DNA from: an uncultured Chlorobiaceae bacterium
GTDB taxonomy: Bacteria > Bacteroidota > Chlorobiia > Chlorobiales > Chlorobiaceae
DNA length: 64,000 nt
Assembly: GCA_903839405.1 (NCBI GenBank)
Contig: CAIMCD010000035.1
Coordinates: 1 to 64,000, forward strand
Reading direction: 5' to 3'
Made by a program: the position numbers and the translations under genes. A model generated the notes under the pieces. That model was not told the DNA's origin, searched no databases, and saw nothing but the letters and a program-made list of their open reading frames with translations. Position 1 is the stretch's first letter; each line of letters starts with the position of its first letter. Below, one piece after another: positions 1 to 64,000 of the stretch.

Positions 1-91
1 AACCGAAAGATACAGATGTCCCACGTCCGGCATTGCCTTTCATCCGGCCTCTTTGTGTCTTTCTATATTTAACTCTCTTTGGCATTAACAT
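1..91 (-). CDS. rplP: Ribosomal protein L16 (partial, N-terminus only)
   Basis: Only the first 30 codons lie in the window; the gene runs off the left edge. The translation starts [19 protein letters not shown], the standard N-terminus of bacterial L16, which sits near the A-site and peptidyl-transferase centre of the 50S subunit. Two ATG codons (91 and 85) are possible starts; the second gives the MPKR start usual in the family. It is the last visible gene of the S10 operon and follows rpsC directly, the conserved order. Confidence 0.93.
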
Positions 92-135
92 ACCGGCAAC
101 TCCATTCGTTTTCTGATTGTATTGGATCTCATAAT

Positions 136-888
136 TTAGGCACGCTTGGTACGGCGGCGACGCTTGGTACGATTATCGCGGGCCCGTGCACCGGCATCTC
201 CACGTCGTTCCTTCATCCTCTTCATCTCATCCTCTTCAATTGCGTCGATACGCTGAACCAGCACTTCACCCTTATAGACCCAGACCTTTATTCCAATGGT
301 ACCGGCAATAGTATGCGCTGTAACACTTGCATAATCAACATTTGCACGAATCGTGTGAAGCGGGATCTTGCCTTCCTTGTACTGCTCGGCACGGGCAATT
401 TCAGCTCCACCAAGACGACCGGCACAACGAATTCTGACACCCTCAGCTCCAGCGCGCATGGCCTGCTGGATCGCCTGCTTCATGGCTCTTCTGAACGATA
501 CGCGATTTTCAAGCTGGTAAGCAATATTGTCGCCGATCAACTGCGCCTCGATTTCCGGCTTGACAACCTCAACAACATCAATCTTTACCTCTTTACCGGT
601 GATACGGCTCAGTTCCTGAGAAAGATTGTTGATCTCCTCGCCCTTTCTGCCAACAACGGCACCCGGACGGGCTGCATAAATATTGATCTTGACATGCTTG
701 GTTGTTCTCTCAATAATAATGCGAGCAACACCAGCTCTTTCCTTCTTTAAACGGGCAAGGACATAGGTTCGGATAACATGGTCCTGCTTTATTTTTTCCG
801 AAATAACAGGGCTGTCATCGTACCAGCGGGAAGTCCAGTCCTTGATAATTCCGAGCCTGAATCCAGTAGGATTAACTTTCTGACCCAA
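136..888 (-). CDS. rpsC: 30S ribosomal protein S3
   Basis: S3 binds the 30S head and lines the mRNA entry channel. The 250-residue product has the N-terminal [13 protein letters not shown] signature, a KH-type RNA-binding segment ([13 protein letters not shown], around residues 75-90) and a strongly basic tail ending [11 protein letters not shown] that is longer than in E. coli S3. The start codon is TTG at 888; a strong AGGAG six bases upstream supports it and no ATG is placed as well. It lies between rplV and rplP as expected. Identification is secure. Confidence 0.97.
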
Positions 889-903
889 TGCGTTCTCCTT
901 GTT

Positions 904-1263
904 TTATTTTGTTACTGGATTTTTAACCTTATCAATGACTATCGTCAGATGATTTGATCTTTTACGTATCCTGAAAGCACGACCCATCGGAGCCGGAAGT
1001 GTTCTTTTGAGTGTCGAGCCCTCGTCTACAAAGACCTCCTTGATGAAAAGCTCCTGATCGGTAACTCTTCCATCCGGATTCAACTGTGCATAATTTGCAA
1101 CGGCTGACTTCAAAGTCATCATGACGTTCCGTGAAGCTGCCTTGGTTGAGTTGAGCAGAATAGCTTTCGCCAGATCAACCTGCTTCCCCCGAACCAGACC
1201 CGCTACAAGACGCATTTTCCTGGGCGATGTTGGCGTATTCCGTAAAATTGCTTTAGCTTGCAT
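904..1263 (-). CDS. rplV: 50S ribosomal protein L22
   Basis: L22 is an early-assembly 50S protein whose beta-hairpin lines the nascent-peptide exit tunnel and contributes to macrolide sensitivity. The 119-residue product has the family features: an N-terminal region with [15 protein letters not shown] and a C-terminal hairpin with the [17 protein letters not shown] stretch. It starts at an ATG and sits 29 bases after rpsS and 15 bases before rpsC in the same direction, the conserved S10 operon order. Nothing unusual is seen. Confidence 0.97.
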
Positions 1264-1292
1264 GATATCTTTACCCTTTCGCGTTATTCAAT

Positions 1293-1589
1293 TTATTTTT
1301 TCTTAGGAGCTGATCCGCCTTTTTCAGCCTTACCGCCAGCATGCCCGCGAAAATTCCGTGTCGGGGCAAACTCTCCAAGCTTGTGACCTACCATGTTATC
1401 ACCAACATAGACCGGCACATGGTTCTTGCCATTATGCACAGCGATCGTATGACCGACAAAATCAGGTGAAATCATTGAGCTTCTGGACCAGGTCTTGATA
1501 ACCTTCTTTTCACCCTTGCTGTTCATATCAAGGATCCGCTGTTCCAGTTTTATATCAATGAACGGTCCCTTTTTAAGTGATCTTGGCAT
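1293..1589 (-). CDS. rpsS: 30S ribosomal protein S19
   Basis: S19 forms a complex with S13 and binds 16S rRNA in the 30S head, close to the A-site tRNA. The 98-residue product starts [12 protein letters not shown] and contains the conserved [12 protein letters not shown] and [11 protein letters not shown] segments that define the family. The C-terminus is extended with a lysine- and glycine-rich tail. It lies between rplB and rplV in the conserved order and is surely co-transcribed with them. Confidence 0.97.
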
Positions 1590-1622
1590 AATTTCTCTGC
1601 TTGTTGTTGTTAACAGCTATAG

Positions 1623-2462
1623 TTATTTGGCGTTTCTGCCGCGTACAATCAATTTCTGTGAAGCCTTCTTCTTGTTTCTGGTCTTCAGGCCCTTGGCAAG
1701 CTGACCCCATGGGGACATCGGATGCTTTCTTCCACCGCCGGACTTCGATTTACCTTCACCACCACCCATCGGGTGATCGACCGGGTTCATCGCCATACCT
1801 CTTGTCTGCGGCCGTATTCCAAGCCAGCGGCTTCTTCCTGCCTTGCCAAGCACCACATTTTCATGATCAGCATTGCCAATCACACCAATGGTTGCGCGGC
1901 ATTCAACCCTTACCTTGCGGATTTCGCCGGAAGGAAGCTTCAGGGTAACATAATCACCTTCACGAGCGGCAAGTACAGCAAATGCTCCTGCTGAACGTAC
2001 AATCTGGCCACCCTTTCCGGCCTTCATCTCTATATTGTGAATATCGGTGCCAAGCGGAATGTTTTTCAGCGGCATGGTATTGCCTACCTTGATCTCCACC
2101 TTGTCACCACTCTCCACCTTGTCGCCGACTTTCAAACCTTTCGGGGCGAGAATATAACGTTTTTCTCCATCATTGTAATGCAATAATGCAATTCTTGATG
2201 AACGATTCGGATCATACTCAATAGCAGCCACCGTTGCCGGGATGCCATCCTTGGTGCGTTTGAAATCGACAATCCTGTAATGCCTTTTGTGCCCGCCACC
2301 TCTGTGCCTTGAAGTTTTGCGTCCCGCAGCATTGCGGCCACCCGACTTCTTTAGGGGCACAAGCAGGCCTTTTTCCGGCGTGCTCTTTGTGATTTCATCG
2401 AATGCAGGGTATGACATGAATCTTGACCCTGGCGTTACCGGCGCTAATTTCCTTATAGCCAT
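1623..2462 (-). CDS. rplB: 50S ribosomal protein L2
   Basis: L2 is a primary 23S rRNA-binding protein needed for subunit association and peptidyl-transferase activity. The product is 279 residues from the ATG at 2462 ([15 protein letters not shown]), the usual family length; the frame stays open for 30 codons upstream but that part overlaps rplW and is not L2-like. Conserved blocks include [12 protein letters not shown] and, near the C-terminus, the [13 protein letters not shown] stretch, whose histidine is the residue linked to catalysis in the family. It lies between rplW and rpsS. Confidence 0.97.
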
Positions 2463-2493
2463 TTGAATGTATGATCTATCCTTTTTATAATTT

Positions 2494-2805
2494 CTATCCT
2501 TCGCTCTTCTGGGTGGCGCCCGAGTAGTAATCGATTGCCTGACCCTTTGCAAGAGTGACTATAGCTTTCTTCCAGTCGCTTTTTTTACCGGTAATCAAAC
2601 CTTTACGAGTATGCTGACTACGGGATCTCCCGAGGTAGTTGATCGTGCGGACTGATTTTACCTCAACACCGAATTTCTGTTCTACTGCTATCCTGATATC
2701 GGTCTTATCTGCATCAGGTTTGACAATGAAGACATACTGTCCTTTCTTCTCTGTCAGCCCGGTGCTTTTCTCTGTCAACCAGGGGCGCAATAACGGGTTT
2801 TTCAT
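2494..2805 (-). CDS. rplW: 50S ribosomal protein L23
   Basis: L23 sits at the exit of the polypeptide tunnel and docks trigger factor and SRP. The product from the ATG at 2805 is 103 residues ([20 protein letters not shown]), with the core [19 protein letters not shown] and the basic [20 protein letters not shown] region typical of the family. A GTG nine bases further upstream is also in frame, but an AGGAG eight bases before the ATG fits the shorter form. It lies between rplD and rplB in conserved order. Confidence 0.95.
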
Positions 2806-2837
2806 CTCATTCACTCCTTTTTGCTGGAAAACTCCAA

Positions 2838-3464
2838 TTACCCTAAAATATCTTCTATTTTTTTCAACGAGGTCTTATGCAGTAACAGGGTATGGCTGTT
2901 AAGGATATCGTACGTTGAAGCCGCATCGGCAGTCATAATGTTGAGCACCTTGATATTTCTTCCAGACCTTGCAATAAGGAGATCATATTCCGGAGTAAGC
3001 ATCAGGGTCTTTTTCTCGGAAAGACCGAGGTTCTTCAGAATATCGGCAACCGGCTTGGTCTTGAGCTGATCGAGCTTGAAATCCTCAACAATAAGAATCT
3101 GGCCAGCAGCAGCCTTGGCGCTCAACGCTGAACGGCGTGCAAGTAGCTTGACCTTCTTGTTGACTTTCTGCTCGTAAGCATGGGGTGTAGGTCCAAAGAT
3201 GGTACCACCGCCGATATTGAGCGGAGAACGGCTGGAACCCTGACGGGCATTACCGGTACCTTTCTGGCGTAACGGCTTTCTGCCGCCACCCCGGACTTCA
3301 CCACGCGTCTTCGACTTGTGGGTTCCCTGCCTTTTGTGTGCGAGGATCGACTTGACGTCGAGGTACATCGCATGTTCTGATACTTCTGCGCCGAATATAT
3401 CGTCACGGAGCGTTACCACTTCCCCGGTTTCAGCACCGGCGGTATTTAAGACTTTAAGTTCCAT
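2838..3464 (-). CDS. rplD: 50S ribosomal protein L4
   Basis: L4 reaches with a long loop into the 50S tunnel wall and, in E. coli, autoregulates the S10 operon; no L4 leader target is recognised here. The product is about 208 residues and shows the family loop [18 protein letters not shown] and the segment [14 protein letters not shown] chose the ATG at 3464 (MELKVLN), which gives the usual length; an ATG four codons upstream at 3476 is also possible, and neither has a strong ribosome binding site. It follows rplC closely. Confidence 0.95.
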
Positions 3465-3483
3465 AGCTTCGTGCATTCAGCTT

Positions 3484-4113
3484 TTACTTTTTTGTAGAAA
3501 CAATCTTTACATAGGAGTTCCTTGGCCCAGGAACAGCTCCCTTGATAACAATAAGATTGGACTCCGGCATGATCTTGACAATTTCAAGATTCTTGACGGT
3601 AATATTGTCCGATCCCATGCGTCCAGCCATTCTGGTTCCCTTGAAAACCCTTGAAGGATCTGATGAGCCGCCGACGGAGCCCGGAGCTCTCAGCCTGTCC
3701 GACTGACCATGTGTTCTCGGGCCACCGCTAAAGCCGTGACGTTTGACCACACCAGCAAAACCCTTTCCTTTTGAAACACCGAGAACGTTGACCTTTTCGC
3801 CTTCCTTGAACGACTCGACACTCACCGGGCTACCGAGCACAAGTTCCTGACTAAGCTCAGAGAAATCAAACTCGGCCAACATGAAACCAGGAGTAACTCC
3901 AGCTTTTTTATAATGGCCCTGTAATGGCTTGCTGACTTTTTTCTCTTTTCTTTCCCCGATACCGATCTGATATGCATCGTAGCCGTCCGTATCAACAAGC
4001 TTAACCTGCGTCACAAAGCATGGACCCGCCTGGATAACCGTGCAGGGTACAGCCTCGCGTTTATCATTAAATAAACGGGTCATACCGATTTTCTTTCCAA
4101 GAATCGCACCCAT
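3484..4113 (-). CDS. rplC: 50S ribosomal protein L3
   Basis: L3 is an early-assembly 50S protein near the peptidyl-transferase centre. The 209-residue product begins [15 protein letters not shown] and contains the conserved [20 protein letters not shown] region followed by [19 protein letters not shown], which includes the glutamine methylated by PrmB in other bacteria. It starts 21 bases downstream of the rpsJ stop and leads into rplD, the standard S10 operon order. Confidence 0.97.
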
Positions 4114-4134
4114 ATCAATAGCTTTTCTAATTCG

Positions 4135-4446
4135 TTAAGACTTAATTTCAACATCGACGCCACTCGGAAGCTCAAGCTTCATCAGCATATCAATGGTTCT
4201 GGATGTCGGGTTTATAATTTCGATCAGCCTCTTGTGGGAGGAGAAAGAAAACTGCTCACGTGACTTCTTGTCGACATGCGGAGACCGGTTCACGGTATAG
4301 ACATGCGATTTTGTAGGCAGCGGTATCGGACCATAGATGATGGCATCGGTCTGCTTGACTACATCAATAATCCTTAAAGCCCACTTATCAACCAGACTAT
4401 GGTCGTAAGACTTGAGCTTGATCCTTATCTTTTGCTGTACAGCCAC
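4135..4446 (-). CDS. rpsJ: 30S ribosomal protein S10
   Basis: S10 binds 16S rRNA in the 30S head and, as NusE, takes part in transcription antitermination with NusB. The 103-residue product carries the family segment [20 protein letters not shown] and the [20 protein letters not shown]-terminus. The start is GTG at 4446 with an AGGG seven bases upstream. It is the first gene of the S10 operon and is separated from the upstream tuf by a terminator-like hairpin. Confidence 0.97.
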
Positions 4447-4470
4447 TTGTCAACCCTGTTTCTATGTTAT

Positions 4471-4510
4471 CAATAAAATAAAAGGGGGCGGGTTTTAAGA
4501 CCCGACCCCG
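4471..4510 (-). terminator. Rho-independent terminator between tuf and rpsJ
   Basis: Read on the minus strand just after the tuf stop, a GC-rich hairpin (GGGGTCGGGT pairing with ACCCGCCCCC around a short TTAA-containing loop) is followed by TTTTATTTTATTG. This is a classic intrinsic terminator and divides the str operon (rpsL to tuf) from the S10 operon. Partial read-through is possible because no obvious strong promoter is visible in the 82-base gap before rpsJ. Confidence 0.8.
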
Positions 4511-4528
4511 GGACGCTATACAATCGAG

Positions 4529-5710
4529 TTACTCGATGATCTTGCTTACCGATCCTGCACCAACCGTACGGCCACCTTCACGGATAGCAAAACGCAGGTT
4601 CTCATCCATGGCGATAGGAGCGAGCAGTTCAACTTCAACCGAGAGGTTGTCGCCAGGCATAACCATTTCAACACCTTCCGGCAGGGTTACGTTACCCGTA
4701 ACGTCTGTGGTACGGAAGTAGAACTGGGGACGGTAACCGTTAAAGAACGGTGTATGACGGCCACCCTCTTCCTTTTTAAGAATGTAGACCTCAGCCTTGA
4801 ACTTGGTGTGCGGCTTGATGGTGCCTGGTTTGGCAATAACCATACCACGCTCGAGTTCGGTTTTATCAACACCCCTGAGCAGAAGACCGGCGTTATCGCC
4901 TGCCTGACCTTCATCAAGAAGCTTCTGGAACATCTCAATACCAGTAACAACTGATTTGCGGGTTGGGCGGATACCAACAATCTCAACCTCTTCGTTGATC
5001 TTGATACGGCCTCTCTCGATCCTGCCGGTACCGACAGTACCACGACCGGAGATAGAGAACACATCTTCAACCGGCATCAGGAATGGCTTGTCAATATCGC
5101 GAACTGGCTCGGGAATGAACTCATCAACGGCATCCATAAGCTCCATGATGGATTTCTCACCCTCTGGATCGCCTTCAAGTGCCTTGAGTGCAGAACCCTT
5201 GATGATCGGAATATCGTCGCCAGGGAAATTGTACTGGGTCAAAAGCTCGCGAAGCTCAAGCTCAACAAGCTCGATAAGTTCAGGATCAGCAATGTCAACC
5301 TTGTTCAGGTAAACAACAAGAGCAGGAACGTTAACCTGACGGGCAAGCAGAATGTGCTCACGGGTCTGGGGCATAGGACCATCAGTACCGGCTACAACAA
5401 GAATCGCGCCGTCCATCTGGGCAGCACCGGTGATCATGTTTTTAATGTAGTCAGCGTGACCAGGACAGTCAATGTGTGCATAGTGACGCTTTTTGGTCTG
5501 GTACTCAACGTGCGCCGTTGAAATGGTAATACCGCGCTCACGCTCTTCCGGAGCCTTGTCGATACTGCCGAAGTCACGCTGCAATGCAAGACCCTGCTTT
5601 GCAAGAACCGAAGTAATTGCTGCAGTCAAAGTTGTTTTACCATGGTCAACGTGGCCGATGGTTCCGATATTGACATGAGGTTTATCCCTTTTGTAGGACT
5701 CTTTTGCCAT
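4529..5710 (-). CDS. tuf: Elongation factor Tu
   Basis: EF-Tu carries aminoacyl-tRNA to the ribosomal A site as a GTP complex. The 393-residue product has all G motifs: GHVDHGKT (residues 19-26), the effector loop with [18 protein letters not shown] and GSALKAL. Domains II and III are complete and the protein ends in the usual [10 protein letters not shown]. It lies downstream of fusA in the str operon and ends at a clear terminator. No second tuf copy is in the window. Confidence 0.98.
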
Positions 5711-5778
5711 AACTTATCTCCCTGGTCTGTTATCTGTTAGTATTTATAATAGTTGAAACTGATACTGCCGCGGCTCGC

Positions 5779-7893
5779 TTAATCCGAATCCCTGCTTACC
5801 CGCTTCTCTTTCAAGGTCTCCGCAACATTGCGCGGCACCTCACGGTAGCAATCAAACTCCATCGAATAGTTTGCCCGTCCCTGACTCATTGAGCGAAGAT
5901 CGGTAGAGTAACCAAACATGGCCGAAAGCGGCACCTTGGCATTGACAAACTGAGCACCGGCCCTCTGACCCATCCCCTCAATATGACCACGACGGCTCGA
6001 CAAATCACCCATCACGTCACCGAGATACTCTTCAGGAGTCACGACCTCGACCTTCATGATTGGCTCGAGCAAGACTGGATCAGCTTTTTTCGCCGCACCC
6101 TTGAAACCAATGGAACCGGCAATCTTGAAGGCCATTTCGGAAGAGTCAACCTCGTGATACTTACCGTCAAACAAGGTAACCCTAATATCCTGCATCGGAA
6201 AACCTGCAACAACACCATCTTTCATGGCCTGCTGTATACCTACATTGACCGCCGGGATATACTCTCTCGGAATAACGCCACCCTTGACAGCATCAACAAA
6301 TTCATATCCTTTTCCTTCCTCAAGCGGCTCAACCTTCAAATTGACCAGACCAAACTGGCCCTTACCGCCCGACTGACGAACAAATTTACCTTCAAACTCA
6401 ACCGAACCGCGGATAGTCTCACGATAAGCAACCTGCGGCTGACCAACATTGGCTTCAACCTTGAACTCGCGTTTCAGGCGATCCACCAGAATTTCCAGAT
6501 GAAGCTCGCCCATTCCGGCAATCAACGTCTGACCAGTCTCATCATCAGTTTTGACCTTGAAGGTCGGATCCTCTTCAGCAAGTTTTGCAAGCGACATACC
6601 AAGCTTGTCGGAATCGACCTTGGTCTTCGGCTCAATTGCAATCTCTATAACCGGTTCAGGAAAAACCATCTTCTCAAGAACCACAGGGAAATTTTCATCG
6701 CAAATGGTATCGCCGGTACGAACATCCTTCAAACCGACCGCCGCCGCGATATCACCAGCATAAACACAATCCAGATCCTCACGCTTGTTGGAGTGCATCT
6801 GCAGCACACGACCGATACGCTCTTTCTTGCCGGTAACGGTGTTGAGCACATAACTGCCAGCTTTGAGGAAACCTGAATAGACCCGGAAAAAGGTGAGCTT
6901 ACCAACAAAAGGATCGGTTGCAATCTTGAAGGCAAGACCTGCAAACGGCTCCTCATCCTTCGGCTCGCGGCTGACCGCTTCCTCGGTACGCGGATGGTGA
7001 CCCTCAACCGCCCCGACATCAACCGGAGAGGCAAGGTACTCAACAACCGAGTCAAGCATGAACTGAACACCCTTGTTCTTGAACGACGAACCACAGAGCA
7101 CGGGAATAATGCTGACCTTCAAGGTCGCCTGACGCAGAACGTTGCGAATCTCGGCTTCAGTGATATCATCACCGTTCAGATACTTTTCAAGAAGCGTGTC
7201 GTCAACCTCGGAGACCGCCTCAAGCATATTAATGCGCCATGTCCTTGCTTCATTCTGCAGGTCATGCGGAATGTCAACTTCATTGTAGGTGCTGCCATCT
7301 TCCTTGTCGTAGATGACGCCCTTCATTCTGATAAGATCCACGAAGCCGGCAAACATCTCGCCCTCACCAATCGGAATCTGAAGCGGCACCGGATTGGTGC
7401 TGAGTCGCTCGCGAATCGACTTGACCGTATCAAAGAAGTTTGCGCCGGTGCGATCCATCTTGTTGATATAGGCAATCCTCGGAACGCCATACTTGTTTGC
7501 CTGACGCCACACCGTCTCAGACTGGGGCTCTACACCACCAACCGCACAGAAGAGCGCAACAGCGCCGTCCAGCACGCGCAGTGAGCGCTCAACCTCAACC
7601 GTAAAGTCGACGTGACCAGGTGTGTCGATAATATTAATTCTGTGTTTGACGCCGGTATAATTACCAAACTTCGGAGTCCAGAAACAGGTGGTAGCAGCAG
7701 AGGTAATAGTAATACCGCGCTCCTTCTCCTGATCCATCCAGTCCATCGTTGCTCCGCCTTCATGCACCTCGCCCATACGATGCAATCTGCCGGTATAGTA
7801 GAGAATCCTCTCGGTCGTCGTTGTCTTACCAGCATCAATGTGAGCCATGATGCCAATATTGCGTACTTTATCTAAATCAACCAGCCTTGCCAT
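5779..7893 (-). CDS. fusA: Elongation factor G
   Basis: EF-G is the GTPase that drives translocation of tRNA and mRNA. The 704-residue product shows [15 protein letters not shown] (G1, about residues 17-31), [11 protein letters not shown] (switch I), DTPGHVDF (G3) and NKMD (G4), followed by domains II-V with the conserved GMGELHLEI stretch in domain III. It is full length and lies between rpsG and tuf, the standard str operon order. A single EF-G of this type is seen here. Confidence 0.98.
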
Positions 7894-7928
7894 AACACAA
7901 ATTATTTATCAACACTATTACGAAACAC

Positions 7929-8396
7929 TTAGAACCTGAAATGAGCAAACGCCTTGTTGGCATCAGCCATCCTGTGAACTTCATCACGCTTTTTAACCGA
8001 AGCGCCCTGCTCGTTTGCTGCATCCATCAATTCAGCCGCAAGCTTTTCAGCCATTGAGCGACCGCCGCGACGTGAAGCATACTGTTTGAGCCAGCGGAAC
8101 GCAAGAGCTCCCCTGCGGGAAGGCTTGACCTCCATAGGAATCTGATAGGTAGCACCACCAACCCTCTTGCTGCGAACTTCAAGCACCGGAGCAATATGAC
8201 TCATAGCCTTGCGGTAAACCTCCAGAGGATTCTCGCCACTCATCTTCTCCTCAATGATAGCAAATGCGTCGTAGACTATCTTTGTAGCCACAGCCTTCTT
8301 ACCATCAAGCATCACAGCATTGATAAAACGAGCAACACTTTCGTCCCCGTAACGGAAATCAACACCGATTCTTTTATAGCCGCCTTTTTTTGACAT
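7929..8396 (-). CDS. rpsG: 30S ribosomal protein S7
   Basis: S7 nucleates assembly of the 30S head and contacts E-site tRNA. The 155-residue product has the expected blocks VARFINAVMLDGKKAVA, EVRSKRVGGATYQIPMEV and a C-terminus VHRMADANKAFAHFRF. Its length matches the short form of the family. It is 26 bases downstream of rpsL and 35 bases upstream of fusA on the same strand, so it is part of the str operon. Confidence 0.97.
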   Translation of the reverse strand: MSKKGGYKRIGVDFRYGDESVARFINAVMLDGKKAVATKIVYDAFAIIEEKMSGENPLEVYRKAMSHIAPVLEVRSKRVGGATYQIPMEVKPSRRGALAFRWLKQYASRRGGRSMAEKLAAELMDAANEQGASVKKRDEVHRMADANKAFAHFRF

Positions 8397-8422
8397 ATTC
8401 TTCTCTGAATTTATGATTCGAC

Positions 8423-8830
8423 TTACCTGCGCTTACCTTTAACAGGAGCAGCAGCACCAGCCTTAGGCTGTTTGGCCCCATACTTCGACCGACTCTGTTT
8501 GCGATCAGCTACACCGGACGTATCCAGTGAACCGCGCACAATATGATACCGTACACCAGGAAGATCCTTTACCCTGCCGCCACGGATCAGAACAATCGAG
8601 TGCTCCTGCAGGTTGTGGCCTTCGCCGGGAATGTAGGCTGTAACTTCAATCTTGTTGGACAACCTCACACGCGCAACTTTCCGTAACGCTGAGTTAGGCT
8701 TTTTTGGAGTCGTCGTGTAAACACGAGTACAAACACCGCGCTTCTGCGGGCATTTCTCAAGCGCCGGTGACGCTGTTTTAGACGCTTTTACACTTCTTCC
8801 GAGCCTGATGAGCTGCTGAATCGTCGGCAT
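8423..8830 (-). CDS. rpsL: 30S ribosomal protein S12
   Basis: S12 monitors codon-anticodon pairing in the decoding centre. The 135-residue product starts [12 protein letters not shown] and contains [11 protein letters not shown] and the loop [16 protein letters not shown], which carry the residues altered in streptomycin resistance in other bacteria; the wild-type lysines are present. A lysine-rich tail [13 protein letters not shown] extends the C-terminus. It is the first gene of the str operon. Confidence 0.97.
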
Positions 8831-9171
8831 ACTGAAACTCTCTTTCTATTTAAAAACCTCTGATTACAAAAAACGCAATGCATAAAAATCCATAAGGACA
8901 GTCAATGTACGCGAATTATGAAAAAAAACAAACCATTATTGAACATTTTTCTTCTCTTGCGATAAAAATACTCATCGCACCCGTAACCCCTTGTATAACG
9001 ATCAAAACAGCACCGCACAACCTTTTCGGGCTTTTCGCGGACGAAAGCCTCACGGTGAGGAGCGTTACCGGGATCACCAACTGAACTCAGCAAAAGGAAG
9101 TTTTGCAATCTTTGGATGGTGAAAACTAAAACCGGAAGCCGGACGGCATGAGTTCTTTGCATCAGCAAAAC
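8831..9171. other. 341-base intergenic region upstream of rpsL
   Basis: This gap separates the YfhO-like gene (stop at 9172) from rpsL (start at 8830), both on the minus strand. It holds the possible str promoter near 8884-8905 and a small perfect palindrome (CCTCAC/GTGAGG, near 9048-9060) with no T-run. A minus-strand open frame covering most of the gap has no family resemblance and no good ribosome binding site, so I do not call it a gene. Confidence 0.6.
8884..8905 (-). promoter_or_regulatory. Possible promoter of the str operon
   Basis: On the minus strand about 55-75 bases before the rpsL ATG there is a TTGACT hexamer (8905-8900) followed by an AT-rich stretch with TATGCATT. The spacing to the best -10 match is 15-17 bases depending on register, so the -35 is good and the -10 weak. 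It is the only promoter-like pair I see near rpsL. Confidence 0.35.
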
Positions 9172-11553
9172 CTACACGACTTTCCTGCTCAACCGCCTGC
9201 CAATCACACCTCCGACCACCATCAGCAGCGCAACGATAAATGCAGCAAGGGAGATCTTTTGGCCGAGTTCAAAGAGGCTTCGGTCGTAGGTGAAGCGCAC
9301 CTCACGGCTTCCGGCAGGCACAATAACCCCGCGAAGCAGGCCGTTCACTTTTACCATTTGGGCACTCTTACCATCTATCTCCACCCTCCAGCGCTGGGGG
9401 TAGTAGACCTCGCTCACCACAAGAAAAGCCTCACGGGGTGCTGAAACCTTCAGAAGCATACGCTCCGCTGTCGCATCAAGTGCGGTGACCGCAGCCGGGG
9501 CAAAGGTGCGGCTGCGGCTCCAGAGCGAGCCATCCACCAAGGCCACGCCGGCAGGAGTATCGTCACTTTGCAGGCGGGCAAAAAGCTCATCATCGCTGCC
9601 AACCGGAATTACCCTCGTGGCAAACCATGCTCTCGGAAGCGCGCCCTGCAGCCGGTAGACACTCACCGGCACCGGGCCGGTAGCAAGCTGGAGTTGGCCG
9701 CTTTTAACCAGCTCCAGCGCCGGGTGGTCAATTGGCTGGGGGGTGATGATGTAGCCGACGTTGAGCATCCGCAGCACACCAAGGCTTGCAAGGTTCTGGG
9801 TTTTTGCAAGCAGCTCCTCGTAGAGCTTCAGCTTTGCGGGGTGGTAACCGCCCACCGACTCAATGCCCGAGAGGGCAAACTTGTTCTCCGCAAAGAGCGG
9901 GCCGGCAGGATAGATTCTGAAGGGGACTTTCTGCGCCGCAAGATAGCGGGTAATCTCATCCGGCTCGAAGCCGCGCTCCACCGTTCTGCGCTCAGCCAGC
10001 ACCGGGGTTCGCAGCGAGGCGGTTGAGGGGTTGACAATCTGCAGGTCACTCCAGAGGAGATCCGCGAGCGCAACAAAAAGCAGCAGCGAAACCGCAACCG
10101 TGCGCTTGAGCCGGTTGGTAACCGCAAGCAGCACCACTCCGGCTGAGAGAGTTGCCACAAGCGTCACCGTCCAGAAGCTCCCTTTCAAATTCTCCCACCG
10201 CACCTGGTTCACCATAAAGGAGAGATCAAAGCTCTCAACCGGAGGAGCTGGAAAGATCGAACGGAAAAATCCTTCAAGGTTCTGCTCAAACGCCAGGAAA
10301 AGAATAATAACGACCGCAAGCCCGAGCGCTCCGAGGCGCAGCGGCTTGAGCAACCCGGCAATCGTTGGACGCTCAAGCAGTTCATTCACCCCACGGGCCG
10401 CAAGCAGAGCCAAAACCAGATAGAGCATGATGAGCGCCATTGATGGGACCCTGAAGTGGCTGAAGAGCGGCGCTGCATGGTAGAAGAGCGAGAAGATGGG
10501 GCTAAAAAAACTTCCGAATGAGAGCAGCAGTGCAAAACAAAGGCCGGTCAGAAGAAAGCGGGTCAGCGACTCCTTCCGGCCGATAACCGCACCGCCTATG
10601 GCAAGCAGCAACACGGCTATCCCTGCATAGTGGGGAAAGTCGGTAAAAGGCATAAATCCCCAGTAGGTCACTCCGCCAAAGCCAAAAAAACCCGGCACCA
10701 GAAAGGTGAGCAGCTCCAAGGGGTGCATCGACCAGAGCGTTGCATACTCCCACGCCGCCGCTCCGCCACCTGCAGCCACCCCTCTCACCGACTGGGAGGC
10801 ATACTGCGAGGCCGGGAGAAAGATCGATGCCGACATGCCAACCCCGCACCCAAGCGCCACAATTAACAGCAACAAACGACGTACGATGAAGGGGCCGCCC
10901 TCCTTTTTTTGCGAATCACGACGTGAGAAAATCAGAAAGAGAGCGAGCAGCGCCGTCAGCAACCAGCTATACCAGGCAATCTGGACATGAGCCCGCTGCA
11001 ACTGAAAGCCGGCAATCAGGGCAAGGGTGCCCGCGTCGAGCAGCCGGCCACGATCCAGAAGTCGCATGGTGGCCCAGAGCATCCAGGGCATATATGCCGC
11101 ACTCATCAACTGGCTCCCGTGACCATGCACCAGCATGGTGGTCATAAAGGGATTGAACATAAAGAGCGCACCGCCGAAAAAAGCCGCAACCCGTTTCAGG
11201 CGAAGCTCCCCAAGGAGCATAAAAACCCCCAACCCGGCAAAAATGAGATGGAGAAGCTGCAGAAGCGTAGCGTCAGGATGGAAAAGGGAGAGGAGCAGAT
11301 TGGGATAGTAGAGACCGCTGAGATAGCTGAAGGCCTCCACCGTCGGCATACCGGAAAAGACCCACGGCTGCCAGAGCGGATAAAGGCCGCTGGCCTCCTG
11401 CAGCCGCTCGAGCGCCATCGAGAGCGCCTGTGGCACCAGCGAATCGGGCGAGGCCGGAACCTTTGAAAGAAAAACCAGTTGGTAAAACGGGAGAATAGCC
11501 AGCACCGTGTAGCCGGCCAGCACCATAACGAGAGGGAGGATATTTTTCTTCAC
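9172..11553 (-). CDS. YfhO-like multi-pass membrane protein
   Basis: The 793-residue protein has an N-terminal signal-anchor helix and roughly a dozen hydrophobic segments through residue ~500, a periplasmic or extracellular domain (~residues 500-740) and a last helix before the basic tail RRLSRKVV. The layout and the C-terminal pattern FLVVSEVYYPQRWRVEIDGK match the YfhO family, GT-C-like membrane proteins tied to cell-surface glycosylation in Gram-positive species. The start is GTG, five bases after the flippase stop, so it is the last gene of the polysaccharide operon. The substrate is unknown; a lipid-linked sugar transfer role is inference. Confidence 0.8.
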   Translation of the reverse strand: MKKNILPLVMVLAGYTVLAILPFYQLVFLSKVPASPDSLVPQALSMALERLQEASGLYPLWQPWVFSGMPTVEAFSYLSGLYYPNLLLSLFHPDATLLQLLHLIFAGLGVFMLLGELRLKRVAAFFGGALFMFNPFMTTMLVHGHGSQLMSAAYMPWMLWATMRLLDRGRLLDAGTLALIAGFQLQRAHVQIAWYSWLLTALLALFLIFSRRDSQKKEGGPFIVRRLLLLIVALGCGVGMSASIFLPASQYASQSVRGVAAGGGAAAWEYATLWSMHPLELLTFLVPGFFGFGGVTYWGFMPFTDFPHYAGIAVLLLAIGGAVIGRKESLTRFLLTGLCFALLLSFGSFFSPIFSLFYHAAPLFSHFRVPSMALIMLYLVLALLAARGVNELLERPTIAGLLKPLRLGALGLAVVIILFLAFEQNLEGFFRSIFPAPPVESFDLSFMVNQVRWENLKGSFWTVTLVATLSAGVVLLAVTNRLKRTVAVSLLLFVALADLLWSDLQIVNPSTASLRTPVLAERRTVERGFEPDEITRYLAAQKVPFRIYPAGPLFAENKFALSGIESVGGYHPAKLKLYEELLAKTQNLASLGVLRMLNVGYIITPQPIDHPALELVKSGQLQLATGPVPVSVYRLQGALPRAWFATRVIPVGSDDELFARLQSDDTPAGVALVDGSLWSRSRTFAPAAVTALDATAERMLLKVSAPREAFLVVSEVYYPQRWRVEIDGKSAQMVKVNGLLRGVIVPAGSREVRFTYDRSLFELGQKISLAAFIVALLMVVGGVIGRRLSRKVV

Positions 11554-11558
11554 AACGC

Positions 11559-13052
11559 TTATTTTCCCGGTTCCTTGTTAAAAAACGGCAGTGCTTTCAA
11601 GATAATCTCCCGCTCCTCCTCTTCCAACTTCAGGCTGAGCAGCACGATAGTATAGCTGCCAAACGAAAGTAGAGCACCCAGCGAAAGCGCGGCAAGAGGC
11701 GGCAGGGAGAGCAGCCAGCCTCTCAGAAGCAGAAGCAGGAGGCCGGTCAGGAGTGCTGCCGCAAAGGGTTTCCAGAGCGCTTTTGAGAAGGGGTGAATCT
11801 TCAGGAAATAACGGGTCTCGGCAAGGCGAAGCGAGGAGAGCAGAAAAAACACAAACAAGGAGGCAAGCGCCGCGCCGTTTATCCCCATCCGAGGAATCAG
11901 GAAGAGGTTAAGGGTAACCTGCAACCCAAGGGCCAGAAGGGCATTAAAAAGGCTGAGGCGCGCATAGCCCGTCATGGCGAGCACCGTGCCTGATAAGCCC
12001 AAAGAGGCCTGCAGAAAAGAGGCTCCGGTCAGTAGCAGGAGAGCGGTACTGCTGGCGGTAAAGCGTGCACCAAAGAGCCCAAGCACCGGCTCGGGCAGCA
12101 CCATAAAGAGCAAAAAGGGCGGCATCACCACGGCCACAATCCAGCGCGTCACCATCTTGTAGATCTGCCCGATCTCCGCCCGCTGACCTCCGGCATGGAG
12201 TTCAGCAATCATCGGAGCGGCAATGCCCGAAAAGGCAAGCAGCACGGAGCGGATCAGCCCTGCCGTCCGGGCGGCCGGATGGTAGAGCCCCACAGTTGCC
12301 GTATCGGTAAACAGGCCAAGCATCATGACATCAAGCCAGTGGGTCATCATGCTCAAGAGCGAGACCACCATAAAGGGCAAGGCGTAGGAGAGCATGGCCC
12401 GGTCGATGGAGGCGTGGAGAATATCCCCCCGCAGCAGGCCGCACTCTTTGGCGAGCAAAGGGCGTATCCAGAAAAATGCCGATACCCCTGCAAGCGCAAA
12501 AGGAAAGAGCAGTGCCGCCGCCTGACCAGCCGTATAACGAAAGAGAAGGGTTAGGAGCAGCAGTAGGAGAGGGCTCAAGACCTGGGTAGCAATAATTTTC
12601 GGCTGGAGCTTGCGGAAGCCCTGCATGGCATGGCCGAAAAGCACGGTCGCCACATTGAAGGGAATTGCGGCCGCATAACAGCAGAGCGCAAGTTGCAAAA
12701 GGTTGCGCCCATGAAGCTGCGTAGCAAGAGTGCCTGAAAAGAGCAGCAGCAGCAGGAGCACAACGAGTGAAAACAAGAGTCCGCTTTTAACGGCTGAACC
12801 AATCGCTGCCCTCTGGCCCGCCGGATTGGAGGCCTGCATACTGACAAAGCGCACCAAAGCGGAATCAAGCCCGGCAAGAGCCACCACCTCGGCAATCTGG
12901 ATCACCCCGATTGTCAGGGCATAAATGCCAAGGGCATCGGCTCCAAGCAGCCGTGCAACCAAAAGGTTATAGCCAAACCGGATAAGCTGGCCGAAAAGGA
13001 AGCCGGCAAAAGAGAATCCCGCCTGGCCTGCAATAACCCGGTTGCGGTTCAC
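11559..13052 (-). CDS. Polysaccharide flippase, MOP superfamily (Wzx-like)
   Basis: The 497-residue product has about 12-14 membrane helices and an N-terminus (GFSFAGFLFGQLIRFGYNLLVARLLGADALGIYAL) typical of lipid-linked oligosaccharide flippases of the MOP/polysaccharide-biosynthesis family. I start it at the GTG at 13052, which overlaps the stop of the preceding glycosyltransferase as GTGA and has AGGAG eight bases upstream; an upstream frame extension would run into that gene. With the neighbouring transferases it probably moves a lipid-linked glycan across the inner membrane. The glycan itself cannot be predicted. Confidence 0.85.
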   Translation of the reverse strand: MNRNRVIAGQAGFSFAGFLFGQLIRFGYNLLVARLLGADALGIYALTIGVIQIAEVVALAGLDSALVRFVSMQASNPAGQRAAIGSAVKSGLLFSLVVLLLLLLFSGTLATQLHGRNLLQLALCCYAAAIPFNVATVLFGHAMQGFRKLQPKIIATQVLSPLLLLLLTLLFRYTAGQAAALLFPFALAGVSAFFWIRPLLAKECGLLRGDILHASIDRAMLSYALPFMVVSLLSMMTHWLDVMMLGLFTDTATVGLYHPAARTAGLIRSVLLAFSGIAAPMIAELHAGGQRAEIGQIYKMVTRWIVAVVMPPFLLFMVLPEPVLGLFGARFTASSTALLLLTGASFLQASLGLSGTVLAMTGYARLSLFNALLALGLQVTLNLFLIPRMGINGAALASLFVFFLLSSLRLAETRYFLKIHPFSKALWKPFAAALLTGLLLLLLRGWLLSLPPLAALSLGALLSFGSYTIVLLSLKLEEEEREIILKALPFFNKEPGK

Positions 13053-14227
13053 GGGAGCTGCTCCTCCCGAGCCCTCAGCAGCTCCTGCACCATTCGGGCG
13101 GCAAGCGCGTCCCAACTGTGCTGCCGCGCAAACTCCTGGCGAAGCTCCCGCCGCTGGTCACGGAGCGCTTCCGGCACCATCCGTACAAACTCTTCGGCTG
13201 AATCGGCTACATGCACCACATCCCTGGCCCGCTCAACCGCACTGCAATAGTTCATGGAAAGCACCGGCACACCCGATGCGGTATACTCATAGAGCTTGTT
13301 CGGGTGGGAGACCCCTTTGAGCTGGTTGCGCAAAAGAGGAATCAAGGCCACGTCAAAGCGCTGCACCCATGCTGGCAGTTCGCTATACTCCACCTTGCCG
13401 AAATAGTGCACATTCGTTAGCCGGTTGATCGCCTCCTGCTTTTTCCACCACTCCCGCCCGTAAGCCGGGCCCAGCAGCACAATCTGGTACTCCGGCCATG
13501 CACGGGCCGTGGCCGCAAGAAGCGGAACATCGAGCCAGTCCATCGCCCCGGCATATCCCAGAATCACCCGGCCCACTCCTCCAATTCCGGCAAGCTGGAC
13601 GGGAATCTCACGGCGGGGGGTAGCAAAATGACTGAACTCAACGCCGTTGCCAAGCTCAATTTGGCGTACACCTTCCGGCAGTGCAAGACGCTCGGTCAAT
13701 TCACGACTTACGCTGAAAAGCAACTGCACCTTTGCGAGGAAGGTGTCGAGATACCCTTTCAGCCAGGGTGGAGTGCCGGGAAAGGCAAGGTGATCATCAT
13801 TGGCATCATAAAAACGGAGCCGGCACCGCATGACTGCGGCAATCCTGCCCCAGTAGATATTCGAGAGGCCGATAATCCTCTCGGAGGAAGCAAATCCAAG
13901 CAGATTCACCCACGAGAGCATCACCACCAAGCCGGGCAAAGAGAGGAGCTGGCGCAGAAGCGGGTTATCGAGCCAGCGGCCAAAGCGGAAGGGGACGCTC
14001 TTCAGAAACGGCACCGTCACCACCCACACCCTCCCCCGCTTGACCGGCACCCAGTGGTGGCGCCGCCCAAGGGCGAAGGGTTCGATGAACAGAATTTTCC
14101 ACTCTTCCGGAAATCGCGCCAAGAGGCGCTGTTTCCGGGTTGAGAGAAAATCCCACTGTATTTCGGAAAACCAGACCAGCCTTACCGGGCCGGAAGGTTT
14201 GTTCCTACTGCTGAACGGCAAGTTCAT
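13049..14227 (-). CDS. Glycosyltransferase, GT4-like (GT-B fold)
   Basis: About 392 residues. The C-terminal half carries the GT-B pattern of GT4-type transferases: GYAGAMDWLDVPLL, ALIPLLRNQLKGVSHPNKLYEYTASGVPVLS, the usual donor-nucleotide binding segment with a glutamate in LYEY. The N-terminal half has LSWVNLLGFASSERIIGLSN in the acceptor domain. I prefer the ATG at 14227 because AAAGG lies nine bases upstream; an ATG at 14245 is also in frame. It overlaps the end of the methyltransferase slightly and the flippase by four bases. Donor and acceptor are unknown. Confidence 0.82.
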   Translation of the reverse strand: MNLPFSSRNKPSGPVRLVWFSEIQWDFLSTRKQRLLARFPEEWKILFIEPFALGRRHHWVPVKRGRVWVVTVPFLKSVPFRFGRWLDNPLLRQLLSLPGLVVMLSWVNLLGFASSERIIGLSNIYWGRIAAVMRCRLRFYDANDDHLAFPGTPPWLKGYLDTFLAKVQLLFSVSRELTERLALPEGVRQIELGNGVEFSHFATPRREIPVQLAGIGGVGRVILGYAGAMDWLDVPLLAATARAWPEYQIVLLGPAYGREWWKKQEAINRLTNVHYFGKVEYSELPAWVQRFDVALIPLLRNQLKGVSHPNKLYEYTASGVPVLSMNYCSAVERARDVVHVADSAEEFVRMVPEALRDQRRELRQEFARQHSWDALAARMVQELLRAREEQLP

Positions 14228-14774
14228 ATATCTGTACCTTTTCATACCAGGCCCGCAATAGCGGCTTCACTCCCCTGCAATAAAACCACGGTTGGCGGAT
14301 ACGAAACTCCCCCTTCCGGACTACCCTGAACCCCGCACGCTGAAAGAGCGCATGGGCCGCAGCTCCACTCATCTCATGAAAGTGATCAGGACTAGCCAGA
14401 AACTCCGGCTTGTGCAGCGGCATCGAGACAAAAAGCCGCGCCCCCTCACCCCTGAGTACCCCTTTAACCTCAAGCAATGCATGGAGCGGATTGTAGAGAT
14501 GCTCCAGCACCTCAAAAGCGGTCACCACCTTATACTCCCCCTCAAGCCTTTCAAGATCAAGATCCACCTGTGTGTTCGTAAAGGGAGCACCGAAAAGCTC
14601 TTCAAGCATACCGGTCAGGGGAGTCCGCTCGCCCAGATCAAGCCCAACTGAAAAAGCCGTGCCAGCAAGTGCCGAGTGCTCCAGAAAGCTGAAGGTTTTA
14701 CGCCAGCGAATTCCGTGAGCCTTTTCAGCGAGATAGGCTTCATCAATCACCGTCCGGTAGCGGCTCTCTGTCAT
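14205..14774 (-). CDS. Class I SAM-dependent methyltransferase
   Basis: The 189-residue product resembles type 11/12 methyltransferases: it has AGTAFSVGLDLGERTPL (a diverged SAM-binding loop) followed by EYKVVTAFEVLEHLYNP and then GARLFVSMPLHKPEF. The EVLEHL motif is typical of this group. The start ATG at 14774 overlaps the preceding gene's TGA as ATGA, and an open frame further upstream is only a shadow of that gene. In this operon it probably methylates a sugar or glycolipid intermediate; this is inference from context. Confidence 0.8.
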   Translation of the reverse strand: MTESRYRTVIDEAYLAEKAHGIRWRKTFSFLEHSALAGTAFSVGLDLGERTPLTGMLEELFGAPFTNTQVDLDLERLEGEYKVVTAFEVLEHLYNPLHALLEVKGVLRGEGARLFVSMPLHKPEFLASPDHFHEMSGAAAHALFQRAGFRVVRKGEFRIRQPWFYCRGVKPLLRAWYEKVQIYELAVQQ

Positions 14775-15634
14775 GCGCCCTCCCCCTGCTTCACCTGTTT
14801 CGAACGCTTCATTCTCACACCCTCCCCCAGACTCGCCACCGTACGCAGCGGCAGGAGCAGGAGATAGAGGCAATATGCGCTCCAGGCCCGATGCTTCCGA
14901 AACAACCGTAGCGTTCCGAGCGTTTTTTTCCACCCCTTCCGCAGAGGGCTCGCCGGAAGCGAGGCTGAAACCTTGTGCCACACCCTTGACGAGGGCACGT
15001 AGGTAATGCTCATCCCCATGGAGCGAATCCGCAGGGAGAGATCCACATCCTCCGCATACATCCTGAACGATTCATCAAACCCTCCAACCTCCTGAAAATC
15101 CCGAGAGCGCATGGCCATGCAGCACCCTGTTGCATAGCCGGTCGTTCCCGCACGATCAAACTCCGGAGCATCGGCTTTGCGAAGACCCCGATGGCGGATA
15201 AGGCCGGTAGTGAGATTCACCTCTCCTCCGGCGTACCAGAGGGTTTCAGAACGGTCAAAATAGAAAATTTTCGGCACCGCAATTCCCACTGCCGGATCCC
15301 GCTGCAAGGTTTCAATGAGCGGCTTGCAAAAATCAGCATCCACAACCGTATCGTTGTTCAAAAAAATTACATACTCTGCTCCTGTCTCAACCGCCCGGCG
15401 GAAACCGGCATTGTTGCCGCCCCCGTAGCCAAGGTTGGAGGAGAGCTGCAGAAGTTCGGTTTGAGGGAACTCCTTGCGGATTCGCTCCACCGATCCATCG
15501 GTTGAGTGGTTATCAACCACCAGCACCCGCGAGGAAGAGTCAAGGACGCGGGCGAGCGAACGGAGGCAGCAAATGGTATCCTCCCCGCCATTCCAGTTGA
15601 GGAGCACAATCGTGGTCACCGGCGCCATCGTCAT
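14771..15634 (-). CDS. Glycosyltransferase family 2 (rhamnosyltransferase-like)
   Basis: The 287-residue product has the GT-A fold of family 2: TTIVLLNWNGGEDTICCLRSL at the N-terminus, the LGYGGGNNAGFR segment, the DXD-type EYVIFLNNDTVVD and, further on, GGFDESFRMYAEDVDLSLRIRSMG, a hallmark of WbbL/rhamnosyltransferase-type enzymes. The C-terminus carries a hydrophobic helix that may anchor it to the membrane. It is joined by ATGA overlaps to both neighbours. The transferred sugar is not predictable. Confidence 0.87.
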   Translation of the reverse strand: MTMAPVTTIVLLNWNGGEDTICCLRSLARVLDSSSRVLVVDNHSTDGSVERIRKEFPQTELLQLSSNLGYGGGNNAGFRRAVETGAEYVIFLNNDTVVDADFCKPLIETLQRDPAVGIAVPKIFYFDRSETLWYAGGEVNLTTGLIRHRGLRKADAPEFDRAGTTGYATGCCMAMRSRDFQEVGGFDESFRMYAEDVDLSLRIRSMGMSITYVPSSRVWHKVSASLPASPLRKGWKKTLGTLRLFRKHRAWSAYCLYLLLLPLRTVASLGEGVRMKRSKQVKQGEGA

Positions 15635-16767
15635 TCGGCTGAAGCTACTCTTTCAAGAAAACTCCCGGCCCTGGATGCAAAAAGCTCCCAGGAGGAGTTC
15701 CGGCAAAAGGCTTCAATGGCAAGGCGCCGAGCCTCCGGACTCTTACGACTCTCCAGAAACTCCCCGACCGCCGCGGCAAACCCTTCCGACGAAACGTCAC
15801 GGGCAAGCCAGCCGGTTTCGCCGTGCTGCACCATCTCTGCAAGCGCACCTGCCGGAGTCACAATCACCGGCAAGCCGTGGCCGTAGGCAAGCTGCACCAC
15901 GCCCGACTGGGTTGCCGTCCGGTAGGGCAGCACAACCGCGTCGGCAGCAGCAAAAAAAAGAGCACTCCGTCCGCCTGGCACATATCCCGGATAGAGCCTG
16001 ACGCTCGCGGCAATGCCAAGCTCCTCAATCTGGCGGCGGTAGCCAGCCTCGTCTTCAAGAAACTGCCCGGCTACCAGAAGCTGAAGGTTTGGCTCTTGTT
16101 GCAGGATGGCCGGCATGGCCCGAAGCAGCAGGTCAAGCCCTTTGTAGCGGCGCACATAGCCAAAAAAAAGCAGCACCGGAGCATGATCGTCAAGCGCAAG
16201 TTCCCGGCGGGCATCCGATAAGGAAGGGAGTTCTCCCTCCGGCTCATAGATCGGGTGAAAGAGTTCAAGGAGAGGAATACGGGGCATGAGCGTGCGCGCC
16301 TCTTTGGAGACCTCGCCCGAAAGGGTTATCACCCCGTCAACCGAAGCCGCAAGAAGGCGACGCATCAGCGGTTCAAAAAAAAAGGAGTCGTGCGAAGAGA
16401 GGTTATGAAGCAGCACCACAACCCGGATACCGGTCATCCGGCGCATCAGATAGAGAAGCGGAGCAAGCAGCCCGCTCCAGTAGGCCACGAGCAGGAGATC
16501 GGGCTGGATTGAACGAACAAGAGGAGCCGTGGCCAGCCAGGAAAATGGGTTGAAAAGCACCAGTGGGCTTTTGGAACGGGAAGCGGAATCCGGAGATCCA
16601 TCGGTTGCGCCCTTCGTCAGAAAATCCGGATAGAGCGCCCTGAAGGGAACCGGCACAACATCATAACCCTTTGCGAGAAGGGAGTGCGTGACTTGTCCGC
16701 TGAAACGGGCAATACCGCCTTTCAGGGGAAAAAAGGGCGAGATGAATGCGATCCGCAACGCTTTCAA
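15631..16767 (-). CDS. Glycosyltransferase, GT4 family
   Basis: The 378-residue product begins with IAFISPFFPLKGGIARFS, the acceptor-domain loop of GT4 enzymes, and has the donor-domain blocks VLLFFGYVRRYKGLDLLLRAMP, VVLPYRTATQSGVVQLAYGHGLPVIVT and a loop ending GETGWLA. These fit a retaining GT-B transferase using a nucleotide sugar. It starts 24 bases after ptsH and overlaps the next gene by ATGA, so it is the first transferase of the surface-polysaccharide block. The donor is unknown. Confidence 0.88.
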   Translation of the reverse strand: MKALRIAFISPFFPLKGGIARFSGQVTHSLLAKGYDVVPVPFRALYPDFLTKGATDGSPDSASRSKSPLVLFNPFSWLATAPLVRSIQPDLLLVAYWSGLLAPLLYLMRRMTGIRVVVLLHNLSSHDSFFFEPLMRRLLAASVDGVITLSGEVSKEARTLMPRIPLLELFHPIYEPEGELPSLSDARRELALDDHAPVLLFFGYVRRYKGLDLLLRAMPAILQQEPNLQLLVAGQFLEDEAGYRRQIEELGIAASVRLYPGYVPGGRSALFFAAADAVVLPYRTATQSGVVQLAYGHGLPVIVTPAGALAEMVQHGETGWLARDVSSEGFAAAVGEFLESRKSPEARRLAIEAFCRNSSWELFASRAGSFLERVASAE

Positions 16768-16791
16768 GGATGTTCCCTCTCAGTTGTACAA

Positions 16792-17058
16792 CTATTGCTC
16801 TCCAAACCCCTGCTCAAAAAACTCCACAAGCTGGCGAGAGGCCTCTACAGCATCCTCTCCATTAAGCTTGAGCGTCAGGCGGGTACCTTTCGGTGCCGCA
16901 AGACTCATAACGCCGATAATGGACTTCGCATTGATTTCAACGCCCTCCATCTCGATAAAAAAATCGGACTTAAAGCGGGAGGCAAGCTTGACCACCGCGG
17001 CGGCAGGCCTGGTATGCAAACCGGCCTTGTTTTTAACGATCACTTCCTGAACAATCAC
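16792..17058 (-). CDS. ptsH: Phosphocarrier protein HPr
   Basis: HPr relays phosphate from PEP and enzyme I to EIIA proteins. The 88-residue product has the active-site histidine at residue 15 (KAGLHTRPAA) and Ser46 in the NAKSIIGVMSL block, the site phosphorylated by HPr kinase. The start is GTG at 17058 with GAGG seven bases upstream. It lies downstream of obg and the GNAT gene. No enzyme I or sugar-specific EII permease is in the window, so a regulatory role is likely; the EIIA-like domain on the KdpD-like protein is one conceivable partner. Confidence 0.93.
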   Translation of the reverse strand: MIVQEVIVKNKAGLHTRPAAAVVKLASRFKSDFFIEMEGVEINAKSIIGVMSLAAPKGTRLTLKLNGEDAVEASRQLVEFFEQGFGEQ

Positions 17059-17155
17059 TACGTTTCCTCTGCCTGTTTGATGATGATAGAGCTTGAACTA
17101 TGCCTGAGCTGGTTATCTCTCTCAAAGAAAAGCAGTAACGCAACCCAGGCATTTT

Positions 17156-17623
17156 TTACAGTTGCTTGACCATTGCAACCTCGTCACAAGCCATAAGCTT
17201 GGGACAATGGGTGCAATCTCTCCATATTTTCTGGGGAAAATACTCCTTCTGGATTTCGCTGTAGCCGACCCGACTAAAAAAATCACGGTTGAGCGTCAAA
17301 ACAAAAACCTCCCTAACCCCCTCCTCGCGCAACACCGTCTCGGCCTTTTCTACAAGCAGACGGCCGATACCCTTCATTTTATGACGATTAAAAACCGCCA
17401 GCGAACGAATTTCGGCAAGCTTCAGGGTGTAGAACGCAATGGCACAGCAGCCGATCACCTCGCCCTGATACTCCGCAACAAAAAAATTCCGAATATTCTC
17501 AATGATATTTTCACCCGAACGCTCCAGCATGATTCCCTGACGGGCATACTCCGCCGTGATGGCGGAAATTGCCGCAGCATCGGCCAAACGGGCATACCGT
17601 ACAACAAGCGCTTCCTGCTGCAT
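17156..17623 (-). CDS. GNAT N-acetyltransferase (ArgA-like, short form)
   Basis: The 155-residue protein has the GNAT core: GCCAIAFYTLKLAEIRSLAVFNRHKMKGIGRLLVEKAE contains the acetyl-CoA pyrophosphate loop (Q/RxxGxG-like KMKGIG). The C-terminus carries a cysteine motif, WRDCTHCPKLMACDE, seen in short stand-alone N-acetylglutamate-synthase-type proteins. That makes a role in the first step of arginine synthesis plausible but not proven. It follows obg by two bases and precedes ptsH, so it is co-transcribed with both. Confidence 0.75.
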   Translation of the reverse strand: MQQEALVVRYARLADAAAISAITAEYARQGIMLERSGENIIENIRNFFVAEYQGEVIGCCAIAFYTLKLAEIRSLAVFNRHKMKGIGRLLVEKAETVLREEGVREVFVLTLNRDFFSRVGYSEIQKEYFPQKIWRDCTHCPKLMACDEVAMVKQL

Positions 17624-17625
17624 AC

Positions 17626-18639
17626 TCAGCCGTTCACCTCATCCAATGGTTCTTCAGCCCTGGTTCGCCCTGATACCTCTTTCCAGAGCTCATCCTTGAG
17701 TTCCTTGAGACCCTCGCCCGAAACGCTTGAAATCGCCATCACCTTCACGCCCTCTTCCAGAAAAGGAATCTCAAGCGCCTCATCGGCAATATCCATTTTG
17801 GTAATCACCGCTATCCTTGGTTTCTGAAGCAGCCCCTCGTTAAATTTACCCAGCTCACCGAGCAGCATCCGGTACTCCGCCGCAATGTCCGCCGAATCGG
17901 CCGAAACCAGCACGGCAAGTATTTTGGTGCGTTCAATATGGCGAAGGAACTGCAACCCGAGCCCCTTGCCCTCGGCCGCGCCTTCGATAATGCCCGGAAT
18001 ATCCGCCATCACAAAGGATTTGTACTCCTCATAACGCACAATGCCAAGGTTCGGCACCAATGTCGTAAAGGGATAATCGGCAATTTTGGGTTTCGCGGCA
18101 CTGATCACGGAGATCAGGGTAGACTTGCCGGCATTGGGAAATCCTACCAGACCAACATCGGCCATCAGCTTCAGCTCCATTTCGAGCGTCAGCTCGTCAC
18201 CCTTCTGGCCCGGCTCCGCATGACGGGGCGCCTGATGGGTCGGGGTGGCGAAATGCTGGTTGCCGCGCCCTCCCTTGCCCCCCCGGGCAATCATGATCTC
18301 CTGATCTTCACCCGTCAAATCAGCCAGCACCTCACCGGTTTCGGCATTGCGGATAATGGTGCCGCAAGGGACATCAACCACAATATCAGCTCCATCCCTG
18401 CCAGTTTTGCGCGCTCCCTTGCCATGCACCCCGCGATCCGCAAGGTACTTCTTCTTATACTTGAAATCGAGCAAGGTTGTCAACTGCCGGTTGGTTCTCA
18501 GCCAAACATGGCCTCCACGACCGCCATCACCACCATCAGGGCCGCCCTTCGGCACAAACTTCTCCCTGCGAAAACTCACACACCCCTTGCCGCCGTCACC
18601 GGCCTGAACAAAAATAGTTGCACTATCAACAAACTTCAC
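17626..18639 (-). CDS. obg: GTPase Obg (CgtA)
   Basis: Obg is an essential GTPase that binds the 50S subunit and links ribosome assembly to stress responses. The 337-residue product has the glycine-rich Obg domain (residues 1-~158, e.g. [15 protein letters not shown]), the P-loop GFPNAGKST (166-173), the switch motif DIPGIIEGA and TKMD-type G4. It lacks the long C-terminal OCT domain of some Gram-positive homologues. It is the first gene of a minus-strand run with the GNAT and ptsH genes and is divergent from xseB. Confidence 0.95.
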
Positions 18640-18715
18640 TCACACACCTGCCTTTTGAAATATTCTTTCTACTTTACCTGTTATCATAAACAACACATCT
18701 GAACAAACACAAAAT

Positions 18716-18973
18716 ATGGCAGCACACCATTCCGGAAAACCCGCTATCGAGGAGCTGATTTCACGGCTTGAGGAGATCACCCGCAATATCGAAAATCCCG
18801 AGACCGGCCTTGAAAACTCGATCGCCCTCTACGAAGAGGGGCTTACCATTGCCGCTCAGTGCAAAAAAAGGCTGCAGGAGGCCAGAAAAAAAATCGAGGT
18901 TATTAATCCTGATCTTGCAAAAAGCTGGCCTGAAACACCCCGCATCAAAGATCTCTTCGACACCGAATCCTGA
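18716..18973 (+). CDS. xseB: Exodeoxyribonuclease VII small subunit
   Basis: XseB forms the helical part of exonuclease VII, which degrades single-stranded DNA to oligonucleotides. The 85-residue product has the family core IEELISRLEEITRNIENPETGLENSIALYEEGL followed by a short helix with CKKRLQEARKKIE. Its length is normal. It stands alone on the plus strand between divergent obg and convergent gatB; xseA is not in the window. Confidence 0.93.
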   Translation: MAAHHSGKPAIEELISRLEEITRNIENPETGLENSIALYEEGLTIAAQCKKRLQEARKKIEVINPDLAKSWPETPRIKDLFDTES

Positions 18974-18982
18974 AAAAGCGGC

Positions 18983-20410
18983 TCAAGCCTCAAGCCGCTT
19001 CAGCAAAACCTCATTGACCATCTGGGGATTAGCCTTGCCCTTCATCTGGCTCATGCACTGACCCACAAAAAAGCCGAGCAGCTTGGTTTTTCCCCCACGA
19101 TAGGCGGCAAGCTGGCCGGGATTGGCTTCCAAAATAGCGTCAATCACCTTCTCGATTGCGCCGCTGTCTGAAACCTGCGCAAGTCCGTCACGCTCAACAA
19201 TATCGGCCGCACTGCCCTCGCCCTGCAACATCAATTCAAAAACCTCTTTGGCAATCGTGTTGCTGATCACTCCACCGCCAATGAGCCGAATAAGTCCGCC
19301 GAGCCTTTCGGGCGTCAGCGAAAACTCCGCAATATCAAGATACCTCTCTTTCAGAGTACGCATCACCTCACCCATCACCCAGTTGGAAGAGGCCTTGCCG
19401 TCGCCCGACACCCGGACAGTCTCCTCAAAGTAGTCGGCCAGCTCCCGCTCCACCGTCAGCACGTTTGCATCGTAAACCGGAATACCATACTCGGTGGCAA
19501 AGCGGGTAGCACGCGCCTCGGGAAACTCGGGCAACTCACTGAGCATACGATCCAGCATCTCCTGATCAACAATCACCGGCACCAGATCGGGATCCGGGAA
19601 GTAACGGTAGTCGTGGGCGAACTCCTTGCCCCGCATTGAACGGGTCTCACCCTTGTCGGCATCCCAGAGACGGGTCTCCTGCACAATAACACCGCCGCCC
19701 TCCAGAATCTCCCGGTGGCGCTCGACCTCATACTCAATAGCCTTCTCAACATTCTTGAAGGAGTTCATATTCTTGATCTCGGTACGGGTGCCATACTCCT
19801 CCGCTCCCACCGGCCGCAGGGAGACGTTGGCATCGCAACGCAGGCTCCCCTCCTCCATATTGCCATCCGAAATACCAAGATACTTGACAATCTGGCGCAC
19901 CTTCTGCAGATAGGCCGAGGCCTCCCTTGGGGTACGCATGTCCGGATAGCTCACAATTTCAAGCAGCGGCACACCGCTCCGGTTGAGGTCAATATAGGTC
20001 TCTTCACCAATATCGTGAATCGACTTGCCGGCATCCTCCTCAATGTGAATCCTGATCAGGCGAATCTCCCGCGCGCCCTCTCCGGCATCAATCGAGATTG
20101 AGCCCTCACTGCATATCGGCTCTTCAAACTGCGAAATCTGGTACCCTTTCGGCAGATCCGGATAAAAATAGTTTTTGCGGGCAAGCACCGAATGGGGCGC
20201 TATGGTGCAGCCGGTTGCAAGGCCGAGCTTCACGGCATCCTCAACCACACGACGGTTGAGCACCGGCAATGCTCCGGGAAGAGCAAGGCAGACCGGGCAG
20301 ACATTGGTATTGGCCGGTTTGCCAAAGAGCGCTGAGCAGCCACAGAAGGCCTTGCTGACGGTATTGAGCTGACAATGGACCTCAAGGCCCACCACTAATT
20401 CATACTTCAT
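18983..20410 (-). CDS. gatB: Asp/Glu-tRNA amidotransferase subunit B
   Basis: GatB is the kinase/transamidase subunit of the GatCAB complex that converts mischarged Glu-tRNA(Gln) and Asp-tRNA(Asn). The 475-residue product starts [25 protein letters not shown], has [15 protein letters not shown] (zinc-binding cysteines CGC...CPVC) and the [14 protein letters not shown] motif, and ends with the YqeY-like helical tail [15 protein letters not shown]. It is full length. gatA and gatC are not adjacent, which is common. Confidence 0.96.
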
Positions 20411-20491
20411 TAAAAAACTGTGTTAATGGAAAAACACCGGTCGCGATTCGCCATCTCTGTCCGGAGTCCTTCAATGCTTGTAAAAACTAAC

Positions 20492-21025
20492 CTATTCTGG
20501 ATTAAACGAGAACTTCTGCCCGCCCACCGTTGCTTCAGCCATAATCCCGGCCTTCGGAATAACAAACACGGCCACACCATTGGAATAATCAATATTGGTC
20601 GACATCCCCGAAGAGACCACGACGGCCGCAACCTGGGCATTCAGCTCATAATTCCCTTTTTTGAAATTATCCAGATCCTGCTGGCCTTTAAAGAAAATAA
20701 TTTCCGAAAACGACTGACCGCCAAGCTGAGGACCCACATTGAGCTGGGTAATCGAGGAGCGTCCCACAAGCTTGTTCTGCTCATAAACATACCCCTTGCC
20801 ATGTCCCCCGCCCAGTATCATGAATCCACCCTTGAAAACATCAGGAAAAACCGCATATCCATAAGCTTTATCAAAAAACCGGTCAAGAGAGGGGCCATGT
20901 TTTCTGAAATAATCAACCGACAGCCTTGCCCGCTCCTCATCAGCAGGATCCCATCCGGCTCTGGCGGTAGAAAAAAAACCTCCTGCAAGCATAAAAGCAA
21001 GAGACAAAACTTTAATCATCTTCAT
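20492..21025 (-). CDS. SYLF (Ysc84-like) domain protein, secreted
   Basis: The 177-residue protein has a Sec signal peptide (MKMIKVLSLAFMLAGG...TARA, cleavage likely after ARA) and a mature part matching the SYLF/DUF500 lipid-binding family: KAYGYAVFPDVFKGGFMILGGGHGKGYVY, FIFKGQQDL-like IIFFKGQQDLDNF, and a VFVIPKAGIMAEATVGGQ end. Eukaryotic members bind phosphoinositides; the bacterial role is unknown, probably periplasmic. I use the ATG at 21025 because it starts the signal peptide. A longer in-frame extension lacks support. Confidence 0.78.
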   Translation of the reverse strand: MKMIKVLSLAFMLAGGFFSTARAGWDPADEERARLSVDYFRKHGPSLDRFFDKAYGYAVFPDVFKGGFMILGGGHGKGYVYEQNKLVGRSSITQLNVGPQLGGQSFSEIIFFKGQQDLDNFKKGNYELNAQVAAVVVSSGMSTNIDYSNGVAVFVIPKAGIMAEATVGGQKFSFNPE

Positions 21026-21181
21026 ATGCACTGCCTGTTTTTGTTGTGTAATAAACCGAAAGCATAGAAAACATACAATGAGATACAAACCATAATGTAC
21101 AATTTTCATCCCAATAAATCACTGCAGCTCAAACTGCCCACCCGAAAGAGTCTCAATGGCCCTCGCCTTAAGAAAAAATGC

Positions 21182-21232
21182 AGGGGCAACGTGTAGGGGC
21201 GAAAAAATTTTCGCCCTTACATTTGCCCCTAC
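21182..21232. repeat. Nested palindromic repeat, copy 1
   Basis: An inner near-palindrome (21193-21220) starts GTAGGGGCGAAAA and ends TTTTCGCCCTTAC; an outer pair AGGGGCAA (21182-21189) and TTGCCCCT (21223-21230) brackets it. The same inner sequence recurs at 21694-21721. Its form fits REP-like interspersed repeats of Chlorobiaceae, and the frameshifted XRE gene ends inside it. Confidence 0.75.
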
Positions 21233-21599
21233 GATTCCGGTCGTAATAAACTCTCTTTTCCTGCTCTCTGAATACCCTCAAACTCAGATATTTGTTTGAT
21301 CGCCTGATGGAGGATTCTTCCGATCTGCTCATAATACAACGACTCGGCAGTTTTTTCTGGTGCAGAGAGCTGCGCTTTCATCTCGCCCTTGCCGGTTAAA
21401 TACCATGTACCGTTAAGCCCAAGAGTAACAATTTCTTGTAACAAATTTGATGGGAAACAACCGTTCGTTGCAGAGATATAGCTTGAGGTTTCCGGCCAGT
21501 CGCTTCTGCGTACTTTGCCTGATTTAAGCCCAGCGCCTTTATAACCGCTTTCAGGTTCCTGCCGATATCTTTTTCGTCAAGTAATTTTATTCTCTCCAT
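21229..21599 (-). pseudogene. XRE-family helix-turn-helix regulator, frameshifted
   Basis: Reading from the ATG at 21599, the first frame gives an N-terminus (MERIKLLDEKDIGRNLKAVI) and a helix-turn-helix core LNQAKYAEATGRKPQAIS. The frame then breaks near 21471-21476; a different frame continues as ATNGCFPSNLLQEIVTLGLNG, then TWYLTGKGEM, the usual end of the domain in such XRE proteins. The break coincides with a TCTCT run, so gain of a CT dinucleotide is the simplest explanation. The joined protein would be about 123 residues. Its stop codon lies in the flanking repeat. It is probably dead, unless the sequence has an error there. Confidence 0.72.
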
Positions 21600-21693
21600 C
21601 TTTAATAATTTGTCGTAATCCTTTTTGAAAATTCAGATTATCAATCACTCTGCCCTTTGAGAACCCTCCATTCTGTCGGGATGACAAAAAAAC

Positions 21694-21752
21694 GTAGGGG
21701 CGAAAAATTTTTCGCCCTTACACTTCGCCCTTACATTTCGCCCCTGCGGTTC
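21694..21752. repeat. Palindromic repeat, copy 2
   Basis: A 28-base near-palindrome at 21694-21721 (GTAGGGGCGAAAA ... TTTTCGCCCTTAC) nearly matches the copy at 21193-21220 and is followed by two further degenerate TTCGCCC units up to about 21752. It lies upstream of the frameshifted XRE gene, so the two copies flank it. Confidence 0.75.
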
Positions 21753-21783
21753 CAATCATCATTGAACCCGCCGTAATCCCTTG

Positions 21784-21809
21784 TAGGGGAACGGCATGCC
21801 TTGCCCCTA
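21784..21809. repeat. Palindromic repeat of a second type
   Basis: TAGGGG and CCCCTA arms surround the central palindrome AACGGCATGCCTT. The central GGCATGCC with GGGG/CCCC flanks resembles a REP-like palindrome common in many bacterial genomes. It ends 15 bases before the clpB stop. Confidence 0.65.
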
Positions 21810-21824
21810 GGTGCAGGAAACAGC

Positions 21825-23150
21825 CTACTCTCCTCCGGCTTCGAGTTCGCGTTTGAGGGCTTCGCGCTCGATTTCTAAACGGCGGATCTCGCGGTTGAGT
21901 CGGTCGAGTTCTTCGGGGCTGCTGTCAATTTCAAGGCGGAGGCGCGATGAGGCCTCGTCAATAAGGTCGATGGCCTTATCGGGCAGAAAACGGTCGGAAA
22001 TATAGCGGTTGGAGAGCTCCGCTGCCGCCACCAGTGCCGCATCCTTGATACGCACACCGTGGTGGATCTCATATTTCTCCTTGAGACCACGCAAAATGGA
22101 AACCGTATCCTCCACGCTCGGCTGATCGACCACCACGGTCTGGAAACGGCGTTCGAGGGCGGCATCCTTTTCAATATGCTTGCGATACTCGTCCAGCGTT
22201 GTGGCCCCGATGCAGCGCAGCTCACCTCGCGCCAGTGCCGGCTTCAGGATATTGGCCGCATCCATTGAGCCTTCGGCCGATCCGGCACCCACAAGCAGGT
22301 GCAGCTCATCGATAAAGAGAATAATTTCGCCGTCGGAGGACTGCACCTCGCGCACCACCGCTTTCAGGCGCTCCTCAAACTCGCCCCGGAACTTTGCGCC
22401 GGCAACAAGCTGGGCAATATCAAGCGCGGCAATCTGCTTGCTTTTCAGGTTTTCCGGCACGTCGCCATCCACAATGCGCTGCGCAATGCCCTCCACAATC
22501 GCGGTTTTGCCAACTCCTGGCTCGCCAATCAGTACCGGATTGTTCTTGGTGCGGCGGCTCAGAATCTGCAGCACCCGGCGGATCTCCTCGTCACGACCAA
22601 TGACCGGATCGAGCTTGCCCTTACGAGCCTGGTCGTTGAGGTTGCGGGAGTATTTTTTGAGCGAATTATAGCTCTCCTCCGCGCTCTGACTGGTTACGCG
22701 CTGCGTGCCCCTGATGGTAGCCAGCACCTTCAGAATGGCGTTGCGGTTGAACCCAGCGTCCTGCATCATGCGCGAAACCGGGACACCGGCTTCACAAAGT
22801 GCAATAAGAAGATGTTCCGAGCTGATATAGTCATCCTTCAGGCTTTCGGCCTCTTTGAGGGCCACGTCAAAGACCTTGCCAAGGTTCTGCGAAAGATATT
22901 GCCCTGTACCCGACGATCCGGTAACCTTTGGAATTCTCTCAATTTCACGTTCAAGCGCGGCATGAAGGGCATCGACGGGCACTTCAATCTTCTGGGCTAT
23001 CTGTACAGCAATACTGCTCTGGTCATCAAGCATGACGGAAAGCAGGTGTTCCGGTTCAATCTGCTGATGCTGCCGGCTTGCGGCAAGCGTGCCCGCCGCC
23101 TGCAGCGCCTCCTGGGCTTTCAGGGTAAATTTGTTCGGATCAAACTGCAT
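21825..23150 (-). CDS. clpB: ClpB-type AAA+ protein, N-terminal half only
   Basis: The 441-residue protein matches the first half of ClpB disaggregase: a Clp-N repeat domain (residues ~1-150), then AAA+ domain 1 with Walker A GEPGVGKT (209-216), Walker B ILFIDE (277-282), sensor GATTLDEY and the pore segment [13 protein letters not shown]. It stops at residue 441, just after the start of the coiled-coil middle domain, so AAA+ domain 2 is missing. No second half follows; repeats come next. From memory, C. tepidum also encodes two roughly 440-residue ClpB-named proteins, so a split ClpB may be normal for the group. Confidence 0.85.
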
Positions 23151-23349
23151 GATGATGATTATTTTTTTGTTGTCGGTTCATTTGGACTTCACCGCTACCT
23201 CTTGCAGTCAGGCTAACTGCTCCTCTATAACAAAGTAAATGCAAAAAAAGTTAATGATGCAAGCCTCCCGTTTCACCCTTTTATGGCATGAAGTTCAACT
23301 AAAAATGTGCAACGCAACCACCATTTTGAAAGCCCCGGCACCACCCTTG

Positions 23350-23379
23350 TTGACTATCTGATCACCCGCTCTGTTATAT
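23350..23379 (+). promoter_or_regulatory. Promoter upstream of the gene at 23427
   Basis: TTGACT (23350-23355) and TTATAT (23374-23379) are separated by 18 bases and lie about 48 bases before the start codon. Both hexamers are close to the sigma-70 consensus. This is the clearest promoter in the 276-base divergent gap between clpB and the plus-strand gene. Confidence 0.6.
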
Positions 23380-23426
23380 TGCAGATTGTATTCCGTTAAC
23401 CACAAAAAGAGAAGGATCGTGAAGCA

Positions 23427-23846
23427 ATGGCTGTTATGACCGAGTTTTTAAACCTGATTGTACCCATCAGCGTTATTGAGGAGAAGTATCCCGGAGGATG
23501 GGAGCGCTGCCTGAAAGACCACAGCGTCGCCATTGGGGGGCGAGTCTGGTTTGATGACTATCTTTTTCGGGACGGGGCGATGAGCCCTGAAGGTATTGAG
23601 CTTTTGCTCAAGGCGTGGTGGAAGATGGGATTTGAATGCTACCGCGAAAAAGATGGCAAAAAAGAGTGGCTGGATCTCTGTGTTTATGGCAACCGGATGG
23701 AGAGTTCCTTCATGCCATGTGAGTGGCTGGCCGAAGATCCCCAAAGCCAAAGTGTTTACCTGAAGGGAACCGAAATAGGTGAAATCAAGGGGCGTGACTG
23801 GGATCTGGTTGATGATTGGGAGGCCATGAAATTTCCCTCCATCTGA
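23427..23846 (+). CDS. Conserved hypothetical protein
   Basis: I do not recognise this 139-residue soluble, acidic protein. It is rich in tryptophan and has a clear segment GGRVWFDDYLFRDGAMSPEGIELLLKAWWKMGFE and a C-terminal EIKGRDWDLVDDWEAMKFPS. No signal peptide or membrane helix is seen. It has its own sigma-70-like promoter, an AAGGA about ten bases before the ATG, and a strong hairpin after the stop, so it is very likely a real single-gene unit. A second ATG three codons later (MTEF) could be the start. Confidence 0.7.
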   Translation: MAVMTEFLNLIVPISVIEEKYPGGWERCLKDHSVAIGGRVWFDDYLFRDGAMSPEGIELLLKAWWKMGFECYREKDGKKEWLDLCVYGNRMESSFMPCEWLAEDPQSQSVYLKGTEIGEIKGRDWDLVDDWEAMKFPSI

Positions 23847-23861
23847 CGAGATGCAACTGAA

Positions 23862-23896
23862 AAGGCCGCTCCATCGCGCTTGCTAGTTGCGGCCTT
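23862..23896. terminator. Bidirectional terminator hairpin
   Basis: AAGGCCGC (23862-23869) and GCGGCCTT (23889-23896) form an 8-bp stem with a 19-base loop between two convergent genes (23427-23846 plus, 23923-24234 minus). On the plus strand it is followed by AT-rich sequence. It can serve both genes. Confidence 0.65.
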
Positions 23897-23922
23897 CAAT
23901 AAATAATGAGCCAAGCAGAAGT

Positions 23923-24234
23923 TCAGGAGTTGCGGACTGAATCCCGGGCAGAGTCCTCAAAAGGTGCCGGCATGTTTTTGGCGACCGCGTTAACCACAAG
24001 CTTGAGAATCTGTGCACTGGTGGAAAAGAGTTCAGCACTTTTTTCCTGAATGTAGCGCTGGGTTGCAACCTGCTCCTTGAAAAGCTCAACGCTTGCAGGG
24101 TCATAATTGCCCTCACTGACAAAGGCATCAATCACCTCTTCAGCTTCATCAAACGGCAAGCTGAAAACCTTAAATCCAAGTCTGGCCCTTTCAAGAGGGT
24201 CAAGAACTTTCTGACCAGTGCTCGGCTGCTCCAT
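23923..24234 (-). CDS. Hypothetical protein
   Basis: This 103-residue protein is not recognised. It is predicted to be mainly helical and acidic in the middle (DEAEEVIDAFVSEGNYDPASVELFKEQ) with no membrane segment. The ATG has AGGA five bases upstream, and a terminator hairpin lies downstream, which supports a real gene. It is the only good frame in this stretch. Its neighbours (a hypothetical and batB) give no functional hint. Confidence 0.55.
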   Translation of the reverse strand: MEQPSTGQKVLDPLERARLGFKVFSLPFDEAEEVIDAFVSEGNYDPASVELFKEQVATQRYIQEKSAELFSTSAQILKLVVNAVAKNMPAPFEDSARDSVRNS

Positions 24235-24359
24235 AACAATCCTGTTTTGCGTCTAAGAAAATGCACTACTTTCGGGTTGATTATAGGTAGAAATGTAAAC
24301 AATTTTTTTCAACAAGAAAGCGCCCTGTAACCCCGTCAGGCACAATTGCAGCTCGCGCT

Positions 24360-25382
24360 TTACCTCCGGCGCCGCCAACCTCTTCCGATCATGGTTTCAG
24401 CAACAAGCAAAAAGAGGCCCGCTGCAAGAAAAAAACGGGAGAGCGGTTCGCGCTCCAGAGGTTCCATAACCCAGTGGGAGGCTGCGGCCATGCGGTTGAT
24501 GCGCAAAGAGAGTTCACCACCAACGCTCTGCTCCGCCCGGCTGTGAAAGTAGCTGCCGCCGGCTTCACTCGCCAGAGCCTGCAGCGCCTCGGGCCTGAAG
24601 CTGGTCATCACCACCCGGCCATGCTCATCCCGCTTGAGCCCGTCACCGGCGCCGCCTGAGGGAATCACAACCGGAGAGCGGGTACCGACCCCTATCACAA
24701 AGAGATGAATGCCCGCCTTTTTCAACTGCCGGGCAACACCTTGCACCTCACCGGCGTGATCCTCACCATCGCTTAAGAGCACAACAATCTTCTCCCCCTT
24801 TATCCCCTGGGCCACGCTGCTTTCCGATGCGGGCTCCAGAAGCGTTCGGGCAAGTTCAAGAGCCGGGCGGAACGCGGTGCCCTGCTCCTCAATAAGGTCG
24901 GGCGAAGCCATAACGAGAAGAGCATCAAACGCTTCACGATCGGTCGTAAGCGGGCACTGCACCAGAGGAGAGCCGGCAAAAAGCAGCATGGCCCGCCTTC
25001 CCCCTTTGACCGCATGGGAAATGCGCATAATCTCCTGCTTGGCCTGACCAAGACGGTCGGGCAGCACATCACGGGCTCTCATGCTCCGCGAGACGTCAAG
25101 CACAAAAACCAGATCGGACCCCTTGCGCACAACCGGCCGCTCCCCACTGCTCAAGCGGGGACCACTCATCGAGAAGAGCAAAAGGGCTATGCCGCAAAAG
25201 AGTAACACTTTTTTCACAACCATGACCCACAAGCGCACCGTGGGCATCATGCGCTCACTCATTTGCGGCCCAACAAGTGCTTCGCGCGCCTGAAGCTCGC
25301 GGATGACCCCGTAGCCAAGAATCACGGCAAGAGGTATCAGAAAAAGCAGATACCCAATATTGTCAGGCCAAAGGAAACTCAT
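24360..25382 (-). CDS. batB: BatB-like von Willebrand A domain membrane protein
   Basis: The 340-residue protein has two N-terminal membrane helices, a VWA domain and a C-terminal helix, the layout of BatB of the Bacteroides aerotolerance operon. The metal-ion-dependent adhesion site is visible as DLVFVLDVSRSMRARD (DxSxS), with a later threonine in ATLTT-type position and LLSDGEDHAGEV. It follows batA by 65 bases. Bat proteins are periplasm-facing and linked to oxygen tolerance or envelope integrity; the exact role is unclear. batC, which usually follows, is not here but at 41181. Confidence 0.85.
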   Translation of the reverse strand: MSFLWPDNIGYLLFLIPLAVILGYGVIRELQAREALVGPQMSERMMPTVRLWVMVVKKVLLFCGIALLLFSMSGPRLSSGERPVVRKGSDLVFVLDVSRSMRARDVLPDRLGQAKQEIMRISHAVKGGRRAMLLFAGSPLVQCPLTTDREAFDALLVMASPDLIEEQGTAFRPALELARTLLEPASESSVAQGIKGEKIVVLLSDGEDHAGEVQGVARQLKKAGIHLFVIGVGTRSPVVIPSGGAGDGLKRDEHGRVVMTSFRPEALQALASEAGGSYFHSRAEQSVGGELSLRINRMAAASHWVMEPLEREPLSRFFLAAGLFLLVAETMIGRGWRRRR

Positions 25383-25447
25383 CGCATAAGCTGTTTACTG
25401 CCACCATTCCGATTACTCCCCGGCTGAAACCCCGCGCTCTGCAATGG

Positions 25448-26458
25448 CTACGGAATCCTCAGCAATCGGGTGTTTGAGAGCACAACTTCAACAAAAAGCA
25501 GCACAACCCCGAGAAGCAACAACGGTAAAAAGAGATCGGAACGGCGCTCCATAAGCGGCCCTGCAAAACGGGTTTTTTCCATCCGGTCGATGGTTCGAAT
25601 GGTCTGGTCAAAGGAGGCCCTGTCCTCCACCCTGAAATATCCGCCATGGGTCGTTCGGGCAACTCCCTGCAGCGTCTCTTCCGCATTGAGGCCCGGTGTT
25701 GCTGCCTCGCCGGAGGACGCAGGATGCTCATCCACCGTTTTAAAACCGGCGTTGACCACATAAATCCTCACCCCGACACTCTGGGCAAGCTCGGCTGCGG
25801 TTGCGGGCCCAACCTCACCAGCATTGTTTTCGCCGTCCGTCACCAGAATAACCACCTTGTGGGAGGAGCTGGAACCCTTGAGCCGATTGAGCGCAATAAG
25901 AATGGCACTGCCAATCGCGGTACCATCATCCTGTATCACCCCCGGCGTCATCCGCTCAAGCAGCATGGCCAGAACTTCATGATCGCGCGTCAGGGGGCAC
26001 TGGGTATACCCCTTTCCCCGAAAGACCACAAGACCTATCCGGTCACTGGAGCGGCGCAGCACAAAGTTCCGGGCAACCTCCCGGGCCGCATCAAGGCGAC
26101 TGGTACCGCCGGCATCCCGCTGCAGCATCGACTCGGAAATATCAAGCGCCAGAATAACATCAATCCCTTTCGTTTCAGCTTCACTCTGGCGAAAGAGCAA
26201 ACGGGGGCCGGCAAGCGCTAACACAAGGAGCAGAAAGGCGCTCCACCTCAGCCACCAGGGAAGTTTGCGCAGCAACTTTCGGGCATCAAATCCCGACTGC
26301 TTCAGCCGCTCAACACCCGCAAAAAGCAGGGCCGGTGTTTTAGAGCGTCGGATATGCAGCAACCATGCAAGAGCCGCAAAGAGCGGCAAAAGCAGCAGCC
26401 ACCAGGGATCGGCCACTTCAAGGCGGGGTATAGCGATAAAGCGCTCCTGCATAGGCAA
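25448..26458 (-). CDS. batA: BatA-like von Willebrand A domain membrane protein
   Basis: The 336-residue protein has N-terminal helices (WWLLLLPLFAALAWLL and SAFLLLVLALAG), then a VWA domain with the MIDAS motif DVILALDISESMLQRD and ILVTDGENNAGEV, and a final membrane helix (LLLLGVVLLFVEVVL). This is the BatA layout. It is the first gene of a batA-batB pair. The moxR/DUF58 genes that normally precede batA lie 9 kb away at 34949-36883. BatA probably works as a membrane scaffold facing the periplasm. Confidence 0.85.
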   Translation of the reverse strand: MPMQERFIAIPRLEVADPWWLLLLPLFAALAWLLHIRRSKTPALLFAGVERLKQSGFDARKLLRKLPWWLRWSAFLLLVLALAGPRLLFRQSEAETKGIDVILALDISESMLQRDAGGTSRLDAAREVARNFVLRRSSDRIGLVVFRGKGYTQCPLTRDHEVLAMLLERMTPGVIQDDGTAIGSAILIALNRLKGSSSSHKVVILVTDGENNAGEVGPATAAELAQSVGVRIYVVNAGFKTVDEHPASSGEAATPGLNAEETLQGVARTTHGGYFRVEDRASFDQTIRTIDRMEKTRFAGPLMERRSDLFLPLLLLGVVLLFVEVVLSNTRLLRIP

Positions 26459-26475
26459 TAATCATTTACCTCAAA

Positions 26476-26533
26476 GATGCAAAATTCCCTTTGCATCTCC
26501 CACTCTTCCTGCTGCAGGCAAACAGGAAGAGTG
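26476..26533 (-). terminator. Two stacked hairpins between the barrel gene and batA
   Basis: CACTCTTCCTG (26501-26511) pairs with CAGGAAGAGTG (26523-26533), and GATGCAAA (26476-26483) pairs with TTTGCATC (26490-26497). Both lie between the barrel gene stop (26547) and the batA start (26458). Neither has a long T-run on the minus strand, so they may terminate, attenuate or stabilise the mRNA. Confidence 0.5.
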
Positions 26534-26546
26534 AAGTTCCTGGGTA

Positions 26547-29273
26547 CTAAAAACCGAAGCCGGCTTTGATGTAGATGCCATAATCATTCATCAGCCGCCC
26601 ATCGTCAAGACCTTGCGCAAAGGCGATGCTGGCCGCATAGCGCGACTCAATGAAGGAGAACCATAACCCTCCACCAACACTGCTGTGCCATGCGCTGGAA
26701 TTTTCTCCGGAAAGAAAGACCCGGCCGCTTTCAACAAAGGCCAGAGGGCCGTACATGACCGGCACAAAAAGCTTGAACTCCCCAAGATGGAGGCGAAGTT
26801 CCGAACCGCCGTAGAGTGAAGCATCACCCGCAAAACGCTGCTTGTCATACCCCCTGAGCGAGTTGGAACCACCAAGATAAGCCGCCTCATAAAAAGGATA
26901 ACTACCCCAGATTTTCTCGCCACCAACCCTGAAGGCCACTCTGGAATAACGGGATGACACGAGCGGAATATAGGTTCGGAACTCACCCCGGATTTTTTCA
27001 AACTCCTTTTCGTTTCCAAAAAACGGCGGATAGTAGCTCCCTTCAACGTCCGCCATGATGCCACCAAGCGCGGCGGTTCCGCCACCATGAGGCCCTTTCG
27101 GCTTGACCGCAGAAAGGGCAATAACGTCACCGCAATCCCTTGAATCGTAATGAAATCCAACAACAAAACTTCCAGCAAAATCATGATTGATGCCGGGAAC
27201 GGTCGCCCGGTTCCGCTCAATAAACGAACCCGCCGAAGGAGTAAGGTTGATCCATTTCGCCTTGACTCCGGCGCTCCAGCTATATGGTGTATCCATCGGG
27301 TAGCGGAGTGAAGCTGCGAGGGTTGTGACCTGGTTTAACACCTCGAAATCATCTTCGGTAAGGCCACGATTCCTGAAGTAGGTTTCGTTGCCAAGCCCGT
27401 AGTAGTTAAGCAGATCGAGCTGGGTCGTACCGGCTTCAAGAGTGAGGGAGGTATTACGCAGCAGCGTCCGGAAATCGCCCTTGTAATGAAGATCATACCG
27501 GTAATTATTCCGGGTGGCAACCCCGCCGGTCAAGGCCATGGTATAACGGTAGGGCAAAGCGCGGAAACCGTAATCCACAAGAGCCACCCCCGTTCCGGCA
27601 TAGAAGCCGTAATGCGGTGAGTAATCAACCGTGAACGGTATACTCATATCGCGGCCTGCATCTCGCGGCACAGCATCATATTTCTCCTGATCATCAACCG
27701 GCGCTACAACCTTCTGGCGGTCAACCACCGTATACTGGCCACCCTTGAACTCCGATTTATCCCCGTCATCATAAAAAAACGTCATGTTCGCCAAGGTGGA
27801 AGAGGAGGCTGAAAGTGCTGGCTGGGAAGTATCTTCAAAGCTGTCCTCGCCCTCACCGCCAATGACCCGAACCTTCACACCACCCTTCGAGACCGGCCCC
27901 TGAACCACGGCCCGGTCATCGCCGCCCTGCAGGTAGAGTCGCACCTCTTCAGTCTCCAGAGGAGTGAAGAGCCGGTGATAAAAAGGTTTGCCTTTCTCTG
28001 CACCGCTCTTGGCGTCCCGCTTGAAAATTGCTACATCTACCCCTCCATCCGCCTGACGCTCAACGCGGGCATATTCCGCTTTATTGCTGGTGAAGACGTC
28101 CACATCACGGGCACAGAGCAGATAAAATTCACGCGATACCTTTTGCAACTGATCCCTTCTTGAACGGAGATCGCTTTCAAGCTCCGCTCCCGCTTTTTGA
28201 TACATGGCCGGCGGCATCTGCATAACCGCTTCATGAATCAGCTTGTCGGTGAGCCTGTGCTCCAGATCGCGGGTAACGGCGTCCCACTCGGGCCACGAAA
28301 TGCCGGAGAGCAGACGGCGGTCAAGGGGGTGGCCGAGGGAGCTTAAATTTTTGATTGCAGGATAGTTCGGCCCGAACGCGCTCATCCGGGGAGCTGCCTT
28401 GGCAATAATGCGGGCATAGAGACCATCGGCGTGGTAAAAGGCCTGGTCGCGATCACGGGGAATAGGCAGCCAGCGGGTTTTACCATCTTTTTTATAACCG
28501 GCCCACTTCCACTGGTCGGAGTGGCGATCCCAGTCGCCAATAAAGAGATCCATCAACCTTGCACGCAGGTAGGCCGCGCTGTCGAGAGTGTTGTCGTTAT
28601 CCTTTTCGAGGTTATTGTAGAGCGCATAGGTACCCGAAATTTTATCCGCACCCATGAACCCCTTGCCCGGACTCTCGCTTTCAATGGGGCGCTCCTCTAT
28701 GGTGCCCGCGAGTCCGGCAAATTCATCATAGTACTCACCAAGATGAGCCTTGTCGTAAGGCAGCACCACAAGCTTCGGCGTAATGTGATAGATATCTGTT
28801 GCCTCCATCAGGGGCGCTACAACAAGGTTGGCCACAGGATTGGAGCTGCAGGTCTGATCCTGAAGCAGATCGGCAACAACGCTGCTCTTTAATTTGGGAG
28901 GAAGGGCGCGGGCCGGATTTTTGTCAAGTGAGCGAAAGCGGTACTCCTTGCCGTCAGCGCCTTTAAAGCTCAGGGTCATTGTCTCCCCGCCACCACCGGT
29001 TTCAAAGGGATGCAACCCGCCGGCAAAGGTTGCAAGGTTGAGCACCGGCACCTCAATCGGAGTTGTCCAGAGTGAGCGCCAGCGCTTGCCAAAAATTTTG
29101 GTATGCAGCGATCCGGCCTCGTAACCTGCACCGGGAACAACCGTTACCAGCTCTTTGCCTGCAAGCTGTGCCTCCGGGATTTTCGCTGGTTGGGCACTTG
29201 CCTTCGCCGGGCTTACGGCGGAACACAGAACAAGCGCAAGGATAGAGAGTACGCCCCTCTGAAATAACTTCAT
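26547..29273 (-). CDS. Outer-membrane beta-barrel protein with kinase-like N-terminal region
   Basis: The 908-residue protein has a signal peptide (cleavage near residues 25-28). The C-terminal ~350 residues resemble an Omp85/surface-antigen barrel: alternating strands, RVAFRVGGEKIWGSYPFYEAAYLGG, SLRGYDKQRFAGDASLYGGSEL, and a final AGFGF ending in phenylalanine. Residues ~200-285 hold LFIGDWDRHSDQWKW and LPIPRDRDQAFY, a pattern like the catalytic and metal-binding motifs of CotH/HipA/FAM20-type atypical kinases. Barrel assignment is fairly firm; the kinase-like reading is inference. No POTRA repeats are obvious. It stands upstream of batA with hairpins between. Confidence 0.75.
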   Translation of the reverse strand: MKLFQRGVLSILALVLCSAVSPAKASAQPAKIPEAQLAGKELVTVVPGAGYEAGSLHTKIFGKRWRSLWTTPIEVPVLNLATFAGGLHPFETGGGGETMTLSFKGADGKEYRFRSLDKNPARALPPKLKSSVVADLLQDQTCSSNPVANLVVAPLMEATDIYHITPKLVVLPYDKAHLGEYYDEFAGLAGTIEERPIESESPGKGFMGADKISGTYALYNNLEKDNDNTLDSAAYLRARLMDLFIGDWDRHSDQWKWAGYKKDGKTRWLPIPRDRDQAFYHADGLYARIIAKAAPRMSAFGPNYPAIKNLSSLGHPLDRRLLSGISWPEWDAVTRDLEHRLTDKLIHEAVMQMPPAMYQKAGAELESDLRSRRDQLQKVSREFYLLCARDVDVFTSNKAEYARVERQADGGVDVAIFKRDAKSGAEKGKPFYHRLFTPLETEEVRLYLQGGDDRAVVQGPVSKGGVKVRVIGGEGEDSFEDTSQPALSASSSTLANMTFFYDDGDKSEFKGGQYTVVDRQKVVAPVDDQEKYDAVPRDAGRDMSIPFTVDYSPHYGFYAGTGVALVDYGFRALPYRYTMALTGGVATRNNYRYDLHYKGDFRTLLRNTSLTLEAGTTQLDLLNYYGLGNETYFRNRGLTEDDFEVLNQVTTLAASLRYPMDTPYSWSAGVKAKWINLTPSAGSFIERNRATVPGINHDFAGSFVVGFHYDSRDCGDVIALSAVKPKGPHGGGTAALGGIMADVEGSYYPPFFGNEKEFEKIRGEFRTYIPLVSSRYSRVAFRVGGEKIWGSYPFYEAAYLGGSNSLRGYDKQRFAGDASLYGGSELRLHLGEFKLFVPVMYGPLAFVESGRVFLSGENSSAWHSSVGGGLWFSFIESRYAASIAFAQGLDDGRLMNDYGIYIKAGFGF

Positions 29274-29583
29274 GGCAGATGTTATTTAATAGTGAAGGTT
29301 CCCCAACTCATAACCAGAATTACATCATATTTACATATTATCCCACTAAATACCAAAGATTTACAACAAGAGGATTTCAAGATAAGAGTCGGAACACCGA
29401 GCATCATACAACCCAGCCCGCCAACAGATAAAAAAACACGCTATCAGCAGTGGAATAAACCAAATACCTGCGTACATTATCTTCAAGCGCACCCAGCAAG
29501 AGCAGCATGTGGTTTCTTTATCGGTTATAATTCAAAAATCCGAAATGTAGGCGGATCCATTTACTTATTGTCAGGACAAGACT
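29274..29583. other. 310-base intergenic region with a -10-like element
   Basis: This lies between the divergent barrel gene (start 29273, minus) and the frameshifted gene at 29584 (plus). A perfect TATAAT is at 29526-29531, with no good -35. A plus-strand open frame (29292-29804) runs through but overlaps the next gene out of frame and lacks family features. Nothing else is recognised. Confidence 0.5.
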
Positions 29584-30187
29584 ATGAGTACGCCAGACAG
29601 AGATACTCTTTTGCTATCAGCCGATCAGCTTTGCATTCGCATCGAGACACTTACAACAAGCATGATGGATTTTTGGAAATCCTCTACCGGATGGGCACCC
29701 GTGGAGGCGGCAGGCATCCTCTCCAAGTCAAAGCTCGAATGGCAGGCATCACTCTTCTACCAGCCTCCGCCGCTGGGTATCGGCGGCGTCAGACGGCGAC
29801 CTGATTCTTGCATGGGCCAACCTTGGCGCGCTTGTCGAGGGCCAACTGATGCTGTTCCTATCCGTTTACTACAATGACTATTCAGTTGATGCTGACGCAA
29901 TTCGTGACAAAGACAGAAAAGACAGACTGATTGCTCCAGACAGTTCCTCCTTGGAACCCCTCCGCCAGTTTTTCGTCAAGCGAATCTGGACTGTCGATTG
30001 TGATTGGAATTCTTATGTTGAGCGAATTCAGCATCGGAGAAATGCGATTCACGCATTCCGTACCAGAGATATTGGGACGTTCGAGGATTGGAGGAATGAA
30101 CTACCTATCCATTTGTCATTTGTCAGGGACATCAATAGTCGTATTCCGTATCCCGACACGATCTGTGAACCAAGAGAATACTACTGA
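29584..30187 (+). pseudogene. Hypothetical accessory gene, frameshifted
   Basis: The ATG at 29584 has AGGA seven bases upstream and begins MSTPDRDTLLLSADQLCIRI. The frame breaks near 29755-29756: removing one T from CACTCTTCTACC joins it to a second frame giving WQASLSTSLRRWVSAA..., which runs to the stop at 30185-30187. The repaired product is about 200 residues, with LGALVEGQLMLFLSVYYNDY and a C-terminus RIQHRRNAIHAFRTRDI. The family is not recognised, but the HRRNxIHAF stretch is like helical proteins seen in mobile or defence contexts. A single inserted base has probably inactivated it; a sequencing error is the alternative. Confidence 0.62.
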
Positions 30188-30660
30188 CAGGAAAACAAGC
30201 GGATGGAGAAAACACGCCGCGCCTAAAATAAATTTTCTGCCCCAAAGCGCTGCTCATCCGCTTCCCGTTAAACCACAAAGAACGCAATACCTAGGTTGTT
30301 CATGCTACTCAACAGCGTAACATCACAGCAACATTCTCACCCAATCACCACCACTTCATCCCTCTCCCGGTCATCCGCCAAAGGCGCTTCACGCTTGCCT
30401 CGCCGCTCAGGATGCAACCGCTCCGGCTGTATGAACATAAGGCCGGAGGCCCTCTGCAGGTTGTTTTTTTATTGCATTAAATAAAATGGTATGTTCAGCC
30501 TTCCAAAAATCTGAGCGTAACCATTGCAATGAGGTGTTACGCCCGGACCTTGTCGGAGATGAGCACTCATTGCACAACAAGCTCCCTGAAAAAAACACAC
30601 AGGTTTCAGGGATGAAGCGCACCATTGTCGTTCGTCAATCTTGAATGGAGTTATGCAGGA
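30188..30660. other. 473-base intergenic region with a long imperfect palindrome
   Basis: It separates the frameshifted gene from the CoA-transferase. The left part (30197-30273) holds a long imperfect palindrome described separately. The remainder has short T-rich stretches near 30466-30490 that could belong to a promoter, but no pair of good hexamers. A 72-codon minus-strand frame (30407-30625) has no support. No RNA gene is seen. Confidence 0.5.
30197..30273. repeat. Imperfect palindrome, weakly attC-like
   Basis: AAGCGGATG (30197-30205) and CATCCGCTT (30255-30263) form a 9-bp outer stem; AGAAAA (30207-30212) and TTTTCT (30233-30238) form an inner stem. GTTAAAC at 30267-30273 matches the GTTRRRY core of integron recombination sites, and the element begins ten bases after the stop of the preceding gene. 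A matching left core (RYYYAAC) is not present, so the attC reading is weak. Confidence 0.35.
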
Positions 30661-32172
30661 ATGAAAAAAGAATCCCGTATCCTTTGCAAGTCTCTGGAAG
30701 GTAAAATCATGTCGGCAGATGAGGCCGCAGCTCTTATTGATTCCGGAGAAAATGTAGGCATGAGCGGATTTACCGGCTCCGGTTATCCCAAGGCGGTGCC
30801 GCTGGCACTTGCCAATCGCATTGAAAAAGCCCATGAAGATGGCGAGAAATTCCGGATCGGCGTCTGGACCGGCGCGTCCACCGCACCGGAACTGGATGGC
30901 GCTCTCGCCAAGGTTGACGGCGTGGAGATGCGTCTTCCCTACCAGTCCGACCCGGTTTGCCGCAAACGCATCAATGCCGGAGAGATGGAGTATCTCGATA
31001 TCCACCTCTCCCACGTAGCCCAGTTCGTCTGGTTCGGATTCCTCGGCAAGCTGGATGTTGCCCTGATTGAAGTGACCGGCATTCTCGAAGACGGACGACT
31101 CATTCCCTCATCCTCGGTTGGCAACAACAAAACCTGGCTGGATCGGGCCGACAAGGTGATTCTGGAAGTCAACTCCTGGCAGAACCCGCATCTTGAAGGG
31201 ATGCACGATATCTATTACGGCACCCATCTGCCGCCCGACCGGATGCCGATCCCGATCATCAGTCCGCATGACCGGATCGGTGAACCCTACCTGCGTTGCG
31301 ATCCGGCAAAAGTTATTGCCGTGGTTGAAACCCATAGCCCCGACCGAAATTCCGGCTTCTCACCACCTGATGCAAACTCCCGCCTGATCGCCGGCCATAT
31401 TCTTGAGTTCTTTGAACATGAAGTTAAAAAAGGGCGCCTTCCAAAGAACCTGCTGCCGTTGCAGTCGGGTGTGGGAAATATTGCCAACTCGGTTATGGAA
31501 GGGCTGAACAAGGGGCCGTTCGATAATCTGATTGCCTATACCGAGGTGCTGCAGGACGGTATGCTTGAGATGATCCACTCCGGCAAGATGATTTCGGCTT
31601 CGGCAACCGCCTTCTCCTTGAGCGATGCGGCTCTGGTGGCTCTCCACGACAATCTTGATGAGTTCCGCCACAAGATCATCCTCCGCCCACAGGAGATCAG
31701 CAACCATCCGGAAGTGATCCGCCGCCTTGGCATTATTGCCATGAACGGCATGATTGAGGCCGATATTTACGGTAACGTCAACTCCACGCATGTGATGGGC
31801 ACCTCCATCATGAACGGTATCGGCGGCTCGGGCGACTTCGCACGCAATGCTTATATCTCCATCTTCATGACCCCGTCGCAGGCCAAGAACGGCCAGATCT
31901 CCTGTATTGTACCGATGGCGTCCCATGTTGATCATACCGAGCACGATGTGCAGGTGATTGTGACCGAGCAGGGACTGGCTGACCTGCGTGGCCTCTCCCC
32001 CAATCAGCGTGCGAAAGTCATTATTGAAAACTGTGCCCACCCGGATTTCAAGCCTGCACTGCGCGACTACCACAACCGTGCATACAAGCAATCATTCGGC
32101 AAACACACCCCCCATCTGCTCGACGAGGCCCTGAGCTGGCACCAGCGCTACCTCAACACCGGCCGCATGTAA
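30661..32172 (+). CDS. Acetyl-CoA hydrolase/transferase family CoA-transferase
   Basis: The 503-residue protein belongs to class I CoA-transferases of the Cat1/AarC/YgfH type. It shows GENVGMSGFTGSGYPKAVP at the N-terminus, GVGNIANSVMEGL, and IAYTEVLQDGMLEMIHSGK with the glutamate that forms the enzyme-CoA thioester in the family. The likely reaction is CoA exchange between acetyl-, succinyl- or propionyl-CoA and acids, which would fit a reductive-TCA organism that assimilates acetate. The ATG at 30661 has GGAG ten bases upstream; an upstream extension is not conserved-looking. It stands alone on its strand. Confidence 0.88.
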   Translation: MKKESRILCKSLEGKIMSADEAAALIDSGENVGMSGFTGSGYPKAVPLALANRIEKAHEDGEKFRIGVWTGASTAPELDGALAKVDGVEMRLPYQSDPVCRKRINAGEMEYLDIHLSHVAQFVWFGFLGKLDVALIEVTGILEDGRLIPSSSVGNNKTWLDRADKVILEVNSWQNPHLEGMHDIYYGTHLPPDRMPIPIISPHDRIGEPYLRCDPAKVIAVVETHSPDRNSGFSPPDANSRLIAGHILEFFEHEVKKGRLPKNLLPLQSGVGNIANSVMEGLNKGPFDNLIAYTEVLQDGMLEMIHSGKMISASATAFSLSDAALVALHDNLDEFRHKIILRPQEISNHPEVIRRLGIIAMNGMIEADIYGNVNSTHVMGTSIMNGIGGSGDFARNAYISIFMTPSQAKNGQISCIVPMASHVDHTEHDVQVIVTEQGLADLRGLSPNQRAKVIIENCAHPDFKPALRDYHNRAYKQSFGKHTPHLLDEALSWHQRYLNTGRM

Positions 32173-32209
32173 GCTCTTTCGTCAGCCCTCACGACCCATT
32201 GCCCAATCT

Positions 32210-32236
32210 GCTTCCGGATATCCCTCTTCCGGAAGC
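32210..32236. terminator. Hairpin between convergent genes
   Basis: GCTTCCGGA (32210-32218) and TCCGGAAGC (32228-32236) make a 9-bp perfect stem between the CoA-transferase stop (32172, plus) and the pfkA stop (32276, minus). No T-run follows, so termination efficiency is uncertain. Confidence 0.55.
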
Positions 32237-32275
32237 AAAGGGCTCTATCTGAACAGCGTGCTGAACTTCCGGCTT

Positions 32276-33301
32276 CTACACATTGAGCAGCCGGTGTATG
32301 TCGAGCAGGTGAGTATCGATGCTGTGATTGAGTTTTACGGCCTTATTGAAGGGCACATGGACAAGCGCATGGTTATTGAGTCCGACCATAATACTCTTCT
32401 GATCATCAAGCAAGGCGTCAACCGCCGCAACGCCCATCTTGGTGGCATTGACCCGGTCATTGGCCACCGGACTCCCTCCCCGCTGGATATGGCCCAGAAT
32501 TGAAACGCGAACATCAAGCTCGGGATGTTTCTTGCGCACCTCTTCGGCAATCTTTACCGCACCTCCGGTTTCATCCCCTTCGGCAACCATGATAATGCCG
32601 CTGGTCTCCCGGTTTTTGTACCCTTTTTTCAGAAACTTCTTCAGCTCTTCAATCTGCTCTTTCGATTCCGGAATTAAAATAACCTCGGCACCACAGGCTA
32701 TGCCGCTGGTCAAGGCCAAGAGGCCAGCTTCATGGCCCATCACCTCAACAAAGAAGATCCGTCCGTGAGAGCGAGCCGTATCCTTGATTTTATCAACCGC
32801 TTCCACCACGGAGTTCAGTGCGGTCTCATAGCCAATGGTATAATCGGTGCCATACATATCATTATCAATCGTGGCAGGAATACCGACAAAGGAGATATCA
32901 TACTCCTGCGACATCACCAGCGCTCCGGTAAAGGAACCGTCACCACCGATCACCACAACCGCATCAATTTCGGCTTTTTTCAATTGCTGATAGGCTTTCT
33001 GGCGACCTTCAGCGGTTCTGAACTCAAGACTGCGGGCGGTTTTCAGCATGGTGCCCCCCAACTGCAGAATTCCTCCGACGTCCGATGATTTCAAAGGGAT
33101 AAAATCACCCTCAATCATCCCCTGATACCCGCGGCGGATACCGGTCACTTTAAGTTTATTGGCAATTGCGGCGCGCGTTACCGCCCGAATGGCCGCATTC
33201 ATTCCCGGAGCATCACCTCCTGAGGTCAAGACACCGATCTTTTTCAGCTTCTTCCTTTTCAGAGATACCGCCTCGCCCGTCTCATTCGTTGTCACACTCA
33301 T
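32276..33301 (-). CDS. pfkA: ATP-dependent 6-phosphofructokinase
   Basis: The enzyme phosphorylates fructose 6-phosphate. From the ATG at 33301 (MSVTTNETGE) the product is 341 residues. It has TSGGDAPGMNAAIRA, the nucleotide motif GGDGSFTGA and the catalytic TIDNDMYGTDYTIG with the base aspartate. The glycine after GGD is typical of ATP-dependent rather than pyrophosphate-dependent enzymes. The frame is open for another 126 codons upstream, but that part is low in conserved features; an ATG at 33421 is a weaker alternative start. Green sulfur bacteria use it for glycogen breakdown. Confidence 0.93.
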   Translation of the reverse strand: MSVTTNETGEAVSLKRKKLKKIGVLTSGGDAPGMNAAIRAVTRAAIANKLKVTGIRRGYQGMIEGDFIPLKSSDVGGILQLGGTMLKTARSLEFRTAEGRQKAYQQLKKAEIDAVVVIGGDGSFTGALVMSQEYDISFVGIPATIDNDMYGTDYTIGYETALNSVVEAVDKIKDTARSHGRIFFVEVMGHEAGLLALTSGIACGAEVILIPESKEQIEELKKFLKKGYKNRETSGIIMVAEGDETGGAVKIAEEVRKKHPELDVRVSILGHIQRGGSPVANDRVNATKMGVAAVDALLDDQKSIMVGLNNHALVHVPFNKAVKLNHSIDTHLLDIHRLLNV

Positions 33302-33547
33302 CTGTTTTTTCTCATTATTTGTCCCGTCAAAAAAATCACCCATACCAGCTCCATCGGTAACTCCGCAAAACCCGGCACCAGAGAGCGTGCCAATGTAACG
33401 TTTTTTGGCGGTCAACAACATTTTCAATCGATTACGACTGAGGCTGAAAGCATAATGAAGAGAGGTCGTGATAAAGCTGTAAAAAATAGTGTAAAATAGA
33501 TAACTTGTATGGAGTTTCTCCAATAGTGCAAAAAAGTGAGGGAACCG

Positions 33548-34003
33548 ATGAAAACTGATAACAAAGAGTTTATTGCGTCTATTCATGAAAAGTTCACCAC
33601 CTTCAAAACCCTCTCGGCCGAGTCCGGTGAAGGTGCAGCGTGGGAAACAATGGTGACGGGCTTGAAAGCAGAGGAGCAAAAGCGCATGGCACCGTTTGTT
33701 GCAAAATCCTCCCTTGCCGAGGGCTTCAAAATCGGGATTCCGTTTTTTGCGAGCATGGGCATGGAGATGGATATCGTGGACATTTCAAACCGGGGAAGTG
33801 ACGCAGCCCTCGAAATACAGAAGTATTGTCCCTATCTTGAAATCAGCAAAGAGTATGGCTTTGAGACTCCCTGCCACATCGTCTGTGAAATGGATATTGA
33901 AGCCATTCGGCGAGCCTTCCCGGAGATGAATGGTGAAATTTTGGCACGGCAGGCTGCAGGCAGCTCGGTATGCATCTTTAAATATGAGCGCCCGGCCAAA
34001 TAA
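33548..34003 (+). CDS. Hypothetical protein, possibly of the L-2-amino-thiazoline-4-carboxylate hydrolase family
   Basis: The 151-residue protein has no signal peptide or helix. Its C-terminal half (KYCPYLEISKEYGFETPCHIVCEMDIEAIRRAFPEM) contains three cysteines and an acidic position arranged like the ATC-hydrolase-type family of small cysteine-containing proteins, often found near sulfur or thiol metabolism genes. The match is by pattern only. The ATG at 33548 has GAGGG just upstream, better than the GTG twelve bases earlier. It is between divergent pfkA and convergent Bat-type genes. Confidence 0.45.
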   Translation: MKTDNKEFIASIHEKFTTFKTLSAESGEGAAWETMVTGLKAEEQKRMAPFVAKSSLAEGFKIGIPFFASMGMEMDIVDISNRGSDAALEIQKYCPYLEISKEYGFETPCHIVCEMDIEAIRRAFPEMNGEILARQAAGSSVCIFKYERPAK

Positions 34004-34014
34004 ACCCTTTTCGG

Positions 34015-34965
34015 CTACCCTTCCGGCTGGCGGCTTGAGCGGATAACCTCTTCGGCCTTCTGCAGGGAGTGGCGGGACTCGTCGATATCGGGCCGGCTGT
34101 CGGCAAATTTGACCAGGTCGGCCTGCTTGAGGAGGTTCATGATGCTTTCAAACCCGGCAACACCAAGCTTTTTAAGGTCACGCTCAATCTCCTGCGTCAC
34201 GGCTTCAAGCGCCCGGATACGGTAGTGGTTTTCAAGAAAGGTGCGCATGATGTTGCTCAGCTCTTCATAGCACTCGTGCGGCGGCATACCGGCCGAGAGC
34301 CGTGAGTTAAGCTTGCGAAGCTTCCTCTGGGCAACTTGGCCGGAGTCGACCTTTTCAGCGCTCATCACGGTGCGCTTGAGAAAAAAGACCAGGAGGAGCA
34401 CCACCCCGGCCGCGCCAAGCACGGCAAGAACGAGTGGCAGAATCAGCAGAAGCGGGATTGATGGCTTGACGGGAGGGCTGATGGGCCTGAGCTCATGCAT
34501 GGTGGAGTCGGTCAGCGCCTGAACAAAGACCGAGGCCGTGGGCGTATAGGGAACCCTGCCGGAAAGCTCTCCTTTGCTGTTATGAAACACAACGCTGAAC
34601 GGGGGAAGAGCTAGCCGACCACTGCCAAACACGGCAAGCTCATACTGGAAGCTCTCCACTCCGATACCAAGCGACTCTTCTGAAAACGTGCGTTTGCGGC
34701 TGATGAGCGCGAAGGGCTCCACCATAAACCGTTCAACTCCTTCCAGTGAAACAACCTCGCTCTTTGGATGACGCACCTGGATGGTGCAGTGGAGGTGGTC
34801 GCCCACAAAAAGGGTATCGGGCGTGAGGGTGACGGTTATTTCGGGCGGCACCCTCCCTTCTGCGGCGCGAAGTGCTGCGGGAGCGGCTAAAAAAAAGAGA
34901 GGGAGCAGCAGGAAGAGAAGCCGGTTGAGGTGCCCTGCTGCCGTGCCCTTAAACCTTGCGTTCAC
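34015..34965 (-). CDS. Membrane protein of the MoxR/DUF58 set (DUF4381-like)
   Basis: The 316-residue protein has a signal peptide (RLLFLLLPLFFLAAPAALRA), an immunoglobulin-like beta domain (residues ~40-165), a membrane helix (SIPLLLILPLVLAVLGAAGV) and a helical cytoplasmic tail with ECYEELSNIMRTFLENHYRIRALEAVT. Such proteins accompany MoxR ATPases and DUF58 proteins and belong to the Bat-type clusters. It overlaps the DUF58 gene by 17 bases. The function is unknown; a membrane partner for the VWA proteins is inference. Confidence 0.7.
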   Translation of the reverse strand: MNARFKGTAAGHLNRLLFLLLPLFFLAAPAALRAAEGRVPPEITVTLTPDTLFVGDHLHCTIQVRHPKSEVVSLEGVERFMVEPFALISRKRTFSEESLGIGVESFQYELAVFGSGRLALPPFSVVFHNSKGELSGRVPYTPTASVFVQALTDSTMHELRPISPPVKPSIPLLLILPLVLAVLGAAGVVLLLVFFLKRTVMSAEKVDSGQVAQRKLRKLNSRLSAGMPPHECYEELSNIMRTFLENHYRIRALEAVTQEIERDLKKLGVAGFESIMNLLKQADLVKFADSRPDIDESRHSLQKAEEVIRSSRQPEG

Positions 34966-35839
34966 GGTAGCGGAAAAACGAGTTCAACTCCCCGATAAAA
35001 GAGCGGTCAGTATCCAAAAAGAGCGAGTCGATACGCATCCGCCGAAGCCGCTGGCGAAGCTCTTCCTGCTGACGGGCGTACTCGCTGGCATAGCGGGCCA
35101 ACTGGCGGCGGCTCGCACCGTCAAAGGTGAGGCGCTGGCCGGTTTCCGGATCTTCAAGATCAAGCAGGGCACTGGAGGGTATGGCTTTGTCGAGCGGATC
35201 ACTGATATGAACCAGCACAAAGTCGTGACGGCTATTGAGCAGCTTCATACCCTGTTCATAATCGCTATCAACCAGATCGGTCAAAAGAAAGATGATCTCC
35301 TGGCGCTTGCGGGTATAGCGGATAAAGGAGAGGGCGGCGTTGATATCGGTTTTACGGCTCCCGGGCTTCAGGCGCAAAAGCTCTTCAAGAATCACGAGCA
35401 CATGATGACGCCCTTTGCGGGGCGGAATATAGGTTTCAACCTGATCGGTAAAGACCAGAAGGCCAACCTTGTCGTTGTTCTGGATGGCGCTGAAGGCAAG
35501 CACCGCGCTCACCTCAAGCGCCAGCTCCTGCTTGCTGCGTTCCCGGCTTCCGAAAAGCATTGAGGCTGAACCGTCAACAACCAGCATCAGGCTCCGCTCC
35601 CGCTCCTCGGTAAAGAGCTTGACGTACAACTCATGCTTGCGGGCCGAGGTGTTCCAATCGATAGAGCGGACATCGTCCCCATACTGGTACTCGCGGACAT
35701 GACTGAACTCGATCCCTTTGCCTTTGAACGAGGAGTGGTATTCGCCACTGAAAAGCTCGCTGGCCATGCGTTTTGAGCGGATCTCAACGCGCCGGATAAC
35801 TTTCTGCAACTCCTTCAGATACTCTTTACTCTTTTCCAT
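34949..35839 (-). CDS. DUF58 domain protein
   Basis: The 296-residue protein has the DUF58 core: GIEFSHVREYQYGDDVRSIDWNTSARKHELYVKLFTEERE followed by a VWA-like SLMLVVDGSASMLFG stretch with a DxSxS-like motif. DUF58 proteins work with MoxR AAA+ ATPases. I use the ATG at 35839 because GGAG lies six bases upstream; a GTG at 35881 is also in frame. It follows moxR by 45 bases and overlaps the next gene. Complex assembly or metal-dependent folding is the usual proposal for such pairs. Confidence 0.85.
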   Translation of the reverse strand: MEKSKEYLKELQKVIRRVEIRSKRMASELFSGEYHSSFKGKGIEFSHVREYQYGDDVRSIDWNTSARKHELYVKLFTEERERSLMLVVDGSASMLFGSRERSKQELALEVSAVLAFSAIQNNDKVGLLVFTDQVETYIPPRKGRHHVLVILEELLRLKPGSRKTDINAALSFIRYTRKRQEIIFLLTDLVDSDYEQGMKLLNSRHDFVLVHISDPLDKAIPSSALLDLEDPETGQRLTFDGASRRQLARYASEYARQQEELRQRLRRMRIDSLFLDTDRSFIGELNSFFRYRERKV

Positions 35840-35884
35840 ACGACTCTCCAGCTCCGGTTCTCTCTCCACGTAAAAGCTCACGCC

Positions 35885-36883
35885 TTATGGCACCTGCACA
35901 TTCTGCAGGATCTGGCGGATAATATCGTCGGGCCGGATGTTGTCGGCCTCGGCCTCATACCCTGGCCTGATGCGATGGCGCAGCACGTCGTAGGCAATCG
36001 CCTTGACATCCTCCGGGGTAATATAGGGGCGGTGCTGCATAAAGGCATGGGCCTTGGCAGCAAGAAGCAGAAAGATCGAGGCCCTTGGCGAGGCACCATA
36101 TTCAATCAGGGCTTCAAGCTCAACCATGCCATACTGCGCCGGTTTCCGGCTGGCAACCACCAGATCAACAATGTAGCGCTGCACCCTCGGATCAACATAA
36201 ATGCGGTCGATCAGGGCTCTTGCACGAAAGATATCATCCGCCTGCAAGACCGCCTTAAGCGGCTCTTCACTGGCGGTGGTTGCCGAGCGGAGCATGATTT
36301 CAAGCTCCTCATCATAGGTTGGATAATCAACCATGACCTTCATCATGAAGCGGTCAACCTGCGCTTCGGGAAGCATATAGGTACCTTCATGCTCAATCGG
36401 GTTCTGGGTAGCCAGCACCATGAAGGGACGCTGCAAGGGAAAAGTCTCGCTGCCGATCGTCACCTGGCACTCCTGCATCGCCTCAAGCAGCGCCGACTGC
36501 ACCTTGGCCGGTGAACGGTTGATCTCGTCGGCCAGAATGACGTTGGCGAAGACCGGGCCCTTGCGGGGATAAAACTCCATCTCCTTGGGATTGTAGATCA
36601 TCGTACCGACCAGATCGGCCGGAAGCATATCCGGGGTAAACTGGATACGCTGGAACTTCAGATTCATGGCTGCAGCAAAGGTGCTGATAATCAGGGTTTT
36701 AGCCAGCCCCGGCACCCCTTCAAGCAAAATGTGACCGTTGGCAAGCAGGGCAATAAAAACCCGCCGGATCACCTCGTGCTGACCAATAATGCGTTGTGAG
36801 AGGGCTCGCTCTCCCTTTTCAAGAAAACCGGATGCCTCGGTTATCTGGCGTCCCAGCTCTTCCAGCTCTACGGCAGGCTGCAT
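35885..36883 (-). CDS. MoxR-type AAA+ ATPase
   Basis: The 332-residue protein has Walker A GVPGLAKT, Walker B VILADEINRSPAKVQSALLEAMQE and the sensor region VLATQNPIEHEGTYMLPEAQVDRF typical of MoxR proteins. They act as chaperone-like ATPases for VWA-domain partners. It is the first gene of a three-gene set with the DUF58 and DUF4381-like genes. In Bacteroides this set precedes batA directly; here batA and batB are 9 kb away. Confidence 0.92.
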   Translation of the reverse strand: MQPAVELEELGRQITEASGFLEKGERALSQRIIGQHEVIRRVFIALLANGHILLEGVPGLAKTLIISTFAAAMNLKFQRIQFTPDMLPADLVGTMIYNPKEMEFYPRKGPVFANVILADEINRSPAKVQSALLEAMQECQVTIGSETFPLQRPFMVLATQNPIEHEGTYMLPEAQVDRFMMKVMVDYPTYDEELEIMLRSATTASEEPLKAVLQADDIFRARALIDRIYVDPRVQRYIVDLVVASRKPAQYGMVELEALIEYGASPRASIFLLLAAKAHAFMQHRPYITPEDVKAIAYDVLRHRIRPGYEAEADNIRPDDIIRQILQNVQVP

Positions 36884-37006
36884 AGTTCCTCCATTCTATC
36901 TCTCGCTTGTTAAACAACTCTCCCTGCGCTGCCAGCGCTCAACTCTCTTTGCGGCTAGTCCGTTGACCGAAAAGAAAGATACTCACCACATGTTTCCCGC
37001 GGCCGG

Positions 37007-37234
37007 CTACCGCTTCTGGTAGAGACGCTGGAAACCAAAAACAAGAAGCGCAACCCCGCCGATCAAGGCCGGCCATGTATAGAGGTCAGGGATGTACATA
37101 ATGCTGTTGAGAATACCAACCTCGGGCGCAAGCAGCAAAATAAGGTCTGCACCGCCAAGGATCAACAGCAGATGCAGAATGCTTACCTTGAGCGGCGGTT
37201 TGCTATTATTCTCGGGTTTGTTAGCTTTGCCCAT
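37007..37234 (-). CDS. Small two-helix membrane protein
   Basis: This 75-residue protein is not recognised. It has a short basic N-terminus ([16 protein letters not shown]) and two hydrophobic segments ([22 protein letters not shown] and [16 protein letters not shown]) and a basic C-terminus, so both ends are probably cytoplasmic. A purine-rich stretch (AAAGAG) precedes the ATG. It is divergent from tsaD with only 24 bases between the start codons. No function can be given. Confidence 0.55.
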
Positions 37235-37258
37235 AGCTCTTTCAGAAATAGTGATACC

Positions 37259-38302
37259 ATGAATATTTTAGGCATAGAGACCAGTTGTGACGAAACATCG
37301 GCTTCCGTTCTCTCCGGTGGCCGGGTATGCTCAAACGTGGTCAGCTCGCAGCGTTGTCATACCTCATTTGGCGGCGTAGTACCGGAACTGGCTTCAAGGG
37401 AACACGAACGGCTGATTGCCTCCATTGTTGATGCCGCCATAACTGAAGCCAATATAAGAAAAAATGAGCTCGATGTCATAGCGGCTACTGCCGGCCCTGG
37501 TCTTATCGGAGCCGTGATGGTGGGTCTTTGCTTCGCCCAGGGCCTTGCCTACGCCCTCCGCCTCCCTTTTGTGCCGGTCAATCACATTGAGGCGCATATG
37601 TTTTCGCCCTTTATTGATGAAGGCTCCGCCGACGCGGCTCCCGAAGGGCCATTTGTTTCACTGACCGTTTCCGGAGGCCACACCCTGCTCTCGGTCATCG
37701 AGAGCGACCTCTCCTATGAGGTGATCGGCCGTACCCTTGACGATGCCGCCGGCGAAGCATTCGACAAAACCGGCAAGATGCTCGGCCTCGACTATCCGGC
37801 CGGCCCGGTGATTGACCGGCTGGCAAAAGGTGGTGACCCGCTCTTCCACGAGTTCCCGAGAGCGATGACCTCACGCTCGCAAACCAGCAAAAATTATCGG
37901 GGAAATTTTGATTTCAGCTTTTCGGGCCTGAAAACCTCGGTGCTCACCTGGCTGAAAAAACAGAGTCCTGAGTTCATTGAGCTGCACATGCCGGATATTA
38001 CGGCTTCAATCCAGCGGGCCATTGTCAGCGTGTTGGTTGAAAAAACCATTGCCGCCGCTGAGAGCCGCAACATCAAGGCAATTTCAATTGCAGGCGGTGT
38101 CAGCGCCAACTCGGCTTTGAGAAAAGAGATGCAAGCGGCTTGTGACCGATATGGCTTCCTACTCTATCTTCCCTCCGCCATCTACTCTACCGACAACGCG
38201 GCCATGATTGCCACACTTGCCCATCTGAAACTCTCACGGGGCATGAAAGCCGAACACCGGTACAATATCGCGCCGTATGCAAGCTTTGCCTCAAAGGGAT
38301 AG
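37259..38302 (+). CDS. tsaD: tRNA threonylcarbamoyladenosine synthase subunit TsaD
   Basis: TsaD transfers threonylcarbamoyl to A37 of ANN-decoding tRNAs. The product from the ATG at 37259 is 347 residues, normal for the family. It starts [17 protein letters not shown], has [12 protein letters not shown], whose histidines bind the metal, and VSGGHTLL and [16 protein letters not shown] blocks, and ends in the ASKH-fold [10 protein letters not shown]. The open frame extends upstream but the first 29 codons are not conserved. It is divergent from the small membrane protein gene. Confidence 0.95.
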
Positions 38303-38397
38303 AGGGCGTGATTGAAATAATTCTATAAATACATTACATTATTGTTCGCTGTAAAGAAATTGTCACGTTTTTTACTCTAAATATCCCGACGGTTACC

Positions 38398-38751
38398 ATG
38401 CACCATACACTCATGACCCTTTTCCTCTTTGCTCCTCCCGCAGGAGGCCAGACGCCAAACCCCTTCATTCAGCTTGTCCCTCTGGTTCTTATCTTCATCG
38501 TCTTTTATTTCTTTATGATCCGCCCCCAGCAGAAAAAGCAGAAGGATCGGGATAAAGTGCTCGACAGCCTGAAACGGGGTGACAAGGTTACCACCATCGG
38601 CGGCATACACGGTACGGTTTCGGGCATTGATGCCGAAAAGAAAACCGTGCTTGTTCAGGTGAATGAGACGACAAAAATCAAGTTCGACCGCACGGCAATT
38701 GCCAACATCGAAACACAGGAATCGGGCGATAAACTTACGACCAAGGAATGA
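38398..38751 (+). CDS. yajC: Preprotein translocase subunit YajC
   Basis: YajC is an inner-membrane partner of SecDF-SecYEG. The 117-residue product has one N-terminal helix ([16 protein letters not shown]) followed by the conserved [33 protein letters not shown] segment that defines the family. Its stop overlaps the carA start (ATGA), so both are translated from one mRNA. SecD and SecF are not in the window. Identification is secure. Confidence 0.95.
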
Positions 38752-39869
38752 GTAGCACCATGCAGCCAACACCAGCAACATTGGTATTAGAAAACGGATC
38801 GGTTTATAAAGGCACAGCGTTCGGCCATATCGGAGAGGCCGGCGGCGAGGTGGTTTTCAATACCTCGCATACCGGATACCAGGAGATTCTTACCGATCCA
38901 TCCTATGCCGGCCAGATGGTCGTCATGACCTATCCACTTATAGGAAACTACGGTATCAATATTTCCGATAACGAATCAAAAAAAATATGGGCTTCGGCCT
39001 TCATTGTGCGTGAAGTGTCGCAGCTTTACAGCAACTACGAAGCCACCGAGAGCCTTGACTCCTGCCTGAAACGTGCCGGGGTAACCGGCCTTGCCGGTAT
39101 CGACACCCGCCGCCTGGTGCGCGAGATCCGTGAAAAGGGAGCCATGCGCGGCATCATTTCCGTGGTGGACGAAAGCCCGGAAGCCTTGCAGGAAAAAGCC
39201 CAGGAGCTTCCTGAAATGAGCGGCCTTGACCTGGTTAAAACCGTGACCGCCGCGGAAAACTATACCCTCGAAAGAGCCGATGCCCGCTACCATGTAGCTG
39301 CATTTGATTACGGCATCAAAACCAATATTCTCCGTATGCTCCACCAGGCGGGGTGCAAGGTGACTGTGCTGAGGGCTGGCACAACGGCCGAAGAGCTGTT
39401 GAGCCTCAACCCTGACGGGGTCTTTCTTTCAAACGGCCCGGGCGACCCTTCGGCCGTCGGATACGCCATTGAGACCATCCGCCAGCTTCTGGAGTATAAC
39501 CGCACCACCCGGCCGCTGCCGGTTTTCGGCATCTGCCTCGGCCACCAGCTTTTGGCTTTGGCCTGCGGCGCTGAAACCTACAAGCTGAAATTCGGCCATC
39601 ACGGCAGCAACCATCCGGTTAAAAACCTTTCGAACAGAAAAATAGAGATTACTTCACAGAACCATGGATTTGCAGTAAACCAGGACTCTCTGCCTGAAAC
39701 GCTTGAGCTGACCCATCTCAACCTCTACGACAATACAGTTGAAGGGATACGCCACAAGGAGCTTCCCTGCTTTTCGGTGCAGTATCACCCCGAATCCGCG
39801 CCAGGGCCGCACGATTCCGGCTACCTGTTCGAAGAGTTCACCTCACTGATGGAGCGCGGGAAAAACTGA
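38748..39869 (+). CDS. carA: Carbamoyl-phosphate synthase small subunit
   Basis: CarA is the glutaminase subunit that feeds ammonia to CarB for arginine and pyrimidine synthesis. The 373-residue product has the N-terminal domain ([17 protein letters not shown]) and a class I glutamine amidotransferase domain with the nucleophile in [13 protein letters not shown] and the HxE partner in [15 protein letters not shown]. The first ATG at 38748 overlaps yajC; an ATG four codons later is possible. carB is not next to it. Confidence 0.95.
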
Positions 39870-39912
39870 TAGCAATGACTCTCTTTAACTATTCAACCCC
39901 TTTTCTGAAGAG

Positions 39913-41052
39913 ATGAAAAAAAGACTGTTCACTCCAGGGCCGACCCCGGTCCCTGAAAATGTCATGCTCCGCATGGCCGCTCCGATTATCCATCACCGCA
40001 ATCCCGAGTTCATGGAGATTTTGACCAGGGTTCACGCGGATCTCAAGTATCTCTTCAGAACAACCCAGCCGGTTGTTGTGCTCAGTTGTTCGGGCACCGG
40101 CGGCATGGAGGCTACCATTTCAAGCCTCTTCAAACAGGGCGACAAGGTCATCACCATCAATGCCGGCAAGTTCGGTGAGCGGTGGGGAGAGCTGGTACGC
40201 GTCTTCACCGGTAACTGCATTGAGGAGAAGGTCGAGTGGGGAAGTGCCATTCAGCCGGAAAGATTGGCCGAACTGCTCAAGGAGCACCCCGATGCCAAAG
40301 GGGTTTGCCTCACCCATTCAGAAACTTCAACCGGCACTGCGGCCGATATCCAGACCCTCAGCGCCCTGATCCGCGAAAACTCCGAAGCGCTTGTGCTGGT
40401 TGACGGCATTACGGCCGTTGGTGCACACGAATTTCATTTTGACGACTGGGGCGTCGACATCTGCATCACCGGTTCACAGAAAGGACTCATGATGCCTCCG
40501 GGACTTGCACTGGTTGCCATTTCCGAAAGAGCACAGGATATCATTAACGCCCAGAAAGGGTTGCCGCAATACTACCTGAGCCTGAAAAAAGCCCTGAAGG
40601 CCCACGCCGGAGACGATACCCCTTTCACGCCGGCCGTCTCGCTGGTAATCGGCCTCGATGAGGCATTACAGATGATCAAGCTGGAAGGCATTGAGAACAT
40701 CTGGAAACGGCATGAAAGCCTTGCCAGCGCCTGCCGTCAGGGCTGTAACGCTCTTGGCATGAAGCTCTTCAGCAACTCCCCCTCGTTTGCCGTTACTCCG
40801 GTATGGCTCCCTGAAGGTGTGAAGTGGTCAAGCTTTAACAAGGCGCTGAAAAACAGCAACGGCATAACGGTTGCGGCCGGTCAGGATGAGTACAAGGATA
40901 AAATTTTCCGCATCTCTCATCTCGGCTTCTACGATGAGCTCGACATGCTGACCGTCATCGGCGGTATTGAGCGCGCCCTCTACGAGATCAACTTTGATTT
41001 TGAAATTGGCGCCGGCGTCAGCGCGGTACAGAAGGCCTTCCTCGGTAACTGA
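39913..41052 (+). CDS. Class V aminotransferase (serine/alanine-glyoxylate type)
   Basis: The 379-residue protein is a PLP enzyme of the serine-pyruvate/alanine-glyoxylate aminotransferase family. It has FTPGPTPVPENVMLRM at the N-terminus, VLSCSGTGGMEATISSL, LVDGITAVGAHEFHFDDWGVDICITGSQKGLMMPPGL with the Schiff-base lysine in GSQKG. The family transfers amino groups between serine, alanine, glyoxylate and pyruvate, but the true substrate pair cannot be read from sequence. It starts 43 bases after carA. A hairpin follows. Confidence 0.88.
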   Translation: MKKRLFTPGPTPVPENVMLRMAAPIIHHRNPEFMEILTRVHADLKYLFRTTQPVVVLSCSGTGGMEATISSLFKQGDKVITINAGKFGERWGELVRVFTGNCIEEKVEWGSAIQPERLAELLKEHPDAKGVCLTHSETSTGTAADIQTLSALIRENSEALVLVDGITAVGAHEFHFDDWGVDICITGSQKGLMMPPGLALVAISERAQDIINAQKGLPQYYLSLKKALKAHAGDDTPFTPAVSLVIGLDEALQMIKLEGIENIWKRHESLASACRQGCNALGMKLFSNSPSFAVTPVWLPEGVKWSSFNKALKNSNGITVAAGQDEYKDKIFRISHLGFYDELDMLTVIGGIERALYEINFDFEIGAGVSAVQKAFLGN

Positions 41053-41070
41053 AGCGAAACACACCCAAAT

Positions 41071-41104
41071 GGAACCATCCCGCAATCCAGAGCGGGGTGG
41101 TTCT
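41071..41104 (+). terminator. Hairpin after the aminotransferase gene
   Basis: GGAACCATCCCGC (41071-41083) pairs with GCGGGGTGGTTCT (41092-41104), a strong stem with G-T pairs and an 8-base loop. No T-run follows directly. It separates the aminotransferase from the batC-like gene. Confidence 0.55.
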
Positions 41105-41180
41105 GAGGGACTCCCCTGTTGATCACCTTTACCGCTGAAATGCACATGGTTCACTCCTTCCGACAAACAGCGTTCATGCC

Positions 41181-41843
41181 ATGAGTTGGCCGCACGCCAT
41201 CCTGCTTCTCTTCACCCTTGCAGCGTCAATGCAGGAGATGCTTCAGAACTATCGCCTTCAATTACAAGGAAATGCACTCTATGCACAGCGCGCCTACGGC
41301 CGGGCCGAGAGTGTTTTTCGCCAGCTCCTCACCACACTCCCTGAAGGCCAAAAAAGAGCCCCGGCCCGTTTCAACCTTGGCTGTGCACTCTACATGCAGG
41401 CAAAATATCCTGAAGCCGAAACCCTCTTTGCCAGCGCGGCCAAACCGGCCATCACCTCAGATGATCTCCGACTTCAGGCCCTTTTTAACGAGGGCAACAC
41501 GCTCGCCATGAGAGCAATTTCGAGCAGCACCAAAGAGAGCAAAATCAAGCTCTTCCGCCAATCACTCGACCGGTTCAGATCGGTGTTGCTGGCTGATAAA
41601 GAGAGAGGCGATGCAAAAATTAATTATGAGGTGGTCCGCCGTTACCTGCAGGAACTTGAAACTCCGCCCCGAGGCTCATCATCCAGCCTTAAAAAAAGCC
41701 CGGCCCCTCAACCAGCTTCCGGCATCGGTAGTGCGGTCGCCGAGCGGCTCCTTGAGCACTCCCGCGAGGAGGAGTCGGCCCTGATGCAGCGGCTTCCGCA
41801 ACCGGGAGCAAAGTCGGCAAAAAAGAACACCCTCGACTGGTAG
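41181..41843 (+). CDS. batC: BatC-like TPR protein
   Basis: The 220-residue protein has an N-terminal signal or anchor (HAILLLFTLAASMQ), two or three tetratricopeptide-like repeats (QGNALYAQRAYGRAESVFRQL; RFNLGCALYMQAKYPEAETLF; ALFNEGNTLAMR) and a low-complexity tail ending KKNTLDW. BatC proteins have this layout, a TPR domain followed by a tail ending in an aromatic motif. It would act in the periplasm with BatA/BatB. It is away from batA/batB and next to the B12-radical SAM gene. Confidence 0.75.
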   Translation: MSWPHAILLLFTLAASMQEMLQNYRLQLQGNALYAQRAYGRAESVFRQLLTTLPEGQKRAPARFNLGCALYMQAKYPEAETLFASAAKPAITSDDLRLQALFNEGNTLAMRAISSSTKESKIKLFRQSLDRFRSVLLADKERGDAKINYEVVRRYLQELETPPRGSSSSLKKSPAPQPASGIGSAVAERLLEHSREEESALMQRLPQPGAKSAKKNTLDW

Positions 41844-41844
41844 A

Positions 41845-43296
41845 ATGACCATGCACACTGCAAAAAAAGTTCTGCTCGTCTTTCTGCCATCCGAAAGCGG
41901 TGTTGACGGAGCCCGCTCCCTCTACAGCAACGAGGAGAGCAACCCCCTCTCAGCATGGTTCAACCACTCGCTGAGAAGCGTCATCAAACGTAGCCAGTTT
42001 GCCATTCCCCCGCTCTCGCTCATGATCCTCAGCTCCATAGAGGTAGCGGGTGTTGAGCAATCGATCTGCGACATGCGTTTTGAGGAGTTCCCCTTCAATG
42101 AGCGGTGGGATCTGGTGGGCATCAGCGTCCAGACCGGCATGGCAAAAAAAGCTTTTCTGCTGGCTGACCAGCTCCGAGCACAGGGTATTCCAGTGGTTCT
42201 CGGAGGCGCCCATGTTACTCTTTTTCGGGACTCCTCTGCTCCCCATGCGGACACGCTGGTAGTTGGTGAAGCCGACGATCTCTGGAAAGAGCTGCTGACC
42301 GATCTGAAACACGCCACCCTTAAACCGCTCTACCAATCAGCCACATACCCTGACCTCGGAGAATCGCGCCCGGTCTATAAAGAGTCGCTCATCAAAAGTC
42401 GCTACTTTACCACCAACCTCATCCAGACCGGAAGAGGGTGCCAGCACAGTTGCGACTTCTGCAATGTCCATCTCCTCAACGGCCACGCCCTGCGCCGAAG
42501 AAGGGTCAGCGACGTTGTCCGGGAAGTTGAGCGCTTTCAAGAGGATGACCAGAGAATATTTTTTTTTGTTGACGACTCCATCAATGCCGACCCGGCGTAT
42601 GCCCTTGAGCTCTTCCGGCGTCTCATCCCGCTGAAGATCCGCTGGTTCGGCCAGGCCACCACCACCCTTGGCCAGCAGCATGAGCTGCTTGAAACCTTTG
42701 CCCGATCAGGGTGCAGGGCACTGCTTGTCGGCATAGAGAGCATTGAGCCGCAAAGCCGGCGGGCCCACAAAAAAAACCAGAACCGGACAACGGAGCTGGT
42801 TCGGGCCATCACCACCATCCGAAATGCCGGAATAAGCCTTTACGGAAGTTTTATTTACGGTCTTGATGGCGACACGCTTCAAACTCCAGCGGCCATACTG
42901 GAATTCATCCGTGAAACCCGGCTCGATGTGCCGGGCATCAATATCCTGCGCCCGATTCCGGGCACACGGGTATTCGACCGGCTCCGCGAAGAGGGGCGGC
43001 TGCTCTTCGATCCCCGCGACATCACCGCGTTCCGTTACACCTTCGGCCAGGAGATGCTCTATCGCCCAAAAAATATTGAGCTTGATGCCTTTATCGAAAG
43101 CTACTCCGCCCTTACCCGACAAGTCTTCACCGTAAAAAATGCGATCAAAAGAGGCATGGGAGCCCCGGATGCAAAAACGGCCGTCCTGCTCTTCAATCTC
43201 TTCTATACGCATCTCTACCGACTCTCCCGGCATGACTTGCAGTGTCAGCGGGAAAAAGAGTTCACCGAAAAAACCATTTTGCCATCCGCCGAATAA
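41845..43296 (+). CDS. B12-binding radical SAM protein
   Basis: The 483-residue protein has an N-terminal cobalamin-binding-like domain (VLLVFLPSESG, DLVGISVQTGMAKKAFLL, VVLGGAHVTLF) and a radical SAM domain with the [4Fe-4S] motif GRGCQHSCDFCNVH (CxxxCxxC). DDSINADPAYALELFRRL and GCRALLVGIESIEP are typical of the methyltransferase-type subgroup (BchE, BchQ, BchR, hopanoid enzymes). Green sulfur bacteria use BchQ and BchR to methylate bacteriochlorophyll; I cannot say whether this is one. It begins one base after the batC stop and lies between batC and the cytochromes. Confidence 0.82.
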   Translation: MTMHTAKKVLLVFLPSESGVDGARSLYSNEESNPLSAWFNHSLRSVIKRSQFAIPPLSLMILSSIEVAGVEQSICDMRFEEFPFNERWDLVGISVQTGMAKKAFLLADQLRAQGIPVVLGGAHVTLFRDSSAPHADTLVVGEADDLWKELLTDLKHATLKPLYQSATYPDLGESRPVYKESLIKSRYFTTNLIQTGRGCQHSCDFCNVHLLNGHALRRRRVSDVVREVERFQEDDQRIFFFVDDSINADPAYALELFRRLIPLKIRWFGQATTTLGQQHELLETFARSGCRALLVGIESIEPQSRRAHKKNQNRTTELVRAITTIRNAGISLYGSFIYGLDGDTLQTPAAILEFIRETRLDVPGINILRPIPGTRVFDRLREEGRLLFDPRDITAFRYTFGQEMLYRPKNIELDAFIESYSALTRQVFTVKNAIKRGMGAPDAKTAVLLFNLFYTHLYRLSRHDLQCQREKEFTEKTILPSAE

Positions 43297-43364
43297 TTTT
43301 TAAAATGTTAATCTGAATTTTCTCAACCACTCCCGGCACAATAACCTCAAAACCCGTCACCATT

Positions 43365-43811
43365 ATGACCATGAAACCATTTCTGCCTTTTTTGACCGTC
43401 AGCCTTTTTTGTCTCGGCGCCTGTGGCCTTGAAAAGCCACCTGCCTCTCTCTCCTCCCAGTTCCCCAAAGAAGCCGCCCCTGCCGCTCCAGCCGCCGCTC
43501 CAGCTCCGGCCCCTGCTGCTGCACCGGCCAAGGAAGCCGCACCGGCTGACCCGAAACTTGCCGCCGGAAAAACCGTCTATGATGCAGGCTGTGCAGGTTG
43601 CCACGAGGCTGGCATGATGGGAGCCCCGAAACCTGGCGACAAGGCTGCATGGGCCGCGCGCATTCCACAGGGCCTGGATGTGATTACGAAAAAATCAATA
43701 GCAGGCTTTACAGGCAAAGCAGGCATGATGCCGGCAAAAGGTGGCAATGCCGCTCTGACCGACGAACAGGTTGGCAGCGCCGTCGCCTACATGATCGACA
43801 AATCGAAGTAA
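43365..43811 (+). CDS. Lipoprotein cytochrome c with an Ala/Pro linker
   Basis: The 148-residue protein has a lipoprotein signal (MTMKPFLPFLTVSLFCLGAC; lipobox LGAC, acylated cysteine 20) then an alanine/proline-rich linker of about 40 residues, then a small c-type cytochrome domain with CAGCHEAGMMGAPKPGDKAAW and a methionine ligand in GFTGKAGMMPAKGG. The heme domain resembles the two following c-555 proteins. It is probably membrane-anchored in the periplasm, a tethered electron carrier. ATG codons at 43365 and 43371 are both possible starts. Confidence 0.85.
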   Translation: MTMKPFLPFLTVSLFCLGACGLEKPPASLSSQFPKEAAPAAPAAAPAPAPAAAPAKEAAPADPKLAAGKTVYDAGCAGCHEAGMMGAPKPGDKAAWAARIPQGLDVITKKSIAGFTGKAGMMPAKGGNAALTDEQVGSAVAYMIDKSK

Positions 43812-43820
43812 CTTCCCTGC

Positions 43821-43841
43821 GGGAGGGTGCTATTCCCTCCC
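43821..43841 (+). terminator. Hairpin after the lipoprotein cytochrome gene
   Basis: GGGAGGG (43821-43827) pairs with CCCTCCC (43835-43841) around a seven-base loop ten bases after the stop codon. There is no T-run, so it may be a processing or partial stop signal. Confidence 0.5.
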
Positions 43842-43992
43842 ACCACAGGGTCAATCCAAAAGCAGCAATTGCAAGGGAACGTATTCTGATGGATGGCTTT
43901 AACATGCCAACGTCACGGCTTATAACAATCCAGCACAACAGAACGGTACCCGCTTATAACTTTGTAACCTCATTCCAGGGGAGAAAACTCCA

Positions 43993-44328
43993 ATGTCCCG
44001 TTTTATTTCAGCCGCCCTTTGTGCTCTCTTTGTATTTGCAATGAGCGCAACCGATGCCAAAGCGGCCTATAATGCGGCTGCCGGCAAGCCCATCTACGAT
44101 ACCAACTGCGCCACCTGCCACAAGGATGGCCTGATGAACGCGCCTAAAATTGGCGACAAACCTGCATGGGCACCCCGCATCAAGGGTGGTCTGGATCTGA
44201 TGACCATCCATTCAATCAAAGGCTTTCAGGGCAAAAAAGGGATGATGCCTCCAAGAGGCGGCAATATCAAACTGAAAGACGCTGATGTCGCCAACGCTGT
44301 TGCTTATATGGTCCAACTGAGCAAGTAA
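43993..44328 (+). CDS. Soluble cytochrome c-555-like protein, copy 1
   Basis: The 111-residue protein has a Sec signal peptide (MSRFISAALCALFVFAMSAT) and a small heme c domain: CATCHKDGLMNAPKIGDKPAW for heme attachment and GFQGKKGMMPPRGG with the axial methionine. Cytochrome c-555 shuttles electrons in the periplasm from sulfur and thiosulfate oxidation to the photosystem in Chlorobiaceae. A near copy follows at 44555-44890 with a similar promoter region, so the pair came from a duplication. A rho-independent terminator follows. Confidence 0.88.
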   Translation: MSRFISAALCALFVFAMSATDAKAAYNAAAGKPIYDTNCATCHKDGLMNAPKIGDKPAWAPRIKGGLDLMTIHSIKGFQGKKGMMPPRGGNIKLKDADVANAVAYMVQLSK

Positions 44329-44353
44329 CCCTTTTGTGCTTCATGACACAGGC

Positions 44354-44382
44354 AAAGGCGGGAGACCATCCCGCTTTTTTTT
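44354..44382 (+). terminator. Rho-independent terminator after cytochrome copy 1
   Basis: A GCGGGA/TCCCGC stem (44358-44363 with 44369-44374) is followed by eight T residues. It lies 26 bases after the stop of the first c-555-like gene, so this gene forms a monocistronic unit. Confidence 0.85.
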
Positions 44383-44554
44383 CGTTTTGGATCTATAAAA
44401 CATTAAAATTTGCCCGTAGCAAAGCGGCAATTGCAAGGTGATGTATTTGGATTGATGGTCTTAAAATGCTAAAATCAAGGTTTATAACATTCCAGTACAA
44501 CAAAAAGCTACCCGTCCATAACTTTTTAAACTTATTCCAGGGGAGAAAACACCA

Positions 44555-44890
44555 ATGTCTCGTTTTATTTCAGCCGCCCTTTGTGCACTCTTTGTTTTTG
44601 CAATGAGCTCTACCGCTGCCAATGCCGCCTATAATTCAGCTGCAGGCAAAGCCACATACGATTCAAGCTGTGTGACCTGCCACAAGGATGGCTTGATGGG
44701 AGCCCCTAAAACAGGCGATAAAGCCGCATGGGCGCCACGTATAGCTCAGGGCGAGGCTATACTTGTCAGCAAATCAATCAAAGGATTCACGGGCAAAAAA
44801 GGCATGATGATGCCGAAAGGCGGCAATCCTAAACTTACCGACCAGCAGGTTGGCAACGCTGTCGCCTATATCGTCCAGCAGAGCAAGTAA
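44555..44890 (+). CDS. Soluble cytochrome c-555-like protein, copy 2
   Basis: The 111-residue protein closely resembles copy 1, with nearly the same signal peptide (MSRFISAALCALFVFAMSST) and a heme domain CVTCHKDGLMGAPKTGDKAAW plus GFTGKKGMMMPKGG. The upstream 134 bases are also similar to those of copy 1, including the GGCAATTGCAAGG and TTCCAGGGGAGAAAAC blocks. It ends at its own terminator. Copy 2 is nearer to what I recall of the C. tepidum c-555 motif (GMMGAPKVGDKAAW) than copy 1. Confidence 0.88.
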   Translation: MSRFISAALCALFVFAMSSTAANAAYNSAAGKATYDSSCVTCHKDGLMGAPKTGDKAAWAPRIAQGEAILVSKSIKGFTGKKGMMMPKGGNPKLTDQQVGNAVAYIVQQSK

Positions 44891-44916
44891 CCATTTTGTG
44901 CTTCATGAGGCTTTTG

Positions 44917-44947
44917 AAAAGGCGGGACAATCTCCCGCCTTTTTTTT
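44917..44947 (+). terminator. Rho-independent terminator after cytochrome copy 2
   Basis: AAAAGGCGGGA pairs with TCCCGCCTTTT around a five-base loop and is followed by a further run of T. This is a strong intrinsic terminator 30 bases after the stop codon. Confidence 0.88.
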
Positions 44948-45020
44948 GCATTTTGCATCCATAACCCTGAAAAAAAGCGAGCAGCGGAAGCAGCAGAGCA
45001 ACTCTTTTTCGACCATAATC

Positions 45021-45275
45021 ATGCACGACACCCCATACCTTGGCTATGCCGCCGGCATCATCACCACCCTCGCCTTTCTGCCCCAGGCCATCAGGATTCT
45101 CAGAACCCGCCAGACCCGCGACATCAGCCTCATCTGGGCAGTTGCCATAAACGTCGGCACCATGCTCTGGCTTCTCTACGGCATAGAGAGAGGTGATTGG
45201 CCAATGATTGGCGCCAACACCATTTCACTGCTGCTGCTCATGACCATCCTTTTCCTCAAACTACGCTACCGGTAA
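45021..45275 (+). CDS. SemiSWEET-type sugar transporter
   Basis: The 84-residue protein has three membrane helices and the PQ motif FLPQAIRILRTRQTRDISLIW that defines bacterial SemiSWEET transporters, which dimerise to move small sugars down a gradient. The second half NVGTMLWLLYGIERGDWPMIGANTISLLLL matches the family. An in-frame region upstream overlaps the end of the cytochrome gene and lacks features. No ribosome binding site is obvious before the ATG. Substrate unknown. Confidence 0.85.
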   Translation: MHDTPYLGYAAGIITTLAFLPQAIRILRTRQTRDISLIWAVAINVGTMLWLLYGIERGDWPMIGANTISLLLLMTILFLKLRYR

Positions 45276-45371
45276 GCGAGGGGGAGGTTGCACTGGAATG
45301 GAAAATCCTTTAAAATATTGTACTATCTCCTATATCCAGAGCAACCTCTATACACCACCATTTGTTTTACC

Positions 45372-46172
45372 ATGAACACTCTTCATATCGGCTTTGTAGG
45401 AACAGGCAGAATTGCCCGGGCGCTTATTGCAGGACTCAGTAACCGTCAGCATACGGTGATTTCAGGCTTTGACAAGGAACCCACCGCTCTTTCTTCCATT
45501 TCGGCCGACTATCCCGTTCAACCCTGCTTGTCGGCTGAAGAGGTTGCAAAAAAATCACAGGTCATCATTCTTGCCGTCAAACCATACCAGATTGCAGAGG
45601 TACTCGGTGAGCTGCGCCCCTCGCTCAGCTCCACACACCTCCTCATCAGCGTGGCAGCCGGAATTTCCTCAGAGTTTATCAGGAACCATGCCATCGAAGA
45701 GCTGAAAGTGATAAGGGTTATGCCCAATACTCCCGCCTTCGTGGGTGAAGGAATGACCGCAATCAGTAGGGGTAAAATGGCTTCGGATGAAGATCTGGCC
45801 GTTGCCTCAGACCTCTTCAGCGCCATAGGGAGGGTAACAACTCTTGAAGAGTCGCAGATGGATGCCGCAACTGCCCTCTCGGGAAGTGGCCCGGCCTATA
45901 TGTTCCATATTCTGGACTCTTTGGCCGAAGGCGGAGTGCAGTGTGGCTTAACGCCGAAGGAGGCCCTGCTCCTCGGTGCACAAACCATGCTCGGGGCAGC
46001 AAAAATGGTGCTTTCCAGCGAGAAAACTCCCGAAGAGCTTCGTCGGGAGGTCACCACACCAGGCGGCACAACTGAGGCCGGGCTGAGGGTTATGGATGAA
46101 AAAAATATTCGCCAGATCCTGATTGAAACCGTAGCCGCGGCGGCGACTCGCTCCAGAGAACTTATGAAATAA
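45372..46172 (+). CDS. proC: Pyrroline-5-carboxylate reductase
   Basis: ProC performs the last step of proline synthesis, reducing pyrroline-5-carboxylate with NAD(P)H. The 266-residue product has the N-terminal Rossmann motif IGFVGTGRIARAL, LISVAAGISSEFI, the VIRVMPNTPAFVGEGMTAI block and the C-terminal SGSGPAYMFHILDSLAEGG with TTPGGTTEAGL. The ATG at 45372 gives the normal family length; an upstream frame extension is not similar. Its end is followed within a few bases by the batD-like gene. Confidence 0.95.
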   Translation: MNTLHIGFVGTGRIARALIAGLSNRQHTVISGFDKEPTALSSISADYPVQPCLSAEEVAKKSQVIILAVKPYQIAEVLGELRPSLSSTHLLISVAAGISSEFIRNHAIEELKVIRVMPNTPAFVGEGMTAISRGKMASDEDLAVASDLFSAIGRVTTLEESQMDAATALSGSGPAYMFHILDSLAEGGVQCGLTPKEALLLGAQTMLGAAKMVLSSEKTPEELRREVTTPGGTTEAGLRVMDEKNIRQILIETVAAAATRSRELMK

Positions 46173-46178
46173 GTGGTT

Positions 46179-47519
46179 ATGGCAGCCTCTGCCCGTTACT
46201 GGTACCGCGTTTTTTGTCTCTTCATGATGGCGATGCTCTCACCTTTCTCCATCGCCGGAGCGACAGAAAAGCCGGAACAAAAACCCTTCCTTGCTTCCTC
46301 GATAAGCAGCACTACTCCCTTTGTAGGTCAGGAGATCCTCTTGACCTACACCCTTTACTTCCGTGATGTTGCGCCGAAAATAGTCCGCGAAAACTCCCCC
46401 TCCCTTCAGGGCCTCTGGGCAAAGGAGAGCGGGCAGGAGCGCTATATCCACAGTACGCAGGCAGAGGTTCAGGGCATAGCCTTCCGAAGGGCTGTGGTCA
46501 GGCAGTTCAGGGTGGTGCCGATAAAAAGCGGCAACTTCACGGTAGCAGGATACCGTATGCTCTGCAGTACAGCGCAGCAAAAGATGGGTGCAAATGGAGA
46601 GGAGCTGCATGAGCTGAATCAAGAGCTTACAGCACCCGGCATCACCATCTCAGCCCGTGCGCTGCCTGAACCGGTGCCAGAAGGATTTTCCGGTGCTGTC
46701 GGCACCTTTACACTGGCACTTCTGGCGGACAAACCAACCCTCAAAGTCGGAGAGCCGATTACGGTAAAGCTGGTGTTGAATGGCCAGGGAAGCCTCTTTA
46801 CCTTGGCGCTGCCCAAGCTGCACCTCCCGGAGAGCTTCCGCCAAAACCCTCCGCAAAGAACCACAACCCTGAACAAAGAGTCAGAAACCACATCAGGTTC
46901 AGTAACCGAAACCGTTGTGGCCTGGCCCCAATCGGCGGGTGAGTATCACCTTCCCGCACTCTCTCTGCTGCTCTTCAATCCTGAAACCAAGCAGTTCAGC
47001 ACCATTCATACCCAACCACTCACCTTACAGGTTGAGGCTGCCGCACACACCGCCAGAGAAAACGATGGAACCACAAAGAGTAGTGAAACCGAAAAAAACG
47101 AGACTCTTTCGCCACTCATCACCCCCACCGCAATCGCGCTCTTCCTGCTCCTGGTGGCTGGAGCAACTTTTCTCGCCTTGAAAATACACAGGAGCAACAC
47201 GAAAAAAAGCAAACTCCAGACCGGGCAACATGCGGAAGAGGGAGAATCGGCCGGAAACCTGAAACGACAACTCCTCTCCATGCTTGAAGAGTCCGGCATC
47301 AACACTCCGGGAAGCCTGACCAGAAAGGAGCTCAACCATGCGCTGCTGAAGAGTGACCTCCCGGCTGAGCTCCGCTCGGAAATCCCGGCACTGCTTGACG
47401 CACTCGATCGTCTCCTCTACTCTCCCTTTGGTGCAAAAGAGTCAAAAACCCCTGATCAAATCACGGCAAGGTGCAAGGCCCTCATGAAAACCATGAAAAG
47501 CGACATGCTCTCCCGCTGA
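46179..47519 (+). CDS. batD: BatD-like oxygen-tolerance protein
   Basis: The 446-residue protein has a signal peptide (RVFCLFMMAMLSPFSIAGA), two or three immunoglobulin-like beta domains, of which the first (STTPFVGQEILLTYTLYFRD) is characteristic of BatD, and one late membrane helix (LITPTAIALFLLLVAGATFLAL) with a basic cytoplasmic helical tail ending in EIPALLDALDRLLYSPFG. In Bacteroides, BatD partners BatA-C. The start is chosen as the ATG at 46179, just after proC. A GTG six bases before is possible. A hairpin overlaps its stop. Confidence 0.8.
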   Translation: MAASARYWYRVFCLFMMAMLSPFSIAGATEKPEQKPFLASSISSTTPFVGQEILLTYTLYFRDVAPKIVRENSPSLQGLWAKESGQERYIHSTQAEVQGIAFRRAVVRQFRVVPIKSGNFTVAGYRMLCSTAQQKMGANGEELHELNQELTAPGITISARALPEPVPEGFSGAVGTFTLALLADKPTLKVGEPITVKLVLNGQGSLFTLALPKLHLPESFRQNPPQRTTTLNKESETTSGSVTETVVAWPQSAGEYHLPALSLLLFNPETKQFSTIHTQPLTLQVEAAAHTARENDGTTKSSETEKNETLSPLITPTAIALFLLLVAGATFLALKIHRSNTKKSKLQTGQHAEEGESAGNLKRQLLSMLEESGINTPGSLTRKELNHALLKSDLPAELRSEIPALLDALDRLLYSPFGAKESKTPDQITARCKALMKTMKSDMLSR

Positions 47520-47529
47520 AAGAGAGCAT
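47503..47529. terminator. Hairpin between batD and moeA (convergent)
   Basis: CATGCTCTC (47503-47511) pairs with GAGAGCATG (47521-47529) around a loop that contains the batD stop codon. It separates convergent genes batD (plus) and moeA (minus, stop at 47540). There is no T-run on either strand. Confidence 0.5.
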
Positions 47530-47539
47530 GGCCAATACT

Positions 47540-48766
47540 TTACAGGAAGCCTGACCAGGGAAAGAGTGTGCAGAGTATCTCCGAACCGGCAGGAAGCGGC
47601 TCCCGAGAGGGTTCGGCTTCAAGCAGAGCGTTTGAGCCGATGAGCGAGGTAAGCATATGGGATTCAACCTGTTCTGATATCCTGCACCGCAGACGCCCCT
47701 CTTCAGGGTAGAGATGACCGGGAAGAAAACGGTAACGCTTTTTATCGGAAGGAAATGGTTCAGCAAGTATTGCCCGGAGTTTGGCTGGAGCCGCTCTCCC
47801 CTGAAGGGCTGAGAGAGCCGGAATGCAATACTCCACAAAACAGACCAGGGCCGAAACCGGACTGCCTGGCAGGGAAAAAACCGGAATACCGCTTTCGCTG
47901 CAACCGAAGTAGAGCGGTTTGCCGGGCTTTTGGGCAACACTCCAGAACTTCTTTTGCACACCAAGTACCGCAAGTTCCTGCTGAACAAAGTCATACGCTC
48001 CGGTAGAGATTCCTCCCACGGTAATGAGCAGATCGCACGCCTCAAGCAACCCGACAAGTTCGGCATGCAAGGAGTCGCGGGTGTCTGGTGCAGCAGAAAG
48101 AGCGACCGGCTCTATACCAACTGAACGGCAGGCCGCTTCAAGCATAAAAAGGTTACTGTTATAAATCTCGGCTCCCGAAACCGCTTCACCGGGCATACGA
48201 AGTTCATCGCCCACGGTAAGCATGGCAACACGGGGTTTACGGTATACTTCGGCGGACGACAAACCGAATGAGGCAAGCAGTGCAATTTCAGGGAGAGAGA
48301 GTATGTCGCCTTTATGAAGGAGCACCTCCCCCGGCTTCACCTCCTCGCCGCTGTGGCGGACATTCGCCCCCTTTTGCACGGGGCGGTAGATCTCAACAAA
48401 TGCCGAACCAAAACCACTGGTATTTTCAAACGCCACAACAGTATCGGCCCCTTCCGGCAACGGTGCCCCGGTCATGATCTCGGCAGAGCAGCCAGAAACA
48501 ACCCGCATGGTTGAGGAGCGACCGGCGGGAATGATCTGGGTGACATGCAGCAACACCGGAGAGTCAACCGAAGCATGGCTGATATCATCCCACCGCACGG
48601 CAAAACCATCCATTGCGGCATTGGTGAAACGCGGCAAGGCAAACGGAGCCTCCACATCACGGGCAAGCACCATGCCCTGAAGATGACGAAGCAACTGCTC
48701 CTCAATTCCTGGTGCGGGAAGCGATTCCTGAATGAGGCGGTGGGCCTCCTGAACGGTTATCATCAT
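47540..48766 (-). CDS. moeA: Molybdopterin molybdenumtransferase MoeA
   Basis: MoeA inserts molybdenum into adenylylated molybdopterin. The 408-residue product has RFTNAAMDGFAVRWDDI, the metal/phosphate motif GAPLPEGADTVVAFE, GDELRMPGEAVSGAEIYNSN and, in the MPT-binding domain, LITVGGISTGAYDFVQ and SLPGSPVSAL. It is full length with a C-terminal beta-barrel domain. The start is one of two adjacent ATGs (48766, 48763). Only a hypothetical gene precedes it; other mo-genes are not in the window. Confidence 0.95.
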   Translation of the reverse strand: MMITVQEAHRLIQESLPAPGIEEQLLRHLQGMVLARDVEAPFALPRFTNAAMDGFAVRWDDISHASVDSPVLLHVTQIIPAGRSSTMRVVSGCSAEIMTGAPLPEGADTVVAFENTSGFGSAFVEIYRPVQKGANVRHSGEEVKPGEVLLHKGDILSLPEIALLASFGLSSAEVYRKPRVAMLTVGDELRMPGEAVSGAEIYNSNLFMLEAACRSVGIEPVALSAAPDTRDSLHAELVGLLEACDLLITVGGISTGAYDFVQQELAVLGVQKKFWSVAQKPGKPLYFGCSESGIPVFSLPGSPVSALVCFVEYCIPALSALQGRAAPAKLRAILAEPFPSDKKRYRFLPGHLYPEEGRLRCRISEQVESHMLTSLIGSNALLEAEPSREPLPAGSEILCTLFPWSGFL

Positions 48767-48777
48767 GAGTGACGCTC

Positions 48778-49293
48778 TTATTGAACCACAATCCAGTGCT
48801 TGAACCCTTCAAAAATCTTGTCGAACACCCCTTCATCACGACTTGCTGAGAGAGCGCCCCCGTGGCTCTCATGACCGACAAGGGTAAAATAAATGGCCTT
48901 GTCGTAAAAGTAGTTCAACTGATGGGAAAATTCGATGGCACGGTTCAGGTCGATCCCTTCGGTAATAATGCCTTCATCAAGAATGTAGTTCCAGAGCAGA
49001 TCCCGTTCAAGCATAAGCGAATAGACCATCTCTGCGGCCTTGATGCCCGATTTCGCCCACTGCAGACCAATGTCACAGAACTCTTGGGCAATATCCCGGT
49101 CGCGCCCCTCGTTTTTGCCAACCCACTCGCCAAGCTTTCTGAAGCGGCTGTAGACACTGTCATGAAGAATCTCCCGGGAGAGCTTGCCATATCCCGCAGT
49201 CAGGGAGTTGGATCGGACACTCTCGACCCACAGCAGGGAGAGGGATTCCGCATGGTCTTCAACAAGACGGATGAAGCGATTGATAAGCAGCAT
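48778..49293 (-). CDS. Helical protein, possibly RsbRD N-terminal-like
   Basis: This 171-residue protein is all-helical by eye, acidic, with segments LWVESVRSNSLTAGYGKLSREIL, YSRFRKLGEWVGKN and MVYSLMLERDLLWNYILDEG. The pattern of helices recalls the N-terminal (non-STAS) domain of RsbRD-type stress proteins, but this is a weak impression. There is no signal peptide or membrane helix. It ends 11 bases before moeA, so the two are co-transcribed, though a molybdenum link is not shown. Confidence 0.5.
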   Translation of the reverse strand: MLLINRFIRLVEDHAESLSLLWVESVRSNSLTAGYGKLSREILHDSVYSRFRKLGEWVGKNEGRDRDIAQEFCDIGLQWAKSGIKAAEMVYSLMLERDLLWNYILDEGIITEGIDLNRAIEFSHQLNYFYDKAIYFTLVGHESHGGALSASRDEGVFDKIFEGFKHWIVVQ

Positions 49294-49451
49294 GGTAAAG
49301 AAGATTTATAATCAATGGAGTTCTTCACTACCGTAAAATTACAAATCTTCTTCAAAGAGTACAAAGAAAACCGCATACTCCCACTTCTCCTCCAACTGAA
49401 CGGAGGAGAGGACAGTGCTGGTGACGGAAGAGCACTCTCGGCCAAAGCCGC

Positions 49452-49781
49452 TTATGCGCTACGCTTGCCGGAAGTAAAGCGGGAAACCTTGGACGGCGGC
49501 TTCCTTTTCGGTTTTCTTTTCTGCAGTTTGTTTCCGTCGGCACTTTTCGCAACGGAATAGATACCCGGACCGTTCACACCAAAAAGGTCTGAACCGCTCT
49601 GATTTCTGCTTTTGTTAAACCGGTTTTTGCGATACTTCTTTTCAAGGTCAGCGTACGGACTGGGCGGGTCTGGAGAGGTATTGTGGTTATTAAAATTCGG
49701 TTCGTCAATGACCTCATCTTCATCATCCAAAACCACGTCGGGATGAACGTTTTTAAGCAACTTTTTTCTGTTTATGTTCAC
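49452..49781 (-). CDS. Hypothetical basic protein
   Basis: This 109-residue protein starts at a GTG. It has an acidic N-terminal part (VVLDDEDEVIDEPNFNNHN) and a strongly basic C-terminus (KLQKRKPKRKPPSKVSRFTS), which suggests nucleic-acid binding. No family is recognised and no clear ribosome binding site is seen. It stands alone on the minus strand. I rate it as a probable but unproven gene. Confidence 0.4.
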   Translation of the reverse strand: MNINRKKLLKNVHPDVVLDDEDEVIDEPNFNNHNTSPDPPSPYADLEKKYRKNRFNKSRNQSGSDLFGVNGPGIYSVAKSADGNKLQKRKPKRKPPSKVSRFTSGKRSA

Positions 49782-49904
49782 GAATCGCGAGCATTCTTAT
49801 TTACTCAGGATTATTACTGAAGGGAATTTAATTTACAATTTTAGCAGCAAAATGCAAGCGCTACCGTTATTGATTTGCTGCATAGGAAGTTTCATGGAAA
49901 GTTT

Positions 49905-49934
49905 TTGCATTGTTTGTTGCCAGTTAAGTATTAA
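49905..49934 (+). promoter_or_regulatory. Candidate promoter of the Pmp3-like gene
   Basis: TTGCAT (49905-49910) and TATTAA (49929-49934) are separated by 18 bases. They lie about 40 bases before the Pmp3-like ATG. Both hexamers fit sigma-70 moderately well. Confidence 0.45.
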
Positions 49935-49974
49935 ATTTTAAAAACTTCATAACAAATAAACCGGAGCACTATCA

Positions 49975-50145
49975 ATGGACATTCGCCGCTGGATTCTGGC
50001 TTTTCTTCTTCCTCCTGCCGCAGTCATGAACAAGGAAGCCGGCACCATCATGCTGACCGGACTGCTTACGCTGCTTGGCTGGGCACCGGGTGTTGTTGCC
50101 GCACTCTTCATGATCATCCAGGAAAAGCGCAAAACAGTCGCCTGA
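49975..50145 (+). CDS. Pmp3/YqaE-like small membrane protein
   Basis: This 56-residue gene reads MDIRRWILAFLLPPAAVMN at its start and TLLGWAPGVVAALFMI near its end: two hydrophobic helices separated by a glycine-rich turn, with the P-A...TLLGW.PG pattern of the Pmp3/YqaE family of stress-linked membrane peptides. GGAG lies eight bases before the ATG. In other organisms these peptides respond to salt or cold and affect membrane potential. It precedes the uspA region on the same strand, in line with a stress role. Confidence 0.78.
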   Translation: MDIRRWILAFLLPPAAVMNKEAGTIMLTGLLTLLGWAPGVVAALFMIIQEKRKTVA

Positions 50146-50179
50146 TAGTTTTTTTCGAGGGATCCACTGCACCTCTTTT

Positions 50180-50299
50180 CTCTCTTGCAATCGCAGCCCT
50201 GCAGATTAACCGTTTTCAGGAGAAGAGAGAATTCTCTCTTTGGTTGCCTCCTTGCGGCAGAAGTGCCGCAGGCTTCAGGGCTTTGGATTGCAAAGAGAG
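50180..50299 (+). repeat. Nested multi-stem palindromic element
   Basis: Four nested pairs are seen. Outer arms CTCTCTTGCAATC (50180-50192) and GATTGCAAAGAGAG (50286-50299), and AGCCCTG (50195-50201) with CAGGGCT (50276-50282), form a closing stem. Inside are a perfect 18-base palindrome AAGAGAGAA/TTCTCTCTT (50223-50240) and a stem CCTTGCGGCA/TGCCGCAGG (about 50249-50272). This looks like a structured RNA or a small inverted-repeat (MITE-like) element between the Pmp3-like gene and uspA. Confidence 0.6.
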
Positions 50300-50329
50300 A
50301 GGCAATAACAACTCTCCGGAGCAAACACT

Positions 50330-50416
50330 ATGGAGAAGACACTGTTTCACCCTGTTGAAATCGCATTCTGCGGCTATTACAAGCATGGCTGCCATCAAAA
50401 AGTAAGCCACTCATGA
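50330..50416 (+). CDS. 28-residue ORF translationally coupled to uspA
   Basis: ATG at 50330 has GGAG eight bases upstream. The 28-codon reading gives MEKTLFHPVEIAFCGYYKHG, then C-H-Q-K and a short tail, and its TGA overlaps the uspA ATG as ATGA. uspA itself lacks a strong ribosome binding site, so translation of this ORF probably feeds uspA. The two cysteines and histidines in CGYYKHGCH could bind metal, but this is speculative. No homologue is recognised. Confidence 0.5.
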   Translation: MEKTLFHPVEIAFCGYYKHGCHQKVSHS

Positions 50417-50859
50417 AACTGCTCGTTGCTATCGACCTCTCGGAACAATCCCGAAAAATCATCGACGAAGCCCAAAAGCTTGCCAAACGCCTGCAGGCAA
50501 CGGTCGTGCTGCTCCATGTCATTGCGCCCGCCTCACCCGCCATTGAGCTGCCATCAGATGAAGAGATAGTGCATTTGCCGGATATAGAGCCGGATGATGA
50601 GGGAGGCCGAGAGTCGATACAACTGCAGAGCTTGGCAAAACAACTGCAGGAAGATGGGATCGAGACCTCCGTCGCCATCGTGCACCATGAGGAGGCTCTG
50701 GCAATTATCGGTGAAAGTGAGAAACAGCAGGCTGACCTGATCATGCTTGGTTCCCACGGACACGGGGCGCTCTTCCATCTGCTTGTCGGCAGCGTTTCTG
50801 AAGGGGTTATCCGGCGCTCCACCTGCCCGGTCATTATTGTGCCGTTAAAGAGGCCTTGA
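50413..50859 (+). CDS. Universal stress protein, UspA family
   Basis: The 148-residue protein has the UspA fold: MKLLVAIDLSEQSRKIIDEA at the N-terminus and the ATP-binding motif G-2x-G-9x-G(S/T) at GSHGHGALFHLLVGS, followed by VIRRSTCPVIIV. It is therefore the ATP-binding type. It overlaps the upstream 28-codon ORF by four bases and the metal ABC permease gene by 26 bases tail to tail. Its role is general stress or metabolic adaptation; no specific signal is apparent. Confidence 0.92.
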   Translation: MKLLVAIDLSEQSRKIIDEAQKLAKRLQATVVLLHVIAPASPAIELPSDEEIVHLPDIEPDDEGGRESIQLQSLAKQLQEDGIETSVAIVHHEEALAIIGESEKQQADLIMLGSHGHGALFHLLVGSVSEGVIRRSTCPVIIVPLKRP

Positions 50860-51655
50860 CAAAGCGCACCAGATGCACCAGAAAAAAGACAAGGCCCGAA
50901 ACAACAATAATCGTGGCTCCGGAGGCAAGATCAAAGAGGCAGGAGAGCCAGAGCCCCGAGAGGCTGAAGAGAGCTGAAAGCACCACCGAAAGCACCATCA
51001 TACCCGGCAGGGTACGGCTGAAGAGGCGGGCAATGGCCGCAGGAATGGTCAGGAGAGCGATCACCATCACAATGCCCACAACCCGCATCATGATCACAAC
51101 GGTCAGGGCAATCAAGCAGAGCAGCAGCAGGTAGAGGAGGGTGGTCTTCACGCCCGAAACAAGCGCATACTCCTCGTCAAACGAAAGGGCCAGAAACTCC
51201 TTGCTGAGCAGCCAGACCACGAGCACAATCACCAGATCCAGCAACACAATCATCCAAAGATCCGAGGTCGGTACGGTCAGGATATTGCCAAAGAGATAGC
51301 TGAAGAGGTCAGGAGCATAGCCGGGTTTAAGTCCGATAAAAATAACCCCGACGGCCATGCCGATCGCCCAGAAGGTGCCGATGGCGGTATCTTCTGCCAC
51401 ATTGCCCTTTTTACTCAAGAGGCCGATACCAAGTGCCGCAAGAAGCGAGAAAGGAATAACGCCAAGGAGTGGATTGATGCCGAGGTAGTAGCCAAGCCCG
51501 ATGCCGCCAAATGCGGTATGAGCGATACCGCCGCTGATAAAGCCAATCCTCTTGACCACAACATAGGTGCCGATAATGCCGCAAGCTACGCTGGAAAGCA
51601 GCGCGGCAAGCAGCGCATTACGCATAAAATCGAAAGCAAAAATCTCGGGAAACAT
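50834..51655 (-). CDS. Metal ABC transporter permease (ZnuB/MntB family)
   Basis: The 273-residue protein has about eight membrane helices and matches the ABC-3 family of zinc/manganese permeases: NALLAALLSSVACGIIGTYVVVKRIGFISGGIAHTAFGGIGLGY is characteristic, as is MMRVVGIVMVIALLTIPAAIARLFS. It is the last gene of the fur-like/znuA-C-B operon. Its end overlaps the end of the convergent uspA gene. The metal (Zn, Mn or Fe) is not certain; the Fur-family regulator in the operon suggests Zn. Confidence 0.9.
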   Translation of the reverse strand: MFPEIFAFDFMRNALLAALLSSVACGIIGTYVVVKRIGFISGGIAHTAFGGIGLGYYLGINPLLGVIPFSLLAALGIGLLSKKGNVAEDTAIGTFWAIGMAVGVIFIGLKPGYAPDLFSYLFGNILTVPTSDLWMIVLLDLVIVLVVWLLSKEFLALSFDEEYALVSGVKTTLLYLLLLCLIALTVVIMMRVVGIVMVIALLTIPAAIARLFSRTLPGMMVLSVVLSALFSLSGLWLSCLFDLASGATIIVVSGLVFFLVHLVRFVKASLTAQ

Positions 51656-51682
51656 GGCATTACCTTTCGGGTTTGGTTCGAT

Positions 51683-52387
51683 TTACAAGGAGTTTGGAAA
51701 CAAAGCTCCCTCCGGCCGATAAACCGAAGAGAGATCGTGGCGCTCCAGCGTGACATTCAGCTCAACAATGCTCTCGACATAACGACTTATGGTTGAGGTA
51801 TCGTGGCTGACCAGAATAATGGTGAGCTTTTTTTTCAGCCGCTCCAGCAGATCGTAGATCGAGCTTTTCATTTGGGGATCAATGCTGGCCGTTGGTTCAT
51901 CGAGCAGCAGCAACTCCGGCTCTCCGGCAAGAGCGCGGGCAATGAGGGCCCGCTGCAGCTCCCCTCCGGAGAGCGAACCGATACGGTGCTCGCTGAGTCG
52001 CTCCAGACCGGCGAGCTGCATCGCCTCATCACTTTTCTGGCGATCAAGCGGGTTATAGTGCTGAAACAGTTTTTTTTTCGATAGCCGACCCATCATCACC
52101 AGGTCGCGCACGCTGATGGGAAACTCCCGGTCAAAAAACAACCGTTGCGGTACATAGCCAATACGCCCCGGTGAACGGCCCGGCGGCAAGCCAAAAACAC
52201 GCACGCTGCCCGACGAAGGGCTCTGAAGCCCCAGAATTGTCCGAAGAAAGGTTGTCTTGCCTCCGCCATTAGGACCGATGATGCCTAAAAAATCCCCCTC
52301 CAAAACCTGCAGTGTCACCCCCTCAAGCACCTTCATACCACCAAGGGTGACTGAAAGCTGCTCACATTGAACAAGTACACTCTTCAT
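51683..52387 (-). CDS. Metal ABC transporter ATP-binding protein (ZnuC-like)
   Basis: The 234-residue ATPase has Walker A GPNGGGKTTFLR, the signature LSGGELQRALIARAL and Walker B LLLLDEPTASID, with the H-loop in LVSHD. It is a short single-domain ATPase of the zinc/manganese ABC family. Its ATG overlaps the substrate-binding gene stop as ATGA, and the permease gene follows 27 bases later. With these it forms a complete importer. Confidence 0.92.
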   Translation of the reverse strand: MKSVLVQCEQLSVTLGGMKVLEGVTLQVLEGDFLGIIGPNGGGKTTFLRTILGLQSPSSGSVRVFGLPPGRSPGRIGYVPQRLFFDREFPISVRDLVMMGRLSKKKLFQHYNPLDRQKSDEAMQLAGLERLSEHRIGSLSGGELQRALIARALAGEPELLLLDEPTASIDPQMKSSIYDLLERLKKKLTIILVSHDTSTISRYVESIVELNVTLERHDLSSVYRPEGALFPNSL

Positions 52388-53265
52388 TGCATGGATTCAA
52401 GAAAGGTTGAAGTTGCACGCCGGAGATTGTGTTGATAATCGGAAGCCAGCGGATCGACACTCCGGGTTATACCGCCGATCTCCCTTGCAATAGCCTCGGC
52501 CTGGGAGGCATTGAACTGGGGCGAGAGCAGCACCACCCGGATGTGGTTTGTTTGGGCTTTTTCAATCACCCGCTGCATTTGCTTGGGGGTGAGCGTCTTG
52601 CCCTCCTCTTCGGCCGCAATTTGTTCGAGAGCGTAGGCATGGGCATAATATCCCCATGCCGGATGGAACACCAGAAATCGACGGTTCTTCAACGGAGCAA
52701 GCTTTGAGCGAATCTCCCGGTCAAGCGCCTGCAGCTCGGCCACAAGCGCTCCAGCGTTCGCCCGGTACTCCTCCTGGTGCTGCGGGTCAACCGCCACAAG
52801 CGCCGCTTCAACGTTGCGTGCAATAATAATACCGTTCAGCGGAGAGAGCCAGTAGTGCGGATCATAACGACCGTGATGAAGGGCATCCTCTTCATCTTTC
52901 ATGGGAAGCAGAGTGATATGCTCAACCCCGTTACACACCTTCAGGGCGGGGTTAAGCGATAAAAAGCGCTGCATCCAGTTAAGCTCAAACTCCACCCCGG
53001 AGCCCGCCTTGATAAAGAGAGCTGCATCGGCAAGCCGCGCCATCTGCCGGGGCCTGGGTTCATAACTATGCGGGTTTCCGCCCGGCGGCACCATCACGGA
53101 GAGGGCCACCCTCCTGCCACCAATCCGTTCGGCAAAGTAAGAGAGCGGTGCAATCGAGGCAACAACCTGCAGCTTATGCGTCTGCCTCTCCTCGGTGCAT
53201 CCGCAAAAGAAAAAAAGCAGCAAGAGAAGCTGAACCCTGAAAAGCCGCGAGAGAGTCTTGTTCAT
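52384..53265 (-). CDS. Metal ABC transporter substrate-binding lipoprotein (ZnuA-like)
   Basis: The 293-residue protein has a lipoprotein signal (MNKTLSRLFRVQLLLLLFFF followed by C-G-C), and a cluster A-I binding-protein fold with VVASIAPLSYFAERIGG, PPGGNPHSYEPRPRQMARL and HPAWGYYAHAYALEQIA, whose histidines likely coordinate the metal. The long histidine-rich loop of E. coli ZnuA is absent, and only short HH motifs occur (LHHGRYDPHYWLSP). The start overlaps the stop of the Fur-family gene as ATGA. Zinc or manganese is plausible. Confidence 0.9.
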   Translation of the reverse strand: MNKTLSRLFRVQLLLLLFFFCGCTEERQTHKLQVVASIAPLSYFAERIGGRRVALSVMVPPGGNPHSYEPRPRQMARLADAALFIKAGSGVEFELNWMQRFLSLNPALKVCNGVEHITLLPMKDEEDALHHGRYDPHYWLSPLNGIIIARNVEAALVAVDPQHQEEYRANAGALVAELQALDREIRSKLAPLKNRRFLVFHPAWGYYAHAYALEQIAAEEEGKTLTPKQMQRVIEKAQTNHIRVVLLSPQFNASQAEAIAREIGGITRSVDPLASDYQHNLRRATSTFLESMQ

Positions 53266-53699
53266 CCTGAACCCTCCGACTCCTTGACGGCACAGGGAGC
53301 GCAAACTCCGCGGAGCTGCACCAGATGCCCGACAAGCCGAAAACCATCAATCATCATCCCCTCCTGATACAAGCACTCCTCCACCTGGCCGACCCGGCCG
53401 CATGAAATACAGATGATGTGATGATGGTGGTGCTCTTCGTGGTGCGGTTGAGAGCAAAGCGCATAGCGCCGTTCACGGCCAAAGCCGGCAACCCGGAAGA
53501 GCACACCGCAATCCGCCAGCGCTTCCAGGTTGCGGTAGACCCCCGGAAGTCCGCAGCGAGGAAACTCTGCTTTCAGCCGTTCATGCAGTTCAACCGGTGC
53601 AAGCGGCCCGGAGGAGAGGGAAAAATGGGCAATCATCGCCCGACGACGCGGAGTTAGCTTCAGTCCGGCATCCTTGATCAAAGAGTGAGCTTCCATCAT
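53262..53699 (-). CDS. Fur-family metal-responsive regulator (Zur-like)
   Basis: The 145-residue protein has the winged helix of Fur proteins (GLKLTPRRRAMIAHFSLSSGPLAPVELHERL, LPGVYRNLEALADCGVLFRV) and a histidine-rich metal site HHEEHHHHHIICISCG with two CxxC pairs (CISCG and CAPC) for structural zinc. Its place as the first gene in front of a metal ABC importer suggests it represses this operon when the metal is replete; Zur is the likely type. No clear Fur/Zur box is seen upstream. Confidence 0.85.
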   Translation of the reverse strand: MMEAHSLIKDAGLKLTPRRRAMIAHFSLSSGPLAPVELHERLKAEFPRCGLPGVYRNLEALADCGVLFRVAGFGRERRYALCSQPHHEEHHHHHIICISCGRVGQVEECLYQEGMMIDGFRLVGHLVQLRGVCAPCAVKESEGSG

Positions 53700-53832
53700 A
53701 ACCTAAACAGAAAAAGTTTCTATTTAAGATGGTACAAAAAAAAGAGCTGAACCGTTCCTAAAACAAGAAACGGCGGCAACAAAGCAATTCCGTTAACCGA
53801 AAGAGATGTGTTACCGCCAGAGAAAAAAGCTT

Positions 53833-55515
53833 TTACGGAAGCCGGTTCAAGGCACTGACAATGGCCTTGATCGACGCAAGACTGATATTGGAATCAATAC
53901 CGGCACCAAAGGAGAGGCGTCCATCAAGGCAGACAATCTTGATGTAGGCTATGGCAAGAGCCCGGGCGCTGTGGCCGATGGCATGCTCGGCATACTCCTC
54001 AACGCTGAACTCAAGCCCGCTTTCACGGATAAACCCTTTGACAAAAGCATCAAGCGGCCCATTCCCCTGCGCTTTAAAAATGAACTCCCGATCCTTCATC
54101 TGCACAATACAACTGATGAGGGTCGCCTCTTCATCCGGATGCAGGGGATCGGAATCGTCCCAACTGATATTGCACTTTTTAAGGGAGACCGGCTCCTTGA
54201 GTTTCACATACTCCGAGTGAAAGAGATCATGAATCTGCTCCGATGAGAGCTCAGTGCCAGTTCGGTCAGCTACGGCCTGAACCGCTTCGGCAAAATCGGG
54301 CTGCATCCATTTCGGTATCTGAATCCCGTAATCCTTCTCAAGCACATAGGCCATCCCGCCCTTGCCGGACTGACTGTTAATGCGCACAATAGCCTCATAG
54401 CTGCAACCCACATCCTCTGGATCAATCGGCAGATAAGGTACCTCCCACAAACCATTCTGCGAGATGGCGTGCGCCTTCATTCCCTTGCTGATCGCGTCCT
54501 GATGCGAACCCGAGAATGCCGTGTAAACCAGCTCTCCTGCATAGGGATGGCGGGAGTGGATATCCATTCGGGTACAGCGCCGGTAGACCTCGCGCACACG
54601 GGGCAAGTCAGAAAAATCCAGTTCAGGATCAACTCCCTGGCTGAAGAGGTTCAGGGCCATCGTGATGATATCCATATTGCCACACCGCTCGCCATTGCCA
54701 AACAGCGCTCCCTCTACCCGGTCGGCTCCGGCCATCACCGCCAGCTCCGCCGTGGCAACGGCCGTGCCCCGGTCATTATGGGCATGAACGCTGATCAGCA
54801 CCGCATCGCGCTGCTTGATATGGCGACAGAACCACTCGATCCGGTCGGCATAAATATTCGGCTGCGACATCTCAACCGTCGAGGGAAGGTTCAAAATAAT
54901 TTTCTCATCCGGTGAGGCTCCCCAGCTGTCCATCACCGCATGGCAGACATCAAGCGCATAATCAAGCTCCGTGCCGGTAAAACTTTCAGGACTATACTCG
55001 AAGCGTATACCCCGGTTCCCGCTCTCATCCTTCAGGCGACGCACCAGCGCTGTGCCCTCAATGGCAATAGCCTTGATCTCCTCCCGGTTTTTGCGGAAGA
55101 CGACATCGCGCTGCAGGCGTGACGTGGAGTTGTAGAGATGCACAATGGCGTGCTTTGCGCCACTGATCGCTTCAAAGGTCTTGCGAATCAGGTGTTCGCG
55201 GGCCTGGGTCAGCACCTGGATGGTGACATCGTCAGGAATGAGCTTATCCTCAACCAGCCGGCGAACAAACGCAAACTCCGTGGCGGAAGCCGAGGGAAAA
55301 CCAACCTCGATCTCCTTGAACCCTACAGAAACCAGCAACTGGAAGAGGGAGACCTTCTCCTCCACATTCATCGGTACCGGAAGCGCCTGATTGCCGTCAC
55401 GCAGATCCACACTGCACCAGATCGGCGCCTGCGTGATGGTATTGTCCGGCCAGCTCCGTGCGGCAAGGGCAACCGTGGGATATGCTGCGTATTTCTGATA
55501 CTTCATTGTTTTCAT
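53833..55515 (-). CDS. leuA: 2-Isopropylmalate synthase
   Basis: LeuA condenses 2-ketoisovalerate with acetyl-CoA, the first step of leucine synthesis. The 560-residue product has WCSVDLRDGNQALPVPM, the metal-binding VHAHNDRGTA, ALFGNGERCGNMDI and the C-terminal regulatory domain ending GAGIDSNISLASIKAIVSALNRL, the long type-2 (yeast-like) form. GGAGG and AAGGAG lie upstream; ATGs at 55515 and 55506 are possible starts. A leucine-rich leader and terminator (55548-55704) point to attenuation. The gene stands between the fur-like operon and the radical SAM gene. Confidence 0.95.
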   Translation of the reverse strand: MKTMKYQKYAAYPTVALAARSWPDNTITQAPIWCSVDLRDGNQALPVPMNVEEKVSLFQLLVSVGFKEIEVGFPSASATEFAFVRRLVEDKLIPDDVTIQVLTQAREHLIRKTFEAISGAKHAIVHLYNSTSRLQRDVVFRKNREEIKAIAIEGTALVRRLKDESGNRGIRFEYSPESFTGTELDYALDVCHAVMDSWGASPDEKIILNLPSTVEMSQPNIYADRIEWFCRHIKQRDAVLISVHAHNDRGTAVATAELAVMAGADRVEGALFGNGERCGNMDIITMALNLFSQGVDPELDFSDLPRVREVYRRCTRMDIHSRHPYAGELVYTAFSGSHQDAISKGMKAHAISQNGLWEVPYLPIDPEDVGCSYEAIVRINSQSGKGGMAYVLEKDYGIQIPKWMQPDFAEAVQAVADRTGTELSSEQIHDLFHSEYVKLKEPVSLKKCNISWDDSDPLHPDEEATLISCIVQMKDREFIFKAQGNGPLDAFVKGFIRESGLEFSVEEYAEHAIGHSARALAIAYIKIVCLDGRLSFGAGIDSNISLASIKAIVSALNRLP

Positions 55516-55547
55516 TGCTCCTTATCCTCCATTTAATCCTTTAAACG

Positions 55548-55583
55548 AAAAAAGCCACCAACCCGTGAAAAGGTGGCGGCTTT
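55548..55583 (-). terminator. Attenuator-type terminator before leuA
   Basis: On the minus strand, GCCGCCACC (55580-55572) can pair with GGTGGC (55559-55554), and TTTTTT follows directly. The hairpin lies about 33 bases before the leuA start and 50 bases after a leucine-rich leader ORF, the geometry of classic amino-acid attenuators. Confidence 0.72.
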
Positions 55584-55632
55584 AACAATGTTCTTCTGGC
55601 AAAAAAAACACAAACAAAAACGCGCCTCCCTT

Positions 55633-55704
55633 TCAGAGATCCCTCCCCCTCAGGAGGAGTAGAGCCAAGGCAAGCAGCAGGTTCTTTGTGTTCAATGTCG
55701 TCAT
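55633..55704 (-). CDS. leuL: Leucine-rich leader peptide of leuA
   Basis: A 23-codon ORF (55704 to 55633) starts MTTLNTKN and continues LLLALALLLL, with ten leucines in total, then RGRDL and stop. An ATG seven codons upstream (55725) is in frame and would give a 30-residue form; neither has a strong Shine-Dalgarno site. Codons for leucine include CTA and CTT, less common here. Position in front of a terminator and leuA makes a ribosome-stalling attenuation leader very likely. Comparative studies have proposed such attenuators in Bacteroidetes/Chlorobi. Confidence 0.75.
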   Translation of the reverse strand: MTTLNTKNLLLALALLLLRGRDL

Positions 55705-55767
55705 GATCGGCTGATAATAAAACATCGCCCGTGTAAGCGGCAGTAAAATCTCTATTGGTAAAAATAT

Positions 55768-55796
55768 AAAAAAATCCCTGAAGCTTCCAATCAGAG
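55768..55796 (-). terminator. Terminator after the radical SAM gene
   Basis: Just after the radical SAM stop (55799), CTCTGA (55796-55791) pairs with TCAGGG (55781-55776 region) with the GAAGCTTC palindrome in the loop, followed by seven T. It ends that transcript before the leuA leader. Confidence 0.65.
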
Positions 55797-55798
55797 AA

Positions 55799-56929
55799 TT
55801 ACGGCGCCGTCAAGGCACCAACTTCACCGAGAATGCTCATAAGCGGCGTTCCGGCAAGATGATCGGAAAAGGTAATGCCTTCAAGGCGAAGCTGCTCAAG
55901 AATGCCATAAGCCGTCTGGATCGCCGCTTTTTCAGATCCACAGAGAAACGGGCCGGGGCTATTGTAGTCGCCGGTTGCAAAAAAGTTTGTACATCCGCAC
56001 CAGTTCATGCAATACGCGCTGAGCGTGCAGCTCTGGCAGGCATCATTAGCCGTCGACTGGGCGTCATGATTGCACCTTCTAAGCGTGGCAATGCCTTGTG
56101 TGACGTTACCCAGACAGTGAACACTGCCATCATCCCCGCCAATAAGCCGTTCACAGGGATAGACATTTCCGGAAGGAGCAAAAGCAAACTCCCCCTTGCC
56201 CATCCGGCATTTCTCCATTACGTGATAGCCGTTGCGGAGTATCACCACAATCTTGCTGTCGATGAGGCTGATATGGCGTGGTTCGCCAGCCCGGTAAAAC
56301 TCCATGTACTTTTGGCCAATAGCACCGTAGAGCCGAGGAAGCTGCAGCAGATCCGGCTCACTCCATCGTGCTGAAATATCGGGGTTCAAATAGATGTTCC
56401 TGACGCCGAGTCCGGCAAGGTAATCAACTGTTTCCGGCAGAAAACACAAGGTCTCAGGCCGATAGACGGCATTGATCGGCATAAACGGAAAAAAACGCAA
56501 TGCATGACGAATATTTGCTTCAACAACTCCGGAACTGCCGCGGCCATCCGCAAAAACCCTTGAAGCATCCTGAACCGCTGGAGCACCGTCACAGCTTATG
56601 CCGAGCGTAATCTGAAGTTGCTGAAGCTCCGTGGCCAGCTCATCCGAAAAAATGGTGCCGTTCGTGACAACAGAAAAGAGCACGGGATGACTCTTGTAGA
56701 GCGGGTGACGGGTAACCATGCCGACAATGCTTTTAAGCAGCTCAAACTCAAGCAAGGGCTCGCCCCCGAAAAAGCCGATATCGATCAGCTCCCCCGGCGG
56801 AGTATGCTGAAAAATGAATGCAACAATGGAGGCCGCCGTCTCGCGACTCATAACAGCCTCGGCCTTCGTGATGTAGCAATAGCGGCAAGCAAGATTGCAC
56901 TGCTGGGTAAGGGCAAGGGTATATTTCAT
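55799..56929 (-). CDS. Radical SAM/SPASM domain protein
   Basis: The 376-residue protein has the radical SAM motif LTQQCNLACRYCYITKAE (CxxxCxxC), GFFGGEPLLEF and TNGTIF, then a C-terminal SPASM domain with a cysteine set in KCRMGKGEFAFAPSGNVYPC and ACQSCTLSAYCMNWCGC for extra Fe-S clusters. Such enzymes modify peptides or proteins. I use the ATG at 56929; a TTG at 56953 is also open. A 132-residue protein of unknown family is encoded just upstream and may be its substrate or partner. Confidence 0.85.
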   Translation of the reverse strand: MKYTLALTQQCNLACRYCYITKAEAVMSRETAASIVAFIFQHTPPGELIDIGFFGGEPLLEFELLKSIVGMVTRHPLYKSHPVLFSVVTNGTIFSDELATELQQLQITLGISCDGAPAVQDASRVFADGRGSSGVVEANIRHALRFFPFMPINAVYRPETLCFLPETVDYLAGLGVRNIYLNPDISARWSEPDLLQLPRLYGAIGQKYMEFYRAGEPRHISLIDSKIVVILRNGYHVMEKCRMGKGEFAFAPSGNVYPCERLIGGDDGSVHCLGNVTQGIATLRRCNHDAQSTANDACQSCTLSAYCMNWCGCTNFFATGDYNSPGPFLCGSEKAAIQTAYGILEQLRLEGITFSDHLAGTPLMSILGEVGALTAP

Positions 56930-56988
56930 GGACAGCAATAAATAATCGTTCAATGGAGGCGTGAAGGTACGCCTCCATTGTCAGATGT

Positions 56989-57387
56989 TCACAGATGACC
57001 CAATGCGCTGAACGATTCGCCGATTTCCATAAAGTGTTCAAAGCCAATCGTATTGGCGCTGGCTATCTTTTGGCTGAACTCCTTCAAAAGCGGAGCTGAA
57101 AAGGCGTTCCACTGTTTTGCATCAAGAATGTAGAGTTCGCCCCTGTAATGCAGATGGGGGGTTCTGCGACCTCCCCGGATATTGAGGATGTAATCGACGG
57201 TGATGGCTTGTTTGCCTCCGGCAACAAGCGATGCCGCAATAGGATGGGCATCAACCCGCAATGCCTCGTGTGTAACGGGTTGCAACTTGTTTGCCTTGAT
57301 GAAGGCAGCAATCAACTGTTCTTTTTGCACCCAGAAATCCGCAGGGATTCCACCGCCAAATCTTCCCGGAAAGAGTGTTTTTGCCAT
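56989..57387 (-). CDS. Hypothetical protein paired with the radical SAM gene
   Basis: The 132-residue protein is not recognised. It starts MAKTLFPGRFGGGIPADFWV, has a basic central part IRGGRRTPHLHYRGELYILD and ends HFMEIGESFSALGHL. It has GGAG seven bases before the ATG. It lies 35-59 bases upstream of the radical SAM/SPASM gene on the same strand. It lacks the usual leader/core shape of a RiPP precursor and a signal peptide. It may be the target protein or an accessory of the enzyme. Confidence 0.6.
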   Translation of the reverse strand: MAKTLFPGRFGGGIPADFWVQKEQLIAAFIKANKLQPVTHEALRVDAHPIAASLVAGGKQAITVDYILNIRGGRRTPHLHYRGELYILDAKQWNAFSAPLLKEFSQKIASANTIGFEHFMEIGESFSALGHL

Positions 57388-57643
57388 TATGTTTCTCCGT
57401 TTGGTTCAAAACATGCCTCTACGTAAAGAAATACTGCACTCCTTATCGCCCATTGCAACAACACTCCTGCCGCAGAGAGGCCGTAAAACAATACCACAAT
57501 CACCAAGAAAAAGAGCGAAGTAAAAACAGAAGAAGAAGTGTAACTACAACGCATAAATGTAACAATAAAACACATCAAAAGCCAAAAGAATCGAACAAAA
57601 GAGTTCGCTGGGATCCGGTACTCATCCTCTCGTTTACGGCCTC

Positions 57644-59338
57644 CTACCCCAACCGGTCGGCCTGGCGCCTTAAGAGCCGCAGGATCTCTTTCTGGTTTTT
57701 GGCTCCAAGCATCATACTCCGCCACTGGGTGTCGGAAGCAAGTTTACTGATAGCTCCCAGGAGGCGGATATGACTGTTCGGATCGGAAAGCGGGGAGAGC
57801 ATCAAAAAGATGATCCGCGCGGTTTTGCTGGACTCCCGGTCGTAAATACCAATCTTGCTGACACCGACGGCAAGAAGCGGTTTTTTCAGATGCTCAAGTC
57901 GTGCATGAGGGATGGCGATCTCCTCGCCAACAAAGGTGCTACCCTGCTTCTCCCGTTCAAGCAGACTTTGCAGTGCGCTTGCTTCCTCAATGTCCAAATT
58001 TGCCTTGCAACACTCCTGAAGAAGCTGCAAGATGGCCTCTTCTTTTTCCAGAACACTCTCCCACAAGAGCACCCGCGCACCTCGCAGCGGCTCTTTCCAT
58101 GCCTCCGGAAGCTGGTTGCCAACCCGGATACTCTCCCTGAGGCCGGCAAAATATTGCGCAGGGGTTTTTGTGGCCTCAACAACACCACTTTCGGCCCTGG
58201 TGTCGAGCACAATCACGCTGATGGAGCGGCACTCGCTGATCAACCGTTCAACCACGGTTTGCTGACCCCGGATGCGCTGCCACCACGGTAGTTTTCGGCC
58301 GGAATTGCCAATAATAATGTGACCGACCCGGTACTCCCTCGCAAACTGCAGAATGGTTTTAACCACATCGTCACCCTTGTAGGTAAAGACCGTCGCCCCG
58401 AGCTGCTGGGCAAGAACAAGCGTATTGGAGAGCATGCGCTGTACTTTGGCATCAATATTGGCCGGGCTGTCCGAGAGGGTTTGCACATAGACCGCATACC
58501 AGTTCCGGTTGAGCCGTCCGGCTATACGCGAAGCATAGCGCAGAATGGCTTCACAGTTCTGCGTTTTTGAACTGAGGCAGACCATCAACTGATCAGGATT
58601 GGATAAAGAGTCATCATGAAACTGGTTTCGCCGCTTCGCATCAAGCTGTGCTGCCAGCTCCCTCAAGGTTAGCTCACGAAGCTGCTCAAGGTTTTCAGGC
58701 CTGAAAAAGTTGGAGAGGGCCGCTTCCCGCCGATCCGGAACATAGACCTTTCCCTCCACAAGTCGCTGACGCAGGTCGTCGGTTGTAATATCAACATTGA
58801 CCAGTTGATCGGCCAGCCCCAGAATCCGATCGGGCACCCGCTCCTTGACCTTTACGCCGGTTGCTTGTTCTACCGTTTCATAAAGGCTTTCGATATGCTG
58901 GATGTTCAGGGTTGAAATAACATGAATGCCGGCCGCAAGAATCTCCTCAACATCTTCATAGCGCTTGCTGTTCCGGCTTCCGGGCACATTGGTATGCGCA
59001 AGTTCGTCAACCAGCACCACCGCCGGACGACGCTGGAGAATGGCATCAATATCCATCTCGGTAATTTCAATATCACGGTAATGCAGGCTTTTTCGTGCCA
59101 GGATTTCAAGGCCCGAGAGCAGAGCCTCGGTCTCCTTTCGTTTATGGGTCTCGACAAGGCCGACAACAACATCAATGCCACTCTCCTGCAAGCGTTTTGC
59201 TTCCTGCAGCATCTGCCATGTTTTACCAACTCCGGCAGAGTAGCCCAGATAGATTTTGAGTTTGCCCTGTTGCGACTGCTGAATCAGACGCAAAAAACTG
59301 TCGGCCCTGTTGCTCTCCATAGCGTTCTTGGAATTCAA
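57644..59338 (-). CDS. kdpD: KdpD-like sensor fused to a PTS EIIA domain, no histidine kinase
   Basis: The 564-residue protein has the KdpD N-terminal domain (Walker A GYSAGVGKT at 32-40, VVLVDELAHTNVPG near 107-120), a universal-stress-like domain (about 250-380, MVCLSSKTQNCEAILRYASR) and then, in place of the membrane sensor and histidine kinase, a domain resembling PTS EIIA of the fructose/nitrogen type with GEEIAIPHARLEH; His478 is the expected phosphorylation site. It sits at the end of the kdpFABC operon, 15 bases after kdpC. No kdpE is in the window. It could sense potassium or phosphotransfer state without phosphorelay to KdpE. Confidence 0.88.
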   Translation of the reverse strand: MNSKNAMESNRADSFLRLIQQSQQGKLKIYLGYSAGVGKTWQMLQEAKRLQESGIDVVVGLVETHKRKETEALLSGLEILARKSLHYRDIEITEMDIDAILQRRPAVVLVDELAHTNVPGSRNSKRYEDVEEILAAGIHVISTLNIQHIESLYETVEQATGVKVKERVPDRILGLADQLVNVDITTDDLRQRLVEGKVYVPDRREAALSNFFRPENLEQLRELTLRELAAQLDAKRRNQFHDDSLSNPDQLMVCLSSKTQNCEAILRYASRIAGRLNRNWYAVYVQTLSDSPANIDAKVQRMLSNTLVLAQQLGATVFTYKGDDVVKTILQFAREYRVGHIIIGNSGRKLPWWQRIRGQQTVVERLISECRSISVIVLDTRAESGVVEATKTPAQYFAGLRESIRVGNQLPEAWKEPLRGARVLLWESVLEKEEAILQLLQECCKANLDIEEASALQSLLEREKQGSTFVGEEIAIPHARLEHLKKPLLAVGVSKIGIYDRESSKTARIIFLMLSPLSDPNSHIRLLGAISKLASDTQWRSMMLGAKNQKEILRLLRRQADRLG

Positions 59339-59353
59339 TCTCTGGTGGCTGAA

Positions 59354-59941
59354 TTACTTTGGCAATCGGTCAAGCGACCGGTTGAGTTGCAAAACATTAA
59401 CAAGCGACTCATGCACGAGCGGAATGGTTGTTTTTCCGTTTGCCGGATTATCAAGCACCGCCATAACCTGATCCAGAGAGAGGCCCCTTGCTCGCGCCAC
59501 TCTCGCGGCCTGAAATCTGGCCGCAGCAAGAGAGATGTGAGGATCAAGCCCACTGCCCGAAGCTGTAACAAGATCAGTTGGAAGATCTTCACCTTTTTTC
59601 AGCGCAAATGCCGCAAGCAGTTTTTCACTCCTCTTGCGGAGCGCAAGTGAAGCGGGCGAGAGATTGCTCCCTCCGGCTCCTGCGGCGTTCCAGGAGGCGG
59701 CCGAAGGACGCGACCAGAAATATTTTGGCTGGGTAAATTGCTGGGCAATCAGCTCACTACCAACCACCACTCCTTTATCCGAACGGAGAAGAGAGCCTGA
59801 TGAGGAGTAGGGTGCAAGCTGAGCAGCAAGAAGAACAAGTAAGGTATAGAACCCGCTACAGACGATGACGCTCAATGGAAGCAGACGGAGTGAGACACCA
59901 AATTGCCGGGTGAGCTGCGAGAGTGATAGCGTTGTTTGCAT
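59354..59941 (-). CDS. kdpC: Potassium-transporting ATPase subunit C
   Basis: KdpC stabilises the KdpFABC complex and raises ATP affinity. The 195-residue product has one N-terminal helix (LRLLPLSVIVCSGFYTLLVLLAA) and a periplasmic domain with SELIAQQFTQPKYFWSRPSA, DLVTASGSGLDPHISLAAARFQAARVARAR, the family hallmarks, and a short C-terminus. It lies 18 bases after kdpB and 15 bases before the KdpD-like gene in one operon. Length is normal. Confidence 0.94.
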   Translation of the reverse strand: MQTTLSLSQLTRQFGVSLRLLPLSVIVCSGFYTLLVLLAAQLAPYSSSGSLLRSDKGVVVGSELIAQQFTQPKYFWSRPSAASWNAAGAGGSNLSPASLALRKRSEKLLAAFALKKGEDLPTDLVTASGSGLDPHISLAAARFQAARVARARGLSLDQVMAVLDNPANGKTTIPLVHESLVNVLQLNRSLDRLPK

Positions 59942-59959
59942 GGTGATATAATCGTTGGT

Positions 59960-62044
59960 TTATACAAGACCGGTCAAGGCAATAAGCATGTCAATCAGTT
60001 TGATGCCGATGAAGGGCACCATAACTCCACCGACGCCGTAGATAATCAGATTTTTTCGAAGCATGGCATCGGCTCCCATTGGACGGTATTTAACCCCTTT
60101 CAGCGCAACCGGAATCAAGAGCGGAATAATGATGGCATTAAAAATCAACGACGACAGAATGGCACTTTCCGGCGTTGCAAGATGCATGATGTTCAGCACA
60201 GCAAGTCCCGGTATGGCAAGCACAAACATGGCCGGAATAATGGCAAAATACTTGGCGACATCGTTTGCAATAGAGAAGGTGGTCAAAGCACCACGCGTCA
60301 TGAGCAACTGTTTGCCAATCTCGATGATCTCAATCAGTTTGGTTGGATCACTGTCGAGATCAACCATATTGCCCGCCTCCTTGGCCGCCTGGGTGCCGGA
60401 GTTCATGGCCACACCGATATCGGCCTGTGCAAGCGCCGGCGCGTCATTGGTACCATCTCCCATCATCGCAAGCAGTCGTCCGCCCTGCTGCTCTTTTCTG
60501 ATATAGGCCAGTTTATCCTCAGGACGCGCTTCAGCAATATAATCATCAACGCCGGCCTCCCGGGCAATGGCTGCTGCCGTCAGCGGGTTGTCGCCCGTCA
60601 CCATGACCACACGCAAGCCCATGGCACGAAGCCGCGCAAAACGGTCCGAGATGGCGGGCTTGAGTATGTCCGACAGTGCAACAACGCCAAGAAGTTCACT
60701 TCCTTCTGCTACCACAATGGGCGTCATCCCTTTGCGCGCAACATCATCAACCACACCCTGCAAGCTCTCAGGAATATTGCCCCCAAGTTTTGCAATATAG
60801 TGTACCAGCGCATCCGAAGCCCCTTTGCGCAAACACTTCCCATCCGGCAAATCAATGCCGCTCATGCGTGATTGCGCCGCAAAAGGCACTACTTTTCCAT
60901 CACTCTCACCGGTAGCCTTGATACCAAGCAGTTGTTCCGCCAAGGTAATAATGGATTTTCCTTCCGGCGTCAGGTCGCCGAATGAAGCCTTCATGGCCAC
61001 CGATGCCAAACGCTCCCTCGAAATACCAGGTAACGGGAGATAATCCGTGGCCTGACGGTTACCCATCGTGATCGTGCCGGTTTTATCGAGCAGCAGGGTA
61101 TCAATATCACCGGCCAGTTCTACGGCTTTGCCGCTCTTTGCCAGCACATTGGCCGAAAGTGCCCGATCCATACCGGCAAGCCCTATGGCCGAAAGTAGGG
61201 CGCCGATAGTGGTTGGAATAAGGCAGACAAGCAGAGCCACAAGTGTTGGCACCGGAAGGGTGATCCCAAAATATTTTCCAATGGGCCAAAGCGTACCGGT
61301 TACGAGTAAAAAGGCCAGGGTAAGTCCGGCAAGCGTTACCGTCAACGCCAGTTCATTTGGTGTTTTCTGGCGAACTGCTCCTTCAACAAGAGCAATCATT
61401 TTATCCAGAAAAGAGTGACCGGCTGAAACGGAAATACGCACCACAATACGATCCGAAAGGACTCTTGTGCCCCCAACAACACCGGAGCGGTCACCGCCAG
61501 CCTCTCGCACAACCGGGGCCGACTCTCCGGTAATTGCGGATTCATCAACCATTGCCGCCCCTTCGATCACCTCGCCATCTCCGGGAATGGTTTCACCGGT
61601 TAAAACAATAATTTGGTCGCCTTCACGGAGAGCATCAGAACTGACCATCTCCTCGCGGCCATCCTTGACCTTTCGGGCCAGAGTATTCTGTCGTGTCCGT
61701 TTGAGACTGTCCGTCTGCGCCTTGCCCCGGGCTTCCGCCAAAGCTTCGGCAAAGTTTGAAAACATCACCGTAAGCCACAAAATGATCATAACGGCAACCG
61801 TATAAATTTGGTGCGGAGCGCCGGAAAATGCATTCAAAAGAGCAATAAGCGTTGTCAGCACCGCGCCTGCTTCGGTAACAAACATAACCGGATTTTTCAC
61901 CATTGCCCTCGGATCAAGCATCCCGAGTGAACGGCCAAGGGCTCCCAGAACCTGCTGTTTATTAAAAATTGAGGCCGTTCTCGTCTGACGCCGCTCAATT
62001 TTGGCAGACTCAGGACTACCGGGTAAGGAATCAGTGTGCATCAT
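59960..62044 (-). CDS. kdpB: Potassium-transporting ATPase subunit B
   Basis: KdpB is the P-type ATPase subunit. The product from the ATG at 62044 is about 694 residues. It shows the phosphorylation motif [16 protein letters not shown] in [31 protein letters not shown] and [16 protein letters not shown], the hallmarks of KdpB. An upstream TTG (62080) keeps the frame open but lies next to the kdpA stop. Seven or so membrane helices are predicted. It is full length and probably active. Confidence 0.94.
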
Positions 62045-62084
62045 GATGGTTATTAATTGATTCTTTCGATGAATTGTCAATCGC

Positions 62085-63755
62085 TCAATGCATGACGGCT
62101 GTAAGATGATCGGCTACAGGGCCGAGTACCGCGACCGGCAGAAAAAGCAGTGCCCCAATAAAGACCACACTCCCGAGAATAATGAGCCCAAAAAGCAGGG
62201 TGTCGGTGCGAAGCGTGCCGGCGGTTACCGGCACCGGTTTTTTGGCAGAGAGGGAACCGGCAATGGCAAGCGGCAGAATGATCGGGATATAGCGCCCGAG
62301 CAGCATCACCAGACCAGTAGCAATGTTCCAGGGAGCGGTGTTGTCGCCCAATCCCTCAAAACCTGAACCATTGTTCGCCGCGGCCGAAGTAAATTCGTAG
62401 AGAATCTCAGTAAACCCGTGAGCCCCGGTGTTGAGCACGGTAGCCGCGCCTAAAGGTGTGGCGGCAAAGAGGGCCGTTCCACCGAGAATCAGTGCAGGAT
62501 GAACCAATAGCGCAAGCAGCGCCAGCGTCATCTCCGGGGTTTCAACCTTTCTGCCAAAATATTCCGGTGTACGACCAACCATCATGCCGCAGATAAAAAC
62601 ACCGACAATGATAAAAATAAACATGTTGATCAAACCAACCCCAACACCACCAAAAACAACATTCATCCACATCCCGGCAAGCGGCACAAGGCCGGTGAGG
62701 GGATTGAGGCTGTCGTGCATGCAGTTGACCGAACCATTGCTGGTCGCCGTCGTTACGGCCGCCCAAAGCGCGCCGGCACCGGAACCAAAGCGCAGCTCCT
62801 TGCCTTCAAGATTTGAAGCCAGCTCAACCGGAAGTCCTGAAAGTGCGGCTGCGGGATAACCTTCAAGCCAAACTGCCGCACCTGCTTTCAACACAAGCAG
62901 CGCCATCATGACGGCAAAAATCACGGCAGCATCGCGCATTCGTCCTGTTATGCGACCAAACATCCAGACCGCAGCCATGGGAATCAAAACAATACTCATG
63001 CACTCCAGCATATTGGTCAAGAAGGAGGGGTTCTCGAAAGGATGGGTGGAATTCGGACCGAAAAATCCACCCCCGTTGGTTCCGAGCTGCTTGATGGCCT
63101 CCATCGCCGCAACCGGCCCGCGGGCTATGGTTTGCGTTGCACCTTCAAGCGTATGGGCTACAGCCGCGCCATCCATGGTCATCGGAACACCTCCGGCAAG
63201 CAGCAGAAGGGCCACCAGGAGAGCTAGCGGCAAGAGCACAAAAAAAGCCGTCCGCATCAGGTCAAGGTAAAAATTACCCACGGTTTTTTTCCCGCCGAGC
63301 GCTCTCGCAAGCGCAACAAGAGCAGCAATCCCGGTAGCAGCGGAAACAAACTGCAGCCACATCAATCCAAAGAGCTGGGAGAAATAGCTCATCGATACCT
63401 CGCCGGAGTAGTGCTGGAGGTTGGTATTCGTTACAAACGAGGCTACCGTATTAAAGATAAGGCTAAGCTCAAGCGGGCCTTTCCCATCGGGATTCAGCGG
63501 CAGGGAGTGCTGCATGGCAAGGATGATGGCCACAAAAGCAAACATGAGCACATTGAAGACCATCATGGAAACGAGATAGCTCTTCCACCCCTGCTCTTCA
63601 AGAGCACCCTCGCCCCCTATTTTGCTGAAAAAACGTGAGGTCAAGCGACCATAACCCGAGGTCTCGGCCGGGTCAATCAGTCGGGCCATAGCCTGCCCGA
63701 GAGGCCAGGAGAGCAGGGCCGGCAGAAGCAGTACCAACACAACAAGCAGCAACAT
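62085..63755 (-). CDS. kdpA: Potassium-transporting ATPase subunit A
   Basis: KdpA is the channel-like subunit that binds potassium. The 556-residue product has about ten helices and the selectivity-filter-like motifs [33 protein letters not shown] and [14 protein letters not shown], and [15 protein letters not shown], each with the expected glycines. The GGGFFG loop is the family's potassium site. It follows kdpF by 12 bases and precedes kdpB. Length matches the family. Confidence 0.95.
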
Positions 63756-63767
63756 GATTGAATGGTT

Positions 63768-63848
63768 TTAAAATTTCTCAGGATTGACAATGGCATAGAC
63801 CAGATAGAGCACACAAGCTGAAAAAGTCAGTAAAACAACGATGTCCAT
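63768..63848 (-). CDS. kdpF: KdpF small subunit
   Basis: The 26-residue product starts MDIVVLLTF and ends LVYAIVNPEKF, a single helix with the family's YxxxNPEKF end. It has GGAGG five bases before the ATG. KdpF stabilises the complex in E. coli. It lies directly upstream of kdpA. It is below normal gene-finder length but the match is clear. Confidence 0.85.
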   Translation of the reverse strand: MDIVVLLTFSACVLYLVYAIVNPEKF

Positions 63849-63849
63849 C

Positions 63850-63948
63850 TTAACCTCCGATATGAAAAATGACGCCCGACAAGCCGGCAAACACGGCCAG
63901 AAGCAGAAAAATGAGCATGCCCAAATAGAGGTAATGGTAGACGTTCAT
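63850..63948 (-). CDS. Small membrane protein upstream of kdpF
   Basis: A 32-codon ORF begins MNVYHYLYLGMLIFLLLAVF and ends GVIFHIGG, one long hydrophobic helix. It has AGGAGG nine bases before the ATG. Its end (TAA at 63852-63850) lies one base before the kdpF start, so it overlaps the kdpF ribosome binding site, and the two are probably coupled. It is not KdpF itself and is not one of the standard kdpFABC genes. It may be a second small subunit or regulator; no homologue is recognised. Confidence 0.6.
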   Translation of the reverse strand: MNVYHYLYLGMLIFLLLAVFAGLSGVIFHIGG

Positions 63949-64000
63949 GATCGTTGTCCTCCTTATTTTAGTCACTTTAGGGTGATGAGATTATGCTTGT

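What the first reader, a model, noticed from the sequence alone, without database searches (positions are those of the whole stretch)
57644..59338. KdpD variant that ends in a PTS EIIA domain instead of a histidine kinase
The KdpD and USP-like regions are intact, but the membrane sensor and kinase core are absent and a fructose/nitrogen-type EIIA-like domain with its histidine (residue 478) follows. This would couple K+ transport to HPr-type phosphotransfer rather than to a KdpE phosphorelay. The window also carries an HPr with both His15 and Ser46.
Basis: partly seen in the sequence, partly recalled or inferred. Interest (0 to 1): 0.75.

Follow-up and report, generated by a model that had tools for sequence, protein, structure and literature searches.

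The report
KdpD serine-kinase module fused to EIIA
A gene beside the potassium-pump genes of a green sulfur bacterium joins the part of the sensor KdpD that is a serine kinase in E. coli to a PTS EIIA domain with an intact phosphorylation-site histidine, so the cell's PEP-driven phosphate relay would likely help set how much potassium the cell takes up.

Summary
The minus-strand gene 57644-59338 (probable ATG start 59320, 558 aa) encodes KdpD + Usp + PTS EIIA with no membrane segment and no histidine-kinase core, right after kdpABC. R462, H478 and H523 align with the EIIANtr active site; enzyme I, HPr, HPr kinase and a separate PtsN are also encoded in the genome.

It is a conserved architecture: 44 of 86 Chlorobiaceae genomes carry it, and database relatives bear Desulfobacterota, Kapabacteria, Elusimicrobiota and Hydrogenedentota names.

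HPr transfer "rather than" a two-component relay is not supported: a HAMP histidine kinase, an NtrC-type regulator and a KimA-like permease lie just upstream, past the window edge.

Best reading: the KdpD domain, with the serine-kinase residues of E. coli KdpD intact, is likely the kinase that inhibits KdpB, and EIIA its likely input, in a genome where no c-di-AMP cyclase was found. Not explained by that alone: 13 of 49 loci hold KimA and no kdpABC, and one clade of these has lost a serine-kinase residue but kept the EIIA ones; EIIA may also act on the histidine kinase or KimA. No step has been tested at the bench.

The parts
57644..59338 (-). KdpD-Usp-EIIA fusion gene (564 aa from TTG 59338; probably 558 aa from ATG 59320)
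   Evidence: model
58646..59269 (-). KdpD domain (residues 24-231), the domain that is an atypical serine kinase in E. coli KdpD
   Evidence: PF02702 E 9.9e-93; PDB 2r8r by fold; aligned with E. coli K-12 KdpD; function from PMC11018627
59219..59245 (-). Walker A G32-X5-G38-K39-T40
   Evidence: G32, G38, K39, T40 in 45 of 45 Chlorobiaceae fusions aligned, in the 2 checked later and in 6 of 6 from other lineages
59003..59008 (-). Walker B D111-E112 (E. coli D109/E110)
   Evidence: 51 of 51 fusions and 2 more; aligned with E. coli; catalytic role from PMC11018627
58193..58591 (-). Usp domain (residues 250-382)
   Evidence: weak Usp match; fold match to 7ji4
58079..58192 (-). variable linker (residues 383-420)
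   Evidence: mean identity 0.28, median dN/dS 0.52 among Chlorobiaceae; pLDDT below 50 over 384-410
57668..58072 (-). PTS EIIA domain (residues 423-557)
   Evidence: PF00359; fold match to PtsN structures
57953..57955 (-). R462 = E. coli PtsN R57
   Evidence: alignment to 1A6J; 54 of 54
57905..57907 (-). H478 = E. coli PtsN H73, predicted phosphorylation site
   Evidence: 54 of 54; 319 of 320 database proteins
57770..57772 (-). H523 = E. coli PtsN H120
   Evidence: 52 of 54; replaced, mostly by Q, in the group found with the Syntrophaceae query
59354..59941 (-). kdpC
   Evidence: named from its place after kdpB and from similarity to KdpC-placed genes, not scanned with Pfam
59960..62080 (-). 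kdpB, 60% identical to E. coli KdpB
61520..61522 (-). KdpB S187 (frame numbering), which aligns with E. coli KdpB S162 in the TGES motif; predicted target serine
62085..63755 (-). kdpA
   Evidence: PF03814 E 8.4e-214
16792..17058 (-). HPr with H15 and S46, candidate phosphate donor
   Evidence: PF00381 E 5.2e-27; residues

Best explanation
The gene encodes a KdpD-Usp-EIIA protein without a histidine-kinase core or membrane segment, lying directly downstream of kdpABC, and it most likely works as a serine kinase that inhibits the Kdp potassium pump and whose activity would be set by phosphorylation of its EIIA domain. Steps: (1) enzyme I and HPr would pass phosphate from PEP to H478 (inferred from conserved residues and the presence of the partners). 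(2) The phosphorylation state of EIIA would change the activity or reach of the KdpD domain in the same chain (inferred; the direction is not known). (3) The KdpD domain would phosphorylate KdpB S187, the equivalent of E. coli S162, and shut the pump (shown for E. coli KdpD, and for Deinococcus geothermalis KdpD acting on E. coli KdpB, in PMC11018627; here inferred from the intact Walker A, Walker B, W41 and R192). (4) Transcription of the pump is likely left to the separate histidine kinase and NtrC-type regulator encoded upstream. In short, this would be a third kind of input to the Kdp serine kinase, beside the K+-sensing domains of E. coli and c-di-AMP in Deinococcus.
For: Serine-kinase residues complete in the window protein by direct alignment with E. 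coli K-12 KdpD: Walker A, W39 = W41, D109/E110 = D111/E112, R190 = R192, and the target serine and its glutamate are present in KdpB. EIIA catalytic residues complete; EIIA under purifying selection (median dN/dS 0.155 against 0.524 for the linker). Gene directly downstream of kdpC; 35 of 36 Chlorobiaceae genomes with kdpA carry the fusion, partial copies at contig ends counted. EI, HPr, HprK and PtsN present. The other known inputs look absent or weakened: no TM/GAF part, no diadenylate cyclase match in the genome, no riboswitch match in the 19 kb that hold the upstream operon, one of five c-di-AMP motif residues changed (second Ser to K258, by eye). In a clade with KimA but no kdpABC beside the fusion the adenine-site aromatic becomes Leu in 7 of 7, against aromatic in 33 of 33 pump-linked copies; with divergence matched, those copies break more of the otherwise invariant KdpD columns (median 0.114 against 0.071; six copies) while EIIA does not differ (0.120 against 0.143).
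Against: 13 of 49 fusion loci have no kdpABC, and 8 genomes with the fusion have no kdpA match and no kdp genes beside it, so KdpB cannot be the only target. Walker A/B stay intact even there. The extra change in the KdpD domain of the pump-less clade is modest: its range (0.098-0.141) overlaps that of pump-linked copies (0.027-0.112), six other pump-less copies keep W41, and four of the seven Leu-clade genomes (G005, G051, G083, G088) still hold kdpA elsewhere with a second fusion. Fusions found with the Syntrophaceae query lack the second EIIA histidine (0 of 119). No phosphate transfer, kinase activity or coupling between the domains has been measured. The absence of a cyclase rests on one genome estimated 94.9% complete.
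Confidence: 0.45

Rival explanations
1. The EIIA end works like PtsN in other bacteria: depending on its phosphorylation it would bind the separate HAMP histidine kinase (or KimA) and so adjust expression or activity of whichever K+ importer the operon holds. The KdpD part would be an anchor or a second sensor.
For: The histidine kinase lies upstream on the same strand in 40 of 41 loci not cut by a contig end, and the regulator in 36 of the 38 that reach that far (in L073 by a partial 40% match), whereas kdpA (29 of all 49, cut ones included) and KimA (20 of 49) come and go. The pump-less label needs at least 4 changes on well-supported branches. Three genomes keep a free EIIA of the fusion type. 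In E. coli PtsN binds the KdpD HisKA region, in S. fredii its GAF domain (PMC9239096, passages).
Against: RR-KimA-HK operons occur with no fusion at all (G006, G030, G031), so the pair does not need it. This role does not explain the conserved serine-kinase residues or why 35 of 36 kdpA genomes have the fusion.
Confidence: 0.3
2. The KdpD-Usp part does the work as an ordinary short KdpD, and EIIA is a structural or docking domain whose histidine is not phosphorylated in the cell.
For: Non-fused KdpD-Usp proteins lie downstream of kdpABC in G019, G254, G298 and G334, in two of them with one gene between. The linker is long and variable. The second histidine is missing in one large group.
Against: H478 is kept in 319 of 320 database proteins and R462 in 318 of 320, with 2 K. 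EIIA stays under purifying selection in pump-less copies too (median dN/dS 0.124 in the Leu clade).
Confidence: 0.12
3. One reading: HPr phosphotransfer replaces the two-component control of kdp.
For: No histidine kinase core in this chain; PTS partners present.
Against: A histidine kinase and a regulator with a sigma-54 interaction domain are encoded in the same gene run, and rpoN is present.
Confidence: 0.04
4. It is a sugar-PTS component, as the public name 'PTS sugar transporter subunit IIA' says.
For: NCBI names for several members.
Against: KdpD domain; kdp genes or KimA beside it in 46 of 49 loci, the other three being too short to judge; the fructose EIIA model scores 54 bits against a cut-off of 103.5. 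I did not search for EIIB/EIIC partners.
Confidence: 0.03

Closest known systems
Short KdpD (KdpD-Usp) of Deinococcus geothermalis, an atypical serine kinase stimulated by c-di-AMP (PMC11018627)
   Same: KdpD and Usp domains without TM/GAF or histidine kinase; same kinase domain by Pfam family
   Different: Not described as having an EIIA domain; its input is c-di-AMP, for which no cyclase was found in this genome. I did not align its sequence
E. coli KdpD, tandem serine-histidine kinase
   Same: [quoted passage not shown] kinase residues identical by alignment
   Different: E. coli has TM/GAF domains and a HisKA-HATPase core; the window protein has neither
EIIANtr (PtsN) acting on KdpD in E. 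coli, P. putida and rhizobia (PMC13104625, PMC9239096; passages)
   Same: EIIA of the same Pfam family linked to Kdp control; R57/H73/H120 equivalents present
   Different: There EIIA is a free protein that binds the histidine-kinase or GAF region; here it is joined to the KdpD-Usp part, and the genome has a separate PtsN as well
NF038185 KdpD_non_kinase
   Same: 350 bits over residues 12-377
   Different: Below the curated cut-off of 550 and has no EIIA part
KimA potassium permease (PDB 6S3K)
   Same: The upstream permease aligns over residues 36-491, E 3.3e-63
   Different: It sits in a gene run with a histidine kinase and an NtrC-type regulator; PMC11018627 describes the Bacillus subtilis protein as c-di-AMP controlled, and no cyclase was found here

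Membership tests
KdpD histidine kinase | N-terminal KdpD domain | tested here: met
   PF02702 309.8 bits, cut-off 26.1
KdpD histidine kinase | TM/GAF sensor and HisKA-HATPase core | tested here: not met
   no such Pfam match, no hydrophobic segment; NF007793 371.7 of 1123 bits
KdpD atypical serine kinase | Walker A G-X5-GKT, Walker B DE, aromatic/Arg adenine pair | tested here: met
   G32-X5-GKT, D111/E112, W41/R192, aligned with E. coli KdpD
KdpD atypical serine kinase | phosphorylates the KdpB TGES serine | not testable with these tools
   the serine is present in the window's KdpB; activity needs an assay
PTS EIIA, fructose/nitrogen class | PF00359 domain and fold | tested here: met
   81.7 bits, cut-off 27; Foldseek to 3urr/1a6j
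PTS EIIA, fructose/nitrogen class | active-site Arg and two His | tested here: met
   R462, H478, H523 align to R57, H73, H120 of 1A6J
PTS EIIA, fructose/nitrogen class | accepts phosphate from HPr | not testable with these tools
   partners present in the genome
EIIANtr/PtsN equivalog | TIGR01419 curated cut-off | tested here: not met
   53.2 of 138.7 bits; a separate PtsN-like gene exists
c-di-AMP-binding KdpD Usp | motif (A/G/C)XSXSX2N(Y/F) | tested here: inconclusive
   C254, S256 and N261 kept, second Ser replaced by K258 in the window protein; Tyr position judged by eye

The most novel reading that the evidence does not exclude
A widespread third class of potassium-uptake control: a serine kinase for a transport ATPase whose input is a fused PTS phosphorylation domain, tying K+ uptake directly to the PEP supply in bacteria without c-di-AMP; where the Kdp pump was repeatedly lost the same protein was turned to a new partner in KimA operons, and in some genomes its EIIA half lives on alone.
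Probability: 0.35. Interest if true: 0.82.

Novelty: new variant of a known kind. Interest (0 to 1): 0.62.

Why it matters
PMC11018627 showed that KdpD carries a serine kinase, that a short KdpD is driven by c-di-AMP, and that the majority, not all, of species with short KdpD have the cyclase. A covalent EIIA domain is a concrete candidate for another input and makes the question testable with a handful of purified proteins. It would join two literatures, PtsN control of K+ and KdpD serine-kinase control of KdpB, in one chain. The proteins carry database names such as sugar PTS subunit or sensor histidine kinase, and neither fits.

Tried and rejected
Sigma-54 promoters: a consensus scan upstream of RR, KimA, HK, kdpA, kdpB and the fusion, against shuffles of single bases, gave no match to all 12 positions; the only excess was upstream of HK (4 of 42 at 10 of 12, about 1 expected), three of the four being one site in close relatives. 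I claim no direct sigma-54 control of kdp. c-di-AMP riboswitch: the only Rfam match in the 19 kb L064 is a tRNA. The first structure model (18 close sequences) was poor in the KdpD part (mean pLDDT 61) and was replaced by the 62-sequence model. Chance or assembly artefact: rejected. Fusion limited to Chlorobiaceae: my first view, rejected. Target is the Kdp pump alone: rejected. A first column count made the KdpD domain of the pump-less clade look far more changed than in pump-linked copies (9-13 of 92 against 0-4 of 92-97), but that clade is also more divergent and breaks 3-5 of 25 EIIA columns too; the divergence-matched count is what I rely on. In one search I meant to include ten PtsN sequences from loci L001-L010, but only three plus the window genome's own were picked up; the place of the free EIIAs in that tree is weakly supported and I draw no origin from it.

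Literature: full-text searches for KdpD with EIIA (20 of 32 papers listed), Chlorobi/PTS (2 of 2), PtsN/truncated KdpD (20 of 422), EIIA domain/fused (20 of 97), PtsN/domain architecture/fusion (15 of 44), KimA/c-di-AMP (8 of 26), Chlorobium (1 of 1) and atypical serine kinase (1 of 1) showed no title or abstract start that describes a KdpD-EIIA fusion; most of these papers I did not open. PMC11018627: abstract, section 8, section 9 part 1 and passages; word-start searches for EIIA, IIA, PTS, PtsN and Chlorobi found nothing in its main text; its supplements were not available to me. PMC13104625, PMC9239096 and PMC8214093: passages only.

Rows dropped before counts: of 49 Chlorobiaceae fusion loci, 45 entered the alignment; L087 and L110 were missed by my script's Walker-motif filter and were checked later (all the residues named here present, L110 with Leu at 41); L115 and L116 are cut by contig ends. 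In one search, 320 of 361 proteins (500-620 aa) were aligned. One search ended with 'more matches are not listed'; my counts are of listed rows.

Full report
What is there. It carries PF02702 (KdpD) at residues 24-231 and PF00359 (PTS EIIA 2) at 423-557, both well above their cut-offs, with a weak Usp match between. There is no HisKA, HATPase or membrane segment. A 62-sequence AlphaFold2 model is confident outside the N-terminus and the linker at 384-410 (mean pLDDT 87.4), and its three parts match the solved KdpD N-domain (2r8r), the KdpD Usp domain with c-di-AMP (7ji4) and PtsN (3urr, 1a6j). pTM is 0.57, so the relative placing of the domains is not settled.

EIIA active site. Against 1A6J the alignment puts R462, H478 and H523 on R57, H73 and H120. 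Among 54 aligned sequences (45 Chlorobiaceae fusions, 6 fusions from other lineages, 3 free EIIA proteins) R462 and H478 are kept in 54 of 54 and H523 in 52 of 54; two further Chlorobiaceae copies keep all three. Among 320 database proteins H478 is kept in 319; H523 is kept in 119 of 119 of the Chlorobiaceae-query group and 82 of 82 of the Kapabacteria-type group but in 0 of 119 of the group gathered with the Syntrophaceae query, which mostly has Q. Median dN/dS is 0.078 for the KdpD domain, 0.084 for Usp, 0.155 for EIIA and 0.524 for the linker: EIIA is maintained.

Partners in the genome. The genome (2.57 Mb, 46 contigs, 94.9% complete) has one KdpD domain, this one; one kdpA; enzyme I, by its N-terminal domain on a 604-codon frame; HPr in the window and a second, more divergent HPr-like gene; HPr kinase; a separate 162-aa PtsN-like EIIA; and rpoN. 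It has no match to the diadenylate cyclase family.

Operon. Past the window edge, on the same strand, the gene order is NtrC-type response regulator, KimA-like permease (6S3K, E 3.3e-63), HAMP-HisKA-HATPase histidine kinase, then kdpA, kdpB, kdpC and the fusion. Co-transcription is inferred from order and strand; gaps of 161, 71 and 221 bp separate the first four genes. PMC11018627 (section 9) names other bacteria in which the KdpD chain sits downstream of the pump and a separate two-component system controls expression.

Spread. In 98 genomes of the class, 44 of 86 genomes of the window's family (taken as Chlorobiaceae from record names) carry at least one fusion, counting two cut by contig ends, and 0 of 12 genomes of other families do. 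The relative G019 has a regulator, kdpABC, a 378-aa KdpD without EIIA and a histidine kinase. In 394 genomes drawn from the phylum, the only KdpD match outside the class that runs on into EIIA is G221 (Pfam). A genome-contig scan with the EIIA alignment gave fusions in two Hydrogenedentota and three deltaproteobacterial MAGs, four of the five with kdpC upstream (one gene between in L174); in L173 the contig begins too close to tell. Of the 120 listed best hits, both domains are present in 120, 82 (with Kapabacteria, Bacteroidota and Elusimicrobiota names) and 119 (with Syntrophales and Desulfobacterota names). These are capped lists from about 8000 scored candidates each, and many source genomes are MAGs.

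Neighbourhoods. Of 49 fusion loci in the family, 8 are cut before the histidine kinase could be seen; 40 of the other 41 have the histidine kinase upstream on the same strand, and in L071 it lies downstream in the adjoining KimA module. The regulator is present in 36 of the 38 loci that reach that far (absent in L074 and L111; in L073 a partial 40% match). KdpA is upstream in 29 of 49, KimA in 20 of 49. Thirteen of 49 have KimA and the histidine kinase but no kdpABC. 35 of 36 family genomes with kdpA carry the fusion; the exception, G061, is in 450 contigs. Nine fusion genomes have no kdpA match; G028 has kdpB and kdpC at a contig end, leaving eight, of which four are at least 98% complete (G064, G074, G076, G078). 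On the tree the pump-less label needs at least 4 changes on well-supported branches. In L075 kdpA and part of kdpB are seen but no kdpC match, with the fusion open; this could be an assembly fault. Against a strict dependence, RR-KimA-HK operons exist in genomes without any fusion (G006, G030, G031).

What the kinase part says. PMC11018627 reports that the E. coli KdpD domain alone phosphorylates KdpB S162 and inhibits the pump, and names Walker A G36/K37/T38, W39, D109/E110 and R190 (passages). Aligned with E. coli K-12 KdpD, the window protein has all of them: G38/K39/T40, W41, D111/E112, R192, and its KdpB has the S162 and E161 equivalents. In fusions linked to kdpABC, residue 41 is aromatic in 33 of 33; in one clade of pump-less copies it is Leu in 7 of 7, while the six other pump-less copies keep W. 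With the reference set matched for divergence, the Leu clade (six copies) breaks a median 0.114 of otherwise invariant KdpD columns (0.098-0.141) against 0.071 (0.027-0.112) in pump-linked copies, and 0.127 against 0.048 in Usp, but 0.120 against 0.143 in EIIA; the five other pump-less copies tested show no such excess. Within-clade dN/dS points the same way: Usp 0.177 against 0.072, KdpD 0.098 against 0.071, EIIA 0.124 against 0.144. I read this as modest evidence that the KdpD-Usp half is tied to the pump and that EIIA has a role that outlives it. Four of the seven Leu-clade genomes still hold kdpA elsewhere with a second fusion. Three genomes (G007, G047, G058) also hold a free EIIA of the fusion type (216-227 aa frames, 52-56% identical), the domain confirmed by Pfam in G007's copy.

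Mechanism. I commit to a PTS-gated serine kinase on the pump as the main role in the window's organism (0.45), with EIIA acting on the histidine kinase or KimA as the chief rival (0.30); both may be true. Shown: domains, residues, partners, contexts, conservation. Inferred: phosphorylation of H478, coupling between domains, KdpB as substrate, direction of the effect. The c-di-AMP input looks weakened (no cyclase found; one of five motif residues changed, by eye), not excluded.

Novelty. The parts are known and the architecture is present in protein databases under names that do not fit. My literature searches (listings only) showed no description of it. I rate it a new variant of a known kind.

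Noticed in passing
L064 3978-9483 (genome contig C35, just past the window end): KimA-like potassium permease in one gene run with a HAMP histidine kinase and an NtrC-type regulator; KimA beside a two-component pair may be a variant in its own right.
   Followed up: partly
G000:C5:61859-62104 (L203 5845-6111, minus): Second, divergent HPr-like protein that keeps a His in a GLH context, next to a gene that looks like a response regulator and close to a cysK-like gene (both names from recall, not scanned); in G007, G047 and G058 the free EIIA lies near a very similar cysK-like gene.
   Followed up: no
window 55799-57387, minus: Radical SAM protein (best NCBIfam match PapB type, 188 bits, cut-off 340) next to a 132-aa protein with no Pfam or NCBIfam match at the thresholds used; possibly a peptide-modifying pair.
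   Followed up: no
L120 9133-11166 and L121 8601-10634: 677-aa KdpD-Usp-DUF4118 proteins after kdpABC with no histidine-kinase match; in L121 an 882-aa KdpD follows, in L120 a 510-aa gene that I did not scan. Another way of splitting KdpD.
   Followed up: partly
L119 9138-10802: Deeply diverged KdpD-EIIA fusion (39% in KdpD, 28% in EIIA) of the Kapabacteria type beside kdpABC; may be an independent fusion.
   Followed up: partly
L075 7283-9077 (G012): Only part of kdpB and no kdpC match between kdpA and an open fusion gene: a pump in decay or an assembly fault.
   Followed up: no
window 50834-53699, minus: By look a zinc-type ABC uptake cluster with a Fur-family regulator; named from recall, not scanned.
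   Followed up: no
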